A DNA stretch of 64,000 nt, from positions 29,356,868-29,420,867 of the forward strand of contig OY365807.1 in assembly GCA_959347315.1 (NCBI GenBank), read 5' to 3'. Of this stretch, positions 1 through 64,000 are shown piece after piece (positions within the stretch are counted from its first letter, which is position 1; each line of letters begins with the position of its first letter). The DNA is from Bimastos eiseni (Eukaryota > Annelida > Clitellata > Crassiclitellata > Lumbricidae). The translations under genes were made by a program, and so were the position numbers. The notes beneath the pieces were generated by a model, which worked only from the letters and a program-made list of their open reading frames with translations, did no database searches and had not been told where the DNA came from.

Positions 1-450
1 GGCCATTCAATTTCACGCTCCGTTACTCGAATAAGTCCGACTCAGTTGGTACTGAGACAGATGCATCGCCACCAGCTGCAGCAGCCAAAGCGCCTGGCTC
101 AGCAGCAGCAGCAGCTGTGCGATGACAAGGCATCATATAACGGTCAGCGCCCTTCTTTATTCCAACTATAAAAGAGACCGGGCTAGGAAGAAATTTTTCC
201 CAACGTCGTCGCTAGCACCTGATTTATCGGTGACATATCTCGTACACCACTTCCTCTTCATCCGCCAGTGAACTGCAGGAACGAGGGAAAGGGCGATGAA
301 ATGAAGGGATGTACAGAAGACAAATGCACGCATGAGTTGGCAAACGTATGAAGAACGTGCGTACTAACAAGCGTACGAAGACGACAGTTATGCTCGCGAA
401 TGCCTACGACGTACATGTACGCATCGATGAGGCATTATTTAGGCATATAT
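1..450. other. unique left flank, no gene seen
   Basis: There is a short CAG-rich patch near 70-115 and otherwise unique sequence. No open frame with coding character, RNA gene or repeat was recognised. The last four bases (ATAT, 447-450) are the left target-site duplication of the mobile element that follows. Confidence 0.5.
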
Positions 451-3400
451 TGTGGCGTTCTGCCGCCCGAGCGCCTGCCTAGCGCTAACGGACGGTGTCG
501 ACTCCAGCTTGCGAACACGTCTGAAGTCGCCCGAGTCACTTTCTTACCAAATCTCAATGCCAAACGGTTACTCTCTATATCTACCAGGATGTTCACTATC
601 ACCAGGCAAGATTAAGGACGGGTTTCTTCTCCAAGAAAGGTAACACGGCTCGAATTAGTAACGAGGTCTGACTCTGCCTATTCCGCGGTCGCCGGATGGG
701 CAACGTTCTGAGGATGGCCGTACTCAAAACAGGGTTCGTAATCATACCGGCAGGAGTCTTCCTCGCCTTGCATACCTTCCAAGCTACTAGCCTCGTCTTC
801 CTCTACCTGATGTCGTACCGTTCAGCATCTTGTGACTCTGAAACTATCGCCATTTAGGGACACCAAACGTTCTCTTAAGTTACGAGGTTCAGACATATTT
901 GAAACAAGTCCATAAGCCATTTCGGCCTATACAATTATCGGTAGCTAAATCCAACGTCTTATACTCTTAGACATTACTGTCCCAAACTCTCTAACCTCTG
1001 CCGTCCTAGACTCCACAAGTCGCACAGCTCTTAGTCATGTAATCTCCAACACGTATCTATCACGCCTTCTGCTCAACACGTATATTTTGTCATGCACATT
1101 TGACTGACTACGTTCCCGTCCTCTGTGTTAGCAGTTACCCACCAACACTGATATATTCTGCTTCGATAAAAATGACACTGGCATGGTATTCACGGACACT
1201 GATAGCGAAGGTATTCTGTCTATAACCTTCGCTATCTGCACACAGATCTTCGATCCGACCTACGCACGAGGGGGCCCGACCTCGCACTTTAGTCAGCTCT
1301 CAGAACTGTGTGTGACGACAAACAACCATGTATTCACCTGGGTACCCGATTACCCAAACGTACTCGTATCGATCACTTCGATCAGACACGCAAATAGATA
1401 CACTTCGGGAAAATGGGAGGAGTATCTATGACCAACGTAGGTAGCCAACAGTAATATTTACGCATCGATCAATTCTTGGTCTGCTTACTATCTTTACCCT
1501 GGGTTTCCGACTGCCCAGACTTTCACGTCGGTCTCTTGGCCCATTTCCGTGTGTGGCATACCGGCCTCACACGCATAAGTTATCATGCACACGATTGACC
1601 GTCCTCTGCGTTGGCAGTTGTCCGCCAAAACCGTAATATATTCTGATACTCGGGAAACCGGGAGGAGTAACTATGACCAGCGTAGGTAACAAACAAGAGT
1701 ACCTATCGAACGACTATAAAGCCATCAAGAAGAGTTACTTGACTAGTAACCTGAAGGTATCAATCGGCACCAGTGTTTTCTCTTGTTTGTCACGTGCTCT
1801 TCTAACGTGTTCACCCTCCACGTGTAATTCCAGCGGGTCCTTCGGGAATTTCCCCAATATTTCTATCGAACGTATTCAATGGGGAACTTTCCCCGTATGT
1901 GCCAACGCTCCACCGGCAGCTCCCTCGGTTTGTACGGCTGCTACTGCGGGAATCTACTCGGCTTGTATCTCTTGCAGCCACCCGAATTTTCATGTCTCCG
2001 ACAACCTGGGAAAACGGGAGGAGTATCTATGACCGAACTAGGTAGCCAACAAGTATATTTCTCGGCCGGCTTACATCTGTCATATACTTTAATATCCGAT
2101 CACCCAGACTCTCACATGTCTTTAACTCTCATTGACTGCATTTATTCATCCCATCGTAGGAACATATTTGTATTCGTCACCTAGAGATTTGACCAACGGT
2201 AATGCACCAACTCTCGTCTTCTCAGACTCGATTCTCTCACAGCCAACTGAGGTAAGTGTCACCACGTTACCTCTATGTTTCACACAGACCTGTATTATTA
2301 TAATCATTTTCTCTGAAGCAATTGTACTCTGTCTCTTATACACTGGAACGAACCACTGGCAGATCTTTCGAGGAAGTCCTCGAAAAGAGATTATGTAGTT
2401 AGATCTACAAGAAGAAATTAGTAGATGCCTCGCGGGGAAACCGCGAGCCAAGATATTGCAGCTAGACACACAAGTGAATAGATTTCTGGAAAACGAGAGG
2501 AGTAAGTGTGACCGACCTGAGTAGCCAACAAGAAGATTTACCGAAAGATCGCAAGACAATAAAGAAGACATACTGCGGGGACACCGCAAGTACAGATATT
2601 ACGTTTAGTAACTCAAGTAAAGATACGCGGGGAAACCGCGACCTAAGACATTGCGATCAGACACGCAAATCAACAGATTGCTGGTAAACGGGAGGAGTAA
2701 GTATGACCACGCTAGGTAGCCAAGTATAGATATTTACAGAAAACCGTAAATAGAAAAGAATATGCAGAGACGCTCACAATTGATCAGGTTTTCGGCACCA
2801 AAGGGAACTTTCCCTGTATCGAACGCACCAATAGGGTCACCCTCCCCGTATTTATCGAATGTATTCATGTTTTCCAGTATCTGTCGACGGCTTCTCCGGT
2901 AGCTCTCAGTCTGTTTCCAACGGCTTCACGGGGCCGCCCTCCCCGTCTTTTAACCAACGTGTACACTGGGGAATTCTTCCCGTAAATTGTCTCAACAGTC
3001 GCCAGAAATCTGTCTCGATGTAGCGTTCGGTTGCTCGGGGCTTTACCCGATCTCTATTTCTCACGGCCACCGACGGGGTCACGTATCCGACAACCGGCTG
3101 GTAATCTCGAGGAGTAACTATGACCGATCTAGGTAGCCAACCAGAATAGTTCTCGGCCACCAGAACTCCCACGGTCGTGCAGATCGGGGATTTTTCCCAG
3201 TCTATCTCTCGGTCGGCCGCCGAGGCCTCTCTCGATATATGCGTCGGTTCCTTCTGGGACTCAACCAGTATATATCACTCACGGTCACCAACGGGATCAC
3301 CATCTTCCCCGTATTTCCGAACATAACTGTCATTCATTCATTTATTTCTCACGATCGGGTCTTTACGCACTCTCGAACGATACCCAGACCTGTGAGCATT

Positions 3401-3828
3401 TCTCACGATCGGTCTTTCTCTGTCAGCCTGTTGACTCCTACGATCAGGGCACGGTCCGTCTTGCGATCGACGGCAGAGGGGCCCACCCCACCAGATCAGC
3501 GAAAAGCAGCACCAGCCTGACCGCGAGAGCGGCTGTCACTAGAGGTCGTATTTATATGGCAACACTCAACGATCCCTGGAGCGGTACGAGAACCACTCTA
3601 CGTATGAAACAGTACGAACCACTGCTCCACATATATAGCGATGCACCGCATGTCAGGCTATACTCAAGCCAATTCATGCGTCTGCAAGCTATGCACTCAA
3701 TTAAAAACCGCCGATCGGTCTTCCTTCCTATGCGCAACACTGTAAAAAAAATAGACGTAAAATAACACTATGGCGAGCCGATTATTTAAATAAATCATTC
3801 ATTCAAGCCTTGTGGCCTGTCCGCCACA
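451..3828 (+). mobile_element. 3.4-kb TGT..ACA element, copy 1 (solo-LTR-like or non-autonomous transposon)
   Basis: This is the first of two near-identical copies; the other is at 36266-39676. Similarity to copy 2 starts at TGTGGCGTTCTG and stops at CTGTCCGCCACA, so the ends are a 7-bp inverted repeat, TGTGGCG/CGCCACA. The flanks match as a 4-bp duplication: ATAT at 447-450 and ATAT at 3829-3832. No reverse transcriptase, integrase, transposase or long open frame is present. The interior has six spaced copies of a 28S-rRNA-like motif and a series of short GC-rich stem-loops. An AATAAA lies near the right end (about 3790). TG..CA ends with a 4-bp duplication fit a long solo LTR, or a DNA transposon of the Ginger type; I cannot separate these without an internal region. 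The strand is arbitrary. Copy 1 lacks about 60 bp present in copy 2 near 1083. Confidence 0.85.
1415..3142 (+). repeat. six 28S-rRNA-like motifs inside element copy 1
   Basis: Six same-strand occurrences at 1415-1450, 1660-1695, 2016-2051, 2495-2530, 2690-2722 and 3109-3142 share the pattern GAGGAGTAWSTATGACC, six variable bases, then AGGTAGCCAA. Spacing is irregular, about 200-480 bp. From memory, eukaryotic 28S rRNA reads GGTAAACGGCGGGAGTAAC, TATGACTCTC, TTAAGGTAGCCAA at this place; the fifth copy also keeps the upstream GGTAAACGG and the fourth keeps an upstream AAGTGAATAGATT resembling AAGTGAAGAAATT. The match is to domain IV around the R2 insertion site. The remainder of the element does not look like rRNA, so this is not an rDNA copy. 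Confidence 0.75.
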
Positions 3829-6364
3829 ATATTATATATGGTAATGATGCGCAGCTATAGTGGAAAAATATCCCTCAATGACAAGAACATCTATTATCCG
3901 GCGACAATGCACAGTTAGCGTGGTCTGTAATATTTCACAATGCGGGAATATTCGATCAGGACACGTGAATGTATCATTGGCATTCATTGCTATAGCATCT
4001 GCAACTATACTTTACAACGCAGCGACGATAAATTTATCTGCCATACTTGCAAACCTTCTTTCAGCTGATGGGCAAGATGGATCTAAGCAGCCACGACTAC
4101 AGTCTGATGGCTACTTCATCAGGTCCTATTTCATTACGGCCTTATTGGCTTCGTTGATTTAACTTGGCCTTAATTAATCGAGAACAACGTATTAACAAAT
4201 GCTATAGTGTAAAGACGTTTAAGGAAATCGACTGTCTGGTTATTTTACGTTTCGTTTGCATCATATCTATAGATAAATAAGTCCAAAGAGTCGTGCTTCT
4301 TTTTTAGAGATAAAAATAGAGTGCACGAGGGACGTAGAACCTGAGGAAGAATGAGGTGCGACGGGTGGACGAGAAGGGCCCAGGATGGAGAGGGAGGTGG
4401 CAAGGTGCGCTTCTAAAATACATCACGCATTCCTCGTAATAAGTATAGAGTAGAAGTCCTGTCAGACACAGAACGAGAAATGGACCGACTGAGACTGACA
4501 GAGAGACAAAGTCAGACCGACAGATAGACTGACAGAGTGGCAAATGCACCAATATAGCAGCACTATTTCATAGTCGTCGGTTTGAGATGATTTAAGCATG
4601 TGCGTTGTTCGTTATGATTTGCATTTGGTATTAGGGAACTCTGAAGCCGCCCAGACCCACGGATAGTTTCACAGACCAATCCACTGACCAACCGACTGAC
4701 CAAAGTAGGAGGCAGCGGCTGCAGCGGTCGCTGAGCACGTTCGCAGACTTGACAGATGCGGAAAGGGAGGAATGGATAAAGGATGGGATGACGGAAGGAT
4801 AGATAGCCAGAGGACAAAGGAAGGAGAGGAGTGAGGGACGATAGAAGAGTGATTGGGGCAGGTATGGGGAGAGGGGCAAAAGGGCATTCCGTCGGTCGAA
4901 TGAAATTGAGGTTCAGTCGCAGGAGCGTATACTATGGACCGTCGTCCGTAGATGATGAATAGAACTCGAGCGATTTGCGCCACGGTGCTAGGGTCTCGAC
5001 CGCCCGAGAAGACCTCAGAACCTCTCTCCCTCTGTCCACCCCTCCGTCTGTCCGTCCGTCTGTCCACCCCTCCGTCTGTCCGTCCGTCTGTCCACCTCTC
5101 CGTCCGTCCGTCTGTCCACCCCATCGTCAGTCCGTCCGTCCTTACGCAGGTCCATGGTTTCGCTACGGGCATTGCTTCAAGCGAAATGCTTATGCCCATC
5201 CTACATACACCGCTCTGCAACGACAGTTCTATAGAAACCAAGAGCTCCCTCGTGGACACTGCGGCGGATTTCGTGCATATTATTCATTTGCCACTGATTC
5301 TAGGTAGATAATTGATCGGTGACCGAAATCTTCATCGCTGATTGCAAGGACTAACGTAAAATAAACCGAATCGAACACAGATTCATGAAATCGACTGTCG
5401 ACGGATTGCTAGGAAATTGAATGAATGTCGAGATTAATATAGGCCTACCTTCATAGTCGTCTATATAATTATAAGAATATACATTCAATTTGTATTTTGT
5501 ATAAAGCAAGACTATTACAGCTATTACGATGACTAAACAACAAAAACAACAAGACTATAATATATGTTAATCCAAGTAGTGTCTAGTATCATTTAAATGA
5601 TACTAGAAGAATGCACTGCAGATACGGAGTGCACAAAGTACGGCAAACTATCACTTTGTCCCGTTTACTTCAGAGACTCTTGCTCCAATTGACTGTGTCT
5701 GTCTCTCGATTAATATATAAATACATAAATATATATATATATATACAGACAGAATTAAACATATCGTGTAACCAGTGACAAAAGAGCTACCATTCACCAT
5801 AATTGTCGTTGTACTGATATCACTTTGTACAGCCCAAGGCTTTGACGCCATTACAATAGGTGGGACTGCATGAGGGAGGGTGCGTCAGTTTGATGAGAAC
5901 GGGCTCGACCTGTCGAATGGCGAGTCGCTGTTCTACTTTACCAGGAAAATGCCGTCAATCTCAGCCGAACATTATACGAAGTCTGTTGCTCAGCTCATCT
6001 TAGTCATCTATAAAACGCTGTATGACTATGCTTGTTAGTCGACCAAATTGTGGTTACATCGCCTCATTTCTAGACAAAATGAGCCAATAATAGCAATAAA
6101 TAATTGAAAAGCAAATGGCGGAACATGGATAGGCCTATGCAATGCAAGAAAACACGAGTAGAGAGTTGTAATCATTGCGTCGCAAAATATAGTTTCGCGG
6201 CTAATTGTGAATTTGATAAAAATCGGATATCATGGCATTCAATAAGCTATCTGCGACTGTTTTTTCCTCCGGCAATTGCCATGAAAACGGATGCGGAAAC
6301 GATAGATTCAATTGAGGAAACGAATGAACATAAGGAAATACACGACAGATAGCTATCGTATCTT
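3829..6364. other. unique sequence, no gene seen
   Basis: Mostly AT-rich unique sequence. The long open frames on both strands around 4.6-5.3 kb are produced by the pyrimidine-rich tandem repeat at 5032-5145 and carry no recognisable domain. A short (TA)n lies near 5728-5745. Confidence 0.5.
5032..5145 (+). repeat. 28-bp CTGTCCACCC minisatellite
   Basis: About three and a half copies of a unit built from CTGTCCACCCCTCCGT and CTGTCCGTCCGT sub-blocks. It produces spurious open frames on both strands. Confidence 0.85.
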
Positions 6365-7170
6365 ATCTAATTATTTATATAGCGCTTCTTACAGTATTAG
6401 CTATTCAGAAGCGCTCACAGCGTGACAGTCCCGATTAAATAAGAAAGTCTTCAGGCAGCGAAGGGATGAGGGTGGGAGCCCGATTAAAAGCTTGCTAAGG
6501 ATAATGGAGGTAGGTCATTCCGCATAGGAGAGCCCACGATGGCAAAGGTACGGTGTTGAGTTATAGCAGTCCTTGCCCATGGAATAAGAAGATCAAATCG
6601 ATCCGCAGACCGCAGAGGGCCGAGGACGACAGCAGACAAAGGTTATCGCATTAAGTCGCGGAGATCTTTAGGGGCTTCACCATGTTGAGTTCTAAGAACA
6701 AGGAGGAGTAACTTGTATTAGATGCGAGGGGGAATGGGAAGCCAATGTAGGACATCGGTCATGTTGGTAGAAATGTGGGAGTAGCGTGGGAGACGAGCAA
6801 TGAGCCTGGTTGCCGTATTCATAACTGAATGTATGGAAGATAAACGTGACTTGGGAAGCCCAGCAAATAGTGAATTGCAGTAGTCAATGCGACAGCAGAT
6901 GAAGGCATGGACTGTTGTTGTAAATACAGGAGAAGATACAGATCTTCTGATGGCTCTCAGACGCCTCAGGTGATAGTAGCAATAGCGCGTCAACTGCAAG
7001 AGGTGCTCTGAGAAGGACAGGGTGCTTCCAAGGGTGACGTCTAAGTCACGGACACTGGATGCAAATGCAAAATCAAGATACGTTGACATGAGAAGTGGGA
7101 GGCTGAGTTTAAAGAGCTGCTGTTTTGTTTCAAACAAGATCAAACAAGATCAGTTGGGTCTTAGAGAAGT
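6365..7170 (-). mobile_element. LINE 3' fragment (CR1/L2-like reverse transcriptase C-terminus and tail)
   Basis: Read on the minus strand, 7143 to 6718 encodes a clear non-LTR reverse transcriptase C-terminal segment: SVRDLDVTLGSTLSFSEH, then a basic YYHLRRLRAIRRSV stretch, CRIDYCNSLFAGLPKSRL, and HWLPIPPRI. After a frameshift near 6718 the similarity continues to about 6440 (LVLRTQHGEAPKDLRDLMR, LRSADRFDLLIP, RTFAIVGSPMRNDLPP), which is typical of LINE proteins. The 3' tail contains AGCGCTATATAAATAA at about 6372-6387. The fragment is 5'-truncated against the microsatellite at 7176 and has internal stops, so it is dead. The clade (CR1 or L2) is inferred from the style of the motifs. Confidence 0.8.
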
Positions 7171-7175
7171 CAAGG

Positions 7176-7195
7176 TTGATGGATGGATGGATCTA

Positions 7196-7232
<37 letters not shown>

Positions 7233-7306
7233 GGACGGACGGACGGATTGATGGATGGACGGACGGACGGACGGACGGACAGACACACAGACAGACAGAC
7301 AGATAG
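7176..7306 (+). repeat. (GATG)/(GATA)/(GACA)/(GACG) tetranucleotide array
   Basis: A compound tetranucleotide microsatellite changing from GATG to GATA to GACA to GACG and back. It abuts the truncated LINE. Confidence 0.95.
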
Positions 7307-7418
7307 GTATAAATCAATACACTGACAGTAGTTTGTGGAGATTGATATGAAAGTGATGGGCTCCTATAAGCGTTCAAGAGTTCATTTCTGTCGATCGATC
7401 ACTGCAACAAATTGACGC

Positions 7419-7685
7419 AATCTTCTCCTCCTCCCATTCCTACTCCTCCACATCCTTTCTATTCCTAATACACTTCCTTCTCTTATTTCTATTCCTCCTC
7501 TTCCTTCTATTCCTACTCCTCCTTCTTCTTCTCTTCCTCCTATTCCTGCTCCTCTTCTTCCTCCACCTCGTCCTCCTATTCCTACTCCTCCTCTTCCTCC
7601 TATTACTTCGTTCTATATTCCTCTCTCTGTCTCTCTGTCACTTTCTTTCTGTCTCTCTGTCTCGTTCTTTCTCTCTCACCCTTTC
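7419..7685 (+). repeat. pyrimidine-rich tract (TCC/TTC, then TCTCTG)
   Basis: Nearly pure C/T on the plus strand, mostly TCCTCC and TTCC units, ending in CTCTGTCTCT. Low complexity; no gene. Confidence 0.9.
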
Positions 7686-7972
7686 GAATCAATTAGTTCA
7701 TTTTGAAAACTAATAAGTTTGTCAGACTCCCTGTCAGAGCTACATAAACTAAAAATTCGGTGTGTATTTATAAGACTATATGTTGGGCTTATATTTGTGT
7801 ATATGTATGCGGGTATTTTCTACGTGTGTGCCATGTATGTAGGCCTAATCGTAATCGTGAAACGAGTGACGGAGGTGAAGGGTATGAGTCACATGACAAG
7901 GTCGAGGCCATACGATATTCATAGAGAAACGTGTACAATGTGTACATTTATTATGTCAACTGTCGTTTATAA

Positions 7973-8172
7973 CTAGAGTGTGACTATACATGTATATAAC
8001 TAGAGTGTGACCATACATGTATATAACTAGAATGTGACCATGCATGTATATAACTAGAGTGTGACCATACATGTATATAACTAGAGTGTGACCATACATG
8101 TATATAACTAGAGTGTGACCATACATGTATATAACTAGAGTGTGACCATACATGTATATAACTAGAGTGTGA
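7973..8172 (+). repeat. 27-bp tandem repeat, about 7.4 copies
   Basis: The unit starts CTAGAGTGTGACCATACATG and ends TATATAA. Copies start at 7973, 8000, 8027, 8054, 8081, 8108, 8135 and a partial one at 8162. Units differ at one or two bases. Because 27 is a multiple of three, the repeat yields artificial open frames on the minus strand. Confidence 0.95.
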
Positions 8173-8469
8173 TTGAGCAAAACAGTTCACACAAAAGACC
8201 CAGAAGAGACAACAAATGTCAACGGATTCCTGCACACATTAAAGATGTGTTCAGAGACTAAATGCACAAAGGTGCGTCGATGCAGTTTGGATCGATGATG
8301 GGTGATGGCGCTCGCAACATACGATGATGTCACCCACCATTGAACGGCAGGTCATCTTCCATCTCAGCGGTAGAAGTTGACGCACGTTCGGCGATCCATC
8401 GAGTCACCAGCAAGTGCACTAATAGGATATGGTCATAGGTCGCGTTCGGCCGTTCGGTAGATGGAGACT

Positions 8470-9035
8470 TCAACAAAATTTAATGATAATTTTATCACCC
8501 AGGTCAGTTCGACCAAATTTCTGGGAGTAGTGGTTGACCAAAATTTATCATGGGGTGAACACATAGCGACTATTTCAGCTGAAGTGGTCAAGAATGTTGT
8601 TACCGTCTTTCATTAGGTTACAATTGTATTACTCATTAATTTATCCTTATTTTTATTATTGCAGTGCAAGTTGGGTGGGCGTCCACCTAAAATTCCGGTC
8701 TTAATAAATTGATACTCCTCCAGAAACAGGCTCTTCGTTGCACTGCTGGTACAGCCTGGGGATCCCATACTGATCCAATCTTTAAGGAATACGAATTAAC
8801 TAAGCTTCCCCAGATCTGTACTTATCAAATAGCTATATATAGGTACCGTTCTGTAAATAAGCTTTTGCCAGTAAGATTTTCTGACTACTTCGGAACTGGC
8901 CACGTGTTTCATTCCTATGCTACGAGATCCGCTTCTAAACGCCGACTAATTTATGCTCGCACTAACACTCGTAAGTTTGCAATAAGATGTACTGGACCAA
9001 AGATTTAGAATGACATCTCTTATTATATTTAAAGT
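8470..9035 (+). mobile_element. LINE reverse-transcriptase C-terminal fragment (Jockey/CR1 group)
   Basis: Plus-strand translation shows STKFLGVVVDQNLSWGEHI at about 8508-8570, then, after stops and frame changes, LLQKQALRCTAGTAWGSHTD, FKEYELTKLPQICTYQIAIY, SYATRSASKRRLIYARTNT and FAIRCTGPKI up to 9008. This order (FLGV..D..LSW, LQK.ALR, HSY.TR, TNTR, GPK.WN) is the end of the reverse transcriptase in many invertebrate LINEs. Several frame breaks show decay. It is a different family from the minus-strand piece at 6365-7170. Confidence 0.75.
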
Positions 9036-9432
9036 GCTGCAACTCTGGTGTTGGCCTATATGTGCAGTCACGCATATATAATATGTATGTAGGCCTATAT
9101 ATATATAATATATACCAATACCAAAGATTTTTATTGAGCACACACACACAACACACGGTCAATCCAAGCAGGTAACATACAAGTACTGTAATTGACCAGG
9201 TCAAGAGATAGGTGATGTGAATGTGATCAATGGGGGAGGAGACCCCAAAGGGACCGAGGTCTCGCTAGTAGGGCACCCTTAATGAGAGGTGTGTGACAGC
9301 GGCGGAGGTGAGAGATTTGAGGAAGGATTTATTTAACAACTTAACTGGCTTAACTATGAAAGTCTACAAAATATTGTTATCGTGATTTAAATAGGGCTAA
9401 CAAGCGTCGGATGAAGCGGTAAGCGCTAGTAG

Positions 9433-9692
9433 ATATGATTACGAAGTTTAATTTTAAATATAGTTATGTGAGGTAAGTTTCGTAACTCATGCGGTAGACT
9501 ATTCCAGGCTGCAGGGCCAGCAGAGGTGATACAGAATTGGCGGGTATTAGTTCGGGAGTATTTAGGTCTGTAATTGGTGGCATTACGAAGACTACAAGGG
9601 TTGATTTGTAAAACAGTATTAAACTGGTGTTTAAAACACAGTGGTAGAAGATCATTGAGGTGTTGATACATGAACACATTTAATTGAAGCAT
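9433..9692 (-). mobile_element. LINE C-terminal fragment (Jockey/CR1 group), antisense
   Basis: Minus-strand frame from 9692 to 9429 encodes VFMYQHLNDLLPLCFKHQF, then TNYRPKYSRTNTRQFCI, GPAAWNSLPHELRN and a FKIKLRNHIY end. The LLP, RTNTRQF and GP..WN.LP motifs are those of the LINE C-terminal region also seen at 8709-9008, but on the opposite strand, so a separate insertion. Confidence 0.7.
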
Positions 9693-9794
9693 TGTGATTA
9701 AATGTTAGAATCTTTAGATTGGCGCCAATGCTGAGAGAAGAAGAATAAATTATACGTATATCGTGTGGTGTTGTCCTGTACGTGCAGTCATATA

Positions 9795-9994
9795 NNNNNN
9801 NNNNNNNNNNNNNNNNNNNNNNNNNNNNNNNNNNNNNNNNNNNNNNNNNNNNNNNNNNNNNNNNNNNNNNNNNNNNNNNNNNNNNNNNNNNNNNNNNNNN
9901 NNNNNNNNNNNNNNNNNNNNNNNNNNNNNNNNNNNNNNNNNNNNNNNNNNNNNNNNNNNNNNNNNNNNNNNNNNNNNNNNNNNNNNNNNNNNNN
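9795..9994. other. assembly gap, 200 N
   Basis: Exactly 200 N, which suggests a fixed-size placeholder, so the true gap length is unknown. Confidence 0.98.
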
Positions 9995-10229
9995 GTCACA
10001 TATATATATGTATATATATAAATACGTTACTGCACCTATAGGCCAACACCATACGAAATACCGTAAAATAGTTTTTAAAAATCCGCGACAGAACAACGAA
10101 AGAGTCTGCAGCGCAAAACCTCGCAATGACAAAAGAAAATTCAGCATGTTAGAAATAACTTAGTAAATTCTGCACTTGGCATAAAATGGACTTTTATTAT
10201 CCATGCGCCTTATGCCTAGGGTTCTTCGG

Positions 10230-10405
10230 TCTGATGCGTTTTGTAGCACCCCTTAAGACCGTTCTGTTCAGCCGGGGTTGAGTTGGAAGCGCTCCTGAGT
10301 AGTAACCTGAAGGGGCTCTATATAGATTTCCGGAATGAATGAATGTACGAATGTATGAATGAATGAATGTATGAATGTATGAATTAATTAGTTAATGAAT
10401 TAATG
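10230..10405 (+). repeat. LINE/SINE 3' tail followed by (GAAT)n
   Basis: The segment has GAGTAGTAACCTGAAGGGG, CTCTATATAGATTTCCGGAA, then GAATGAATGAATGTATGAAT repeats. A related tail lies at 59665-59750. The AAGGGGCTCTATATAGAT block resembles the AAGGCGCTATATAAAT tail used by several retroposons in the window. Confidence 0.55.
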
Positions 10406-11415
10406 AAAATAAGCCTTATTATACAACAGTCGAATAACGAGCAAAATGGTTAAGTGGCAATACGCATCGGCCTACTCTGTAACGTACGAATGACCTACTA
10501 GATTCAGGGTCCTTAGGACACATCCGGTTTGCATGTGTTGTTGGATGTTTTTGAGTCAACGGATGACAATTATTCTGAAAAGTGATATAGACTCGATAAC
10601 GATTTATGTTCTGTTAATTAAACTAACGAACAAACATTACATACTGTATATAATTATATGTGGATATATTACAGGCCTACACATGCGCATGAAATGAATT
10701 GATAATATTAATGCGCTCGTCATCTTCTGAATAAAGTCTATTAGGATCGAAGCTGAGACATAGGCCTACACTACATCGTAAGGATGTATCCTGTTGGTGT
10801 TGAAATCGCTTAGATATCACTGTTTTCAGGTAAAATTGTAATCAATGGCCACTCAGGTTCATAATGTAAATAAAAACGAGCGATATACGGAAGCCTATTA
10901 CATCATTTGAAGTTTGAAGTGTAATCTACGAGGCTAATCGTTGCCATGGTAGCTGGTTTGGCTGCTAAGGCCATCGGTGTAAATTTTTCGCTAGAGGGTT
11001 CAGCTGCAGACGGACGCCTCTTGAAACGACGCGATTAATGCGCATGACTTAAAGACTAATGCGATGTCAGTGAAGCGTGGCTAGGTAAGGACCAGTTAGT
11101 GGTCATCATCGGCACAAATCCGGTCGCATTTGATTTTAATGCACTTTGCTTAGCGATCACACAGCCTATAGGTTTATCCGTGTTGTTGTACAGGCTGACC
11201 CCAGCGGCATAGTTAGATATCGGCCAATGAGGAGGAGGGTGCGATATGAAGTATGCTGCCACGGTTAGGAGCAGCATGTATCCACGTGATGGCTGTCTAA
11301 GTAATAGGATAAAGCTCGATAGACTCATTTTATACATTGGATGCATGATCCACGGTAGGATATCATTATTGTTACTGTTATCATAGACATTGGCTGTATC
11401 CAATTTGACAACGAT
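10406..11415. other. unique sequence, no gene seen
   Basis: AT-rich unique sequence with isolated TAGGCCTAC motifs (about 10673 and 10763). The minus-strand open frame at 11403-11056 has no recognisable domain and is probably chance. Confidence 0.45.
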
Positions 11416-11515
11416 TCTAGGACAATTGCCCTCCGGTCAACTGCTCGCGGTCAATTGCCTCCGATCATTTGCCCCAGTCAATTGCCCTCCAATGAATTAG
11501 CCCCGGTCAATCAAC
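11416..11515 (+). repeat. degenerate 19-20-bp tandem repeat (GGTCAATTGCCCTCC)
   Basis: About five imperfect units with a GGTCAATTGCCCTCC core: CAATTGCCCTCCGGTCAACT, GGTCAATTGCCTCCGATC, AGTCAATTGCCCTCCAATG and two more diverged ones. Confidence 0.7.
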
Positions 11516-11609
11516 GTGTAAGAGGTTAATGAATGCTAAAAATGTCATCTATGATCATGTCGTAGAAGTAGCAGACATAATTTGACATAGTAAAAGATCT
11601 GCGAGTGGT

Positions 11610-11705
11610 CGTGCTTCACCGGGTAGATATTAAGACAACTCTTCAGTTGCGGCAATTAAAATGAAGGGGCGCTATATAAATCTCTGTAATGAATTAATGA
11701 ATGAA
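11610..11705 (+). repeat. retroposon 3' tail with GCGCTATATAAAT
   Basis: GAAGGGGCGCTATATAAATC followed by an AT-rich AATGAATTAATGAATGAAT end. It lies just upstream of the tRNA-SINE and is the tail of a different, older insertion. Confidence 0.6.
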
Positions 11706-11715
11706 TAATGTGTGT

Positions 11716-11925
11716 CACAGTAGCCGATCGGTTAGAGAGGTCAGCCCGTAACGTTCAGTGTGCGCTGAGCGAGCGGGTTCGAGGACCCTCGTCCAGGGAG
11801 TCACTGTTTAGTGATCTTGAGCAAGTCCTTCGCGCTTAATTGCTCTGCAGTACAACTGTAATTGCGCCGTCGAGACGTGTGTATGCACTTCTGAGCAAAA
11901 AGTGGCGATTTCAAATTTCGGTAAT
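11716..11925 (+). mobile_element. tRNA-derived SINE, copy 1
   Basis: The head reads TAGCCGATCGGTTAGAGAGG (A-box-like, about 11721-11740) and GCGGGTTCGAGGACC (B-box-like, about 11773-11787), the spacing and order of a tRNA promoter with a long variable arm. It is followed by a body containing TTGAGCAAGTCCTTCGCGC, GCTCTGCAGTACAACTGTAA and TTGCGCCGTCGAGACG. The same head and body recur, inverted, at 39720-39935 and 52141-52300, which establishes it as a family. Its own 3' tail is not clear here. Confidence 0.8.
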
Positions 11926-12206
11926 AAAAATAATCGACTGCCCAGTTTCAATATTTTTTTATTTCGCCAACAGTTATGGTAATTGTATGATAAATCAAGT
12001 CCAACTGACAGTTTAATGAATTATTCGCTGTGCGTTCGTATAAAACTGTATCATTTCATATTGTAAAAAGTAAGACGAGTGACAGTCACTTCATTTCTGA
12101 GCAAGCTTGCTATTCTTAACTTCGAGAGAGAAATATTAAATTGTGGTACATTTTGCTGTTGAATGTGGCTGAAATTTGGCAGATGATGATGACAGGTAGG
12201 CCTATT

Positions 12207-12355
12207 CAGAGGCGGCGATCTCGTTTGAGAGGTGGGGGAGACACCCAATGAGAGGGGTAAGAAATATGGGGGCGGGGGCAAACGTATAATGCTTCTTTTT
12301 TTGTAAAAGGTGGAGGGATTTGTCCCCATCGACTCACCCGGGATCGCCGTCCCTG
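12207..12355 (+). mobile_element. hAT-type MITE family A, copy 1
   Basis: 149 bp. The left end CAGAGGCGGCGATCTCG and the complement of the right end CAGGGACGGCGATCCCGG form the TIR. The interior has AATGAGAGGGGTAAGAAAT and a G-rich run. Related copies are at 40943-41085 and, inverted, 61764-61907. The 8-bp flanks are poorly matched here, unlike copy 3. Confidence 0.75.
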
Positions 12356-13310
12356 CTCTTACTCATGTGTGAATGTCTATTATACACAAGATTGAATGCA
12401 CCGTCGTATTCCTTAGTCAATGCTCACTGCTTGTATACCTCTCATATTTATAAATCAAATGCCATAATTCTCGGATTCAGTTAATAGCAAACGATTAGTT
12501 GCGATTCGAAATAAATTGAAATTAAAGGATCACAGTTGTTTCGGTAATAAATGAAAATCAGTTGGCAAATTAAGTGAGGCATTTGAGTGTAAATAGGCGG
12601 AGAAACTGGTCTCAAGGTAATTACAAGCAAATGTCTTAGGTAAGTATTTATGACTAAACTACCGGCATTTCAAACTGTTCAATCAGTTGACATTCTTACT
12701 GAAAATATGCCAGTTGTTGATGATCAGTACCCAGATGGCGTCAGGTCTTCACTATTTTTTGTCAATACTTTATCATATTTATCTGACCCTTCCTGTTACA
12801 TCCATAGGTACTACTGCTGAAAGAAGCTTATGTAGGCCTACAGTATAGATGATCAAAGATTAGTCGAGATTGCGATCAACAATAACAAACCTTCTGGATT
12901 GGCATTGGTTTAGATAGAACGTGATCTTGCACGCTGTCAACATTACTTCTGCTTCTATGAAATCACACAGAAAGCAATTTATATAAACTAGCATGTTTCT
13001 TGCTCAGTTCACTAGAAGTGCTATTGTTAAAAATTCAGGACGTACATGTACGCTATAATATCTATTTTCCTTGACGTGTTCAACGAATTAGAATAAATTT
13101 GCTAATTATTAATAAATTTGGAAGGCTCCAGAGTGGCCCGTGAAACACTCCTCGCCCCCACGTAATAGCACATAAATCCGCCACTGGTTAACCCTTCCTC
13201 GAAAATCTTCTCCAGTTTGAATCATATGCGAATGTATAGTCAGTTTTGATTCAACTTCTTTACACTTGCAACCATGCATGTAATTTAGTCACAGATCGAT
13301 TGCAAAACTA

Positions 13311-13427
13311 AACACACACACAAACACACCTACACACAAAACTAAGTTTGAATATATATATATATATAACATATATATTTGGGGAGAGAGAGGTGGGGAG
13401 AAAGAGAGAGTGAGAGAGAGAGAGAGC
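13311..13427 (+). repeat. compound (AC)n-(TA)n-(GA)n simple repeat
   Basis: CACACACACAAACACACC, then ATATATATATATATAAC, then GAGAGAGAG with GGGG interruptions. Confidence 0.9.
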
Positions 13428-14374
13428 GCCTCGAAATATCGCACTTTCGAGTATCCCCAAAGAGAATAGAAGACTCAAAGTGCGTGTTTGCCATGTCTGC
13501 TTATATTATAATCCTGTAATTGCATTCGGATCTCTATTATCCGAGGAGATAGCTACCAACGAGTGCTTATAATATAAGCTGAAAAGGGACAATGGATGAC
13601 ATGCATAAATGATGCCAATAAGGATGCCGCTGGTGCTGCTTGTGATGACGATAACGCTGAAGACTGAGTGCTCTGAAGGGTTCGGGTTGAGGAAACGAAT
13701 TGGAAGACGAGAAGGCATAGATAGGCCTACGTGTTCCTCAGTCATTAAGACGTCTACTATGAAGACGAGGCAATAGTGCAGCGAAAATGAAGTATTGGAT
13801 GGTCAGTACTGTTTGATTCTAAAATCGAATTATTCTATCAAGCAACATACCATTCTGATTAGTGTTAACAACTAAATGACCTACATTCAATACTGCCCAA
13901 ATGACAGATGGCTATATCTCTCTAGAGCTAGACTTAACCAGATACGTCTATAGTTTGAAGAGTGCGAAAGTTTCCTAAGCAGTCCCTCCTCCGTCTGTAG
14001 CTTGAACCCTCGCAGGGCCAATGATTTTTTGACACCAGGGTGTCTTTAGACAATTTACGAGATCTACCCTTTGTTTAAATAATTATTTGACCGACCGACC
14101 GAACTAAACTTCATCCTGCATCGTTTAAACGGTCGACTGTAAACGTGTGTGTTGGATATGCATAGCCACTCGTCATTTTATATTGGAATTGATATTTCCA
14201 GGAATCGTTCGAGCGGCAGCTTTTATCGATGGCAGTCGTTGTGACCCTACAGTATTTGATCGCATCAATCAGACACAGACGAGAGAGAATGGCAGACGCG
14301 AGTGATTCCCTCTATCAAGTGCAGCACAGAAAAGAGAGATAGAGTAAGAAAGAAAGAGACAGAGAGACAAAGTG

Positions 14375-14376
<2 letters not shown>

Positions 14377-14407
<31 letters not shown>
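14377..14407 (+). repeat. (AG)n microsatellite
   Basis: About fifteen uninterrupted AG units. Confidence 0.95.
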
Positions 14408-14410
<3 letters not shown>

Positions 14411-17400
14411 ACCATTGTTATAATGTGACTCGGTCAGTGGGAAAATAATCTGTTTATGGATTGGAGAGGAATATAGTAGCCCTGCAGACGTTTGATATCA
14501 TAAACTGTGGCGGAAGGATTACGACGTTCACACGCCTTCTGACTGTTGTTTAACAGTTTCGAGGGAAATACGAAGTTGGAGACTTCGTGCCTCGTCTATG
14601 ACTCTCGAGCGACCGACAAATCGATAGTTGGTTATTGTTTCGGTTTAATGACCCAGTTTCATTGTAAGGATGATTAGGGTTGCCCTCTTCCTTTCCTCAG
14701 GTCTGAGATTGGCACTACTCTAATACGAGTAGTGGTGGATTTTACACCGTATGGCCCTGCCACTCAGCCACAAAGCGACAGAGCCAGAGCGAATAAGAAC
14801 CGAGTGAACAGCGCCACTTGGGAGCTGGCCTCCATCCCTTCCGCCGGGAAGACGGTCAGTCACGTGTTGGTGGCTGCCACTGTAACTTCTGTCGCCTCAA
14901 ATCCAAAGAGATTTTAGATCAACAAAAATAAAAATCATGAAACGGAACGAATTCTTTGAACTTGGATCGATGAAGAGGAACAAAGTGGCGTGGCGCCATT
15001 TGAAAATGGACTGCGGTAGTGAAACATGACTTTACATGGCACAGCATAAAGCAATATAATACGCCATAAAAGCAGCGCAGGTCTCAGGAAATTGCAGACC
15101 ATTTGCAGAGTGTACTATACGGCCCCACGCGACACATGGCAAATTGCTTTTCGTTGATAATCAATTTTTTAGAACATTGCTAGCACGTAGGTGCTAAGTT
15201 AAATAAGTTAAATTAACAATACAGTTACAGCTGTAAAGGAATAACGTATAATATTACTTCCTCACAGAAGAGGAACTTTCATTACTTTCTGTGTTGAAAA
15301 TTCTATTCTTAATTCAGTGCAATCTCTCGCGTTCCGGTCTCTCATTTTGTTTTCTACCCTGGACAAATAATTTCATGATTTCCTATGATGGATCATTGGT
15401 TATCTTCAAAAATATATCATATGAGCATGTAAGGACTAATGGACATACCGTTGGCAGCAACTTTTGACGTGCCAACATTATACAGACCGTATAGTCATGT
15501 TTGTTGTTGTATATTGCGCAATACAAGCAGGCCTATCACAGTTGCAATCATGATTCAGCAACTACAGCGCAATAGGAATCACGAAAAGCCAATGGCTCAT
15601 ACTAATCTTGACCCCTAATAATTATATAAATATGAGTGTGTAAAATAATGACCAAGACAATAAAATCCTCGAAAACGTACCAAGTGATATAAAATAATAA
15701 AACGAATTACAGCATAGGTGCCTATAGGCCTACTCGCGTACAAGTCCACGTGTTGTTTATAAGTCTACCCCTAAATTTTTATTCTTGGAAATGGATAAAG
15801 TCTACAACTCGAGAATTAATCTGAGCATAATTTTCACGACTCTTTCAACCAACAACAACAAAACTTGTAAGAAATGATCTGCCAGAAATTAGTGGCTTTG
15901 CACATATTCGTCCAAGAAATTAGCGACAATTAATAGTCAAATAGCTTATATTATTATTATTTCTGCATTGTTTAACTTTAGGCTAAGAGCATAAAATAAA
16001 CAATTTTCACTGTCAGGGTACTTAGGCCTACTATATTAAAAAACTCGTTGTTTTAATTTATAGATCACGGCGGAAGCTCTCGTCACGAGATTTTCTGGAA
16101 CAGAGAAAGCAAAGCTACTATATGCAACTATATTCTGAAGCAAACTTAGATGTTGGTATTTTTTACATATATTTCATTCAGAAAATAGAAATCATAATAT
16201 CGTTATTATGTAATTAGCGTGTATTGCGCATGCCAAGTTTCTGTGACATTTTTGGGCCCCTGAATATGCAGGGTCCGGCGCGACCACCCGGTTCGCACAA
16301 CGGTAGGGCCAGCTCTGATCGACAAACCGGTGCCTGACGTGACGCAGGTTTTCTGCTTTCAGAAGACAATCTGTTTTTAATCACATGCAATGGCCAATCC
16401 ATTCTAGTTTGCTAATAAAACCACTGAATGCACTGATATCGAACAATAGAGGATGGAGGAGGAGAGGCCAGAAACACCATCTCTAGGAATAGACCACGTT
16501 ACTGGTCTGGTAAACCCATACTTACTATAGTATACTGCCAACAATCCAATAATTCCTGTATGAGTCTAGCTTTGAAGAGGGCAAATTAATGTGCATTTGT
16601 CTTATTCTTTGAAATTGTCGAAGGTACATCCAGAATGGATACGTACTCTGTGTCGCTACGTTTTTAAAGTAGGCCTAGGTAATTTTGCTCGACTCACAAA
16701 GCGCCCCATCGTCGCATTCTCTGAACGCGTCAATGCTATTTAGGTTGATTACGAAATTAGCGCTATATAAATTTATGTTCGATAAATCAGAGTGGGTGGG
16801 CAAAAGACTGGCGCCGGTGAAGTGTGACGAGGCAGGCGTCTACTGCAGCCAGCCACGAAGGCCTTATAATGCGACTGGAGAATGCTGCAGCGCATTAAGC
16901 TGGAGAAGACTGTTAATCGCTTCTACTGTTCTACGCTTGTCCGTCTTTTACACGCCAGTCGGGTTCATTGACGGCCTTTGTAAGTGCACTACTGCTTATG
17001 CGGACAACAAATGAACTAGATCCATAGTTACTGGCGACGCTTCTCCATTATACGGAATTCCTTAACGCAATTAACTTTAGTGCTTTATTAGGATATTAGC
17101 CGACCGCGTTTTCTGCACCGCTGTCTCTTTCGTCCTAGGTAAATATCTGTCTCTTCATGGAACACACAGAACGCCCCCAAAACACTGCGCATATATACGC
17201 AGCGCTTTTCAGAGTGATTGGATAAATATATTGATCGCAGCAGCAGCAGCGACAGCAGTAGCAGTATACGACAGCAATGCAGATAGCACACATATGAAGC
17301 CGAAGGATAAATGAGACGCGAAGCAACTGAAGCAGCAGCAGCAGCTACAGCTGATGGGGAACGATGGCAGATTGGTCGAAAGAATGAGGGCAATATCCGT

Positions 17401-18732
17401 CGACAGTTGAAAGGAAAAATGAGCCAATAGATCGTCCGGGTCGACCTCAGATGAAGAGGCACGTTGCTTCTCCTTCTTCTGAAGCACAACTGAACCTCCT
17501 CAACTGCCTCTCATATATCTGTTATACAGTGAACGCAAAGCAGGTTTCATTTAATAGTCTATCTCGTGAAGAGTAGACCTAAATTTATTCAAGACAAATA
17601 GGCTCGCACCTTATAATAATAAGGCACCAGGCTTTCGTATAGAGTGTGTGGAACTTGAATATTTTTAAACAAAATATCACAATGAATCGAGTAGATGATC
17701 ATATACTTTAGCAGTTTTTTCATCATAAGGATCTAATCACCTGTAGAGAATGAAGAGACAGTAGACTTGGATAGTACAAAGAGCTGAAAGTAGTTTGGCC
17801 CACAATAACTGAGATATGGATATTATATCAATGTATCTATACATGGACCATTTTACGTAGGCCTACCGACATTTGCTCAGCGTCTCTTTCTGTCTACGTA
17901 ACCTGCACAGCTTCGATAAACTTGAACTGATATTCTGAAACACAGTAGGCCTTCGGCGTTCAGATAATTGGGATGACTATTGTGCCAGTAAAGGACTATA
18001 TCAAATTGCTCCGTCTGACGTGTTGCGCTGGAGCTTGGCAGGAAGTGCCATGGCCTAGAAAACGAACCCAGACAGAGCGCATTATTCCGTTTTCTTCGTT
18101 TTTTGTATTTTGCATGATGCTCTGCCACTTGTGCCTAATGATGAAGTGTTGTTCGGCCCTACTGCTGATGCACTTCGTCAAATCGAAATTCGCAAACCAC
18201 AATTAAGAAAAATATTAAGTGAACGAAGTCACTAGCAGCGGCAGCGGGAGTAGAAAATGGTGAATCACTGGAATAGCATAATTGAAAGTAAATGGAAAAT
18301 ATTATCAAACGCGCCAATCAATTGTGGAATGAAGACAACCTAGCCTGACTGTTTCTAACCCAGCGACTGTTTTGGAAGACTTAATCAAGCTCCACATTCC
18401 AGTTGTTTGTATTCTACCGAATTTCGGTCACCGTTCGATGCAGAATGGCATCTTTAAAAAAATAAAGACAAGGTAAATAATTTATAATTGGCCTACACAT
18501 GCTGAAATTACTTAGAGAATGACAATTCTCTGTAGGGTGCGTTTAATGCATGGCTTCAGAAGTGAGATTCGTCACAAGTGATAGAAAGAGTTGATGCAAA
18601 CACGCTGCAATTGATTACATAACTCATCAAATCTATTGAAGCAACTTCTACGACTCTTTGCTGTGTCAATTCATGCGACAGTTTTTCTCCATTGTCATCC
18701 AGCGATTTATCGGATCACACTGCTGGAAGATG

Positions 18733-18900
18733 ATGAGAAGGAAGAGGAGGAAGAGGAGGAAGAGGAGAAGAACGAAGGAACCAACGAAGGACGGGAAACA
18801 ATGCAATTAAAGATATTTGGAATAGGAAGAGGCAGATCTGCAAAGGACGAGGAAGTCGAAATGAAAAAATGAGAGGAGGAGGAAGAGAGGAAGAAGAAAA
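18733..18900 (+). repeat. GA-rich purine tract
   Basis: GAAGGAAGAGGAGGAAGAGG-type sequence, repeated loosely. Both strands give charged or serine-rich artificial open frames. Confidence 0.8.
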
Positions 18901-21119
18901 CGACGACGGTGACGAATAGGAAGACGAAGACTGTGGCGAAGAAGATAAGTTACACGCAGAGGAAAGAGAGGAAGAGATTAGAGAGAAGGACATGAAGAGA
19001 AGAGTAAGCAAAAGATGAATGGATGAATGCAGTGTTCTGTCGATAAAGTAGATAAATCGATAGGAGATTATCGATGGATATCGTTCTGACTTCGATTCAC
19101 TATGGACTGTATTACCGCGGCGTTATCGAAGATCTATGCGCTCATCTTCCGTCCCTCGCGTTGGCTTATTTACTGGTCTGAAGGCGGCCTAAACTGGCCC
19201 CATCAGTATGCAGGCGCAGTGCAGTATGGACATTTCTTTGGGAGCGCATATGAATTAAATGCTGACAGATCCTGTGATGTAATGGCCGGCTACGCTGCAA
19301 ATTCGGCGATCGTGCGGTAAGAGATTCCAGCCGTGCTATGAGTCTCACTGTGACATGAATAGCAATCGACTGCTGGGACTGGAACGATCTTTCGGCACCA
19401 ATTCAATCAGTCTGACGCGATGCCTGTATGGACTCTTTCTCTACTCGGACAAAAGCCATTTTGTTGTAAAACAATTACAGGACAATGGTTTTCTTCTGCC
19501 ACTATACTTGAAACGATACTCAATAAAAAATACTCGCTCTTTCAATTAAAGCTAAATAATTATCAGTTGTGAGATATTTGAACTACGTGAAGTTATTATC
19601 GTTCGAGCACCTACGCTAGCACAAAATAGTTTATTTATAAACACAAAGAGAATGCATCCATGCATTAATTAAATGGAAGGAGTGGACTGACAGTGCAGTC
19701 AATTGTCAAATTGTGGATATCGTTCCATGCACAAATCAGTTCGAAACTACATGTACTGTTCAAACTATGCAGGTGTTTTGCTTAGACGGAACAGCAGCAA
19801 GATAATAGCAGTTAGAATAACTGTGCGAACTGCCTTTAGCTTATGACCTCTCAGCCTCTCATCTCGCCTCTTGTAATCTCTTCTCCACTTGCACTCTCAT
19901 CTGCTACTTTTCATTGGCGTCAAAAACTGAACTCATCAATCTACCCCATTCAGATTCTACTCCTGCGCCACAACCAGGCCACCATATCCAGCAACTGCAA
20001 AGCCGTAGTACCATGCAGACTCCTTGGTTTGACCTCCTCAGATTTTGACCTGGCACCGGAACCAATGGAGACGCTTGGCTATTGAACACTTGAGTTGGTG
20101 TAGCACCTTTGTTTAGGAGGGACTTCCAGACGTGGATTTTGTGGACGCTGGGAGATTTTCGAAGCTTTTAATTACAATACAACAGGTAGATAACTGCGAT
20201 TAGATCAGATTTGATGCTTGAACTGATAAATACGATTTCTGGAGGGATCAGTTTGTGGTTAGAATCAATTAAAGCCCAATAGCAGGAGCCAGATGACTTT
20301 GCTCTTCGTTATGGGCAAAGAGATGCTATGTTACGATGTTACGGTTGTTCTTCAGCGTGGGAACGTTATGATCACAGAGACTGAGGCGCCAAAACAACCG
20401 TTGCAGACCTGCCATTTGACATTGTCTTATTCTTCACTGTTCTGCCTTCAAGAATAAAACTACTCCGTTATCTGCTCGCCCGACTGTATGCACTTATATA
20501 GCTAACTAAAAATGTCTAGATTACTAGTATTGGCGCTGACGATGCTGTTAAAAATTAGCCTATTAGAGACTCATCGTGAGTGCAGTGGTGAAATCTGTGT
20601 GCGTTACCCATATGGTATTCCCCGCAATTTTCATATAAATTATTTCTCCACCATTTCCTCCTACGCCGCATCTCTTTCTCCATCATCTTCTGCCATCGGC
20701 GCTGTGGAAAGAATTGTCGTGGTCAATGATTAAAACGATCCCGGGTGGAATATTGCATTCCCTATCGGATTCAGAGTCGAAAGAAATGAAGGTGGAAAGC
20801 TGCGCCTGCAGGTCAATTTGCGTCTCAAGGGAAAAGCCTACGACAGGACCAACATGAGGAATGACAAGTACTGAAAGATGGGCCGCAGAAAAATGATCGA
20901 TCTTAAAGAAGGAGGACGACTACATAAAAGAGGTGCGTTTCCACATGTTACGGATGCGAATAATAATAATAATAATAATAATAATAGTTATAATTATCAT
21001 ATCTGTTCCAACGTATCTCGGTTGTTCTTCAGCGTGGGAACGCCGCCTGTCTCTTCGGGACATTGCCACCATTTACTTAGCTCGCCAACATGAGCGATAA
21101 CAGCATATTGTGAAACATA

Positions 21120-21310
21120 TTATGTATATAATAATAATAATTATTATTATGATAATTATAATTGTAATAATAAAAATTGTAATAATAATAATTGTAATAA
21201 TAATAATTGTAATAATGATAATTGTAATAATAATAATTGTAATAATAATAATTGTAATAATAATAATTGTAATAATAATAATTGTAATAATAATAATTAT
21301 AATAATAGCT
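21120..21310 (+). repeat. 15-bp AATAATAATAATTGT tandem array
   Basis: About nine copies of a 15-bp unit AATAATAATAATTGT, flanked by plain (AAT)n. A separate short (AAT)n is at 20960-20986. The unit length keeps frames open, giving artificial Ile/Val-rich ORFs. Confidence 0.95.
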
Positions 21311-21388
21311 GTAGTAGTAGTAGCGAAAATGGCAATGATCATAATAATAATAATAATGATCGTAATAATAAATGTTTGAGTCCCGAGA

Positions 21389-21570
21389 ATGATGAGGATA
21401 ACGATGAGAATGAGAATGAGGAGGATGAGGAGGAGGAGGAAGAAGAGGTGGACGAGGAGGAGAAGGAAGAGGCGTAGAATGAGGAGGAGGAGGAGTAGAA
21501 TGAGGAGGAGGTGGTGGCGGATGAGGAAGAGGATGAGGAAGAGGAGAATGAGGACGAGATCGGAGCAGAG
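21389..21570 (+). repeat. (GAG/GAT) purine-rich array
   Basis: Degenerate GATGAG, GAGGAGGAG and GAATGAG units directly after the AAT array. No gene. Confidence 0.85.
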
Positions 21571-22779
21571 TCAGTGATCAGCTATGTTGCAGGACTGTGG
21601 CCATTCGTGATGTTTTCAAAACCCGGATGGAAGAGTGTAGTGCGAGTCTGCGAGACAGTGAGTGGTTGATAAGCTGGTGAAGAAGGGCAAGGGGTAAAAG
21701 TCTGAGAGGAGAGGAAGCCGCAAAGGATGGTAGGACGAAAGGCAGGACAATCGAACTGTCTGCATTAATATATATGCGGCCAAAGGAAGACGATGGAACA
21801 ATTAGATAAATAGACAAATTGAAGATGACGCCCAATGTGAATGGAGCGACTCTGAGGAGTGGTGACCCCTGTTAATTCTTGGAGCGCACGTTTATGCATA
21901 TATGAATACAAATAAAACTAAATACATGAAACTGTAGCTAAATGAATTAATGGTTGTTTGAATGCAATCATAAACGTGATTCTCTTAAAATGTTCAATTA
22001 TATAATCATAGGTGTATGAAAACAGCGTTATTTGTGAAAGGGAAGCAGAAACTGAAAATTAAAATTTATGTTGTGAAATTTGTCTTTGTACTTAAAAGCC
22101 GAACTTCTATCGAGCTACGTGACACATGCTCTCTGAAGGTTGCAATCCACTGGTGTGTGCTGATAAAAATGAACGTCACATTGTATTGTTCACAAAAGCG
22201 GCGTCCATTTTTCAAATATATGGGTCTGATCCGTTTAAATAACCTTCCGTCGCTGGTCAATATGGGCAGAGACTATAATACTAGACAAACAGCGCAGCTT
22301 GAAGTAGAGATGGATCTATTCATAAAAGGGCAAATAGTCTACTGTTGTCGATAACAATGTCTTATCTGCGGCGGGCAGTCGCCGGTCAATACGGACCAAA
22401 TGATGTGCGGCGGCGATGGAAAGAGAGTCATATCTCAGGCTTCGCTGTTTGAAGTCGAACACTGACCAATCGGAATTATTTATTCGTCTCCTGAGGAGTG
22501 GTCAGTCCCCGTACGAGACCTCCTTCCAACTCCAATAACTACATGTATACTGCCACGGTTCACGACCTCCAATAATATTATAGGAAGTAGAGGTTGGTAT
22601 GCGACGTCGCGTAGCAAAATATTAGAAGTTAATGCCCTTACCAATACTTTTATTTGTGAAAGTAGGGTCCTTTTCATTTATGTGTAATTTCACTTCACTG
22701 CCATTCCTCGTTTTATGTTATCTCTCTGTCAATATTTAAGTAAAATATTAATCATTCATTCATTTATTATAATATTCAT

Positions 22780-23605
22780 TTATTTATTCAAAGTTCTTGT
22801 ATATGTATAGCGCACCAACGAGATGATCCAATCGGGGACGCTACTACCTCAATCTCGGCTGTAAAGAAGAGTTTTCCTATGCTTCTAAAAGGTGAATCCA
22901 TAAGTTTATAGCTAAAAAGAGCACGCAAACCTGAAAGATGATTATTCTATGCGGATGGTCCAACCTTTGGAAAGGCACAGCGTTACGTCCATGAAGTGCG
23001 CGCAAAGGTAACTATACTTTCGTCTGTTGATGTAGAACGAAAATTTTCACAGGCGTGCAGACAAACCGGAGGTGGGACACCACAACTGCAGCGCTCTTTA
23101 ACTGACACCGCCAGACCCTAAATTCAGTGCGCTAAGAAACAGCAAGCCAGTGTAGCACGTCACGCATACATGTATGATGTGAGACATGGTCAAATTTTGA
23201 AAAACCACCAATAAGCTACAAGCTTAGCAGCTGCACGAAGCACGCGCTAAAGCTGTGCATGGGAAGTCCAACTTAGATGGCACTACAGTAGTAAATCCTA
23301 CTGCAAACAAACAACGTGTGAACATGAGTAAAAGTGAACGGAAAATGACTTGCAGTTGCTGCAGTTAAAAAATCAAGCGCGACATAAAAGATTTAAGTGT
23401 TCAGAGAAGGTATATTGCTTATCAAGAACAGCGCCATGGAAGAGAGCAGTTGTCGAGAAGACAAGGTATACGGGAAGTCAGCAGATATGGCCTGAACATC
23501 TATTTTTCAGCGACTCATCATTATACCTAGCCATATAAATTTCGTTTTGGAAGCGTTGAGGCGCAGACGATTGGACGACATCCAATTGCCAATACCTCCA
23601 TATAT
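22780..23605 (-). mobile_element. degenerate LINE fragment, antisense
   Basis: On the minus strand, about 23600-23540 encodes GIGNWMSSNRLRLNASKTKF, a textbook LINE reverse-transcriptase block. Further down come weak matches with frame breaks (ISADFPYTLSS at about 23485-23455). Near the lower end the sequence has GCGCTATACATATACAAGAA and an AATAAATAAATGAAT tail, a typical retroposon 3' end. The region is heavily mutated and non-coding now. Confidence 0.65.
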
Positions 23606-23769
23606 AGCACGCTGCATTGTGGCTACTGTGGTCAGAGCGTTGGATGATGGACAACGGAGGAAACCTGGCATAACATAAGCCTATATACTTAGTTGCATAT
23701 ACATGTAATATTGATCATATTAACCAAAGAAGAGGACATATTTGAATCTTCATCACTTCCAGAATTAGA

Positions 23770-24035
23770 GGATTATGCGATTATGCGATTTCGCATTTTT
23801 TCGCATAATTTTACGTTTTCGCAGAAATTCCTAAATAGAAAGTTTTCGCAAATTATTGCATAAAGTTCGAAAAATTCGGTCAGTGTCAACTATAATTGGC
23901 TTGTCTAGGCTATTTTTAGCCTATTGGGGGCTATAGTTTACCGACCAGACGACGTAATTGTTGATGACCAGGACCCGTGGTTTATGCGATTATGCGATTT
24001 CCCCCATAATTTACGAAACTTGTTCGCATCATTCA
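23770..24035 (+). repeat. direct repeat TTATGCGATTATGCGATTT pair
   Basis: GATTATGCGATTATGCGATT at about 23773 and TTTATGCGATTATGCGATTT at about 23981 are direct copies about 208 bp apart, with related GCATAATTTTACG/CCATAATTTACG blocks after each. They may be ends of an unrecognised element. Confidence 0.45.
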
Positions 24036-24363
24036 TTAGGTTACAGCGTATGCACTTACCTCACTTTAAATCGTTTGTTGACTGCTAACTCACTTTTAAT
24101 TGCTACACTGGTCAGAGCGTGCTGATACCTCGGACACTTCTTCATTGCTTTGTCCACATGGATTTTGCAGACTACTGATTAATCCAAACGCTCTCGTGCA
24201 CCGCGTGTCTTGCGCCTGTGCGAAAGAGAGCATGTGGGTAGCGGTTCGCCTCCCAGTGTTTTAATCTCCTACTCGTACATTCCTTTCACGGGGACCCTAA
24301 GATGCGTGGCGTCCATTCAAACGGGCGAGGGGTTATGAAAGATGCAGATGCATGTGTTATTAT

Positions 24364-24705
24364 ACAGGGGTGCAAAAAACCAAGACTTTTTAAAATCAAA
24401 AGTTGGTTTTTGGTTTTTTGGTGTTTTGGTTTTATTTGGAATTTGGTTTTTATTCTACCTTTGGATTTTGTCAAAACAGTTTTGTTATAAAAGGCATCAA
24501 ACACAGCATGAAAAAGAGCTCGAACTGGTTTTTATAATTAATATAGCCTGATTTCGGACTCGATAACACACAATTAGTAATATAATAGTAATAATTATTA
24601 GTAAATTGAATAAAAATATTTTAAAAAACTAAAGAACCAAAAATTGCCATTTTTCGTATCTTTTCGGTTTTTTGGCAAAAAGCCAAATAACCAAAAGACC
24701 AACAT
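24364..24705 (+). repeat. possible fold-back repeat rich in GGTTTTTGG / CCAAAAACC
   Basis: GTTGGTTTTTGGTTTTTTGG near 24400-24425 is roughly complementary to GCCAAATAACCAAAAGACC near 24682-24700. The left edge CAGGGGTGCAAAAAACC resembles a hAT terminus, but no matching right end was found. Confidence 0.35.
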
Positions 24706-24844
24706 GTTTGTTATATAAATTGCATTAACGCATATCACGTAGGGTATCAGTTAATTGTCACTAGGCCTATAGCTATTTAGGAGTCGTCTTATGCACTGTT
24801 CGGCGTGGCCATAGTTAACCAAGGTCCAATTTGCTGTATCTGAG

Positions 24845-25010
24845 CGTGTCAGCAGCAGTTCTTACATAACTCCCTTGCCTCTCTTTCACTTTGCCCATCC
24901 ACGTCTTTGGCTTCCCAGCCGTGTTTCCTAGACGTTGTCAATTTACTAACGTATCGAAGCAAAGTCAGTTTTCTGCTTCTGATCTTTTCTGCCAGTGTCT
25001 ACACATAACC
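24845..25010 (-). mobile_element. retroposon fragment, copy a (repeat of 26025-26185)
   Basis: Shares long similarity with 26025-26185, for example CTTTGCCCATCC, GCCGTGTTTCCTAGACGTTG and CAAAGTCAGTTTTCT, followed by GATCTTTTCTGCCAGTGTC. The other copy sits next to a reverse-transcriptase remnant on the minus strand, so this is probably the 3' part of the same LINE family. Confidence 0.55.
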
Positions 25011-26024
25011 AACAAATCTGTTACAATATGATATGCCACTGCCTGGCTGATCTTTTGGTGCCAGATTCTTCGTCTCAGAAGTCACTCGCACGAATCAACC
25101 CCAATCTCTGTCTCTTCTGTCATCCCTCCCTCATTCAGGTGCACTGAGAATATCTTGTGTGAAATGTGAAGACAAAGCCGTGATATGTCTAATCTGTTGA
25201 AATGGGTTTGGGCTTGGGACCTGGATCCGACCCGACCAGATCTAGCTTCACCAAATCCGACCCTCCAATGTGCAGATATTCGAGACACGACCCCACCCGA
25301 CTAAAGAGGCGACCCGACTCGTGGACATCCAAAAGTTTCATTTATCGTTAGAATGCGCTTGGATACTCAGACGGCGCCACCATGAATGATTGCTCGGCAA
25401 CAAAGGCAAAAGCGAAGATATTTAAACGGTGGAACAGATCGACAGACTAGAGCATTCAAGCTGGTATTGGCCAATCATGGTAGGACACTACAGTGACTCC
25501 ACAACGAATAAAATAAACAGCTAAAAATGTAGAGTTTCAATTTTAGACGCAGTAGAGGAGATATTTTGACAGGAACTCAGAGTAAATCGATTGACGACGA
25601 GTGTTTCATCGAAGTTCACTTTGCCATCAAGGTTATACAATGCATTCATGCATCTCGTTATACATATGTCCCAGTTTATCCAATTCTCTACTACTTGTAT
25701 ATGTTCAATTGTGAATAGGCTTAAGAGCAACGTAGTCTACGGCTGGCCAACGCAGAAGCAGTGTTGTAAGTATATATTGAGACGAAAGAGGCCTATTAAT
25801 TGTTTCATCAGATTCCTTACCTGCCAGAAGAGGCGTGGAAACAACCATAATCGCCCCTAGATAGCCGCCAGGCCTCTAGGGACCCGGGTCGCGCCAGCAA
25901 TTAAGTTACTATAAAGGCCAAAAATAATTAGAGATTCGTGACTGCAATGCCTAGGGGCCCGGATTTATGCGATTGCTCTGCTTAGAAGCCCATAATTTCT
26001 GTTGGCGGCCATGTCTCTTATCGT

Positions 26025-26540
26025 GTCAACGACAGTTTTCATACTCAGTCCTTGCCTTTCTTTCGCTTTGCCCATCCGAGTCTTTGTTTTAGTCCTCTCA
26101 GCAGCCGTGTTCCCTAGACGTTGTCAGTTTATTTAAGTGTCCGCGCAAAGTCAGTTTTCTAATCCTGATCTTGTCTACCAGTGTCTACAAATAACCAAAT
26201 TCCTTCCGTACCAGTGCCACCACATTGCGAATTGTCTTTCGTTTTGTTCAATTCGAATGTTCTTCTTAGCCAACCCATTTCCGCCACTAATTTCCTCTTT
26301 GCGCTCCTTCTTCCGTACGCACCAGGACTCGGATCCATACAGCTTAACTGGAGCGACAAATATTCCATGATACTTCGGTTTTGTTTTTGTTGATTCACTG
26401 CGTGTTGTTGAAACTGCCAAACATCGTCGATGCCCGACTGAGCCTGTATATTTCGTTCAGTGTTACTAGAACGACCGGTGACTTGATCCAGTCGTACATT
26501 ATCTGGTCCCACTAACATCTGCGCGTGTTTTCCAGTTGGG
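26025..26540 (-). mobile_element. degenerate LINE reverse-transcriptase C-terminal fragment
   Basis: Minus-strand frames around 26370-26240 contain VKLYGSESWCVRKKERKEE and, in the neighbouring frame, AEMGWLRRTFELN. These correspond to the YGSE.W..RK..E and AEM.WLRR blocks near the end of RTE/L1-like LINE proteins; the frame shift between them shows decay. The lower end (26025-26185) repeats at 24845-25010. Confidence 0.6.
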
Positions 26541-26665
26541 TGAGGAGGCGTAGAGTAACGGATAACGCACTGGGGCTCAGTGCTGACTGCTGAGGAACCG
26601 AGTTCTATTCCCGCATCCCTTGTAAAGTTGTCCTTCTTTCTCAAGGAGGCGGAGTTAATTACTTT
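26541..26665 (+). mobile_element. possible tRNA-derived SINE head
   Basis: GGCGTAGAGTAACGGATAAC (A-box-like) and CCGAGTTCTATTCCCGC (B-box-like) are spaced about as in a tRNA, followed by GTAAAGTTGTCC and a CTATAGG-type end. It is unlike the SINE family at 11716. Only one copy was found, so this is tentative. Confidence 0.4.
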
Positions 26666-27339
26666 ATATGTATAACGCTATAGGAGTCTTGTATGGGTGC
26701 CGCACAGTTACCTTAGACTTCTGCAATAACTTGTCATAATTTTCGTTCATACTATGTTTGTAGTCATACTGCGTCTTTTGAAAAAAAATTTTGCAGTTTG
26801 AAAATAAACGAAAATTAATTAGGAAATAATAAATAATTTATAAATAATATTATATTATAACCCTATCTGTCATAGACTAAAATAATATCATTATTGGTCA
26901 TTGTCTTGATTTAAGCACATCTATTCGTATTGAAACCTTTTACTATTTACATGACCTTATCCGTCAGTTCTTAACTACCTGTTCTCTACAACCAGATTAC
27001 TGTTGTTAGCGAAACCCAGATTGCTGATTATCTTCCCATTTTAAGTTAGTCTAGTATCGGTTGACGTCAGTACAAAGTCTTTTGTTTTCGTCCCACAAAG
27101 GTGGCTCCAATTTCCCTCCATGCCCCCTTCATTGTGTTTATGCTCTCCTTGTTTCCATGTTTCCCACCTTTCGCATAACAAGATATAGCACTGGTGTATA
27201 CTATTTCTTCTTCATTCAGGTTTGGCTCTCCAAATATTTTTAGTTGTATACATATATCTGTGGATAGTTTTCACTCTGGTTTTGATCCCAACTATCAAAA
27301 ATTTTTGATGCAATGTCCGTTCTGCAAAATGCTCTGTTA

Positions 27340-27560
27340 ATTTAAACACTACTTTCCCGCCTTTTATTGAATAATATATCTTGCTTTGTAAACCATCTGG
27401 TGATTCCCATGTCTTCTTCCATATTGCTTTCCACCTCCTTCTTCAGGAGCATTGCAACTCTATCCAGGTATTTACTATCTGTCCTTCCCCACCAGTATTT
27501 TGTTTTGTACCCCCTCCATCTCACCTCTGACAGCCCTCAACCCAACGCTCTGAGATAGGA
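27340..27560 (-). mobile_element. LINE endonuclease fragment
   Basis: Minus-strand translation from 27550 gives EMEGYKTKYWWGRTDSKYLD then RVAMLLKKEVESNMEEDMG. The GYK..Y..GRTD......VA.LL.KE pattern is that of the APE-type endonuclease of RTE/L1-like LINEs. Orientation and order agree with the reverse-transcriptase remnant at 26025-26540, so both may be parts of one decayed element. Confidence 0.55.
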
Positions 27561-28774
27561 GAAATAATAATATATATAAGAGCTGACCAGTCGCATATAA
27601 TGCTCTGACGTCATCTTTGCAATTAAATAGATATTATTCCTGATGATCTGGATTTTTGAAAGGGTATCACTGGTTGAAACTGGTCTGAGTGACCTTGCTG
27701 GTTCCATTCCTGACGGACGCGCTTTTTCTCTGCTTTTACGTTTGTCCTAATCTTGTTTCTTGGTCTCGTACAAGTAACTCTGAAAACGGCTCCATGGCCA
27801 ACGAAGGCGGATGTTGGATGGACACATCAAGTCGAAAGAGGCCTATTAATTGGCCGATCTGCTGACTTGTTCGATCAATGAGATATGAGATATCACCATA
27901 ATTATATCCATGCATACATACATGAACGTCAATTGGCCTATACACTAAAAAATCCGTTTTTACACGAATTGTGTAAAAGCCGCCAAAATGTTACCATACA
28001 AAGACGATTTTAATAACATGCATCTTAGTATGTATGCATGATGCGTTTAACCAATTTAATTAAGATTTAGGCTCTAGACTATGCTATTATTATAAACAAT
28101 CACCAAATATATATAGGCCTACACGGCCATTATATCCTCATCAGTGCCAGCTGTATTCCACCTTGCCGTTCTCACAAGGTGAGACCTTCGACATCAGAGA
28201 TCCTACGAATTTGCCCTAATTTCTGCAGCAATTTCCGATAGTTTTCTTCGGAATGAAGAAGGAGTTAATCTAACCATTGAACGTCCAAACACTAATACCT
28301 TTAGCTGAAGGGACAAATTCTAAGAGGATACGAGTTATCTAGCAAATCTGAACCTCAACATAAACATAGGTGAATTTCAACAGAAAGAAGTGAACCAGAT
28401 TTCTAATAAATCTACTAAACTGCCAAATGATTATTATCCAATGTTGCGTTTATCAACTGACAAAGGAACATCATTGTCTTAAAAGTTAATAAGAAACAGC
28501 GTGAATCATAAGGAAACTAGATTAATTCAAGTTTAGCAATTACTGTTCGTGGCATCAATTTTTTAACAGAGACGTGCATATTAAGGTTGCCTTAGGCCTA
28601 TACGATAATTATAATCATTCTTTAATTTTGATCGAATCGGCAAATAATAATATTTTCACCGGATCTTATTCTCAGCAGTAAATTTAATCTATTGTGCAAT
28701 CAGATCCAAACGATTCTACTCTAGTTAAATTATTAAAACATATTCAAGCTGGGTTATTTGAGACCTACTTATGA
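27561..28774. other. unique AT-rich sequence downstream of the protocadherin
   Basis: No gene or repeat family recognised. It shares a 20-bp string around AAAGAGGCCTATTAATTG with 25784-25803. Confidence 0.45.
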
Positions 28775-28780
28775 TTTATT
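28775..28780 (-). promoter_or_regulatory. candidate polyadenylation signal AATAAA
   Basis: TTTATT on the plus strand is AATAAA on the minus strand, about 140 nt after the stop codon of the protocadherin tail exon, a normal distance. Simple six-base motif in AT-rich sequence, so moderate weight. Confidence 0.5.
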
Positions 28781-28920
28781 TAAAATCATATTGCAGTCGA
28801 TATTATTGTTAATTTGCTTGAGGCGATTTTATTATAGGTGAGAACGATGCATCGTGTTGTTCTTCTGACTGTCGCTGCATATGACAGTAGCGGCGCATGT
28901 GTTATTTTTAAATTCTGAGG

Positions 28921-29723
28921 TCAGACTTTTGTATCAGGGAGGGCCTGTGATAGGGAATCGAAGCCAGATGTCACCACCAATCGGCCATCTTCATTTACCA
29001 CCAGCTGCTGCTGCTGCTGATGGTGCTGCTGCTGTTGCATCTTGCGATTGCATCTCCCCTGCTGAGGTCCGCCAGTTGCTCCGCTGGGATCGCCGCCGAT
29101 ACCCGATTGTTTACGACGGTTCATTCGGTCATCAAATTCGCCAGCATCCCTCGCCCAGGAATCTTTATTCCTGCCTCCGCCGCATCCACTGGGGGCAGCG
29201 GAAGCGGACCCGCGAGGAAGCGTAGGCGGCTGGGCGGCTGTTGTAATGGTCGGTCCGGGTGAAGGGCCCCTCCAGTTGCCGGTCGTCCACCCAACTAAAT
29301 CTTTGTCCCTGGTCACTGTGCATTGGACTGGTGCAGTGGAGCAGCCGCCACCGCCGCCGGTGACCGTGTACGCTGCTCGTATGGACGTATCTCGCTTGAG
29401 GAAATCTCTCCCAAAGGAGTTGGACGTGAAACCTTTGCAGTCCGTCGTCATCGTTCTCTGAGGGGGGAACGGAGTCTGTTCGGAGTCACACGTGTAAATC
29501 TTGTCCGTTTTGCGCGGCCAGACCGTGTGGTGAGCGGCGCGATGCTCCTTCCTCGTCGTCGTTGATGCATCAGAATGATTGCGAAGGACATGCAGTGGTA
29601 GGGTCTGGCTGAATCCGATGCCGCCGTCCGCGGCAGCTGCAGCCGCTGCAACCGCTGCGGCACCAGGTGATCCGATGTGATAGAGAAATCGTTCGCTGTA
29701 CAGGTCGCTCGGTCGGCGCTGGA
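28921..29723 (-). CDS. protocadherin, terminal cytoplasmic-tail exon
   Basis: A GC-rich open frame of 266 codons plus a split codon, ending in TGA at 28921-28923, stands out from AT-rich surroundings. It starts after a CCAGCAG acceptor (phase 1, making a Val codon with exon 4). The translation has an alanine run (residues 21-31), WPRKTDKIYTCDSEQTPFPP (about 68-87), GFTSNSFGRDFLKRDTSIR, a five-glycine run, and a Gln/His run (QQQQHHQQQQQ) near the end. There is no signal peptide, membrane span or enzyme motif. Low-complexity, charged sequence fits the cytoplasmic tail of a protocadherin, and phase agrees with the upstream exon. An AATAAA follows at about 28780. That it belongs to the cadherin gene is inference; it could be the last exon of another minus-strand gene. 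Confidence 0.7.
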
Positions 29724-31380
29724 CTGCTGGCCCTTAATAACGACAATACTAATGCGTCGTTAATATTCAACTATAATTATATATCAGTTAATTAATGTTG
29801 TTAACTGTACTATTTTGTCAGTAATGGTGTTATGAATTTGTACTTGATTAATGCATCTCACTGAGATGCATTATGATCTCACACTGATGCCATCATTTAT
29901 TTCATTAAATGAAATCTATTTAATTGATCCAAGCTGACATTAATTATCTAATGATCCTTAATAACAACTCAGACCTCGCAACACGTAGACCTTTACTACG
30001 CCTCACAATTGCCAATGACGGAATTCGACCGCAAACCTATGCTCTAACGTTAGAGTTTAGACAACACAGAGATCGAGAGGAAAAATAAATTAAAAAATTC
30101 TGTGCTTCTTTACTGCAACACGTGTTTGAGTCAATCCTTCGTGGTTATAGAAAGGGAAGAGCTGTTGTCATCATCCATACTCTATGATCGGTTAATATAT
30201 TCCGGTGGCAAATATAAATGCATATAGGAATATTTAAATGTATGCTTGTGAGATTTGAATAGCCTCTTTACAGAATCTTCCCAAAGACGTGCTAGTTTTC
30301 TGTCGGATATGGTTTAACAGCATTAATTATCTGAACAAACCACTCTTTATGGCCACTAAATAACATATATGGTGCAGTTAACTGTTTTCAAACGCCATAG
30401 CCTAAATTATAGTGGATAATTGTTGTAGGCCTATGCCTAACCTTACACAATGATCACAGAATGTCTGCAAGCGGAATGTGCATTATAGACCATAATAATA
30501 ATAATATTTATGACACCCCAATAGTTACGTACTTTCTGATTGTCACATAACAACTCTGTTAACGGTACGATAGTGAAAAGCTGTCACGATATAGTTCGTT
30601 GAATATCCAATGTTGCTGAGAACCCGTATTATCCTGCTGCGTACGTTCGGCAAATATAAATGTGTCGCTTCTGTTGTCGACGAACATTTTATTAATTACG
30701 TATAAAAAGCAAAGTAAAACTGTTGTAACTTCATAAGCAAAGATTTTCGGCCATTGATCTGCTACGTAAGTTATAAATAAAAATAACAATAGGGCTGAGT
30801 GATTTACTGTCTGAAATCGCATGAGCTATACGTGAATCGTGTCCCACACCACATCTTCTCTCCAATATAATAGCACCAGTATAGATCAACTGTATCAATC
30901 ATACAAACGTCTTGCATTGGAGGAAATCAGATTTGCATCACAACCAACTTTTCATAGAGCAAGAGCAACTCAACGACGAAACCGACATTAACTATACCAT
31001 CATCGCTTATTTGTAAGAGAAGATAAATGCAAGTTATGGTGTACCGTGTAATAACGAGTGATTAGGCTCTTGGAAGTAAGGAAATAGATTTTACGTTTTG
31101 CATGTAAGCCTTCATGCATTGGCATGCAATAGTAGGCTAACGGTATATAAGCGACCGTGTTGTATCAGATTTTGATCTGGAGGCCGAACTGATTTTGCTT
31201 ACCACTACCTATCACTTCTCTTTTGACTAAGCGCATGTGAATAAGCTGGTTCCCACGACTTCGTTATTTCGTTATACTTCGTTTGGGCGCTGTAGAAATC
31301 TCTAGATTACATTACACGGATGGCCTAAGGTAGACCTGTCCGATGCAAAGCGTAGGCCTATAGTTGACATTGTCAAGTGT

Positions 31381-31775
31381 TAGGACTGCCGCTTTCGAGT
31401 AGCTTTGGAATCGAATACTCGGTCGATTAGCTTAGCGGGTACTCGAATATCTGTTAATACCGGAAGTGCTTAATACAAGCTGCATCGCTTCTGTACTATA
31501 GACTATGTAGATAGACTATGTAGATCACAACATAGGTTCTAACTAGAGCTCTGGCGCACTACTAAAACTAAATCTCCAATGTAGCAACTAACAAGCTGCT
31601 GAACAGTCAAAGAAACAGACAATTTGTACTTTTTTGCTTCACAAAAGTATGAAATACAGAAAAAATGCAATCATCCGACCGTAAGTGGAAGCATGCGGGT
31701 ACTCGAGTGCAAAAATTACTTGAATAATTTTTGAAGTCGGATACTCGTCAGTACCCGGGAACCCGTGCAGCCCTA
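31381..31775 (+). mobile_element. hAT-like non-autonomous element (family D)
   Basis: 395 bp. The left end TAGGACTGCC matches the complement of the right end TAGGGCTGCA (8 of 10). The flanks TCAAGTGT (31373-31380) and TCAAATGT (31776-31783) form an 8-bp duplication with one mismatch, as expected for hAT. The interior has repeated GGGTACTCGA-type blocks. No transposase. Confidence 0.7.
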
Positions 31776-32499
31776 TCAAATGTGCAGCTGACTAGACTTG
31801 GGTGAACAGTGTGTAGCATGAATTATTGAGAATCATTTACTAGATTAACTAGAATCAATTAGGCTTATGTGTTATTTCATAGCAACACCTGAAAATTCAA
31901 TAGTCAGTCAATGCTCGGTTTGACAATGCCGTAGTAGTCATCTTCGTTAGGCATTGTAACTGAGATCAATCAGTCTAAATTTATACAACGCCACGTCAGA
32001 TCCATACTCAGAGGAGTTATCAAACACTGTTTAAGCATCTTGCTTTATTTGCATTTAATGCAAAAATAAATTTGTCAACTAATGCAATTATTACGACAGT
32101 TTTGGATCGAGTTTCAATATTATACTATTATGCATTGTTGTCCTTGATAAAAGAACGTAATTTTTACTCGATTATTAATTTATTATCCGACCTGCCACCT
32201 TAGTCCACCCACTGTGCTTGTGTATTAGACGAAGGCAAATCGTGGCCGCAGCGGTTGCTCAACGGATGTCCACGTGCACTCGAATCACGCTGTGATAACG
32301 ACGCACGCGTACGCGGTGATTTATAAGGTGCTAATTAGGATATGGATAGCAACTATTCAGGTCGATTTTTGGCTGAAGACAGTTGCATATACGAACACAT
32401 CAACGAATGAATAGGCTTATGTTAGTACATATGTGAATAGATGTTAACGTTTTAGAAACAGTGCTTTGTTCATAATAGTTAGTTTCTCCATGTTTTACT

Positions 32500-32800
32500 T
32501 TTTAGGCATGAAATAGCAATGAACGGCTGTGATGTGCGTTCCAAATAACTTTGTATGCGCGTTCTTAAATGACGTAGGCCTATGTGCGTTCTTAAATGAC
32601 TGCATAATTTATGTGAGTTTCTTAGTGAAATGACTGTGCGTGTGCGTTCCTAAAGGACTGCGAATGTATGTTCCTGTATGTTCCTGTATACGAACCACCA
32701 AGTGACCGTGTCTTTGCGTTCCTAAACGACTGTCTTTGAGTCTCTATGTGCGTTCCGAAGTGACCGTGAAGGTAAACAGTTACGCTGTGTATAGGCCTAC
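32500..32800 (+). repeat. dispersed minisatellite GTGCGTTCCTAAGTGACTG, block 1
   Basis: Repeated GTGCGTTCCTAAATGACTG-type units with variable spacing. The block ends in GTGACCGTGAAGGTAAACAG. Further blocks are at 33711-33870 and 34222-34275. The array is interrupted by the hAT-like element at 32814-33702, whose target duplication lies in it. Confidence 0.7.
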
Positions 32801-32813
32801 TCGCATTCATATG

Positions 32814-33702
32814 CAGGCCCGAATCTAGGCGAAGTAGGCGAAGTAGGCGACGGCCTACGGCGGCAAATTTCGCCATTTTCAGAAGCGGCACTTTCATAGC
32901 GTTATTGAATTCAATTAAATAAATATGAATTCAATTAAATAAATATGCATAACGTAGGGAAATAATAGTTTTTTAGACCACAATATTCTAAATTATTTTC
33001 AAATATAAGCATGTTTTTAAATTAAATATATTTTCTCTTTTCAATAAATTATTATAGTTCATCTGCTTCTTCTCCTTTTTAACACGCTCAAAAAATCTTT
33101 ATATTCGATTTCGATTCACTTTTCATCAATTAAGTTCAACTTCCGGTTATGAGCGCCTTGTTTATCAATACCATATATAGATCTAAAGTTTTAAATTGAA
33201 TAGAAATAGGATATTTAATTACAATTATTTAAATGCGAAAAAATCATAACCAAATGGCGGATAGTAGAGGAAGAAAGAGGCAGCAATTGTCTGGGTCAGA
33301 TTAAAAAAAATTAAGGCTCGGATGTCAATCATCTGCGGCCACAATTTCGATCGAGAGAAAAATTGCAGATCAATTAAAAATGGAGAAGCTAATTCGCGAG
33401 TTTGCAGCATTGAAAGCCAGAAAAGTAAATTTTTAATAAATAGTGAGTCATTTAATTGGAAAAAAAGTATAAAACAATTCTGCAATTTCTGTTTCTAGTT
33501 TTTCTGTGTCAGACTACGTGCTCAATAGAACGTTTTCATATTTAGAATTTCAATGAACACCGCTTAGTATATTTAACAAGTTTATAGTGCTCGAACCCTC
33601 GTTATGACTTGTTCGCATTAATGTTTTGTTTGTGTGTGGGCGGGGGGGGGCAACACTACATCCCGCCTACTTACTTACGAAAAATTCATAGAATCGGGCC
33701 TG
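32814..33702 (+). mobile_element. hAT-like element with transposase N-terminal remnant (family B)
   Basis: 889 bp. The left end CAGGCCCGAATCTA and the complement of the right end CAGGCCCGATTCTA form a 14-bp TIR with one mismatch. The flanks TTCATATG (32806-32813) and GGCATATG (33703-33710) agree at six of eight bases. Near 33262 the plus strand encodes MADSRGRKRQQLSGSD, a stop, then KKLR: a basic start resembling the N-terminus of some hAT transposases; the rest is lost. CGGCGGCAAATTTCGCC after the left TIR is also typical of this group. Confidence 0.7.
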
Positions 33703-33710
33703 GGCATATG

Positions 33711-33870
33711 CTTTCCTAAATGACTGTGTATAGGCCTACTCGCATTCCTAAGTGACTGTGCATGTGCGTTCCTAAGTGACTGTCTACGTGCGTTTCTGTG
33801 TAAGTGTGTATGCCCGTTTCTATTGGCGATTGTCTATGTGCGTTCCTAAGTGACCGTGAAGGGAAACAGT
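33711..33870 (+). repeat. minisatellite GTGCGTTCCTAAGTGACTG, block 2
   Basis: Continuation of the array after the hAT-like insertion: TGTGCGTTCCTAAGTGACTG units, ending GTGACCGTGAAGGGAAACAG, the same closing block as in block 1. A third short piece is at 34222-34275. Confidence 0.7.
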
Positions 33871-34019
33871 TAAGCATGGAGGTTTATTACTTCATCTGGA
33901 AACAACAAGGGCCTATGTCGAATGCCAGAAACAACGCTGTGACCTATTGTAATTCGTGTTGCTTAATGCCCCGACTTAACGTCTCCTGTGCTGTTGTTGT
34001 TAGTCATTGCATAAACTGT

Positions 34020-34205
34020 GCCTCTCTGTCTCTCTTTCTCTGTCTGTCTCTGTCTGTCTGTCAGTCTCTCTGTCTGTCTGTCTCTCTCTGTCTCCCTGTC
34101 TGTCTGTTTGTCTGTCTGTCTGTCTCTCTCCTCTTTCATATCGTTCCTTATCTGCTCTCTGACTCTACGTAGTATCTCTGTCTGTCTGTCTGCCTGTCTA
34201 AAGTT
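34020..34205 (+). repeat. (CTGT)n / (CTCT)n microsatellite
   Basis: CTGTCTGTCTCTCTG-type units over about 120 bp and a second patch at 34172-34200. It gives artificial Ser/Cys/Leu or Asp/Arg/Gln ORFs. Confidence 0.9.
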
Positions 34206-35464
34206 GTCCGTTTCTGTCTGATTGTGTATGTGCATTCCTAAGTGGCCATGAAGGGAGACAGTTAAGCATTCAGGTCCGTAAGTAGGGTCTACATCGTTCG
34301 TTCGTCCTCTGTGTTCTGCCTTTCGTCTGTCCATCCTTAATCTTACCTATCGCAGCAGAGTACTGCATGTAATCTGCAGATGGCACATGTATATCCATCC
34401 ATGCGGACGTACTCAGTGCGATTTACCTATTGACTGATGCCTGGCACATTGTAGCAACAGCCCATTCATTAGCAATCAAACATTCAAGAACATAAAATTG
34501 GATTGTAATCGTTTGGTCGATTGCTTAAGATTGGCTAATAATGAACTGTATGTGGCTAAGTTAAGTCTCGTCATGTAGCCTATATGAATGTGTACGCTTT
34601 GATTATCTTTAGGAAATATATTCATCATCCTATCAATAATGTTTTGGTTTGGCGCCTGTGATTAACAGGTTTCTGCGACATCGCTTTTGTGGGCGTAGTA
34701 GAAATGTCCAGTTCACGTTCACGATTACGATAACTATTACAATGCTGCGGAAACACAACATGATTTGATGGAGATACGCTCCCCGATGACAACGTGCCAT
34801 CCTTTAAAAAATCCAAGGATGAGAAGATTTGGCGGAAATAATTAGGACGGCAATGCAAGACCAGGCGAAGAGAGGAAAGTCGAAAAATTATCTTAAAACT
34901 ATAAAACAGAAAACTGATGTCTCCTTCCCAACAAAAGATCACGAACAGAACGCTCTCGCGATATGATTTTTTTACAAAACGTTCTCATACGAATTTATTG
35001 GTCGGCATGATTATTTTCGGCACACATATTTTACTTTAGTATCCTAATATTATTTGAACATTTCAACTTTCGAGCTGTCCAAACTTCCGACATTAAATAA
35101 CGGTGTCCATTTACAATCATGTCATGTTTTAATATGCAAATCAGGCGCGTTTGTTATTAAACTACGTCGGAACTCGGAGCGCTCGCCAAATAGATCACTC
35201 GTGGCCGGGTCAACATCGGGTATTTATAGCCTCATACGGAAACAGTTTAAGGAAAATTCAATCTCTGGCGGCTAAGCTTGGTTGAAGTCTGAATAATTAT
35301 AAAGTAAAATTAAAGATTGAAGCCCCTTTGTAGGATGGGTTTACAGGCGCTTACGCGATAACTTTGACGACAACGAAGTTGATTAAGTTATGCTGACGAC
35401 GGCGGAGATGATGATGATGATCACGAAGGTCATGACGATGATTGAACGACGACGATTCATTTAC

Positions 35465-35738
35465 CTCTGTTGAAGGCGGTGTTCGATGCGATGATGACGG
35501 TTGGTGACTTTCGTTCCAAATCTCGTTGGTCCTTTACAAACACTACAACCGGTCTCTTCGTCTCGTCCTGAAAATCACACACGTTTTCGTGTACCGAACT
35601 TTCACTTTCAATTTCATCAGACCTGCCGAGTCCCAGCTCCCCACGGAATGCAGCCTGCAGAATAGGATCGTCGTGCCAAGACAATGAAGGGGTTGTCCTA
35701 GCGCGGCGACCCGTGGCCAGTTGGTCAGAAGACGGCTT
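35465..35738 (-). CDS. protocadherin cytoplasmic-tail exon 4 (inferred)
   Basis: Open frame of 91 codons plus one base between an AG acceptor (GTCTAG|AAG, phase 0) and donor AACAGAG|GTAAAT (phase 1). The translation is hydrophilic: RRARTTPSLSWHDDPILQAA, FRGELGLGRSDEIESESSVH, CDFQDETKRPVVVFVKDQRD, then KSPTVIIASNTAFNR. Codon-like composition and lack of repeats suggest real coding. Phase 0 at the start matches exon 3 and phase 1 at the end matches exon 5, supporting one gene. The pyrimidine tract before the chosen acceptor is weak; a CTCTCTTTAG lies 31 nt further out but would bring in a stop in this frame. Function: part of an intracellular tail, no domain recognised. Confidence 0.6.
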
Positions 35739-36011
35739 CTAGACTGTTCTACCCGTGCATTGCATTCTAAAGAGAGGTCCAACAGGGATCGTTCCAAACT
35801 GGAAGATGGGGACATCTTAGATAACGCAATCATAGAACATGGCCACAAGATTAGACAACGCGAACGTTTAAATATAGGCCTACAGTTCCATTAAATTCTG
35901 CCCAGTCAAGCACATCCACATGCAGTCAACCGCACTCTATCAAACCAATCAGTCAGTTAGCTAACTCTGCAGCTCGGTGTTAACTGTAGAAGCTCTGCAG
36001 CGATAGCTGGC

Positions 36012-36084
36012 TTAACTCATTAACCACCAGCTGCTGCATAGATTTTCCCATACATTTTGCACACGCTCGTTCTTAAAGGATTAA
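36012..36084 (+). mobile_element. short TTAA-flanked MITE, copy 1
   Basis: TTAA at 36012-36015 and 36081-36084 bracket a 65-bp fold-back-like sequence ending CACACGCTCGTTCTTAAAGG. It shares CATTTTGCACACGCTCGTT-type sequence with the copy at 59888-59957. The TTAA duplication points to a piggyBac- or Kolobok-type MITE; TIRs are imperfect here. Confidence 0.5.
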
Positions 36085-36265
36085 GGTCAATCTCTCAGGA
36101 ATTTAAAAGGGCCTTGTATAGAAAAAGAGGTCGCTGTCAGAATAAATGGGGCTATACCCATCTACACGACGCCCAGAAGTAGGCTGTCAGTCGGTCTTCT
36201 GTCAGTCGGTCCTCTGAGCTCTAACGCCGTACGTCTTTCAACGCTGAACACATTAAATATCGTGC

Positions 36266-39200
36266 TGTGGCGTTCTGTCGCCCGAGCGCCTGCCTAGCGC
36301 TAACGGACGGTGTCGACTCCAGCTTGCGAACACGTCTGAAGTTGCCCGAGTCACTTTCTTACCAAATCTCAATGCTAATGGTTACTCTCTATATCTACCA
36401 GGATGTTCACTATCACCAGGCAAGATTAGGGACGGGTTTCTTCTCCAAGAAAGGTAACACGGCTCGAATTAGTAACGAGGTCTGACTCTGCCTAGTCCGC
36501 GGTCGCCGGATGGGCAACGTTCTAAGGATGGCCGTACTCAAAACAGGGTTCATAATCATACCGGCAGGAGTCTTCCTCGCCTTGCATACCTTCCAAGCTA
36601 CTAGCCTCGTCTTCCTCTACCCCTACCTGATGTAGTACCGTTCAGCATCTTGTGACTCTGAAACTATCGCCATTTAGGGACACCAAACGTTCTCTTAAGT
36701 TACGAGGTTCAGACATATTTGAAACAAGTCCATAAGCCATTTCGGCCTATACAATTATCGGTAGCTTAATCCAACGTCTTATACTCTTAGACATTACTGT
36801 CCCCAACTCTCTAACCTCTGTCGTCCTAAACACACCAGTCTCACAGCACTTCGTCATATCATGCTAGACACTTAGCTATCACGTCTTCTGCTCAACACGT
36901 ATCTCTCGATCTATTTCCGTGTATGGCATAAACGGCCGCACACGTATATTTTGTCATGCACATTTGACTGACTACGTTCCCGTCCTCTGTGTTAGCAGTT
37001 ACCCACCAACACTGATATATTCTGCTTCGATAAAAATGACACTGGCATGGTATTCACGGACACTGATAGTGAAGGTCTTCTGTCTATAACCTTCGCTATC
37101 TGCACACAGATCTTCGATCCGACCTACGCACGAGGGGGCCCGACCTCGCACTTTAGTCAGCTCTCAGAACTGTGTGTGACGACAAACAACCAAGTATTCA
37201 CCTGGGTACCCGATTACCCAAACGTACTCGTATCGATCACTTCGATCAGACACGCAAATAGATACACTTCGGGAAAATGGGAGGAGTATCTATGACCAAC
37301 GTAGGTAGCCAACAGTAATATTTACGCATCGATCAATTCTTGGTCTGCTTACTATCTTTACCCTGGGTTTCCGACTGCCCAGACTTTCACGTCGGCCTCT
37401 TGGCCCATTTCCGTGTGTGGCATACTGGCCTCACACGCATAAGTTATCAGGCACACGATTGTACCGCCAACACCGTAATATATTCTGATACTCGGGAAAC
37501 CGGGAGGAGTAACTATGACCAACGTAGGTAACAAACAAGAGTATCTATCGAACGACTATAAAGCCATCAAGAAGAGTTACTTGACTAGTAACCTGAAAGT
37601 ATCAATCGGCACCAGTGTTTTCTCTTGTTTGTCACGTGCTCTTCTAACGTGTTCACCCTCCACGTGTAATTCCAGCGGGTCCTTCGGGAATTTCCCCGAT
37701 ATTTCTATCGAGCGTATTCAATGGGGAACTTTCCCCGTATGTGCCAACGCTCCACCGGCAGCTCTCTCGGTTTGTACGGCTGCTACTGCGGGAATCTACT
37801 CGGCGTGTATTTCTTGCGGCCACCCGAATTTTCATGTCTCCGACAACCTGGGAAAAAGGGGAGGAGTATCTATGACCGAACTAGGTAGCCAACAAGTATA
37901 TTTCTCGGCCTGCTTGCATCCGTCATATACTTTAATATCCGATCACCCAGACTCTCACATGTCTTTAACTCTCATCGACTGCATTTATTCATCCCATCGT
38001 AGGAACATATTTGTATTCGGCACCAAGAGATCTGACCAACGGTAATGCACCAACTCTCGTCTTCTCAGACTCGATTCTCTCACAGGCAACTGAGGTAAGT
38101 GTCACCACGTTACCTCTATGTTTCACACAGACCTGTATTATTATAATCACTTTCTCTGAAGCAATTGTACTCTGTCTCTTATACACTGGAACGAACCACT
38201 GGCAGATCTTTCGAGGAAGTCCTCGAAAAGAGATTATGTAGTTAGATCTACAAGAAGAAATTAGTAGACGCCTCGCGGGGAAACCGCGAGCCAAGATATT
38301 GCAGCTAGACACACAAGTGAATAGATTTCTGGAAAACGAGAGGAGTAAGTGTGACCGACCTAAGTAGCCAACAAGAAGATTTACCGAAAGATCGCAAGAC
38401 AATAAAGAAGACATACTGCGGGGACACCGCAAGTACAGATATTACGTTTAGTAACTCAAGTAAAGATACGCGGGGAAACCGCGACCTAAGACATTGCGAT
38501 CAGACACGCAAATCAACAGATTGCTGGTAAACGGGAGGAGTAAGTATGACCACGCTAGGTAGCCAAGCATAGATATTTACAGAAAACCGTAAATAGAAAA
38601 GAATATGCGGAGACGCTCACAATTGATCAGGTTTTCGGCACCAAAGGGAACTTTCCCTGTATCGAACGCACCAATGGGGTCACCCTCCCCGTATTTATCG
38701 AATGTATTCATGTTTTCCAGTATTTGTCAACGGCTTCTCCGGTAGCTCTCAGTCTGTTTCCAACGGCTTCACGGGGCCACCCTCCCCGTCTTTTAACCAA
38801 CGTGTACACTGGGGAATTCTTCCCGTAAATTGTCTCAACAGTCGCCAGAAATCTGTCTCGATGTAGCGTTCGGTTGCTCGGGGCTTTACCCGATCTCTAT
38901 TTCTCACGGCCACCGACGGGGTCACGTATCCGACAACCGGCTGGTATTCTCGAGGAGTAACTATGACCGATCTAGGTAGCCAACCAGAATATTTCTCGGC
39001 CACCTGAACTCTCACGGTCTGCACGGTCGGGGATTTTTCCCAGTCTATCTCTCGGTCGGCCGCCGAGGCCTCTCTCGATATCTGCGTCGGTCCCTTCTGG
39101 GACTCACCCAGTCTGTATCACTCACGGCCACCAACGGGGTCACCATCTTCCCCGTATTTCCGAACAGACCTGTCATTCATTCAATTATTTCTCTCGATCG

Positions 39201-39676
39201 GGTCTTTACGCACTCTCGAACGGTAACCAGACCTGTGAGCATTTCTCACGATCGGTCTTTCTCTGTCAGCCTGTTGACTCCTACGATCAGGGCACGGTCC
39301 GTCTTGCGATCGACGGCAGAGGGGCCCACCCCACCAGATCAGCGAAAAGCAGCACCAGCCTGACCGCGAGAGCGGCTGTCACTAGAGGTCGTATTTATAT
39401 TTATATGGCAACACTCAACGATCCCTGGAGCGGTACGAGAACCACTCTACGTATGAAGCAGTACGAACCACTGCTCCACATATATAGCGATGCACCGCAT
39501 GTCAGGCTATACTCAAGCCAATTCATGCGTCTGCAAGCTATGCACTCAATTAAAAACCGCCGATCGGTCTTCCTTCCTATGCGCAACACTGTAAAAAAAT
39601 AGACGTAAAATAACACTATGGCGAGCCGATTATTTAAATAAATCATTCATTCAAGCCTTGTGGCCTGTCCGCCACA
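36266..39676 (+). mobile_element. 3.4-kb TGT..ACA element, copy 2
   Basis: 3411 bp, near-identical to 451-3828 and in the same orientation. It starts TGTGGCGTTCTG and ends CTGTCCGCCACA. GTGC at 36262-36265 and again at 39677-39680 is a perfect 4-bp duplication, different from copy 1, so this is an independent insertion. It lies in intron 3 of the minus-strand protocadherin. Relative to copy 1 it keeps about 60 extra bases near 36900 and lacks about 18 near 37460. One frame (37515-38045, 176 codons) is open here but interrupted in copy 1; it matches no family I know and starts at one of the 28S-like motifs. The low divergence implies recent activity. Confidence 0.85.
37279..38985 (+). repeat. 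six 28S-rRNA-like motifs inside element copy 2
   Basis: Counterparts of those in copy 1, at 37279-37314, 37502-37537, 37858-37894, 38338-38373, 38533-38566 and 38952-38985. The fourth reads GACCTAAGTAGCCAA here, closer to the rRNA TTAAGGTAGCCAA than the copy-1 version at that base. Confidence 0.75.
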
Positions 39677-39719
39677 GTGCAATAGGCGCCTTCAAGAGGT
39701 TATACAAAACAATACAACT

Positions 39720-39935
39720 CGGCATTTATAACGCTCTTTATCACGACAAGTCGTGCTAGAAAGCGCGCACACGTCTCGACGACGCAACTGCAGTTGTAAT
39801 GCAGAGCAATTGTGTGCGAAAGACTTGCTCAAGGTCCCTGCACAGTGACGCCTCGGACGAGAGTCGAACCCGCTCGCTCATCGCACACTGAACGTCACGG
39901 GCTGACCGTTCTAACCGATCGGCCATCATGCCACA
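39720..39935 (-). mobile_element. tRNA-derived SINE, copy 2
   Basis: Minus-strand copy of the family at 11716. The head TGGCCGATCGGTTAGAACGG and B-box-like GCGGGTTCGACTC are followed by TTGAGCAAGTCTTTCGC, TGCATTACAACTGCAGTTGC and a GAGCGTTATAAATGCC tail at about 39722-39740. Its tail resembles the GGCGCTATATAAAT ends of the LINEs in this window. It begins 43 bp from the end of the 3.4-kb element. Confidence 0.8.
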
Positions 39936-40942
39936 GATAAGGCGCTTTATAAATAGCAAGATACATACAGAGGGCTTATTCCTATGTATTAGGCTGCTTT
40001 GGTTACCTCATCATTGCTATTACTCTTCTCTCTTATATATATCCTCTGAATCAGTTGTCACTACGTCACACCAGGCCTTCAATCGTCGCTCACTCCATCA
40101 GGACCGAAGAAACATGCCTCAGTTTCTTCATGGAAGAACATGAACGAGTCGACTTCCGTTATTTATACGCCGACATGTATGTTGTTCTGTTCTACTGCTG
40201 ACCTTCTTCCGGTCAGCGAATCCTTGCGTTGCGTCACACTGACGCGCAGTTAATTGCAGCTCCGAACTCAACTGGTCTGTCAGCTAGCAAAAATTTTCTT
40301 CTTCTGTCACCTGGACCATGCTTGTACTGTTGTCGAAACCCATACATGTGGTAGTCTGAACTGGGCGGAGGCGCTATCCGCGGGTCTACCGAGCTTCTTC
40401 TGTGGGTCGTTTCGTTCCACATCATCTCACTTCCAATGGATAGGCCTACTTAAGGAATTTAATCAGCCTGGAGTTGGTGACCTCAGATTCCTCAATTACT
40501 AAAGAGGGAATAACCGTCCCCATTGCTTCACAAGGCCCAGAAAACAGCGTTCCTGTCACGGAAGCCGGCTGCTTCGTGAATTAGTACACGTGTGATTATT
40601 ATGCACTGGAATACGTGACTAAATTTTGAAACATGGAACCAGAACAAAACAGCGGACCCTATCACTGGAAATAATTTTCAAATAAATAGTTGTGCTGTCT
40701 TAATTAACTTATTTTTTAGTTTAGTTGATTTTAGACTGCTGATAAGCCATCATTGATACATCGATGACTGTTACTGCGGCAATTCTGTGCTATCAAGTAA
40801 CTACATGAATATAAAAAATGATTAAATGAAAGTAAATAAATAGTATTAATTGGGTGTATTAGTTTAAACTTTAATGACAGTATAACACAATGATTAAACA
40901 TTTCTTCCATAGTCCATCGGCTTGATATCATTTACTTTTTAC

Positions 40943-41085
40943 CAGAGGCGGTGATCTCGTTTGAGAGTTGGGGGTACACCCAATGAGAGGGCTAAGAAAT
41001 GTGGGGGGAAACGCATAATGTGTTCCCTATTTGTAAAAGGTTGGGGGACTTGACTCCTCGGAACCCCCCGGGATCGCCCTTCCTG
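40943..41085 (+). mobile_element. hAT-type MITE family A, copy 2
   Basis: 143 bp: CAGAGGCGGTGATCTCG at the left, CCGGGATCGCCCTTCCTG at the right, interior AATGAGAGGGCTAAGAAAT as in copy 1. The flanks CTTTTTAC and CTTTTACA look like an 8-bp duplication with one shifted base. Confidence 0.75.
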
Positions 41086-41869
41086 CTTTTACATTTAAAC
41101 AAATCTAACTTTTGCCGCTTCTAGGCCGGGGCCTTGTTGGCTTAGTGGTAAATCCGACGTTGCAACTAAAGAAATAGTTCGGATATCTTCATAGGAGGAC
41201 CGTTTCGTGATAGCCTACAGTTTTCCATCGTTTGTGTATGTATGACCGTTCTACAGTTTCCATATTTCAGAATTTTCATCAATTTTATGAATTTATTCAT
41301 ACTGTCATTATTTTTGGAATCATGAGGCGACGACCATTAACTTCATTTTCGTCCATTTGGTTGTGTTCATGTCTACTTAGCTCCTTAGAATCAACCAAGG
41401 TAAAAGTGATTAAGGTCTCCAACTTGTCTTCTTTGAAATTCCAAACTGAAATAATGTGCGACTACCGAGTTTTGCCTTTCCAAATGAGTTAGCTCTTCTC
41501 CTCGTTGATGTGCTCCAGATTTGTGCTTATATGCCATCGTTACAAACGAAATTAAATTTATTTGCTTTATTAGGCCTTTAGTTAGGCCTTAGAGCGCACA
41601 ATGCTAAATTTAGCAGAAGAAAGTTCTTTTTTTATCAAAAATTGGTGAATTCCACAGCAAAGAATATATAAGTAAGGTAAATTTAGATGGTTGGAGTTTG
41701 AACTGATTGTAGTTAAGTGTCATTAATATACATTCAAAAAGGAAAAATTCATATAATTTAATAAAAATTGAGTATTTTGTATTTCATAAATTGATTGCGG
41801 GCTCGGTCCGGGCCCCGCAGTCATCGCCGCGGCCTAAGTCCAAACATATTGCCCTCCCTCCTCCCATAC

Positions 41870-42290
41870 TAGGTATTGAGAAGATCTAGAGGAATTCTTG
41901 GTGTCACCATCTTTGATCGAGAGTTGGATTTGAGTCACACATTTACAAAATTTGCTGCGAAGTCCGGCATTCCATGTTCGCGATTCGTGTTTTAGTCTGC
42001 CACGGCCTCCGTGGTCAACGATTGCTTGATTCTGTCCGAGCTACTGCCCTTCCACAACTACTCTACGCCTCCCGTTTGGTGGAGATTCGAAAATTACGGG
42101 GAGCGCAACCGCCTAAATGATCTCTTAGGGAAATTGACCCGTTCTGGCTTCCTTCCTGTTGACTTTCCTTCTTGTTGAAGAACATTGCTGTTGAGCTGAC
42201 TTCGCTCATTTCCGCTCAGTTTTGTTGAACCATGTCGCATCCTTTACAGCCATCTCCCTCTATTCAATAAAATTCCTACCTACTAACTTA
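41870..42290 (+). mobile_element. degenerate LINE reverse-transcriptase fragment
   Basis: Plus-strand pieces: RGILGVTIFDRELDLSHTFT at about 41889-41948, SATASVVNDCLILSE, WWRFENYGERNRLNDLLGKL near 42080-42138, and SGFLPVDFPSC. The L.V.FD..LDLS and RLNDLL.KL..SG.LP.DFPS blocks are typical of a CR1/Jockey-type C-terminal region. Stops and frame changes show it is dead. Confidence 0.6.
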
Positions 42291-43869
42291 CTGTATACAG
42301 TATTTTGCTCGGAAATTGACGTCATCTTCATCTTCGCCGTCATCATAGCTGTCGTGACAGACTTAAGAAATTCTTTGAAGACTAACTCCGCCATTTTTCA
42401 ATAATTGCCACCAATTGCCGAGCTATGCATGACCTCGGCGTTTTGCTGGTCTGTGGCTCTTGTTATGGCCAGCTATATCTCTCTATCTCTTTGTCTCTAT
42501 CTGTCTCTCTGCTTCTTCTATTTAAGTTACTCTCGTTCGTAATTTCACGCAGTCTTCTGCTTCGAAGGAAGGATGGAAGGAAGTTAGTGAGAGATGGAGG
42601 AAAAGTAAAGGAAGGAAGGAATAAAAAGAAGACGCAGACAGGATGTATACAGAAGGTTAACATCGAAGACAGCGTCTTTGAAATGAAGAACCATGCTGCC
42701 AATCGATGAGTTTATGCTGTAAGCGGAATCCAGCATCATAAATTATAGAACAACATATTCTGGTCATTAAAAATCAAAAGAACTCGCCCACATTAGGCGT
42801 ACGCATGCTTTCCTCATCGTATATGGAACATTGTCAACATCATTGCCATCATCAACATCATCCTTCATCAAGCATAAATCAGCATCTTCATTCACCATCA
42901 TTTTCACTATCATCCTTTTCGAGTGCAAAGAATGTAAAGGAGTGTGAGGCTTCAATTCATAGAAATCTTACTTCAATGCACAGGTCTGTAATATAGACCT
43001 ATGCAGTGACATAATATTTACTTATGAAAGTATCATATCATGGCACCCTTCAACGGTACAAAGCAGACACTTAGCTGCATATAGAACCACTAACAGGCAA
43101 TCAATTGCACATGTAGACACTTCACGAAAAATGGCTCAAGCCTTTTTATCTGTTTGGTTCTAGTATGTGAGAAGAGTATATGAAAGCATATGATCGATTT
43201 ATTACGATTACAAGGATGGCTGCAAAGCGTCAGGGCAGATGATTGAACAGGGAGCACAAAGATTGAAGGAAAGCGAAAGCGGGAAGTTCCTCACCCGTAG
43301 CAACATTTTACTACAATGTCTCATACATGAAGATCAAGAAGTGGTAAACACGGGTAAAAATTGGTTATTGTCTAGAGTTGCAGATATCATATCGGTGACA
43401 GCAAGAATATGCATGGGGATGAGCTCCAATCTTGTAACATCGACAGTAGATGTGAGAAGTCAACGGTCTCTCTTATTATAGGCTGTACTCGGCTGCTGCA
43501 CGCCGATGTAGGCCTACATCCGTATTGTTGTGCAACATATTGTTCGCGTCTTACATTCTAGAGTTTGACTGGTCACTGCTCAGTGATGGCAATTGGTTAT
43601 TTGAAAATCGAGGCCTCCTTCCATTATGCATTTATTGTAGGCTGATGAAATCTGATGAGGAAATTCCTAATTCTTTAATTTCCGGACTGAGTGTGCCTGC
43701 CTGTAGGCAACACGTACATTCCACTGTTTCATGAATTTTGTATGCACGTTAAGATTGTCCAATAATCGTGAACAAATTATCTTTCTGACATGTTTTATTG
43801 CGTTACATGCACAAACTCAGTGACGGTTATTCTTGAGCGGTGCTACTTTTGCAATCAAAAACCAATGAG

Positions 43870-44240
43870 TATTTCCGGAATATGTAAATATGATGACTGA
43901 CGGTTTCCTATTGAACATAGTGCGATAGGCCTACGTGTAAATATGTCGAGAATTGGTTTCCTATCGAATGCGGTGGAATATATGTGTAAATATGACTAGA
44001 GACTGTTACATGTACTAGTACCTATTAAGTGTAACAGTACTACAGTAGTGGGATATGTGTAAATATGAGGATAGATGGTTTCCTATTGAATGTAACGGAA
44101 TATGTGTGAATATGTTGATAGACAGTTACCTATACCGTTGAGTGTAATATGAGGACATTTGACGTAACACGGCTAGGCCCTATCTATTGGGTGGAATGGA
44201 ATATGATTAGGCCTGAATATATGCGTGAATGTGTTGCTTG
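43870..44240 (+). repeat. degenerate tandem repeat, unit about 55-65 bp
   Basis: At least five diverged units with a GGAATATGTGTAAATATGA block followed by GATAGANGGTTTCCTATTGA. One unit is expanded by ACATGTACTAGTACC-type sequence. No relation to other repeats in the window was seen. Confidence 0.65.
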
Positions 44241-45522
44241 AAAATTCGCTTGAAATTGCTGAGTCGTTTCTGGAAGATGGAAATATAAGCGCGTTTGAAT
44301 GCTTGTGGTTCTAGATGTAAAATTTTTGATAGTTTGTAGCTGACCGCAGAACTATCTATATGCTTATTGATTCGACCGTTTTCTGTGAGAGCAGCCTGGT
44401 CTTATCTGTCTTTTCCTTACTAACAGAGAACGTTTTAAGGATTATGTGTCATGAGCAACAGTAATCGTGTTTATTACGTATAGGCCTACATCGACTGCTG
44501 TTAACTGATTAGTTGGTCATATATAGGGTGACTCAACTTGTCTGCAACCGAACAATTTTTTCTGCCAGATTTACAAGGGAATGATTTCTCCACAATTCAT
44601 GAAAAATTGACTAAAAACTTCAAACACTTAAAACATTAAATATTCTACTGTGTACTTTCAAAATCACACAGGAAATGGACAGTCACTTGTAAATATTAAT
44701 GTCAATTGACATTACGGCTCATTACGAATTCAGAGATCTGGTAAACAGTTTATCTTAAGCCTGTAATAGTTGAATCAATAAATTTTGGCAGCTACATTTC
44801 CAGGGATTGTTGAATCAATGAATATATTTAAGCTACATTTTCAAGAATTGTTGAGAGATCCTTATACTGTAAAACCTGATAATTTTGCATAAATGTCTCA
44901 ACTGGTTTCTGAGAAATTGCATTTGTCCTGTGGAACATCTTTTATTGAGCCGCCTTGTGCATGCATTGAGTAGAGTAGGCCTACAAGCAACAAGGGACAA
45001 GGCGCACTTGGGCTAAGACGATGTTGTCCAAAGAATCAGTCAGATGTCAGAAGTGAAGGCATATTATAGGCTCAATTCTAAACATGTCTGTCATATATAG
45101 AGCAGTCTATTCACTACTGCAGCGTCCTACTCTCACTCTCTATTGTGTGCTTGTTGATTTTGATGCTTCAAGCGAGACGGTTTCAGTGAGACGATCAAAG
45201 AAATTGAGAACTAACGAATGTTTCCAGGAGTATTTCTACGAGAGTAAAAATACAGCTGGTTCGCTGTAGTCAGATTCAAATCCGGTCACAGTTAGGCCTC
45301 TGTGTTGCAGCTCCCATTTGGGAGAGGAGTCGACGATGATGGTCCCTTTCCTATAGGCCTACTCCTAATCAACACAATATGGACTTCTTGATCGAGGTCA
45401 CATTATTCTGAGCATAAAGGAGGGAGTTGCTTCATTAGTCAACCAGTCATTTATTCCTAGCAAATTTTTCTCCCAGCATTTAAATTTCCATCGGCCATAC
45501 GTGCATAATGCAGGAGCCTCAC

Positions 45523-45810
45523 CTCTTCGAAGCAGCCCAACGATTTGCAAGTGGATTTGTCCAGTTTTCCTGTTGTCGGAAGAATTCCGTTCTCGCGAGT
45601 CCTTCCCAACCCTCCTCCTCCGCCTCCTCCTTTAATTCCGCTTCCTTCCACTCCTCCTCCTCCTGCTCGTTCTCGGTCGTCTACTTGTAGAGTCTTGTCG
45701 GCTGAATTCGCTGACTGACGTTCATCCTGTCTGGATCGGCGCAGCAGACGGCTGACTGAGGATGAATCCTCGTCCATCCAGTAGGCGGAACTGGACCGAG
45801 GAAAACTATT
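45523..45810 (-). CDS. protocadherin cytoplasmic-tail exon 3 (inferred)
   Basis: A 96-codon exon, phase 0 at both ends, between a strong acceptor (TTTCTGTTTGGTTTTTAG|AAT) and a strong donor (GAG|GTGAGG). The translation starts NSFPRSSSAYWMDEDSSSVS, continues with an arginine-rich RLLRRSRQDERQ, then a glycine run, and ends TGKLDKSTCKSLGCFEE. No domain is recognised; the Ser/Arg/Gly-rich composition fits an intracellular tail. Phase 0 agrees with the proposed GC donor at 54527 and with the acceptor of exon 4. The splice-site quality is the best evidence; membership in the cadherin gene is inferred from strand, order and phase. Confidence 0.65.
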
Positions 45811-46757
45811 CTAAAAACCAAACAGAAACAGCGCAGCCTGTAGACAGACCAGCCACGGTTTATCGCAACGGAAAACCCACCGAACATAATCAATCACCCG
45901 CTGACTAGAAGAGACGATCTGCTCATCAAAACAATTATCCGTTGATTGCAAATGACACAATCACACACTAGCATCAGTTGGTCGAAAAAAACGAGAGCCA
46001 ACAGAGACCTTAGCTATAAGGAAACTTATGGAAACGTAATTTGAATCGAATCCTTCAATATAGCGACGCAGTCTTGATGAACCTCTTCCTAAAGAGCAAC
46101 ACAAATAGAGAAATCTCCATTTGCAACAGTATAATTAGAGCACCACAGGGCTAATTTACAATCACTTTGTTGAAGAAATGACAATTTGTTCATCTAACAA
46201 ATTTTTTACCAGAATACATTGAGTCTTGAAATTCACATTCTTTTGTTGCCTATAATTTTAAACTAGTCGTCGTTGCTACAATCACGTGAAAGACAGACTC
46301 CAACATGACGCTGTTGTGTTCAGGTATAATGAAATATTAAAGCATAGACTGAACGATTGAACACTGATTGCTGATCGATTGTAGAAAAAGCAGAATTATT
46401 AGCAGCTGGAACTGAAATTGAAACAATGTTCAAAGGCTAGTATTCTTAATACGAATACACAGAGGCAAAGCGCAGAGGGAGATAGTATCTTATAGAAGCT
46501 ATGGCAAGATAGTGGGATGACTGCGAAAATAAATTTGTTCGGGGTCCGTACCATACATTTGAACTGCCGTCAAAATCCCTCAGTGGTCCGGATGCTGCAA
46601 CAGAAACGTTAATTCTGTGTCCAATGCTGAGCCTAGCAGTCGAAATGTTTCTGTAGATACTACTGGGCACAATGCAAATGATTCGGTGATCGGCCAGGCA
46701 GCAATAACATAAGATGCCTTTGACGAGATGATATGCTCATGGCGCTCTCAATAACAG

Positions 46758-46779
46758 CCTCTCTCTCTCTTTCTTTCTT

Positions 46780-46812
<33 letters not shown>

Positions 46813-46910
46813 TTCTCAATTGTTGTATCTCCTGCTGCCTTTATCTCCTCCTCCTTCTCTTGCTGTCTCTCTAGACTGTCTCTCTCTCTCTTTGTATCGC
46901 TGTCATCTCT
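46758..46910 (+). repeat. (CT)n microsatellite and pyrimidine tract
   Basis: CTCTCTCTCTTTCTTTCTTT followed by a long (CT)n, then a looser C/T-rich tract to about 46910. Confidence 0.9.
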
Positions 46911-47090
46911 ACACAATCTCAGCTGTCATTACTCCAATTTATTTTGTCCTTTTTTTATCGTCCACTCGTCCTTCTCTCTTTACATAATGTGTTTGACACA
47001 AGACCAAACATTCAACACCAAAACCGATACCAAGACCGAGCGGTGCAAGACCAAGCCCGAGACCGAATGATCCAAGACCAAGACCACAAC

Positions 47091-47276
47091 CAGGGCTGTA
47101 CCTAGGGAGGTGCCAACGGTGCTGTGACAGGGGCGCAAATATAGAAGGGGCACAAAATTTCAGGAGGGAATTACTTTAATTATTCAATAAATTCATTCTT
47201 TCTTGAAAAATGTGGGAGCGCCAGGTAAGGTCCTAATGCTAGGCACAGGGCGCAATTATAGCTTGGTACGGCCCTG
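47091..47276 (+). mobile_element. hAT-type MITE (family C)
   Basis: 186 bp. The left end CAGGGCTGTACCTAG and the complement of the right end CAGGGCCGTACCAAG match at 13 of 15. The flanks ACCACAAC and ACCAAGAC agree at six of eight. It is inserted in a CAAGACC-rich simple repeat (about 47000-47300). Confidence 0.75.
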
Positions 47277-47509
47277 ACCAAGACCACGACCAAGACCTAT
47301 ATTCTTTTTATAAGAAGGCCTACTTCAATTTATTCAATACTTGGCTTCGGCCTGAGAATATCACGCTATAAGACTATAAGATCAAGACCGCAGTCTCGAG
47401 ACCACGTCTAGATTGCTTAGTCTTTTCACATAATTGTGACTGCAACAATTTAGATAGCATCTTCGGTCGCTGCCTACTTCTAAAATGCTTTATACTCCAG
47501 ACAGTTGAC

Positions 47510-47608
47510 ACCTTTATTTAGCCTTGCGCAGGGCCGATATGATTGGCAGCTAGCAGACACCGCCGTCTAAATTCTCTAAAGTGAATCAGAAATTGTAGAT
47601 TGGCCTTT
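47510..47608 (+). repeat. 100-bp direct repeat, left copy
   Basis: ACCTTTATTTAGCCTTGCGC, GGCAGCTAGCAGACACCG, CTAAAGTGAATCAGAAAT and GATTGGCCT recur in the same order at 49542-49640, with about 10% differences. The two copies bracket the AACCGGTT and 24-bp arrays. Confidence 0.85.
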
Positions 47609-47639
47609 AAATTAGACCAGATTAACCGATTTCAACCGA

Positions 47640-48845
47640 TTACAATCGATTCGGTTGACCAACAGGTTTGAACCGGCATGAATCGGTTTGAATCGGTCAG
47701 ACCTGGATAAAACCAATCAGAACCGGTTAAAACCGGTTTGAACCGGCTAGAACCGGTATGAATCGGTTCTGACCGGTTCTGGGTGATTCTAAGCACCGGT
47801 TCAAACCTGTTAAAAACGGTATGAACCGGCTACGACCCGTTAGAACCGACTTGAACCGGTTAGAACTGGTTACAACTCGTCAGAACCAGTTTGAGACGGT
47901 TCTGACCGGTTAGAAGCAAGTAGAACGGCTTGGAACTGTTAAAACCGGTTGGCACTGGTTAAAAACCGGTTCGAACCTGTTAGAACCGGTTAGAACCGGT
48001 TAAAACTGGTCAGAACCGGTTGGTTCTAGGCGGTTTTAATCGATTCTTATCGGTAAAAACACATTAGAACCGGCTTTGACCGGTTAGAACTGGTTAGAAC
48101 CAGTTAGAACCGGTTAGAACAGGCTTGGACCGGTAAGAATCAGTTGGAACTGGCTTTACCCGATTTTAATTCAAACCGGCTAAAATACGCTCTAGCGTGT
48201 TCTAACTGGTTCTAACCGGTTCACACCGATTTTAACCGGTTTATAACGAATCAAACCGGTTCTGATCTGCTTGAACCGGTTGGAACCGATTCTGACCGGA
48301 AAAAAACCGGTTATAACCGGTTAAAACCTGTTATATCCGGTCAGTACTGGTCAGAACCGGCTAGAAGAGTAAGAGCCAGCTTGAACCGGCTAAAACCGGT
48401 TTGAACCGGTTAGAGCCGGTTTGAATTAGAACCAGCTAAAACCGGTTGTATCTGGTTCTAACCAGTCAAAACCGGTTAAAACCGGTTCGGACCGTTATAA
48501 CCGGTTTTATCCGGTTTTAACCAGTTCCGACCGGTTCTATCTAGTTCTAACCGGCTCTAGCCGGTTCCAACCAGTTCTAACTGGTTTTAACCGGTTTTAT
48601 CCGGTTCCAACCGGTTCTAACCGTTAGAACCAGTCAGAATCGATCAGAACTGGCTAAAACCGGTTAAAATCGGTTTGAACCAGTTAAAATCGGTTTGAAC
48701 CGGTTTGATCCAGTCAGAACTGGTCAAAACCGGTTGGAGACTGTTTGACTGGTTCTGACCGGTTCTCTTCTAACCGTTAGAACCGATCAGAACCGGTAAA
48801 ACAGGTTAGAACCGGTTTTAACCGGTTTTTGCCAGTTTGGACCGG
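47640..48845. repeat. AACCGGTT-based minisatellite (about 10-bp unit)
   Basis: About 1.2 kb of diverged units such as AGAACCGGTT and AACCGGTTTG. I counted about 28 exact AACCGGTT and many one-base variants (AACCAGTT, GACCGGTT, AATCGGTT). The core is its own reverse complement; the spacer appears both as GAACCGG and CCGGTTC, so unit strand switches along the array. AACCGGTT is the published consensus of Grainyhead-family transcription factors. The array sits in intron 2 of the protocadherin. Confidence 0.95.
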
Positions 48846-49220
48846 TTATGCATGCAGACCTGCATAATGATGATCAGTTACCAAATCCATAACTATATTT
48901 CTACGATGTAAAACAGTTATTATGTAAACGAATTGTCTTGCAAGGGACAGTTTCGCACTCAACCAAAATGAATGCTCGAGTAAACTGTTACAGAGCATGT
49001 TCATGGTACATTGGCATCTGAGATTTTATTCGACATAACCTTGGCTGACCAGTTCATAGACTCCAGTATAAACAGCCAGCTAGCTCATTGTTATCTCAAT
49101 ACTCTGGCATAGCTTGAATGCTAAGGCGCAATACGCAAGTCTAGTCCCAGAGGAAGGTAAAGAGAAGGACACAGGCATGAAGGCAGGTGAATAGACAAGC
49201 ACCTGTACAGACAATTCACA

Positions 49221-49433
49221 ATGTATGTGTGTATATGTTCGTGTCTGTATGTGTGTATATGTTCGTGTCTGTATGTGTGTATATGTTCGTGTCTGTATGT
49301 GTGTATATGTTCGTGTCTGTATGTGTGTATATGTTCGTGTCTGTATGTGTGTATATGTTCGTGTCTGTATGTGTGTATATGTTCGTGTCTGTATGTGTGT
49401 ATATGTTCGTGTCTGTATGTGTGTATCTGTTCT
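49221..49433 (+). repeat. 24-bp tandem repeat, about 9 copies
   Basis: Unit TATGTGTGTATATGTTCG plus TGTCTG, nearly perfect; the last unit has a base change (ATCTG). Length 24 keeps all frames open, so the Cys/Val/Tyr-rich and His/Thr/Tyr/Arg/Glu repeats predicted from it are artefacts. Confidence 0.97.
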
Positions 49434-49541
49434 ATGAGACCCATATTATTATTGAAATGCAAATGACTAAGTTTCACCTCGGATTGTACGCCTATTGAAA
49501 GTTGACCACTCAATCGACAAGCGCAGGACCAGCCGCTAAAG

Positions 49542-49640
49542 ACCTTTATTTAGCCTTGCGCATGGCTGATATGGTTGGCAGCTAGCAGACACCGCTGTCT
49601 AAATTTTCTAAAGTGAATCAGAAATCGTCGATTGGCCTCT
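49542..49640 (+). repeat. 100-bp direct repeat, right copy
   Basis: Same-orientation copy of 47510-47608. Both start CCTTTATTTAGCCTTGCGC and end at GATTGGCCT. The 2-kb spacing and direct orientation suggest either a local duplication or termini of an unrecognised element. Confidence 0.85.
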
Positions 49641-52140
49641 AAGTGTGTAATAGATCAGTATAGAAGCTAGTCTCGTTTTAATACAGGTCATTTCAATGGA
49701 AGCTAACTCCCGGTGAGTGTAGGCCTATATCGCATTTGCGCATAATTCGGTAAGGTGTATACATAGCCAACTACAGGCCCGTTATGCATTGTCTGTGTAT
49801 TTCAGCACCGTCTGGTTCACTGGTTACAAAGGCAGCTTTGAACACGCTGAATCCCTAGACAGTTCACCCGTTGAAGCAAACCATAGTATGATTACGAGTA
49901 GGCTTACGTCATTAACGAGTGATGACAAATTATTGCAGGCGTCGCATTTAACTGTATCGCTAGCCATTCCAGTCGCCATCATGCTATACAGCTAATTTAG
50001 CCAAGGCCACCACCTAGCGAAAGATGGACCAGTCAGTCTGAGGTGCAGCAGGAAGCGAACTTTTGCTCAACGAACCCCCATCAAAGCTCAAAGAAGAGTC
50101 CCAACAGCGAGATGAATGGGCACTTGGACATGCCCCAGGGGGAGGGTCAGAACGAGAAGAAGAATAGTGTATGGTATCGGAACGAAACATCGGGTTTGGA
50201 ATCTATGGCATATTTACGTAGATTCTTCGACATTTCGCGGACATCAATCTTCAGTTGATACCGGTAAGTAGCCTATGATAACCATATTAATGAGCCACAG
50301 TCCAAATAAAATTCTCTGCGGATAGGTTTTCATTTGGATCCGGCTAATTGAGTCCTTGGCTCTTTGTCCATTGGCTTCACGCCTCACCTCAAGAATAGCA
50401 TAATAAAGTTAAACCCTTCTCTTTTTGTATTTATCATAGTTTTATTCTCAGTTGGTGTTATTTCTTCCTTGATCTGTATAATTATTTATAAAATGAGTTT
50501 CCATTGGCGTATTTTAGCTTAGTTTTAATAGTTATACTATATAGGTCTAACAGGGTGAAAATATATGTTTGGAGTTCTACTTCAGATCTGCAACCTTTGC
50601 TACATAATAACTGACAAAGGTGAATCACTCTACGAATGAACGTGAATTGAACCAAATTCACTAGATCCATTTGACCTGATCTAGTTTTCATTGCTAGTCT
50701 GTCTGACTTGAGTTCCTGTGACTAAGCTGGTTCTCTGTCCGATTTATGGGTTGCTGAAGACATTAGACGTTACGATGATGACCCTACGCTTTCAATGAAC
50801 CTATGGTTGATATTTCTTGGCAACTCTTGTTATTGTTGCTGCTGATGATGATGAAAAGAAGGCGGATAAATCCAACTTAAAGCCTAGGCCAATCGTCGTT
50901 GTCTTCTAACTCCACCACTGTTTGCACTCTGACAGTGCCAGTTCCAAGTCTGGATAAAGGAGGAGGGTGACGCAAATGATCTCTGTTATCAAATAGTGTT
51001 GTTACGCTGAAACTACCACTGTCGTCGTTTTCTTCGACTGAGGACCAAATGCAGTAGACAGAACTTTCGCCGAGATTCCAGACGAGTTAATTAAATCGGT
51101 TTCGATCGTGTTCGACGACGAACCGCTGTCGACAGCTCCAGCTAGATTTATGAATCTCTTGGCACCACGTGGTGGTCACGCACGACAAAAGAAGCGACAG
51201 ACGATCGGAGACGACGACTGTCGTCACGACCTTTGTCTTCAAAGCCTTAGCGCATCATTAAGTTGGACCTGGTTTAAAGGCCAGAACAATTTCGGTTGAT
51301 CGCCTGCAACGTTTTGGAGGAGCACGACGCTTCCGATCACATCATGTCTGTGTCTATTTGAATAATTATACAATGTAGATTAAAAGTCTCACAAAGGACT
51401 GCCGCGCGGTTGTCTAAAACGAATCGTGAGGTGCGTATTATCAGAGGAGTGGTCTGAAGATGTTTTCTGTTTAGTTTTGGCTGCGAAGTTCTAATGTGAG
51501 TGGAATATTGTTCCACGAAGAAGCTAAGGTCTTCGTTTGTTTATTTGCACTCGTCTTTCAAGTAACCGACAGACAAGAGGTAGGAGTCAGTGGTTGGTCA
51601 ATATTCACACACAGCTGAGACAACGTTATAAAATGTAACGACTCTGTCGTAAAGCTTTACATCGCTTTACAATCGGCGAATTCTTTCTCCCTCAGTCAAT
51701 GTTTTAATCACAGGCGGTTGTTGAATGTGTCCTTTACTATTGAGCTGCAATCGGACAGTTTGCGCTTCGGACAGCCTTTCTTCGCTGATCAGTTCTCAGA
51801 CTCTGACTGACGGCAGTACATGTATCTCCTTGATGCTTAATCCTAATACTCTCACCGATGGCGCTCTATCATCATGTGCTTTGACATTTACTCCTCAGGA
51901 ACTGGAGCAACGCTTGGGTTACACAGCTTCCTCTGTTGCTGCTTCAAAACTATGGAGTTCACAATACTTGTTTATGTCCGCTCTCACACACTCTGATGTG
52001 AGGTCAGTTAGGCTTGGCTAACACGCAAAACTTTCTCCAGCGGTTTATTTTATGTTTTATTTGTTATGCATATTCTGTCTTTTTTTAAATTGAAATTGTT
52101 GAAATCTAATATCGCTCTTCTTCCAACATCTTTTGCTCAA

Positions 52141-52300
52141 AGGTGCACACGCCTCGACGGCGCAATTGCAGTTGTAATGCAGAGCAATTGTACACAGTGA
52201 CTGACGTCTCGGACGAGGGTCGAACCCGCTCACTCAGCGCACACTGAGTGTTATGGGCCGACCGCTCTAACCGATCGCTCTAACCGATCAGCCACATGTC
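52141..52300 (-). mobile_element. tRNA-derived SINE, copy 3 (internally deleted)
   Basis: Minus-strand copy of the family at 11716: B-box-like GCGGGTTCGACCC, head TGGCTGATCGGTTAG with a 13-bp duplication (GATCGGTTAGAGC twice), body TGCATTACAACTGCAATTGC and GCCGTCGAGGCGTGTG. It lacks the GAGCAAGTC block seen in copies 1 and 2. Confidence 0.75.
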
Positions 52301-52974
52301 TTATGGCATCTTGGGTCTGGTAAAATTGTTGTATTTATGTAGCACTATTTTACTGATTGAGAAGCGACTGTCAATTGACGATGACCCGCCCATTATGATG
52401 ACGGCGAAATAGAAACGCGAACTAGTCCTTCAAAGAGGGCCAGACTCCTCATGATTATGAGCTTCTATGCAGCGGTAGTAATCTTTACCATGTTTTTCTT
52501 TCATCTGCCTGGTCATTCAAGTTATTACAAATGTCTGTTAACAGTGACTCCCTTCAGTCTTAACGCTGTTCATCTCTGATCTCGTGCTTTTCAAGTGAAA
52601 CGTGACACTATTTATTTATGCGCCACAAGACGACAGCATCCTTTCGTTGGCGTCATCTCATCCTTGTTCCGCGTTCTATCATTCTCAACAGAACGTCCGC
52701 GTGAAGGCGGTTCGATGATAAAATGTCAGAAATTCATGATGGTCTCTAGCTCTCATCAGACAGAAATCGATTCACACGCGCCTTTATGTAGCGCCACGTT
52801 CGTAAGCTTACAACCTGCCTGACCTTTGGTGTTTGGGCTATAGTAAGCTGCTCGATGTGTTCTTGTACACATTTACAACTCGGTTGCAGTTGTTAACTGC
52901 CCAAAAGGCGCTAAAGAAAATGTCCACACACATGTTTAAAACAACACGATGCATTCATATAATGTAATGTAATG

Positions 52975-53100
52975 GAGCACTTATATAGCGCCGCTCAAAT
53001 CATAGGCGCTCACGACTCAACACAAAGCTATATATTATAAGGAGAAAGAAGAAAAGTCTTCAAGCGCTTCCTGAAGGACGTGATCAGACTAGATGTCATC
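52975..53100 (-). mobile_element. LINE 3' end fragment, antisense
   Basis: On the minus strand: AGGAAGCGCTTGAAGACTTT (R K R L K T F style) followed by GGCGCTATATAAGTGCTCC. The same arrangement is seen at 62490-62665 and in the LINE at 6365. Too short for a clade. Confidence 0.5.
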
Positions 53101-53439
53101 AAATCATCTCAACTCCTGCAACCACCAGCTGCTGAAGATGTTTGTATCATTAGTAATGCCTTCAAGTGCAACTTTGAACGTCAACAGCTTGTTCTGTTCA
53201 ACTACCATAGTTGCCGAAAAGGCAGCATTTTCTGGAAGAGCGCCAATGCGCTGTCTTTCTCCATGACGTATTCGACGTTGTCCGTCCCCTTATTGAACCC
53301 AAGCAGGGTTCTCTCAGCACCAATGGAGGTGTAGGGTTACCGCCTCATTGTCGTCTTATTTTTAGTTTGAGGCTTGCAGCAGATGTCTGACGTGCGCAAA
53401 TAGTATTAATAATAATGTAATTGACTGTCTGTATGAATG

Positions 53440-53605
53440 AATTGATGCCTGTCGGATGGACTGACTGATTGAGCGTCTGACTGACCGGACACCTGACTGA
53501 CTGAGTGCCTTACTGTATGATAGACTGACTGAATGATTGACTTAATGTCTGACTTAGTGCCTGACTGACTGACTGAATGAATGAATGACTGAGCGACAGA
53601 CTGAA
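53440..53605 (+). repeat. degenerate (GACT)n array
   Basis: GACTGACTGAATGAATGAAT-type units with GCCT and GTCT variants. It gives an artificial Ser/Gln/Val-rich frame on the minus strand. Confidence 0.85.
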
Positions 53606-54527
53606 GGAACAAATCATTGGCAGATTCTTTAACGTTGCAAAGGAGCTGCCTGTCAGAGCCAATCCCAAACATGAGGCAAGCTTTCAAAGGCTCAATATTG
53701 ATGTATGTGATGACATCTTCTTAGCCAATGTACATGTAAATTACTTGCTTGCTTTAGCGTTTGTTTTGACTCTTCTCCTCTTCTACCTTCTCTTATTTTC
53801 ACTATTGCGAGTTTATACAAATAATGTAGCTGCCTATTTCGTATTATATCGCATCTGTGAATTTATAAAGCAGGTATAGGTCTACTAGCCACTCAAAGGC
53901 GCTTTAAGCATGACAGCCTCGTGGAAATAGAAAAAGTCTTATTATTTATGCTCCACATACTGTTGTTTTACGAGTCTTATGACTTTAACAACGGCATTTT
54001 CATCATGCTTATAAATACATTATTCTAAACTTAAAACATTAACACTTTATTATGTATACATATGCTCCGCGGCGTTTATCGCTGTTGCAGTAAACCTCAA
54101 CCTGAACAGATCTGGTAACAGTAACAAAGCTCCATTGGAGTCCCTTGGTATTAATTAGGACCTCAATGACACAGGTTACGTGACCCTCTGGTCCTCTACG
54201 TCGTTAAGTCCATCGTCGTAGTCCATCTGGTGTGATATACTGTCACCATTCATTACAAGGGATTCTTCGAGTCGTCTTTCACCGCTGATATTTCTTCTAA
54301 CCGGCTGTTAATCGTTAACTAGTAGAGCTGTTAACTATTAATTACCAGACAGAGCTATCTGTCGCAAACTATTACCCGAAGGTGGTCAACAGAGGGCCAC
54401 GGGAGAGATCTTCTGATACTCAAAAATACATTAGCCTTTAGCATTGGCCTCGCTTTCCTTATAGACTAAACGACTCCTGCAGAAGCAATGGCTCCTTCAA
54501 CAGACGTTTCTGTCGACCTTCACTTGC

Positions 54528-54560
54528 CTTGTGGTTTAGACGGAGAGGTGGATTAGAACG
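54528..54560 (-). CDS. protocadherin exon 2, fragment beyond the gap
   Basis: Just below the gap, one frame reads RSNPPLRLNHK and then meets CACAAG|GCAAGT, which is the strict consensus of GC-AG intron donors, in phase 0. Phase 0 is what exon 3 needs. If right, these eleven residues are juxtamembrane cytoplasmic sequence. Otherwise the frame would run on to a stop at 54459, giving an unusually short tail. The reading frame cannot be linked to the other side of the gap because gap length is unknown. Confidence 0.45.
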
Positions 54561-54760
54561 NNNNNNNNNNNNNNNNNNNNNNNNNNNNNNNNNNNNNNNN
54601 NNNNNNNNNNNNNNNNNNNNNNNNNNNNNNNNNNNNNNNNNNNNNNNNNNNNNNNNNNNNNNNNNNNNNNNNNNNNNNNNNNNNNNNNNNNNNNNNNNNN
54701 NNNNNNNNNNNNNNNNNNNNNNNNNNNNNNNNNNNNNNNNNNNNNNNNNNNNNNNNNNNN
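54561..54760. other. assembly gap, 200 N, inside protocadherin exon 2
   Basis: Exactly 200 N. The remainder of EC7, the membrane-proximal part and the transmembrane helix are missing and would need about 400 nt or more, so the placeholder probably understates the gap. Confidence 0.95.
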
Positions 54761-56273
54761 TGCGCTCGTTTCCGCTTCGTATCTGGAAAGTGAGGTTGGC
54801 GTTGGCGCCTGCGTCCTGGTCGATGGCCTTCAGCCGAGAGATACGGTAGCCTGAGGGAGTGTCGCTCGACACGCCCACCGTCTCGTTGTTCCAGACAGGA
54901 AACGTGAACATCGGTTTATTGTCGTTGACATCGATCACGTGAACGGTCACGTGCGTCTTCGACGTGTAGCTGTTGGAGATCGCGAGGACATTGAAGCGAT
55001 ACTGCGATTTGCGTTCTCTGTCGAAGACTTCTTTGGAGGTTATGACCCCGTTCTGATGGTCGATATCGAACTGATGCGAGAGGCGACTGTCTGGATCGAT
55101 GGTGAACTGAAAGGAGTTGTACAGCGCTGAGTCTTTGTCGTGGGCCACGACCTGACCCACTTCCGATCCGACCTCGTTGTTCTCAGGCACTTCAAACACG
55201 TATTTGTCTTTGGTAAACGTCGGCCTTTCGTCATCGACGTCCCTTATGACAAGACTCACAAAGGCGCTTGACGATCTAATAGGCTGGCCAGAGTCTCTGG
55301 CAGTCACGTGGAACTGGAGAAAATCGATGACCTCTCGGTCGAAGGATAGCATCGTCCGAACCACGCCGGTGCCTGGTTCAACCAGAAGCATTGAGGTGAC
55401 GTTATCATCTAGGCTGTAGACGATCTCTCCATTGAGGTCAATGTCTCGGTCGGTGGCCGACACTTGAATGATTGACAGGCCAGGATCTCTGTTCTCCTCG
55501 ATCGTCACCTCGTACTTCTGTCTGGCGAACGTCGGTGCATTGTCGTTCTCGTCGAGGACCCTGACCTTGAGCTGAGCGGTCGTCGTCTGCGGTGGCAGAC
55601 CCTGATCGGAGCAGGAGATGGCCATCTGGTAGGAGTGGGTGTCCTCGCGGTCCAGGGGTACCATCGTCACGATCTGGAAATCGGACGACTGAGAACGAGA
55701 CTGCGAGAAGTAATCGTTGTTGATGGAGCACGTGACCTTTCCGTTGTCTCCCTGGTCTCGGTCGGTCACCGAGACGTAGGCAACGAACGTCCCAACCGGA
55801 GAATTCTCCATCACCTCGGCCTGCCCGTCGACGGTCAGTGTCCGTAGACTGATCTGCGGGGCGTTGTCGTTGACGTCGTCCACCCTGACTATGACGGACG
55901 CATGGGCGGGCAGGGAGTCAGGGCCACGATCGTTGGCTATGACAGACAGCAGATGCACGGAGGCCGTCTCGTAGTCGAGTTTGTCCTTGAGGTAGATCTT
56001 TCCCGAATCGCTCTTCATGCCGAACAGGTGTCCGTACTCGTAGCTCGTATGTCGTGAGAACTCATAGAGGATGGCTCCGTTGAGACCGAGGTCCTTGTCC
56101 CTCGCACGCATACGGACGATAACAGTTCCCACGGAGACGTTTTCCAGCAGACGGACTTCGTAGGTGGCGTTGTCGAACTCCGGATTGTTGTCGTTGGCAT
56201 CGAGGACTGTTATGTCGACGAGGGTGGATCCGGATTTGGGAGGATCTCCTCCGTCGACGGCCACAACGATCAC
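54761..56273 (-). CDS. delta-1-like protocadherin, exon 2 (EC2 end to EC7 start)
   Basis: Calcium-dependent cell-adhesion receptor, extracellular part. The acceptor is TATGTGGCAG|GTG in phase 0. The first residues (VIVVAVDGGDPPKSG) complete the EC2 fold begun in exon 1. Linker motifs follow at exon residues 25-31 (DANDNNP, end EC2), 133-139 (DVNDNAP, EC3), 241-247 (DENDNAP, EC4), 345-351 (DVDDERP, EC5, atypical) and 448-454 (DVNDNKP, EC6); EC7 has started (AIDQDAGANANL) when the gap interrupts at residue 504. LDRE- and DRD-type calcium motifs occur in each repeat. Seven repeats is the number in delta-1 protocadherins (PCDH1/7/9/11 type in vertebrates). The M-V-S start predicted by an ORF finder lies in the intron and is not used. 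Confidence 0.95.
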
Positions 56274-57720
56274 CTGCCACATACGGACAAGGACAGATAC
56301 GTAGAGGGACAAGGACAGATACGTAGAGGGACAAATGTACGTGCATTGAATTTGAATATACCATCGTTTAAAATTATATTTAATTGAAATTCTGCGGTTT
56401 TTACACTTATCAGCCTGTCATTGACTCTCTCCTCTTTCTCTCTGAAGAACATTCAACTCAGCTCGTATACATGTATGTAGACTGTTTCTTCAATTCTCAG
56501 AGCCTCCTCTGACGTTCGACCGGATTTTGGGCTGCTTAGCAACGACCATTTACAGCGTCCATGTGCATTATTAGATTATCGCTTTAGAAGTCCAGGATAA
56601 GTAAATGATTGAACTGATTGTTAAAAAAACTGGTGGAAACTTAGCTGATACCGGCAATTTTCATGCAGAATTTTAGGCTTTTATTGGTCCCTCCACTATT
56701 CATCAGAAAGAAATGATTTATTCTCTTTGATTATCAAGACAACAAATTACACATTCGTCTAGAGGGACGTCTTATTATTTTTCTGATAGTTAATGCACAT
56801 CGGTCAAATATCCTTCGAACTCTGGACGACGCCAGGACAGCAGCCTCTTTCGAAGGGCCTGAATATTTAAATTGTCTAGACTTTTCTTTTGCAAAACATG
56901 TCAGGTCGTCGATCACCAGATGGCATTCAACAGATGAACACTACAAATTAAAATCATTGCTATTTGCTGGCTTTGTCGATATCATTTTAAAAGCCAAATA
57001 ATTATTTCTCACACGTAATACATCCATGTCTTATTTGTTCCTAAAACTCGTGTTTCACGCTTTTAGTTAAATCCCGATTTTAGAATCAGCATAATTTCTG
57101 TTTAGCGTAAGACTACATAACGAAGCATAAATGCAATAATAAAATGCTTCATCGTGTGATGAAACAAAGTACACCAGTCAAGAATCATGGTTGCTAATGT
57201 GATGTAACAGTCACAGGTTATCAGAACGAAGAAATCTCATTGACTGGATTCACTCGTTTCGGGTTCATCACGTTCCTCGGGATTTTATGACCTCCATTAA
57301 ATTGTCCATCATAAAGTACATCAACGATTTCGCGAGGTGGGTTTCGTAGAAACAATTTGCACAGCTGACTTTATTGCCAGCCGTAGGCACGGTGAGTTAA
57401 ACAACTCATGACTCGAACTGGATTAATCGATTTGTTCCAGAGCCCGTCAAACGACGCTTCATCATAAGTCTCCGTATTCAGCATCCCACGACTGCAACAA
57501 GTTAGGTTAGGTTAGATGGGTAGCTGGCTGGCTAGCTGTCTGAGGGATCAGTCTTATCGGATGCCACAAATTTGGACGAGACACAATACGAATTTCATTT
57601 GCATCACATTATACCATTATACATGTTTGTATGAATGTGTGTACCGTGGCGCATTTACCGTATGATAGTTATATCAACTTGTGCATTATATATCTTCAAA
57701 GAGTAAACATAATTACAATA

Positions 57721-57860
57721 AGTATGTATGTATGTATGTACATGTATTTATGCATGTGTTCATGTATCTGCATGTACGTATGGATGTATGCTTGTTTGCA
57801 TGTGTGTATAACTTTTATATGTCTGTATGTATGCATGCATAGGCCTATATGTACGTGTAT
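57721..57860 (+). repeat. (TATG)n degenerate microsatellite
   Basis: GTATGTATGTATGTACATGT followed by looser ATGTATGC units. Low complexity. Confidence 0.85.
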
Positions 57861-59299
57861 GCCTATATGTTTACGTGCGTTTAAATGTGTCCATGTATAG
57901 TAGTGACAGCGTATGATGAAGTGATCATTCAGATGCAGATTTACTGAAAGGAAACATGTTGCAGTACTGTTGTTGATGTTTATTTGGTATCTTTGGTTAC
58001 GATGTTTCTAGTCTTCTTGTTTGAGTTGACACACGACACCGGATTCTGTCCTCAACAGATAGACAGACGACAACCACGATCATAACTGGTCTCTCTTCGC
58101 CTTCCAGTGATTGATTTCGGATTTACATATCTGTGGGCAGCCTATTACAAATATATGTAGCCTTGATACATGTCGTCGACGGATGGTCTGTCTATATATC
58201 AAGTGTCTGAGCCATCAGACCTCAGTCGAAGGAAGCTTTGCCTGTACTTCATCACGAACATCAGTCTGATCAGTCAAAACCCGACCAGATCGTCGTTAGT
58301 CTCAATACCTACAGGACTACGTGCATCAATATGTGTGTGCAACTGTGCATGCATGTTAATAACATGTACGAGTGCAAAACTTCCCAATTAAAATTTCAAA
58401 TGTAATGCACGCAGGTAGGTTTATGTGACACAATCTATGAGTAAATATTGTCAAATAATGTGATTCTGCCTACTTTAAACTAGAATGGAAACACGATATA
58501 CATATATATATGTATATATATGGACCTCACTCAGCATCTCTGGACGGCCCGTCTGAGTTGACGCAGCGCTCTTGAATAAACATGTGCTCTGCGCATGGCT
58601 TTAAAGTTGCGTTTCGAAATTTTGAGTTTACAATTCTGATTGTGATTAAGCATCCCGAAGATCAGTTTTTCTTATGGATTTGTCATTAATTATGATCACT
58701 GCCACTGTTTATTTTAGAATTTTATGATTAACTTACTGGTTTGCTGTGCAATTTGTATAATCAATAAATGTTTTATCATTACATTTTTTACACTTCAATT
58801 TAAAACTTTCATTAATTGTATAATACTTAGTTGTTGTTGTTGCTGTTACAATGGTACAGCATTTTAAATTTTTGCTAGCAATAATGTTCGTGCAAATAAC
58901 TTTTTTGTTGCTTGATTTATACTTACAAAATCACAATATCAAAAATGATATTAACAATTTAGTCTTATTACATTTCAACAACAAAATTATTAAATCAAAC
59001 TGAGGAAGCTTACAATGCTCCTCAGATTCCCTTATCGTGGGGGGATTCGCGCTTTTGGTGCTCGTTTGTCCATTTAGACTTCACTACATACACCAACGCG
59101 TTCTCACGTTTGGTGTTAGTGGTCCGCAACAATTATTAAAAAGTCATTGCTGGTCCTTGGCATCAAAAAGTTTAAGAACCACTGCCATAGACAGAATTGA
59201 TTTCAGAGTCCCGCTGCTTCGCTGTACGCATACAATCATACATGTATACACATACATGTATACTAAAGCATTGCCATCGGTGGGCTGTGACTGTATCGC

Positions 59300-59461
59300 T
59301 CTCTCTCCCTGTCTCTGTCTCTGTCTGTCTCTCTGTCTGTCTGTCTCTCTGTCTGTCTCTCTATCTGTCTCTCTCTGTCTCTCTCTGTCTCTCTCTGTCT
59401 CTCTCTGTCTCTCTCTGTCTCTCTCTGTCTCTCTCTGTCTCTCTCTGTCTCTCTCTCTGTC

Positions 59462-59515
<54 letters not shown>
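59300..59515 (+). repeat. (CTCTGT)n / (CTGT)n microsatellite
   Basis: CTCTCTGTCTCTCTCTGTCT-type units over 200 bp ending in (CT)n and (AC)n. It produces long artificial Ser/Leu/Cys and Arg/Glu/Asp frames. Confidence 0.95.
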
Positions 59516-59516
<1 letters not shown>

Positions 59517-59664
59517 ATCTCACATTAGTGGCCCGAATGCTAAGCATTGTGCTGCGCTTCGAGCTACATGTGTAGGCCCTATAAATGTATGGGTTTAATG
59601 GGTTACATCGCTATGATCTTACGCACTAATATGATTACACAAACCATGATTTTATGGTATTTTA

Positions 59665-59750
59665 TTTGGCGTAGCTGGGGTTGGGACGCCTCTGAGTAGT
59701 CAACTTGAAGAGGCGCTACACTTATACATAAATTCCCGGAAACTGGAAAG
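59665..59750 (+). repeat. retroposon 3' tail, related to 10230-10345
   Basis: GAGTAGTCAACTTGAAGAGG then CGCTACACTTATACATAAAT and CCCGGAA, in the same order as GAGTAGTAACCTGAAGGGG..CCGGAATG at 10290-10340. No coding part remains. Confidence 0.5.
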
Positions 59751-59887
59751 TCTACGTAAACGAACTTCATCAACCTCTCCATCATGTCTTGTCTCAAGTT
59801 CTCAACACACCAACGCATCCTGAAATAGAAAAGCGATAAATGTTGACCTTTGATTCTTCGTATTCAATGCATTGACGGACTTCCAGT

Positions 59888-59957
59888 TTAACCCTTCATC
59901 GACGATTGGCATTGGTTTCCCGTACATTTTAGTACACACTCGTCGTTAAAGGGTTAA
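59888..59957 (+). mobile_element. 62-bp TTAA-flanked MITE, copy 2
   Basis: TTAA (59888-59891), CCCTTCATCGACGA at the left, TCGTCGTTAAAGGG at the right, TTAA (59954-59957). The TIR is about 15 bp with two mismatches. TTAA flanks fit piggyBac or Kolobok MITEs. Confidence 0.6.
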
Positions 59958-61763
59958 TCAGCGTGACAGGTCAGCATGATTTAATACAAACACCATTGTA
60001 TTACACAGTCTACAGAGCGAAATTTAAAAGCAACACTCACGGTTCAATAGTTCTTTTTCTCACTTATCTGCATTTCTTATTTGCTATGCTGAACAGAAGT
60101 TCACCGGAAGCGACACCGATCGCTGTCTTTCTTGATAATGGCGGAGAAGAATCATCGTTATGGATAAGGTTAGTCAGGAAAGTTCTTCAAAGCCTTTGCT
60201 CATTTCCGCTGTTAAACTTAATTACAGAGGTGGCGATACATTGGGATCAAGCTGGCGGTAGGTCTACATTCGGTTGCCGCCAATTTTGTCGTTCCGAAGG
60301 AATGTTTGCTGCTGTTGGGTTTTAAGACGCTTTATTGCAAAGTTCTCGTGTATTTTGATGACGTGTTGCGTCTTAATCCTTTTCCGTGACGCCTACTGAG
60401 TCAATCGTTGGAAACTTGAACCATTTGGTTCTTCTACATGACAGCTACAATCAACACCGTGTCTTTAATCCGCCATGTTTTTGTAACAACTAACAGTGGA
60501 CTGTCCGGAATTTACACGTGCTTCTCTTGCGAGACTTCAAAAATTGGACAATCAAGACTCCAGCAGCACATAATCTTTTGCCAAGTATATCTTCTCAAAT
60601 CGGGTACTAACTTTCGAATTTATCATCTTTGCGTCAGAAAACGGATATCAATAAACTCAATATTTTTCTAACTGCACGAATCGAGCATCAGAAGTGTGCA
60701 TAGTTGTTGCAAGTGTTGGACTTATCCTGAGCAAACGACACTAACTTATTTACTAAGCCTATTTATTTCGCAAACATGAGCGTTCAGTTGCATTAATAAA
60801 CGTCTGCTTACTTGCTTACATCAGCCGCTCTTGCAATACTTGTAGCATTCGTTACAACTCGGAGGGAGTGCGTACGCAATGGAGACTGGCAATAATTCAT
60901 GCAGCAAGCGCGGAGGGAGTGAGCCGCGTTGTCGGGGTTCGAACAATGCATTGGCGTCAGTTCGTCGACGGCCAAAATGACAGCCGGACTTCAACGCAGG
61001 AGGAGTCCATCCGTCACTCCCCCGTGACACCTCAGACTAGCACCGTGCGCACAGAAGACCCGTCTGTTTTTTGTCGCCAACAGCAGCAAAAGCAGCAGCA
61101 GCAGTTGATAGACCTAGACCTACCTGTGTCCCTTACTCCTCGTTGCATGTATTCCACACAACGTCTTGATATCTCTTGAGACAGGTGCCAGTAAACTCTG
61201 TGAGCCACAGCGAAACATTTAATCAATCATCAAAACCAGACATTTGTCAGACTATGGTCCTACGCCGTTTCCCTGCTTCATCCCGCATTTATTATCCCTT
61301 GGAAAGCGTTCCCACTTCACCAACATATGTAGACAACGGACGCTGGTTATGAGACACCGTTCAAAGCATCGCAAGACTGCGCCACCTAACGTTCGTTTTA
61401 CGAGTTGCACGACACGACAACTAATTGTCCCTTTAACCAGACATAAAGTGTGTCAGCGGAGAAATGCCAGCAAACCAACTGCGGGCGGACTGTCTGTCTG
61501 TGTCTGTCTGTCTTCTGACACTCAGTCCTCAGTTCTCAGTCCATAATTATATGAGCTTCATAATGGGATGTTCAAATGCATACGTAATAATACATTCGTG
61601 GATTTATATTCAGACGCAATAAACCTATATTTGGTGGATTACATCAAAAGTTAATAAGCTAGTAAGTTTAGTGCAACGCGTGAAATAATAATAGGATATT
61701 AGAGCATGGACCATGTTGGCATTATACGACAACGTTGGGAGTTTTATTCCAGGTGCTTCGTAG

Positions 61764-61907
61764 CAGGGGCGGCGATCTAGGGAGGTCGAGGGGGACATGT
61801 CCTACTATTATTTTACAGAGAGGGCACACGTTATACAGTTGTGTCCCCACATTTCTTACCCCTCTCAATGGATGTCCCCCACCTGTCAACTGAGATCGCC
61901 GCCTCGG
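61764..61907 (-). mobile_element. hAT-type MITE family A, copy 3
   Basis: 144 bp, inverted relative to copies at 12207 and 40943. The ends CAGGGGCGGCGATCT and GATCGCCGCCTCGG form the TIR. The flanks CTTCGTAG (61756-61763) and CTTCGTAG (61908-61915) are a perfect 8-bp duplication, the hAT signature. It has no coding capacity. Confidence 0.9.
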
Positions 61908-62489
61908 CTTCGTAGGTATTTTTTTCAAATCATATAGCACAAATCATATAGTTAGTGGTTGTGAAGTAGTTCATTTGTTTGTGTTGCACCTTCTACATTG
62001 AAATTCTATCAAATACGCTGTGTATCACACCATCATTCAAGACCTAAGTGCCGCATCTTCAGATGTGGCTGAAGATAGAAAAAAAATTTCTTACCTAATG
62101 CCACATTAAGTGAGCGCGCCTCCATCATCGTCAATTGTTTCTAACGCCAGTTATTTGGCGGCGATAGGTACGAATATATGACCCCATTGTTCTATGTCAT
62201 CTCAATCGAGTTAATAATCCTTTGTAAATAGAATGCTGTACTGTTAAATGTATTGTTATTTTAAAGATGACCTCCTACTCCCTGCATACACGCCTGACCG
62301 TCTTATTCCACAGGCAGACAATTCGAGCGTTATTTAATTCGAATGTCGTACTTTTAATGCATTGTTCACCAGAGTGCGGATATGCAATTGGTTAAATAAA
62401 GAATATACTCACTTACTTAATTATTAATTATCAAGTCCATTGCTCCAAATTAGGGTCCGTCCAAGGGATTGTAATTTTAATTGTAACTG

Positions 62490-62665
62490 AACATTTTAAA
62501 GCGCCGCCCAAAATTATCGGCGCTCCCGATGACCCATGCAGGTTGGTGGCTACTGGCTACTCGGTAAATAGGAAGGTCTTCAAGCGCCTTCAAAGCTGGG
62601 CATGGGAAATAACAAGCAGATCCACCGGAAGGTGGAACTGTTCCAACTGGAGGGGCACACATGAA
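62490..62665 (-). mobile_element. LINE 3' end fragment, antisense
   Basis: Minus strand: a HAQL, stop, RRLKTFLFTE-like stretch (GCGCTTGAAGACCTTCC) followed by GAGCGCCGATAATTTTGGGC and GGCGCTTTAAAATG. It resembles 52975-53100 in layout. Degenerate. Confidence 0.45.
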
Positions 62666-62997
62666 CAAAGCTCCTCTTATGGTGTGTCTTCATTTATATT
62701 ATTATCGTGTTTTGATTCACATTAAGTTAGCATACATTACTAGAATTTAGATCATTAGCTTTTGTCTTTCACCTCATCTTACTCTATTTTATCCTTTCCT
62801 ACCTTACCATACCTTTCTGTACCTTACACCTGACTTGACCACACCTTAACTAGTCATGTGTTACCTTAACCTCACGGACCGCATCACATATCACCATATC
62901 TTATCACGCTGTAATTGAAATTTATTAGTGAGTTAATTAATCTGTTAGTTAATTGTCATGTTAATTAGCCTGCTGATTTGCATATTTATTTGCCTAC

Positions 62998-63681
62998 CTG
63001 ATATCGATCCTCCGTTTCTCGGTCCAGCCTTTCCTTGAGAAGCAGTCGAAGGTCGGTTCCTCCGTCTGCTCTGACGTTGACGACCAGTTCGAACTTGGAT
63101 GACGTGGAGAAAATGTCGTACTTCTGGATGGCGTTGGCTCCACTGTCTCCGTCGACTGCCGCTGGAATGGCGAGGCTCGTATCCATCTCGGCCGACTCAG
63201 AGATCTGGTGATGGATACGCTTCTCCGGATACGTCGGAGCGTTGTCGTTTTCGTCGGTGATCTCTATCTTGACCTTGATGATGTGGAAGAAGGGCTGCGG
63301 TTGGACGACGACGTCAAACTGTGCGACGCAGTCGACCGACCCAGGGCACGCCCTCTCGCGGTCGATGCGCTGCGTCGTCTGGATGACCCCCGTCAGTTCG
63401 TCGATGACGAAGAAGCGCCGATCGAGACTCGGTTGAGTGAGGAGACTGAAGCGCAGAGACGCTAGGTCGTGCTTCTGGTACTTCTGGTCGAGTCCTTCGT
63501 CAGTTATGAGATTGCCGACAAACGTGTTCGGCGGCTGTTCCTCGGGCACTCCGTACTCGAGGAAGTGTTCGGTGCTGCCGAAAACGAGGGCTGAACCGAG
63601 GCAGAGGATCCAATGGCAGACGACGAAGACGACGTAGAGGGACCGAGGACACTCCATAAGAATCGCTGATGAGAATCTCAT
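62998..63681 (-). CDS. delta-1-like protocadherin, exon 1 (signal peptide, EC1, start of EC2)
   Basis: Start ATG at 63681-63679; 228 codons to a phase-0 donor, CAG|GTAGGC. Residues 14-34 (SLYVVFVVCHWILCLGSALVF) form the hydrophobic core of a signal peptide. EC1 follows (YGVPEEQPPNTFVGNL; VIQTTQRIDRERACPG; linker DENDNAP at 143-149). The cysteine pair in the RERACPGSVDC loop followed by a FHIIKVKIEI strand resembles EC1 of vertebrate delta-1 protocadherins. EC2 begins at about residue 150 (HHQISESAEMD; AVDGDSGANAIQKYDI) and is cut at RLDRETEDRYQ, which joins perfectly to VIVVAVDGGDPP of exon 2. Role: homophilic calcium-dependent adhesion at the cell surface. A second in-frame ATG (residue 9) could also serve. 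Confidence 0.95.
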
Positions 63682-64000
63682 CGCTGCTTCAAGCGCTAAT
63701 CCAATCGAATGGCTATGTCGTCTCGTTTCGCTGTTGCACGAACACGCAATGATATCGAATTAGACTTGCGCTCTCTGGTGACGAAAGGAGAAACGTTGGC
63801 TGTCTGCATATAATCCAGTCCGTATGGACTTCTTCGGTGCAGTTTTGCATTGCTAACAGACTGAAGAGCGTTGTAGGACGTCCGAAGGATGGTCGTCAGT
63901 GAATCGGTCAGCTCCTGGTCAGTTGCTTCTGGCGATTTTCTCTGACCGCAACAGAAGACGATGCTCCTATTGGAGAGTAAAGCAGAATACGTCTTTATAA
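63682..64000 (-). promoter_or_regulatory. 5' flank / 5' UTR of the protocadherin
   Basis: Region upstream of the start codon. I see no clear TATA box close to the ATG; a TTATAAAGACGTATT-type string on the minus strand lies at the very edge (63986-64000). The transcription start cannot be set from sequence alone. Confidence 0.3.

Follow-up and report, generated by a model that had tools for sequence, protein, structure and literature searches.

The window, a 64-kb stretch within a genome of 660 Mb and 118 contigs, carries two copies of a 3.4-kb mobile element, W1 and W2 (Table 1). The copies are 96.9% identical over 2761 bases and 94.5% identical over 640 bases (alignment 451-3828 / 36266-39676). 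Their ends, TGTGGCG...CGCCACA, are of the TG...CA type, and each copy harbors six short units that resemble a stretch of 28S rRNA. Cadherin-domain coding frames, which mark the genome as that of an animal, are found at window positions 54459-56312 (-) and 62986-63681 (-), and the named homologues of the former include annelid and vertebrate proteins.

Table 1. Features of the two element copies, with positions counted along the whole window.
Feature	Position	Strand	Remarks
Solo LTR copy 1 (W1)	451..3828	-	true 5' end TGTGGCGGACAGG at 3828; true 3' end GCAGAACGCCACA at 451
Solo LTR copy 2 (W2)	36266..39676	-	94.5-96.9% identical to copy 1
Target duplication ATAT, left of copy 1	447..450
Target duplication ATAT, right of copy 1	3829..3832
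Target duplication GTGC, left of copy 2	36262..36265
Target duplication GTGC, right of copy 2	39677..39680
TATA box (TATAAATA) of LTR copy 1	3549..3556	-	LTR position 273
28S-like unit 1, copy 1	1419..1448	+ (strand reading like 28S)
28S-like unit 2, copy 1	1664..1693	+
28S-like unit 3, copy 1	2020..2049	+
28S-like unit 4, copy 1	2499..2528	+	weakest; inside shuffle range
28S-like unit 5, copy 1	2694..2723	+	best; upstream GGTAAACGG matches too
28S-like unit 6, copy 1	3111..3140	+
28S-like unit 1, copy 2	37283..37312	+
28S-like unit 2, copy 2	37506..37535	+
28S-like unit 3, copy 2	37863..37892	+
28S-like unit 4, copy 2	38342..38371	+
28S-like unit 5, copy 2	38537..38566	+
28S-like unit 6, copy 2	38954..38983	+

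Identity of the element

A first look across the genome with two pieces of the element gave 1325 and 1188 candidate places, 40 of each being scored. The alignment of 22 copies described here comprises the two window copies and 20 places fetched with their flanks, out of 40 scored places that include both window copies. An exact 4-bp target duplication is present in 18 of the 21 copies with both ends, and a 5-bp duplication in none (0/21); L017, in which the right end was not found, is left out of this count. The exceptions are L012 and L025, which match at three of four bases, and L023, which has lost its left end. Among the one-side flanks, 37 of 41 are distinct, and those 37 share no adjoining stretch longer than 60 bases.

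The kind of element is indicated by what follows the LTR end elsewhere in the genome. At C1:66378351 (L051), a window-type LTR end is followed by AC and the primer-binding-like 17-mer TGGTACCAGAAGTGGGG, and at C1:2424167 the CGCCACA end of a related LTR is followed by AAT and the same 17-mer. This junction pattern, in which the primer site begins 1-4 bases past the LTR end, has 58 matches genome-wide and none in the control. Two unit triplets on C1 lie 10,572 bases apart, suggesting the second LTR of one full-length copy. A 2-kb piece between them, 3.5 kb past the C1:2424167 junction, holds one open frame of 666 codons on the strand of the junction, with the domains RVT_1 (6.9e-35), RT_RNaseH_2 (9.9e-37) and RT_RNaseH (3.5e-34). 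Gypsy-type RT and RNase H are thus found in a related copy that has both an LTR and a primer site. Many of the polymerase homologues listed carry PF00665 and PF17921; an integrase would lie beyond the 2-kb piece read.

The layout of LTR end and 17-mer is that of an LTR and its primer-binding site. With up to three mismatches allowed, the 17-mer is absent from the window and from the 19 copies with a listed flank. Judged by sequence, the window elements are therefore solo LTRs, in true orientation minus, of an abundant group of Gypsy-type LTR retrotransposons, the Gypsy label being drawn from the domains. Solo copies apparently outnumber full-length ones, with 58 junctions set against 1188-1325 unscored candidate places. 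The preliminary description was right to see a 3.4-kb mobile element and mistook its kind and direction: the true kind is a Gypsy LTR, with the gag-pol strand on the opposite side. The segment was also held to be amplified and not a fragment of rDNA, and this agrees with the Rfam search of the window, which returned no family at gathering score, and with the LSU covariance model, which gave no match up to E 10 in window 1000-3300.

The 7-bp inverted ends TGTGGCG and the 4-bp duplications would also suit a TIR DNA transposon of Ginger-like type, a reading that was dropped once the primer-site junctions had emerged. Both these junctions and the polymerase contradict it, and the length of the inverted repeats fails as well, with 7 perfect bases here versus ~40-270 bp in Ginger1 and ~50-180 bp in Ginger2, according to the available part of the source (PMC2836005). 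A transposon of this type is scarcely credible.

Several observations concern individual copies. L022 is a solo copy with an intact 4-bp duplication, and its true 3' flank reads TTTGTACCAGAAGTTTC, sharing near the LTR end a part of the primer-site word, TACCAGAAGT, the presence of which is unexplained. L012 carries a 3.25-kb insertion inside the LTR (L012:4416-7667). Its inverted ends are short (AGGCCCGGTCC/GGACCGGCCCT) and it is flanked by up to 10 duplicated bp; by eye, we take it to be hAT-like. On the strand opposite gag-pol, a stop-to-stop frame of 206-214 codons spans window positions 3133-3762 (+) and the same place in W2. It is open in 6 of the 22 copies (W1, W2, L012, L014, L022, L024), the longest frame among 200 shuffles has 206 codons, and the variable sites at its three codon positions number 30/32/47, of 210 each.

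Resemblance of the units to 28S rRNA

The exact unit pattern GGAGTAWSTATGACCNNNNTAGGTAGCCAA occurs 1865 times genome-wide (883 + 982), and its reversed-letter control not once; within the window, six units do lie in each 3.4-kb copy at the places first given for them. The unit patterns had no match in the viral contig collection or the genome contig collection, nor had the 28S pattern in the viral contig collection. Single units at G000 C1:8312763, 8332912 and 8354094 lie ~20 kb apart on one strand, perhaps within a large tandem duplication.

The assembly has no exact match to a 46-base animal-type 28S pattern. A 42-base pattern with up to three mismatches is found at eight places on two small contigs (G000 C77, which is L068, and G000 C113), all of them reading GGAAGTAACTATGACTTTC. 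These LSU genes show three differences from the animal type and have, by eye, a 5S-like stretch behind them; they possibly belong to a contaminant or parasite and may not be those of the host. Eukaryotic-looking 28S is seen in contigs filed as bacteria (L054, L056, L057, L061, L062, L063, L065, L067), likely as contamination. The word GGAGTAACTATGACTCTCTTAAGGTAGCCAAATGCC is exact at 15 places, which are archaeal LSU genes and eukaryotic-looking 28S in contaminant contigs, the 28S label being given by eye.

Two reference sequences give the same picture. With an animal 28S piece as the reference, scores of the six units are 16.5-26.5 and shuffle maxima 13.5-18.0 (500 shuffles); with the 28S-type gene from the assembly, the scores are 14.5-22.0 and the maxima 14.5-16.0 (1000 shuffles). 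Unit 4 falls under its own shuffle maximum in both cases (16.5 versus 18.0; 14.5 versus 15.0). The likeness to 28S reported in the preliminary description consequently exceeds shuffled sequence in five of six units, including in alignment to the gene of the assembly, and in these five it is not confined to fewer than ~12 bases; for unit 4 it lies inside the shuffle range. Upstream extensions of the match had been proposed for units 5 and 4: that of unit 5 stands, with 0.8% of shuffles as good, and that of unit 4, equaled by 13% of shuffles, does not. The corresponding value for unit 2 is 3%. Downstream of GCCAA there is no convincing similarity, the lowest of 16 shuffle fractions being 4.6%.

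BLAST against eight eukaryotic-looking 28S stretches gives 37.9 bits for W1 and 36.3-47.3 bits for the 22 copies. Control DNA from this genome (173,037 bases) peaks at 36.3 bits, the score of L023 and L026; by BLAST score alone, several copies therefore barely rise above background. With the element reversed, no match to 28S falls below E 0.05. Collinear exact words are more telling: a 14-mer paired with a 10-mer sums to 24 in W1, W2 and L013, and the best pairs are 22 in L017 and 19 in the diverged copy L023. Among 52 chunks of the same genome, 49 have no such pair, two reach 18 and one reaches 19, the value of L023. A lone 14-mer is unremarkable, since 16 of the 52 chunks have a match of at least 14.

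The composition of the units adds to this evidence. A majority sequence built from 11 unit groups agrees with 28S in 36 of its 44 columns, whereas 31 members match at 27-35 (mean 32.5). The invariant columns equal 28S in 16 of 17 cases, with one differing, and 25 of the 27 variable columns include the 28S base among their states. Each unit keeps versions of two flanking 28S words and differs in the middle. As read from the sequences, the variable part is the 3' strand of the H69 hairpin. The highest scores (44-47 bits) belong to units in which an additional base brings back the 31-nt spacing seen in 28S. This base is absent from W1, L011, L017, L023 and the related LTR, and the 28S-like register therefore looks derived and is not counted as inheritance.

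Repeated binding sites are common in LTRs, and the unit might be a regulatory DNA motif, a repeated protein-binding site with a coincidental likeness to 28S. The BLAST scores close to background, the word pair of L023 and the derived register are all compatible with this reading. Coincidence is harder to reconcile with collinear 14+10 exact words that are unmatched in 52 control chunks, and with a majority unit closer to 28S than any of its members in which nearly every invariant column equals 28S. A motif of this kind is fairly unlikely. The similarity is moderate, confined to ~44 bp and probably not due to chance; these comparisons point to common origin as its most likely source.

Orientation, transcription and amplification of the units

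The units lie on the strand opposite the primer site and at most 3.4 kb upstream of it in all three junctions with listed unit places (C1:2424167, C1:20415033 and C1:66378351, out of 58 junctions in total). All four copies inspected (W1, W2, L014, L023) have TATAAAT on the gag-pol strand at LTR position 272-273, and no TATA-like box precedes unit 1 on the other strand of these four. The W1 units occupy LTR positions 689-2410, all six downstream of the TATA box on the gag-pol strand. RNA initiated from the box would thus carry the complement of 28S in its leader, and the units in the element's own RNA are predicted to be antisense to 28S. In L070, TTTTCTTTCCACAG, a splice-acceptor-like stretch by eye, is seen ~27 bases past the primer site, just ahead of the first ATGs; splicing might remove the long leader.

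This arrangement allows for a function in element RNA, in which six leader sites complementary to 28S helices 68-71 would pair with free or immature large subunits, either recruiting ribosomes to the very long leader or keeping the RNA at the nucleolus. It would fit the antisense position of all six units behind the TATA box and the occurrence of units in each of the four LTR types that were read, namely W1-type, L017, L023 and the related LTR. When eight antisense units (six from W1, and one each from L018 and the related LTR) are matched with a single 28S stretch, the predicted duplexes range from -48.4 to -64.3 kcal/mol, with shuffle means of -30.5 to -35.1 and a lowest single shuffle of -46.7 kcal/mol, although this strength follows from the 28S similarity itself and is no independent evidence of pairing. 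Against such a function, it is the 28S-sense strand that gives the better fold of the hairpin beside the unit (mean z -1.28, compared with -0.48 for the gag-pol strand; 49 distinct but related, non-independent units, with a mean of -0.24 for 100 control 22-mers), and the units show no slower evolution. A function of this kind is improbable, and the fuller proposal that a Gypsy element built six sites complementary to the subunit-interface helices of 28S into a leader of up to 3 kb, their pairing with (pre-)large subunits being used for translation or nucleolar traffic, is about equally so.

The transcript had also been suggested to form rRNA-like structure; RNAalifold over 36 units finds none. 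On either strand, 150-base windows of the element are slightly more structured than controls, with mean z values of -0.58 and -0.69 compared with -0.10 and -0.11 for 39 control windows.

A further proposal was that the array attracts rDNA-specific elements, R2 among them, as a decoy or landing site. The exact R2 and I-PpoI cut site presumably lies between the two conserved words of the block, and the bases there, where cutting occurs, are the variable part of the units. The sole insertion of more than 1 kb in the 22 copies (L012, element 1357-1366) lies outside any unit, with the proviso that the copies were chosen by an intact unit 1, so that breaks in unit 1 would go unseen. The flanks of the copies have no strong 28S match. 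Although the block is part of the 28S region targeted by R2, the site of which is specific in 28S according to the available text of PMC5035012, no sign of a landing site is seen, and a role as decoy or landing site is most improbable.

Evidence for local duplication comes from copies in which units stand close together. Two unit-1 matches lie ~50-60 bases apart in two copies (C1:4578475 and C2:3165219), and at C1:4578475 two exact units 49 apart were confirmed. In a 1.5-kb piece of the related LTR (L071) there are four units, of which two stand 45 bp from each other. Beside the units lies a 36-bp repeat array (TATTTATCGAACGTATTCAATGGGAAACTTTCCCCG), which was read by eye, TRF giving no output, and is unrelated to 28S. 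Neighboring non-28S repeats in the LTR have multiplied too. The arrangement of the units varies among subfamilies; in L017 and L023, for instance, one additional unit is present, and the stretch read contains nothing that corresponds to unit 6.

The units do not detectably evolve more slowly than their surroundings. In a collinear count, the unit cores diverge by 10.0% in L017 and 9.2% in L023, and their surroundings by 11.8% (shift p 0.40) and 11.4% (p 0.31), a weak test given that 3/6 and 4/6 units, respectively, were aligned; four other copies give p 0.43-0.74. An apparent constraint (cores 4.7% versus 14%, L017/L023) was discarded for its unsound alignment, in which the right end of L017 had been guessed. 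Given the similar divergence, the co-multiplied non-28S repeats, the variable arrangement and the lack of a common fold, passive amplification would be the simplest account of the 28S-like array.

Origin of the array and comparison with known systems

With moderate confidence, we favor an origin in which a block derived from 28S was taken up by a Gypsy LTR, multiplied there by local duplication and then left to decay, with no strong function. Transcription of a full-length element would begin from the TATA box close to the LTR start, and the resulting RNA would open with a leader of up to ~3 kb ahead of the primer-binding site. This leader region would hold, on the opposite strand, the ~45-bp block like 28S rDNA around helices 68-71. 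The block was most likely acquired once from rDNA, ahead of the subfamily split, and copied inside the LTR by the same local duplication that multiplied the non-28S repeats, after which the units would have decayed. Solo LTRs arise from LTR-LTR recombination, which would have produced those in the window. We infer four of these points: descent from rDNA, uptake on one occasion, the transcription start and the lack of a strong function. One counter-point is that uptake in antisense would not be expected from template switching onto rRNA.

The element shares with the Gypsy/Metaviridae type its TG...CA ends, 4-bp duplication, tRNA-type primer site 1-4 bases past the LTR, RT and RNase H, and solo copies. 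It differs in its 3.4-kb LTR, which is unusually long, its many local repeats and its several antisense 28S-like units. SINEs with 28S-derived heads are another case of 28S sequence in a retroelement, however they carry it in sense orientation and in one copy per element. As described in the available part of PMC3849761, Pokey, a piggyBac transposon of Daphnia, likewise bears several rDNA-derived repeats in its non-coding part, 2-5 of them, variable in number and arrangement. Pokey inserts in 28S genes, and its repeats come from the IGS/ITS2 and are close to those of the host (PMC3849761, same portion). Here, the repeats lie in an LTR outside rDNA, are 28S-like and have decayed; Pokey-like insertion at TTAA is seen at 0 of 21 target sites. 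Degenerate 28S-like sequence in a retroelement is also known from R2, seven families of which carry it in the 3' UTR (PMC5035012, available text). R2 is a non-LTR element that targets 28S, and the portion of PMC5035012 at hand mentions no six-fold array. Element type, source region and antisense orientation set the present case apart from both Pokey and R2.

If the block is derived from rDNA, the Gypsy LTRs described here would join Pokey as the second instance of mobile elements that keep several rDNA-derived repeats. To our knowledge it would be the first in an LTR, titles and the openings of abstracts having yielded nothing similar. If the units do pair with 28S rRNA, the 1865 exact units and their differently arranged subfamilies would offer a natural test of mRNA-to-28S complementarity in translation or localisation.
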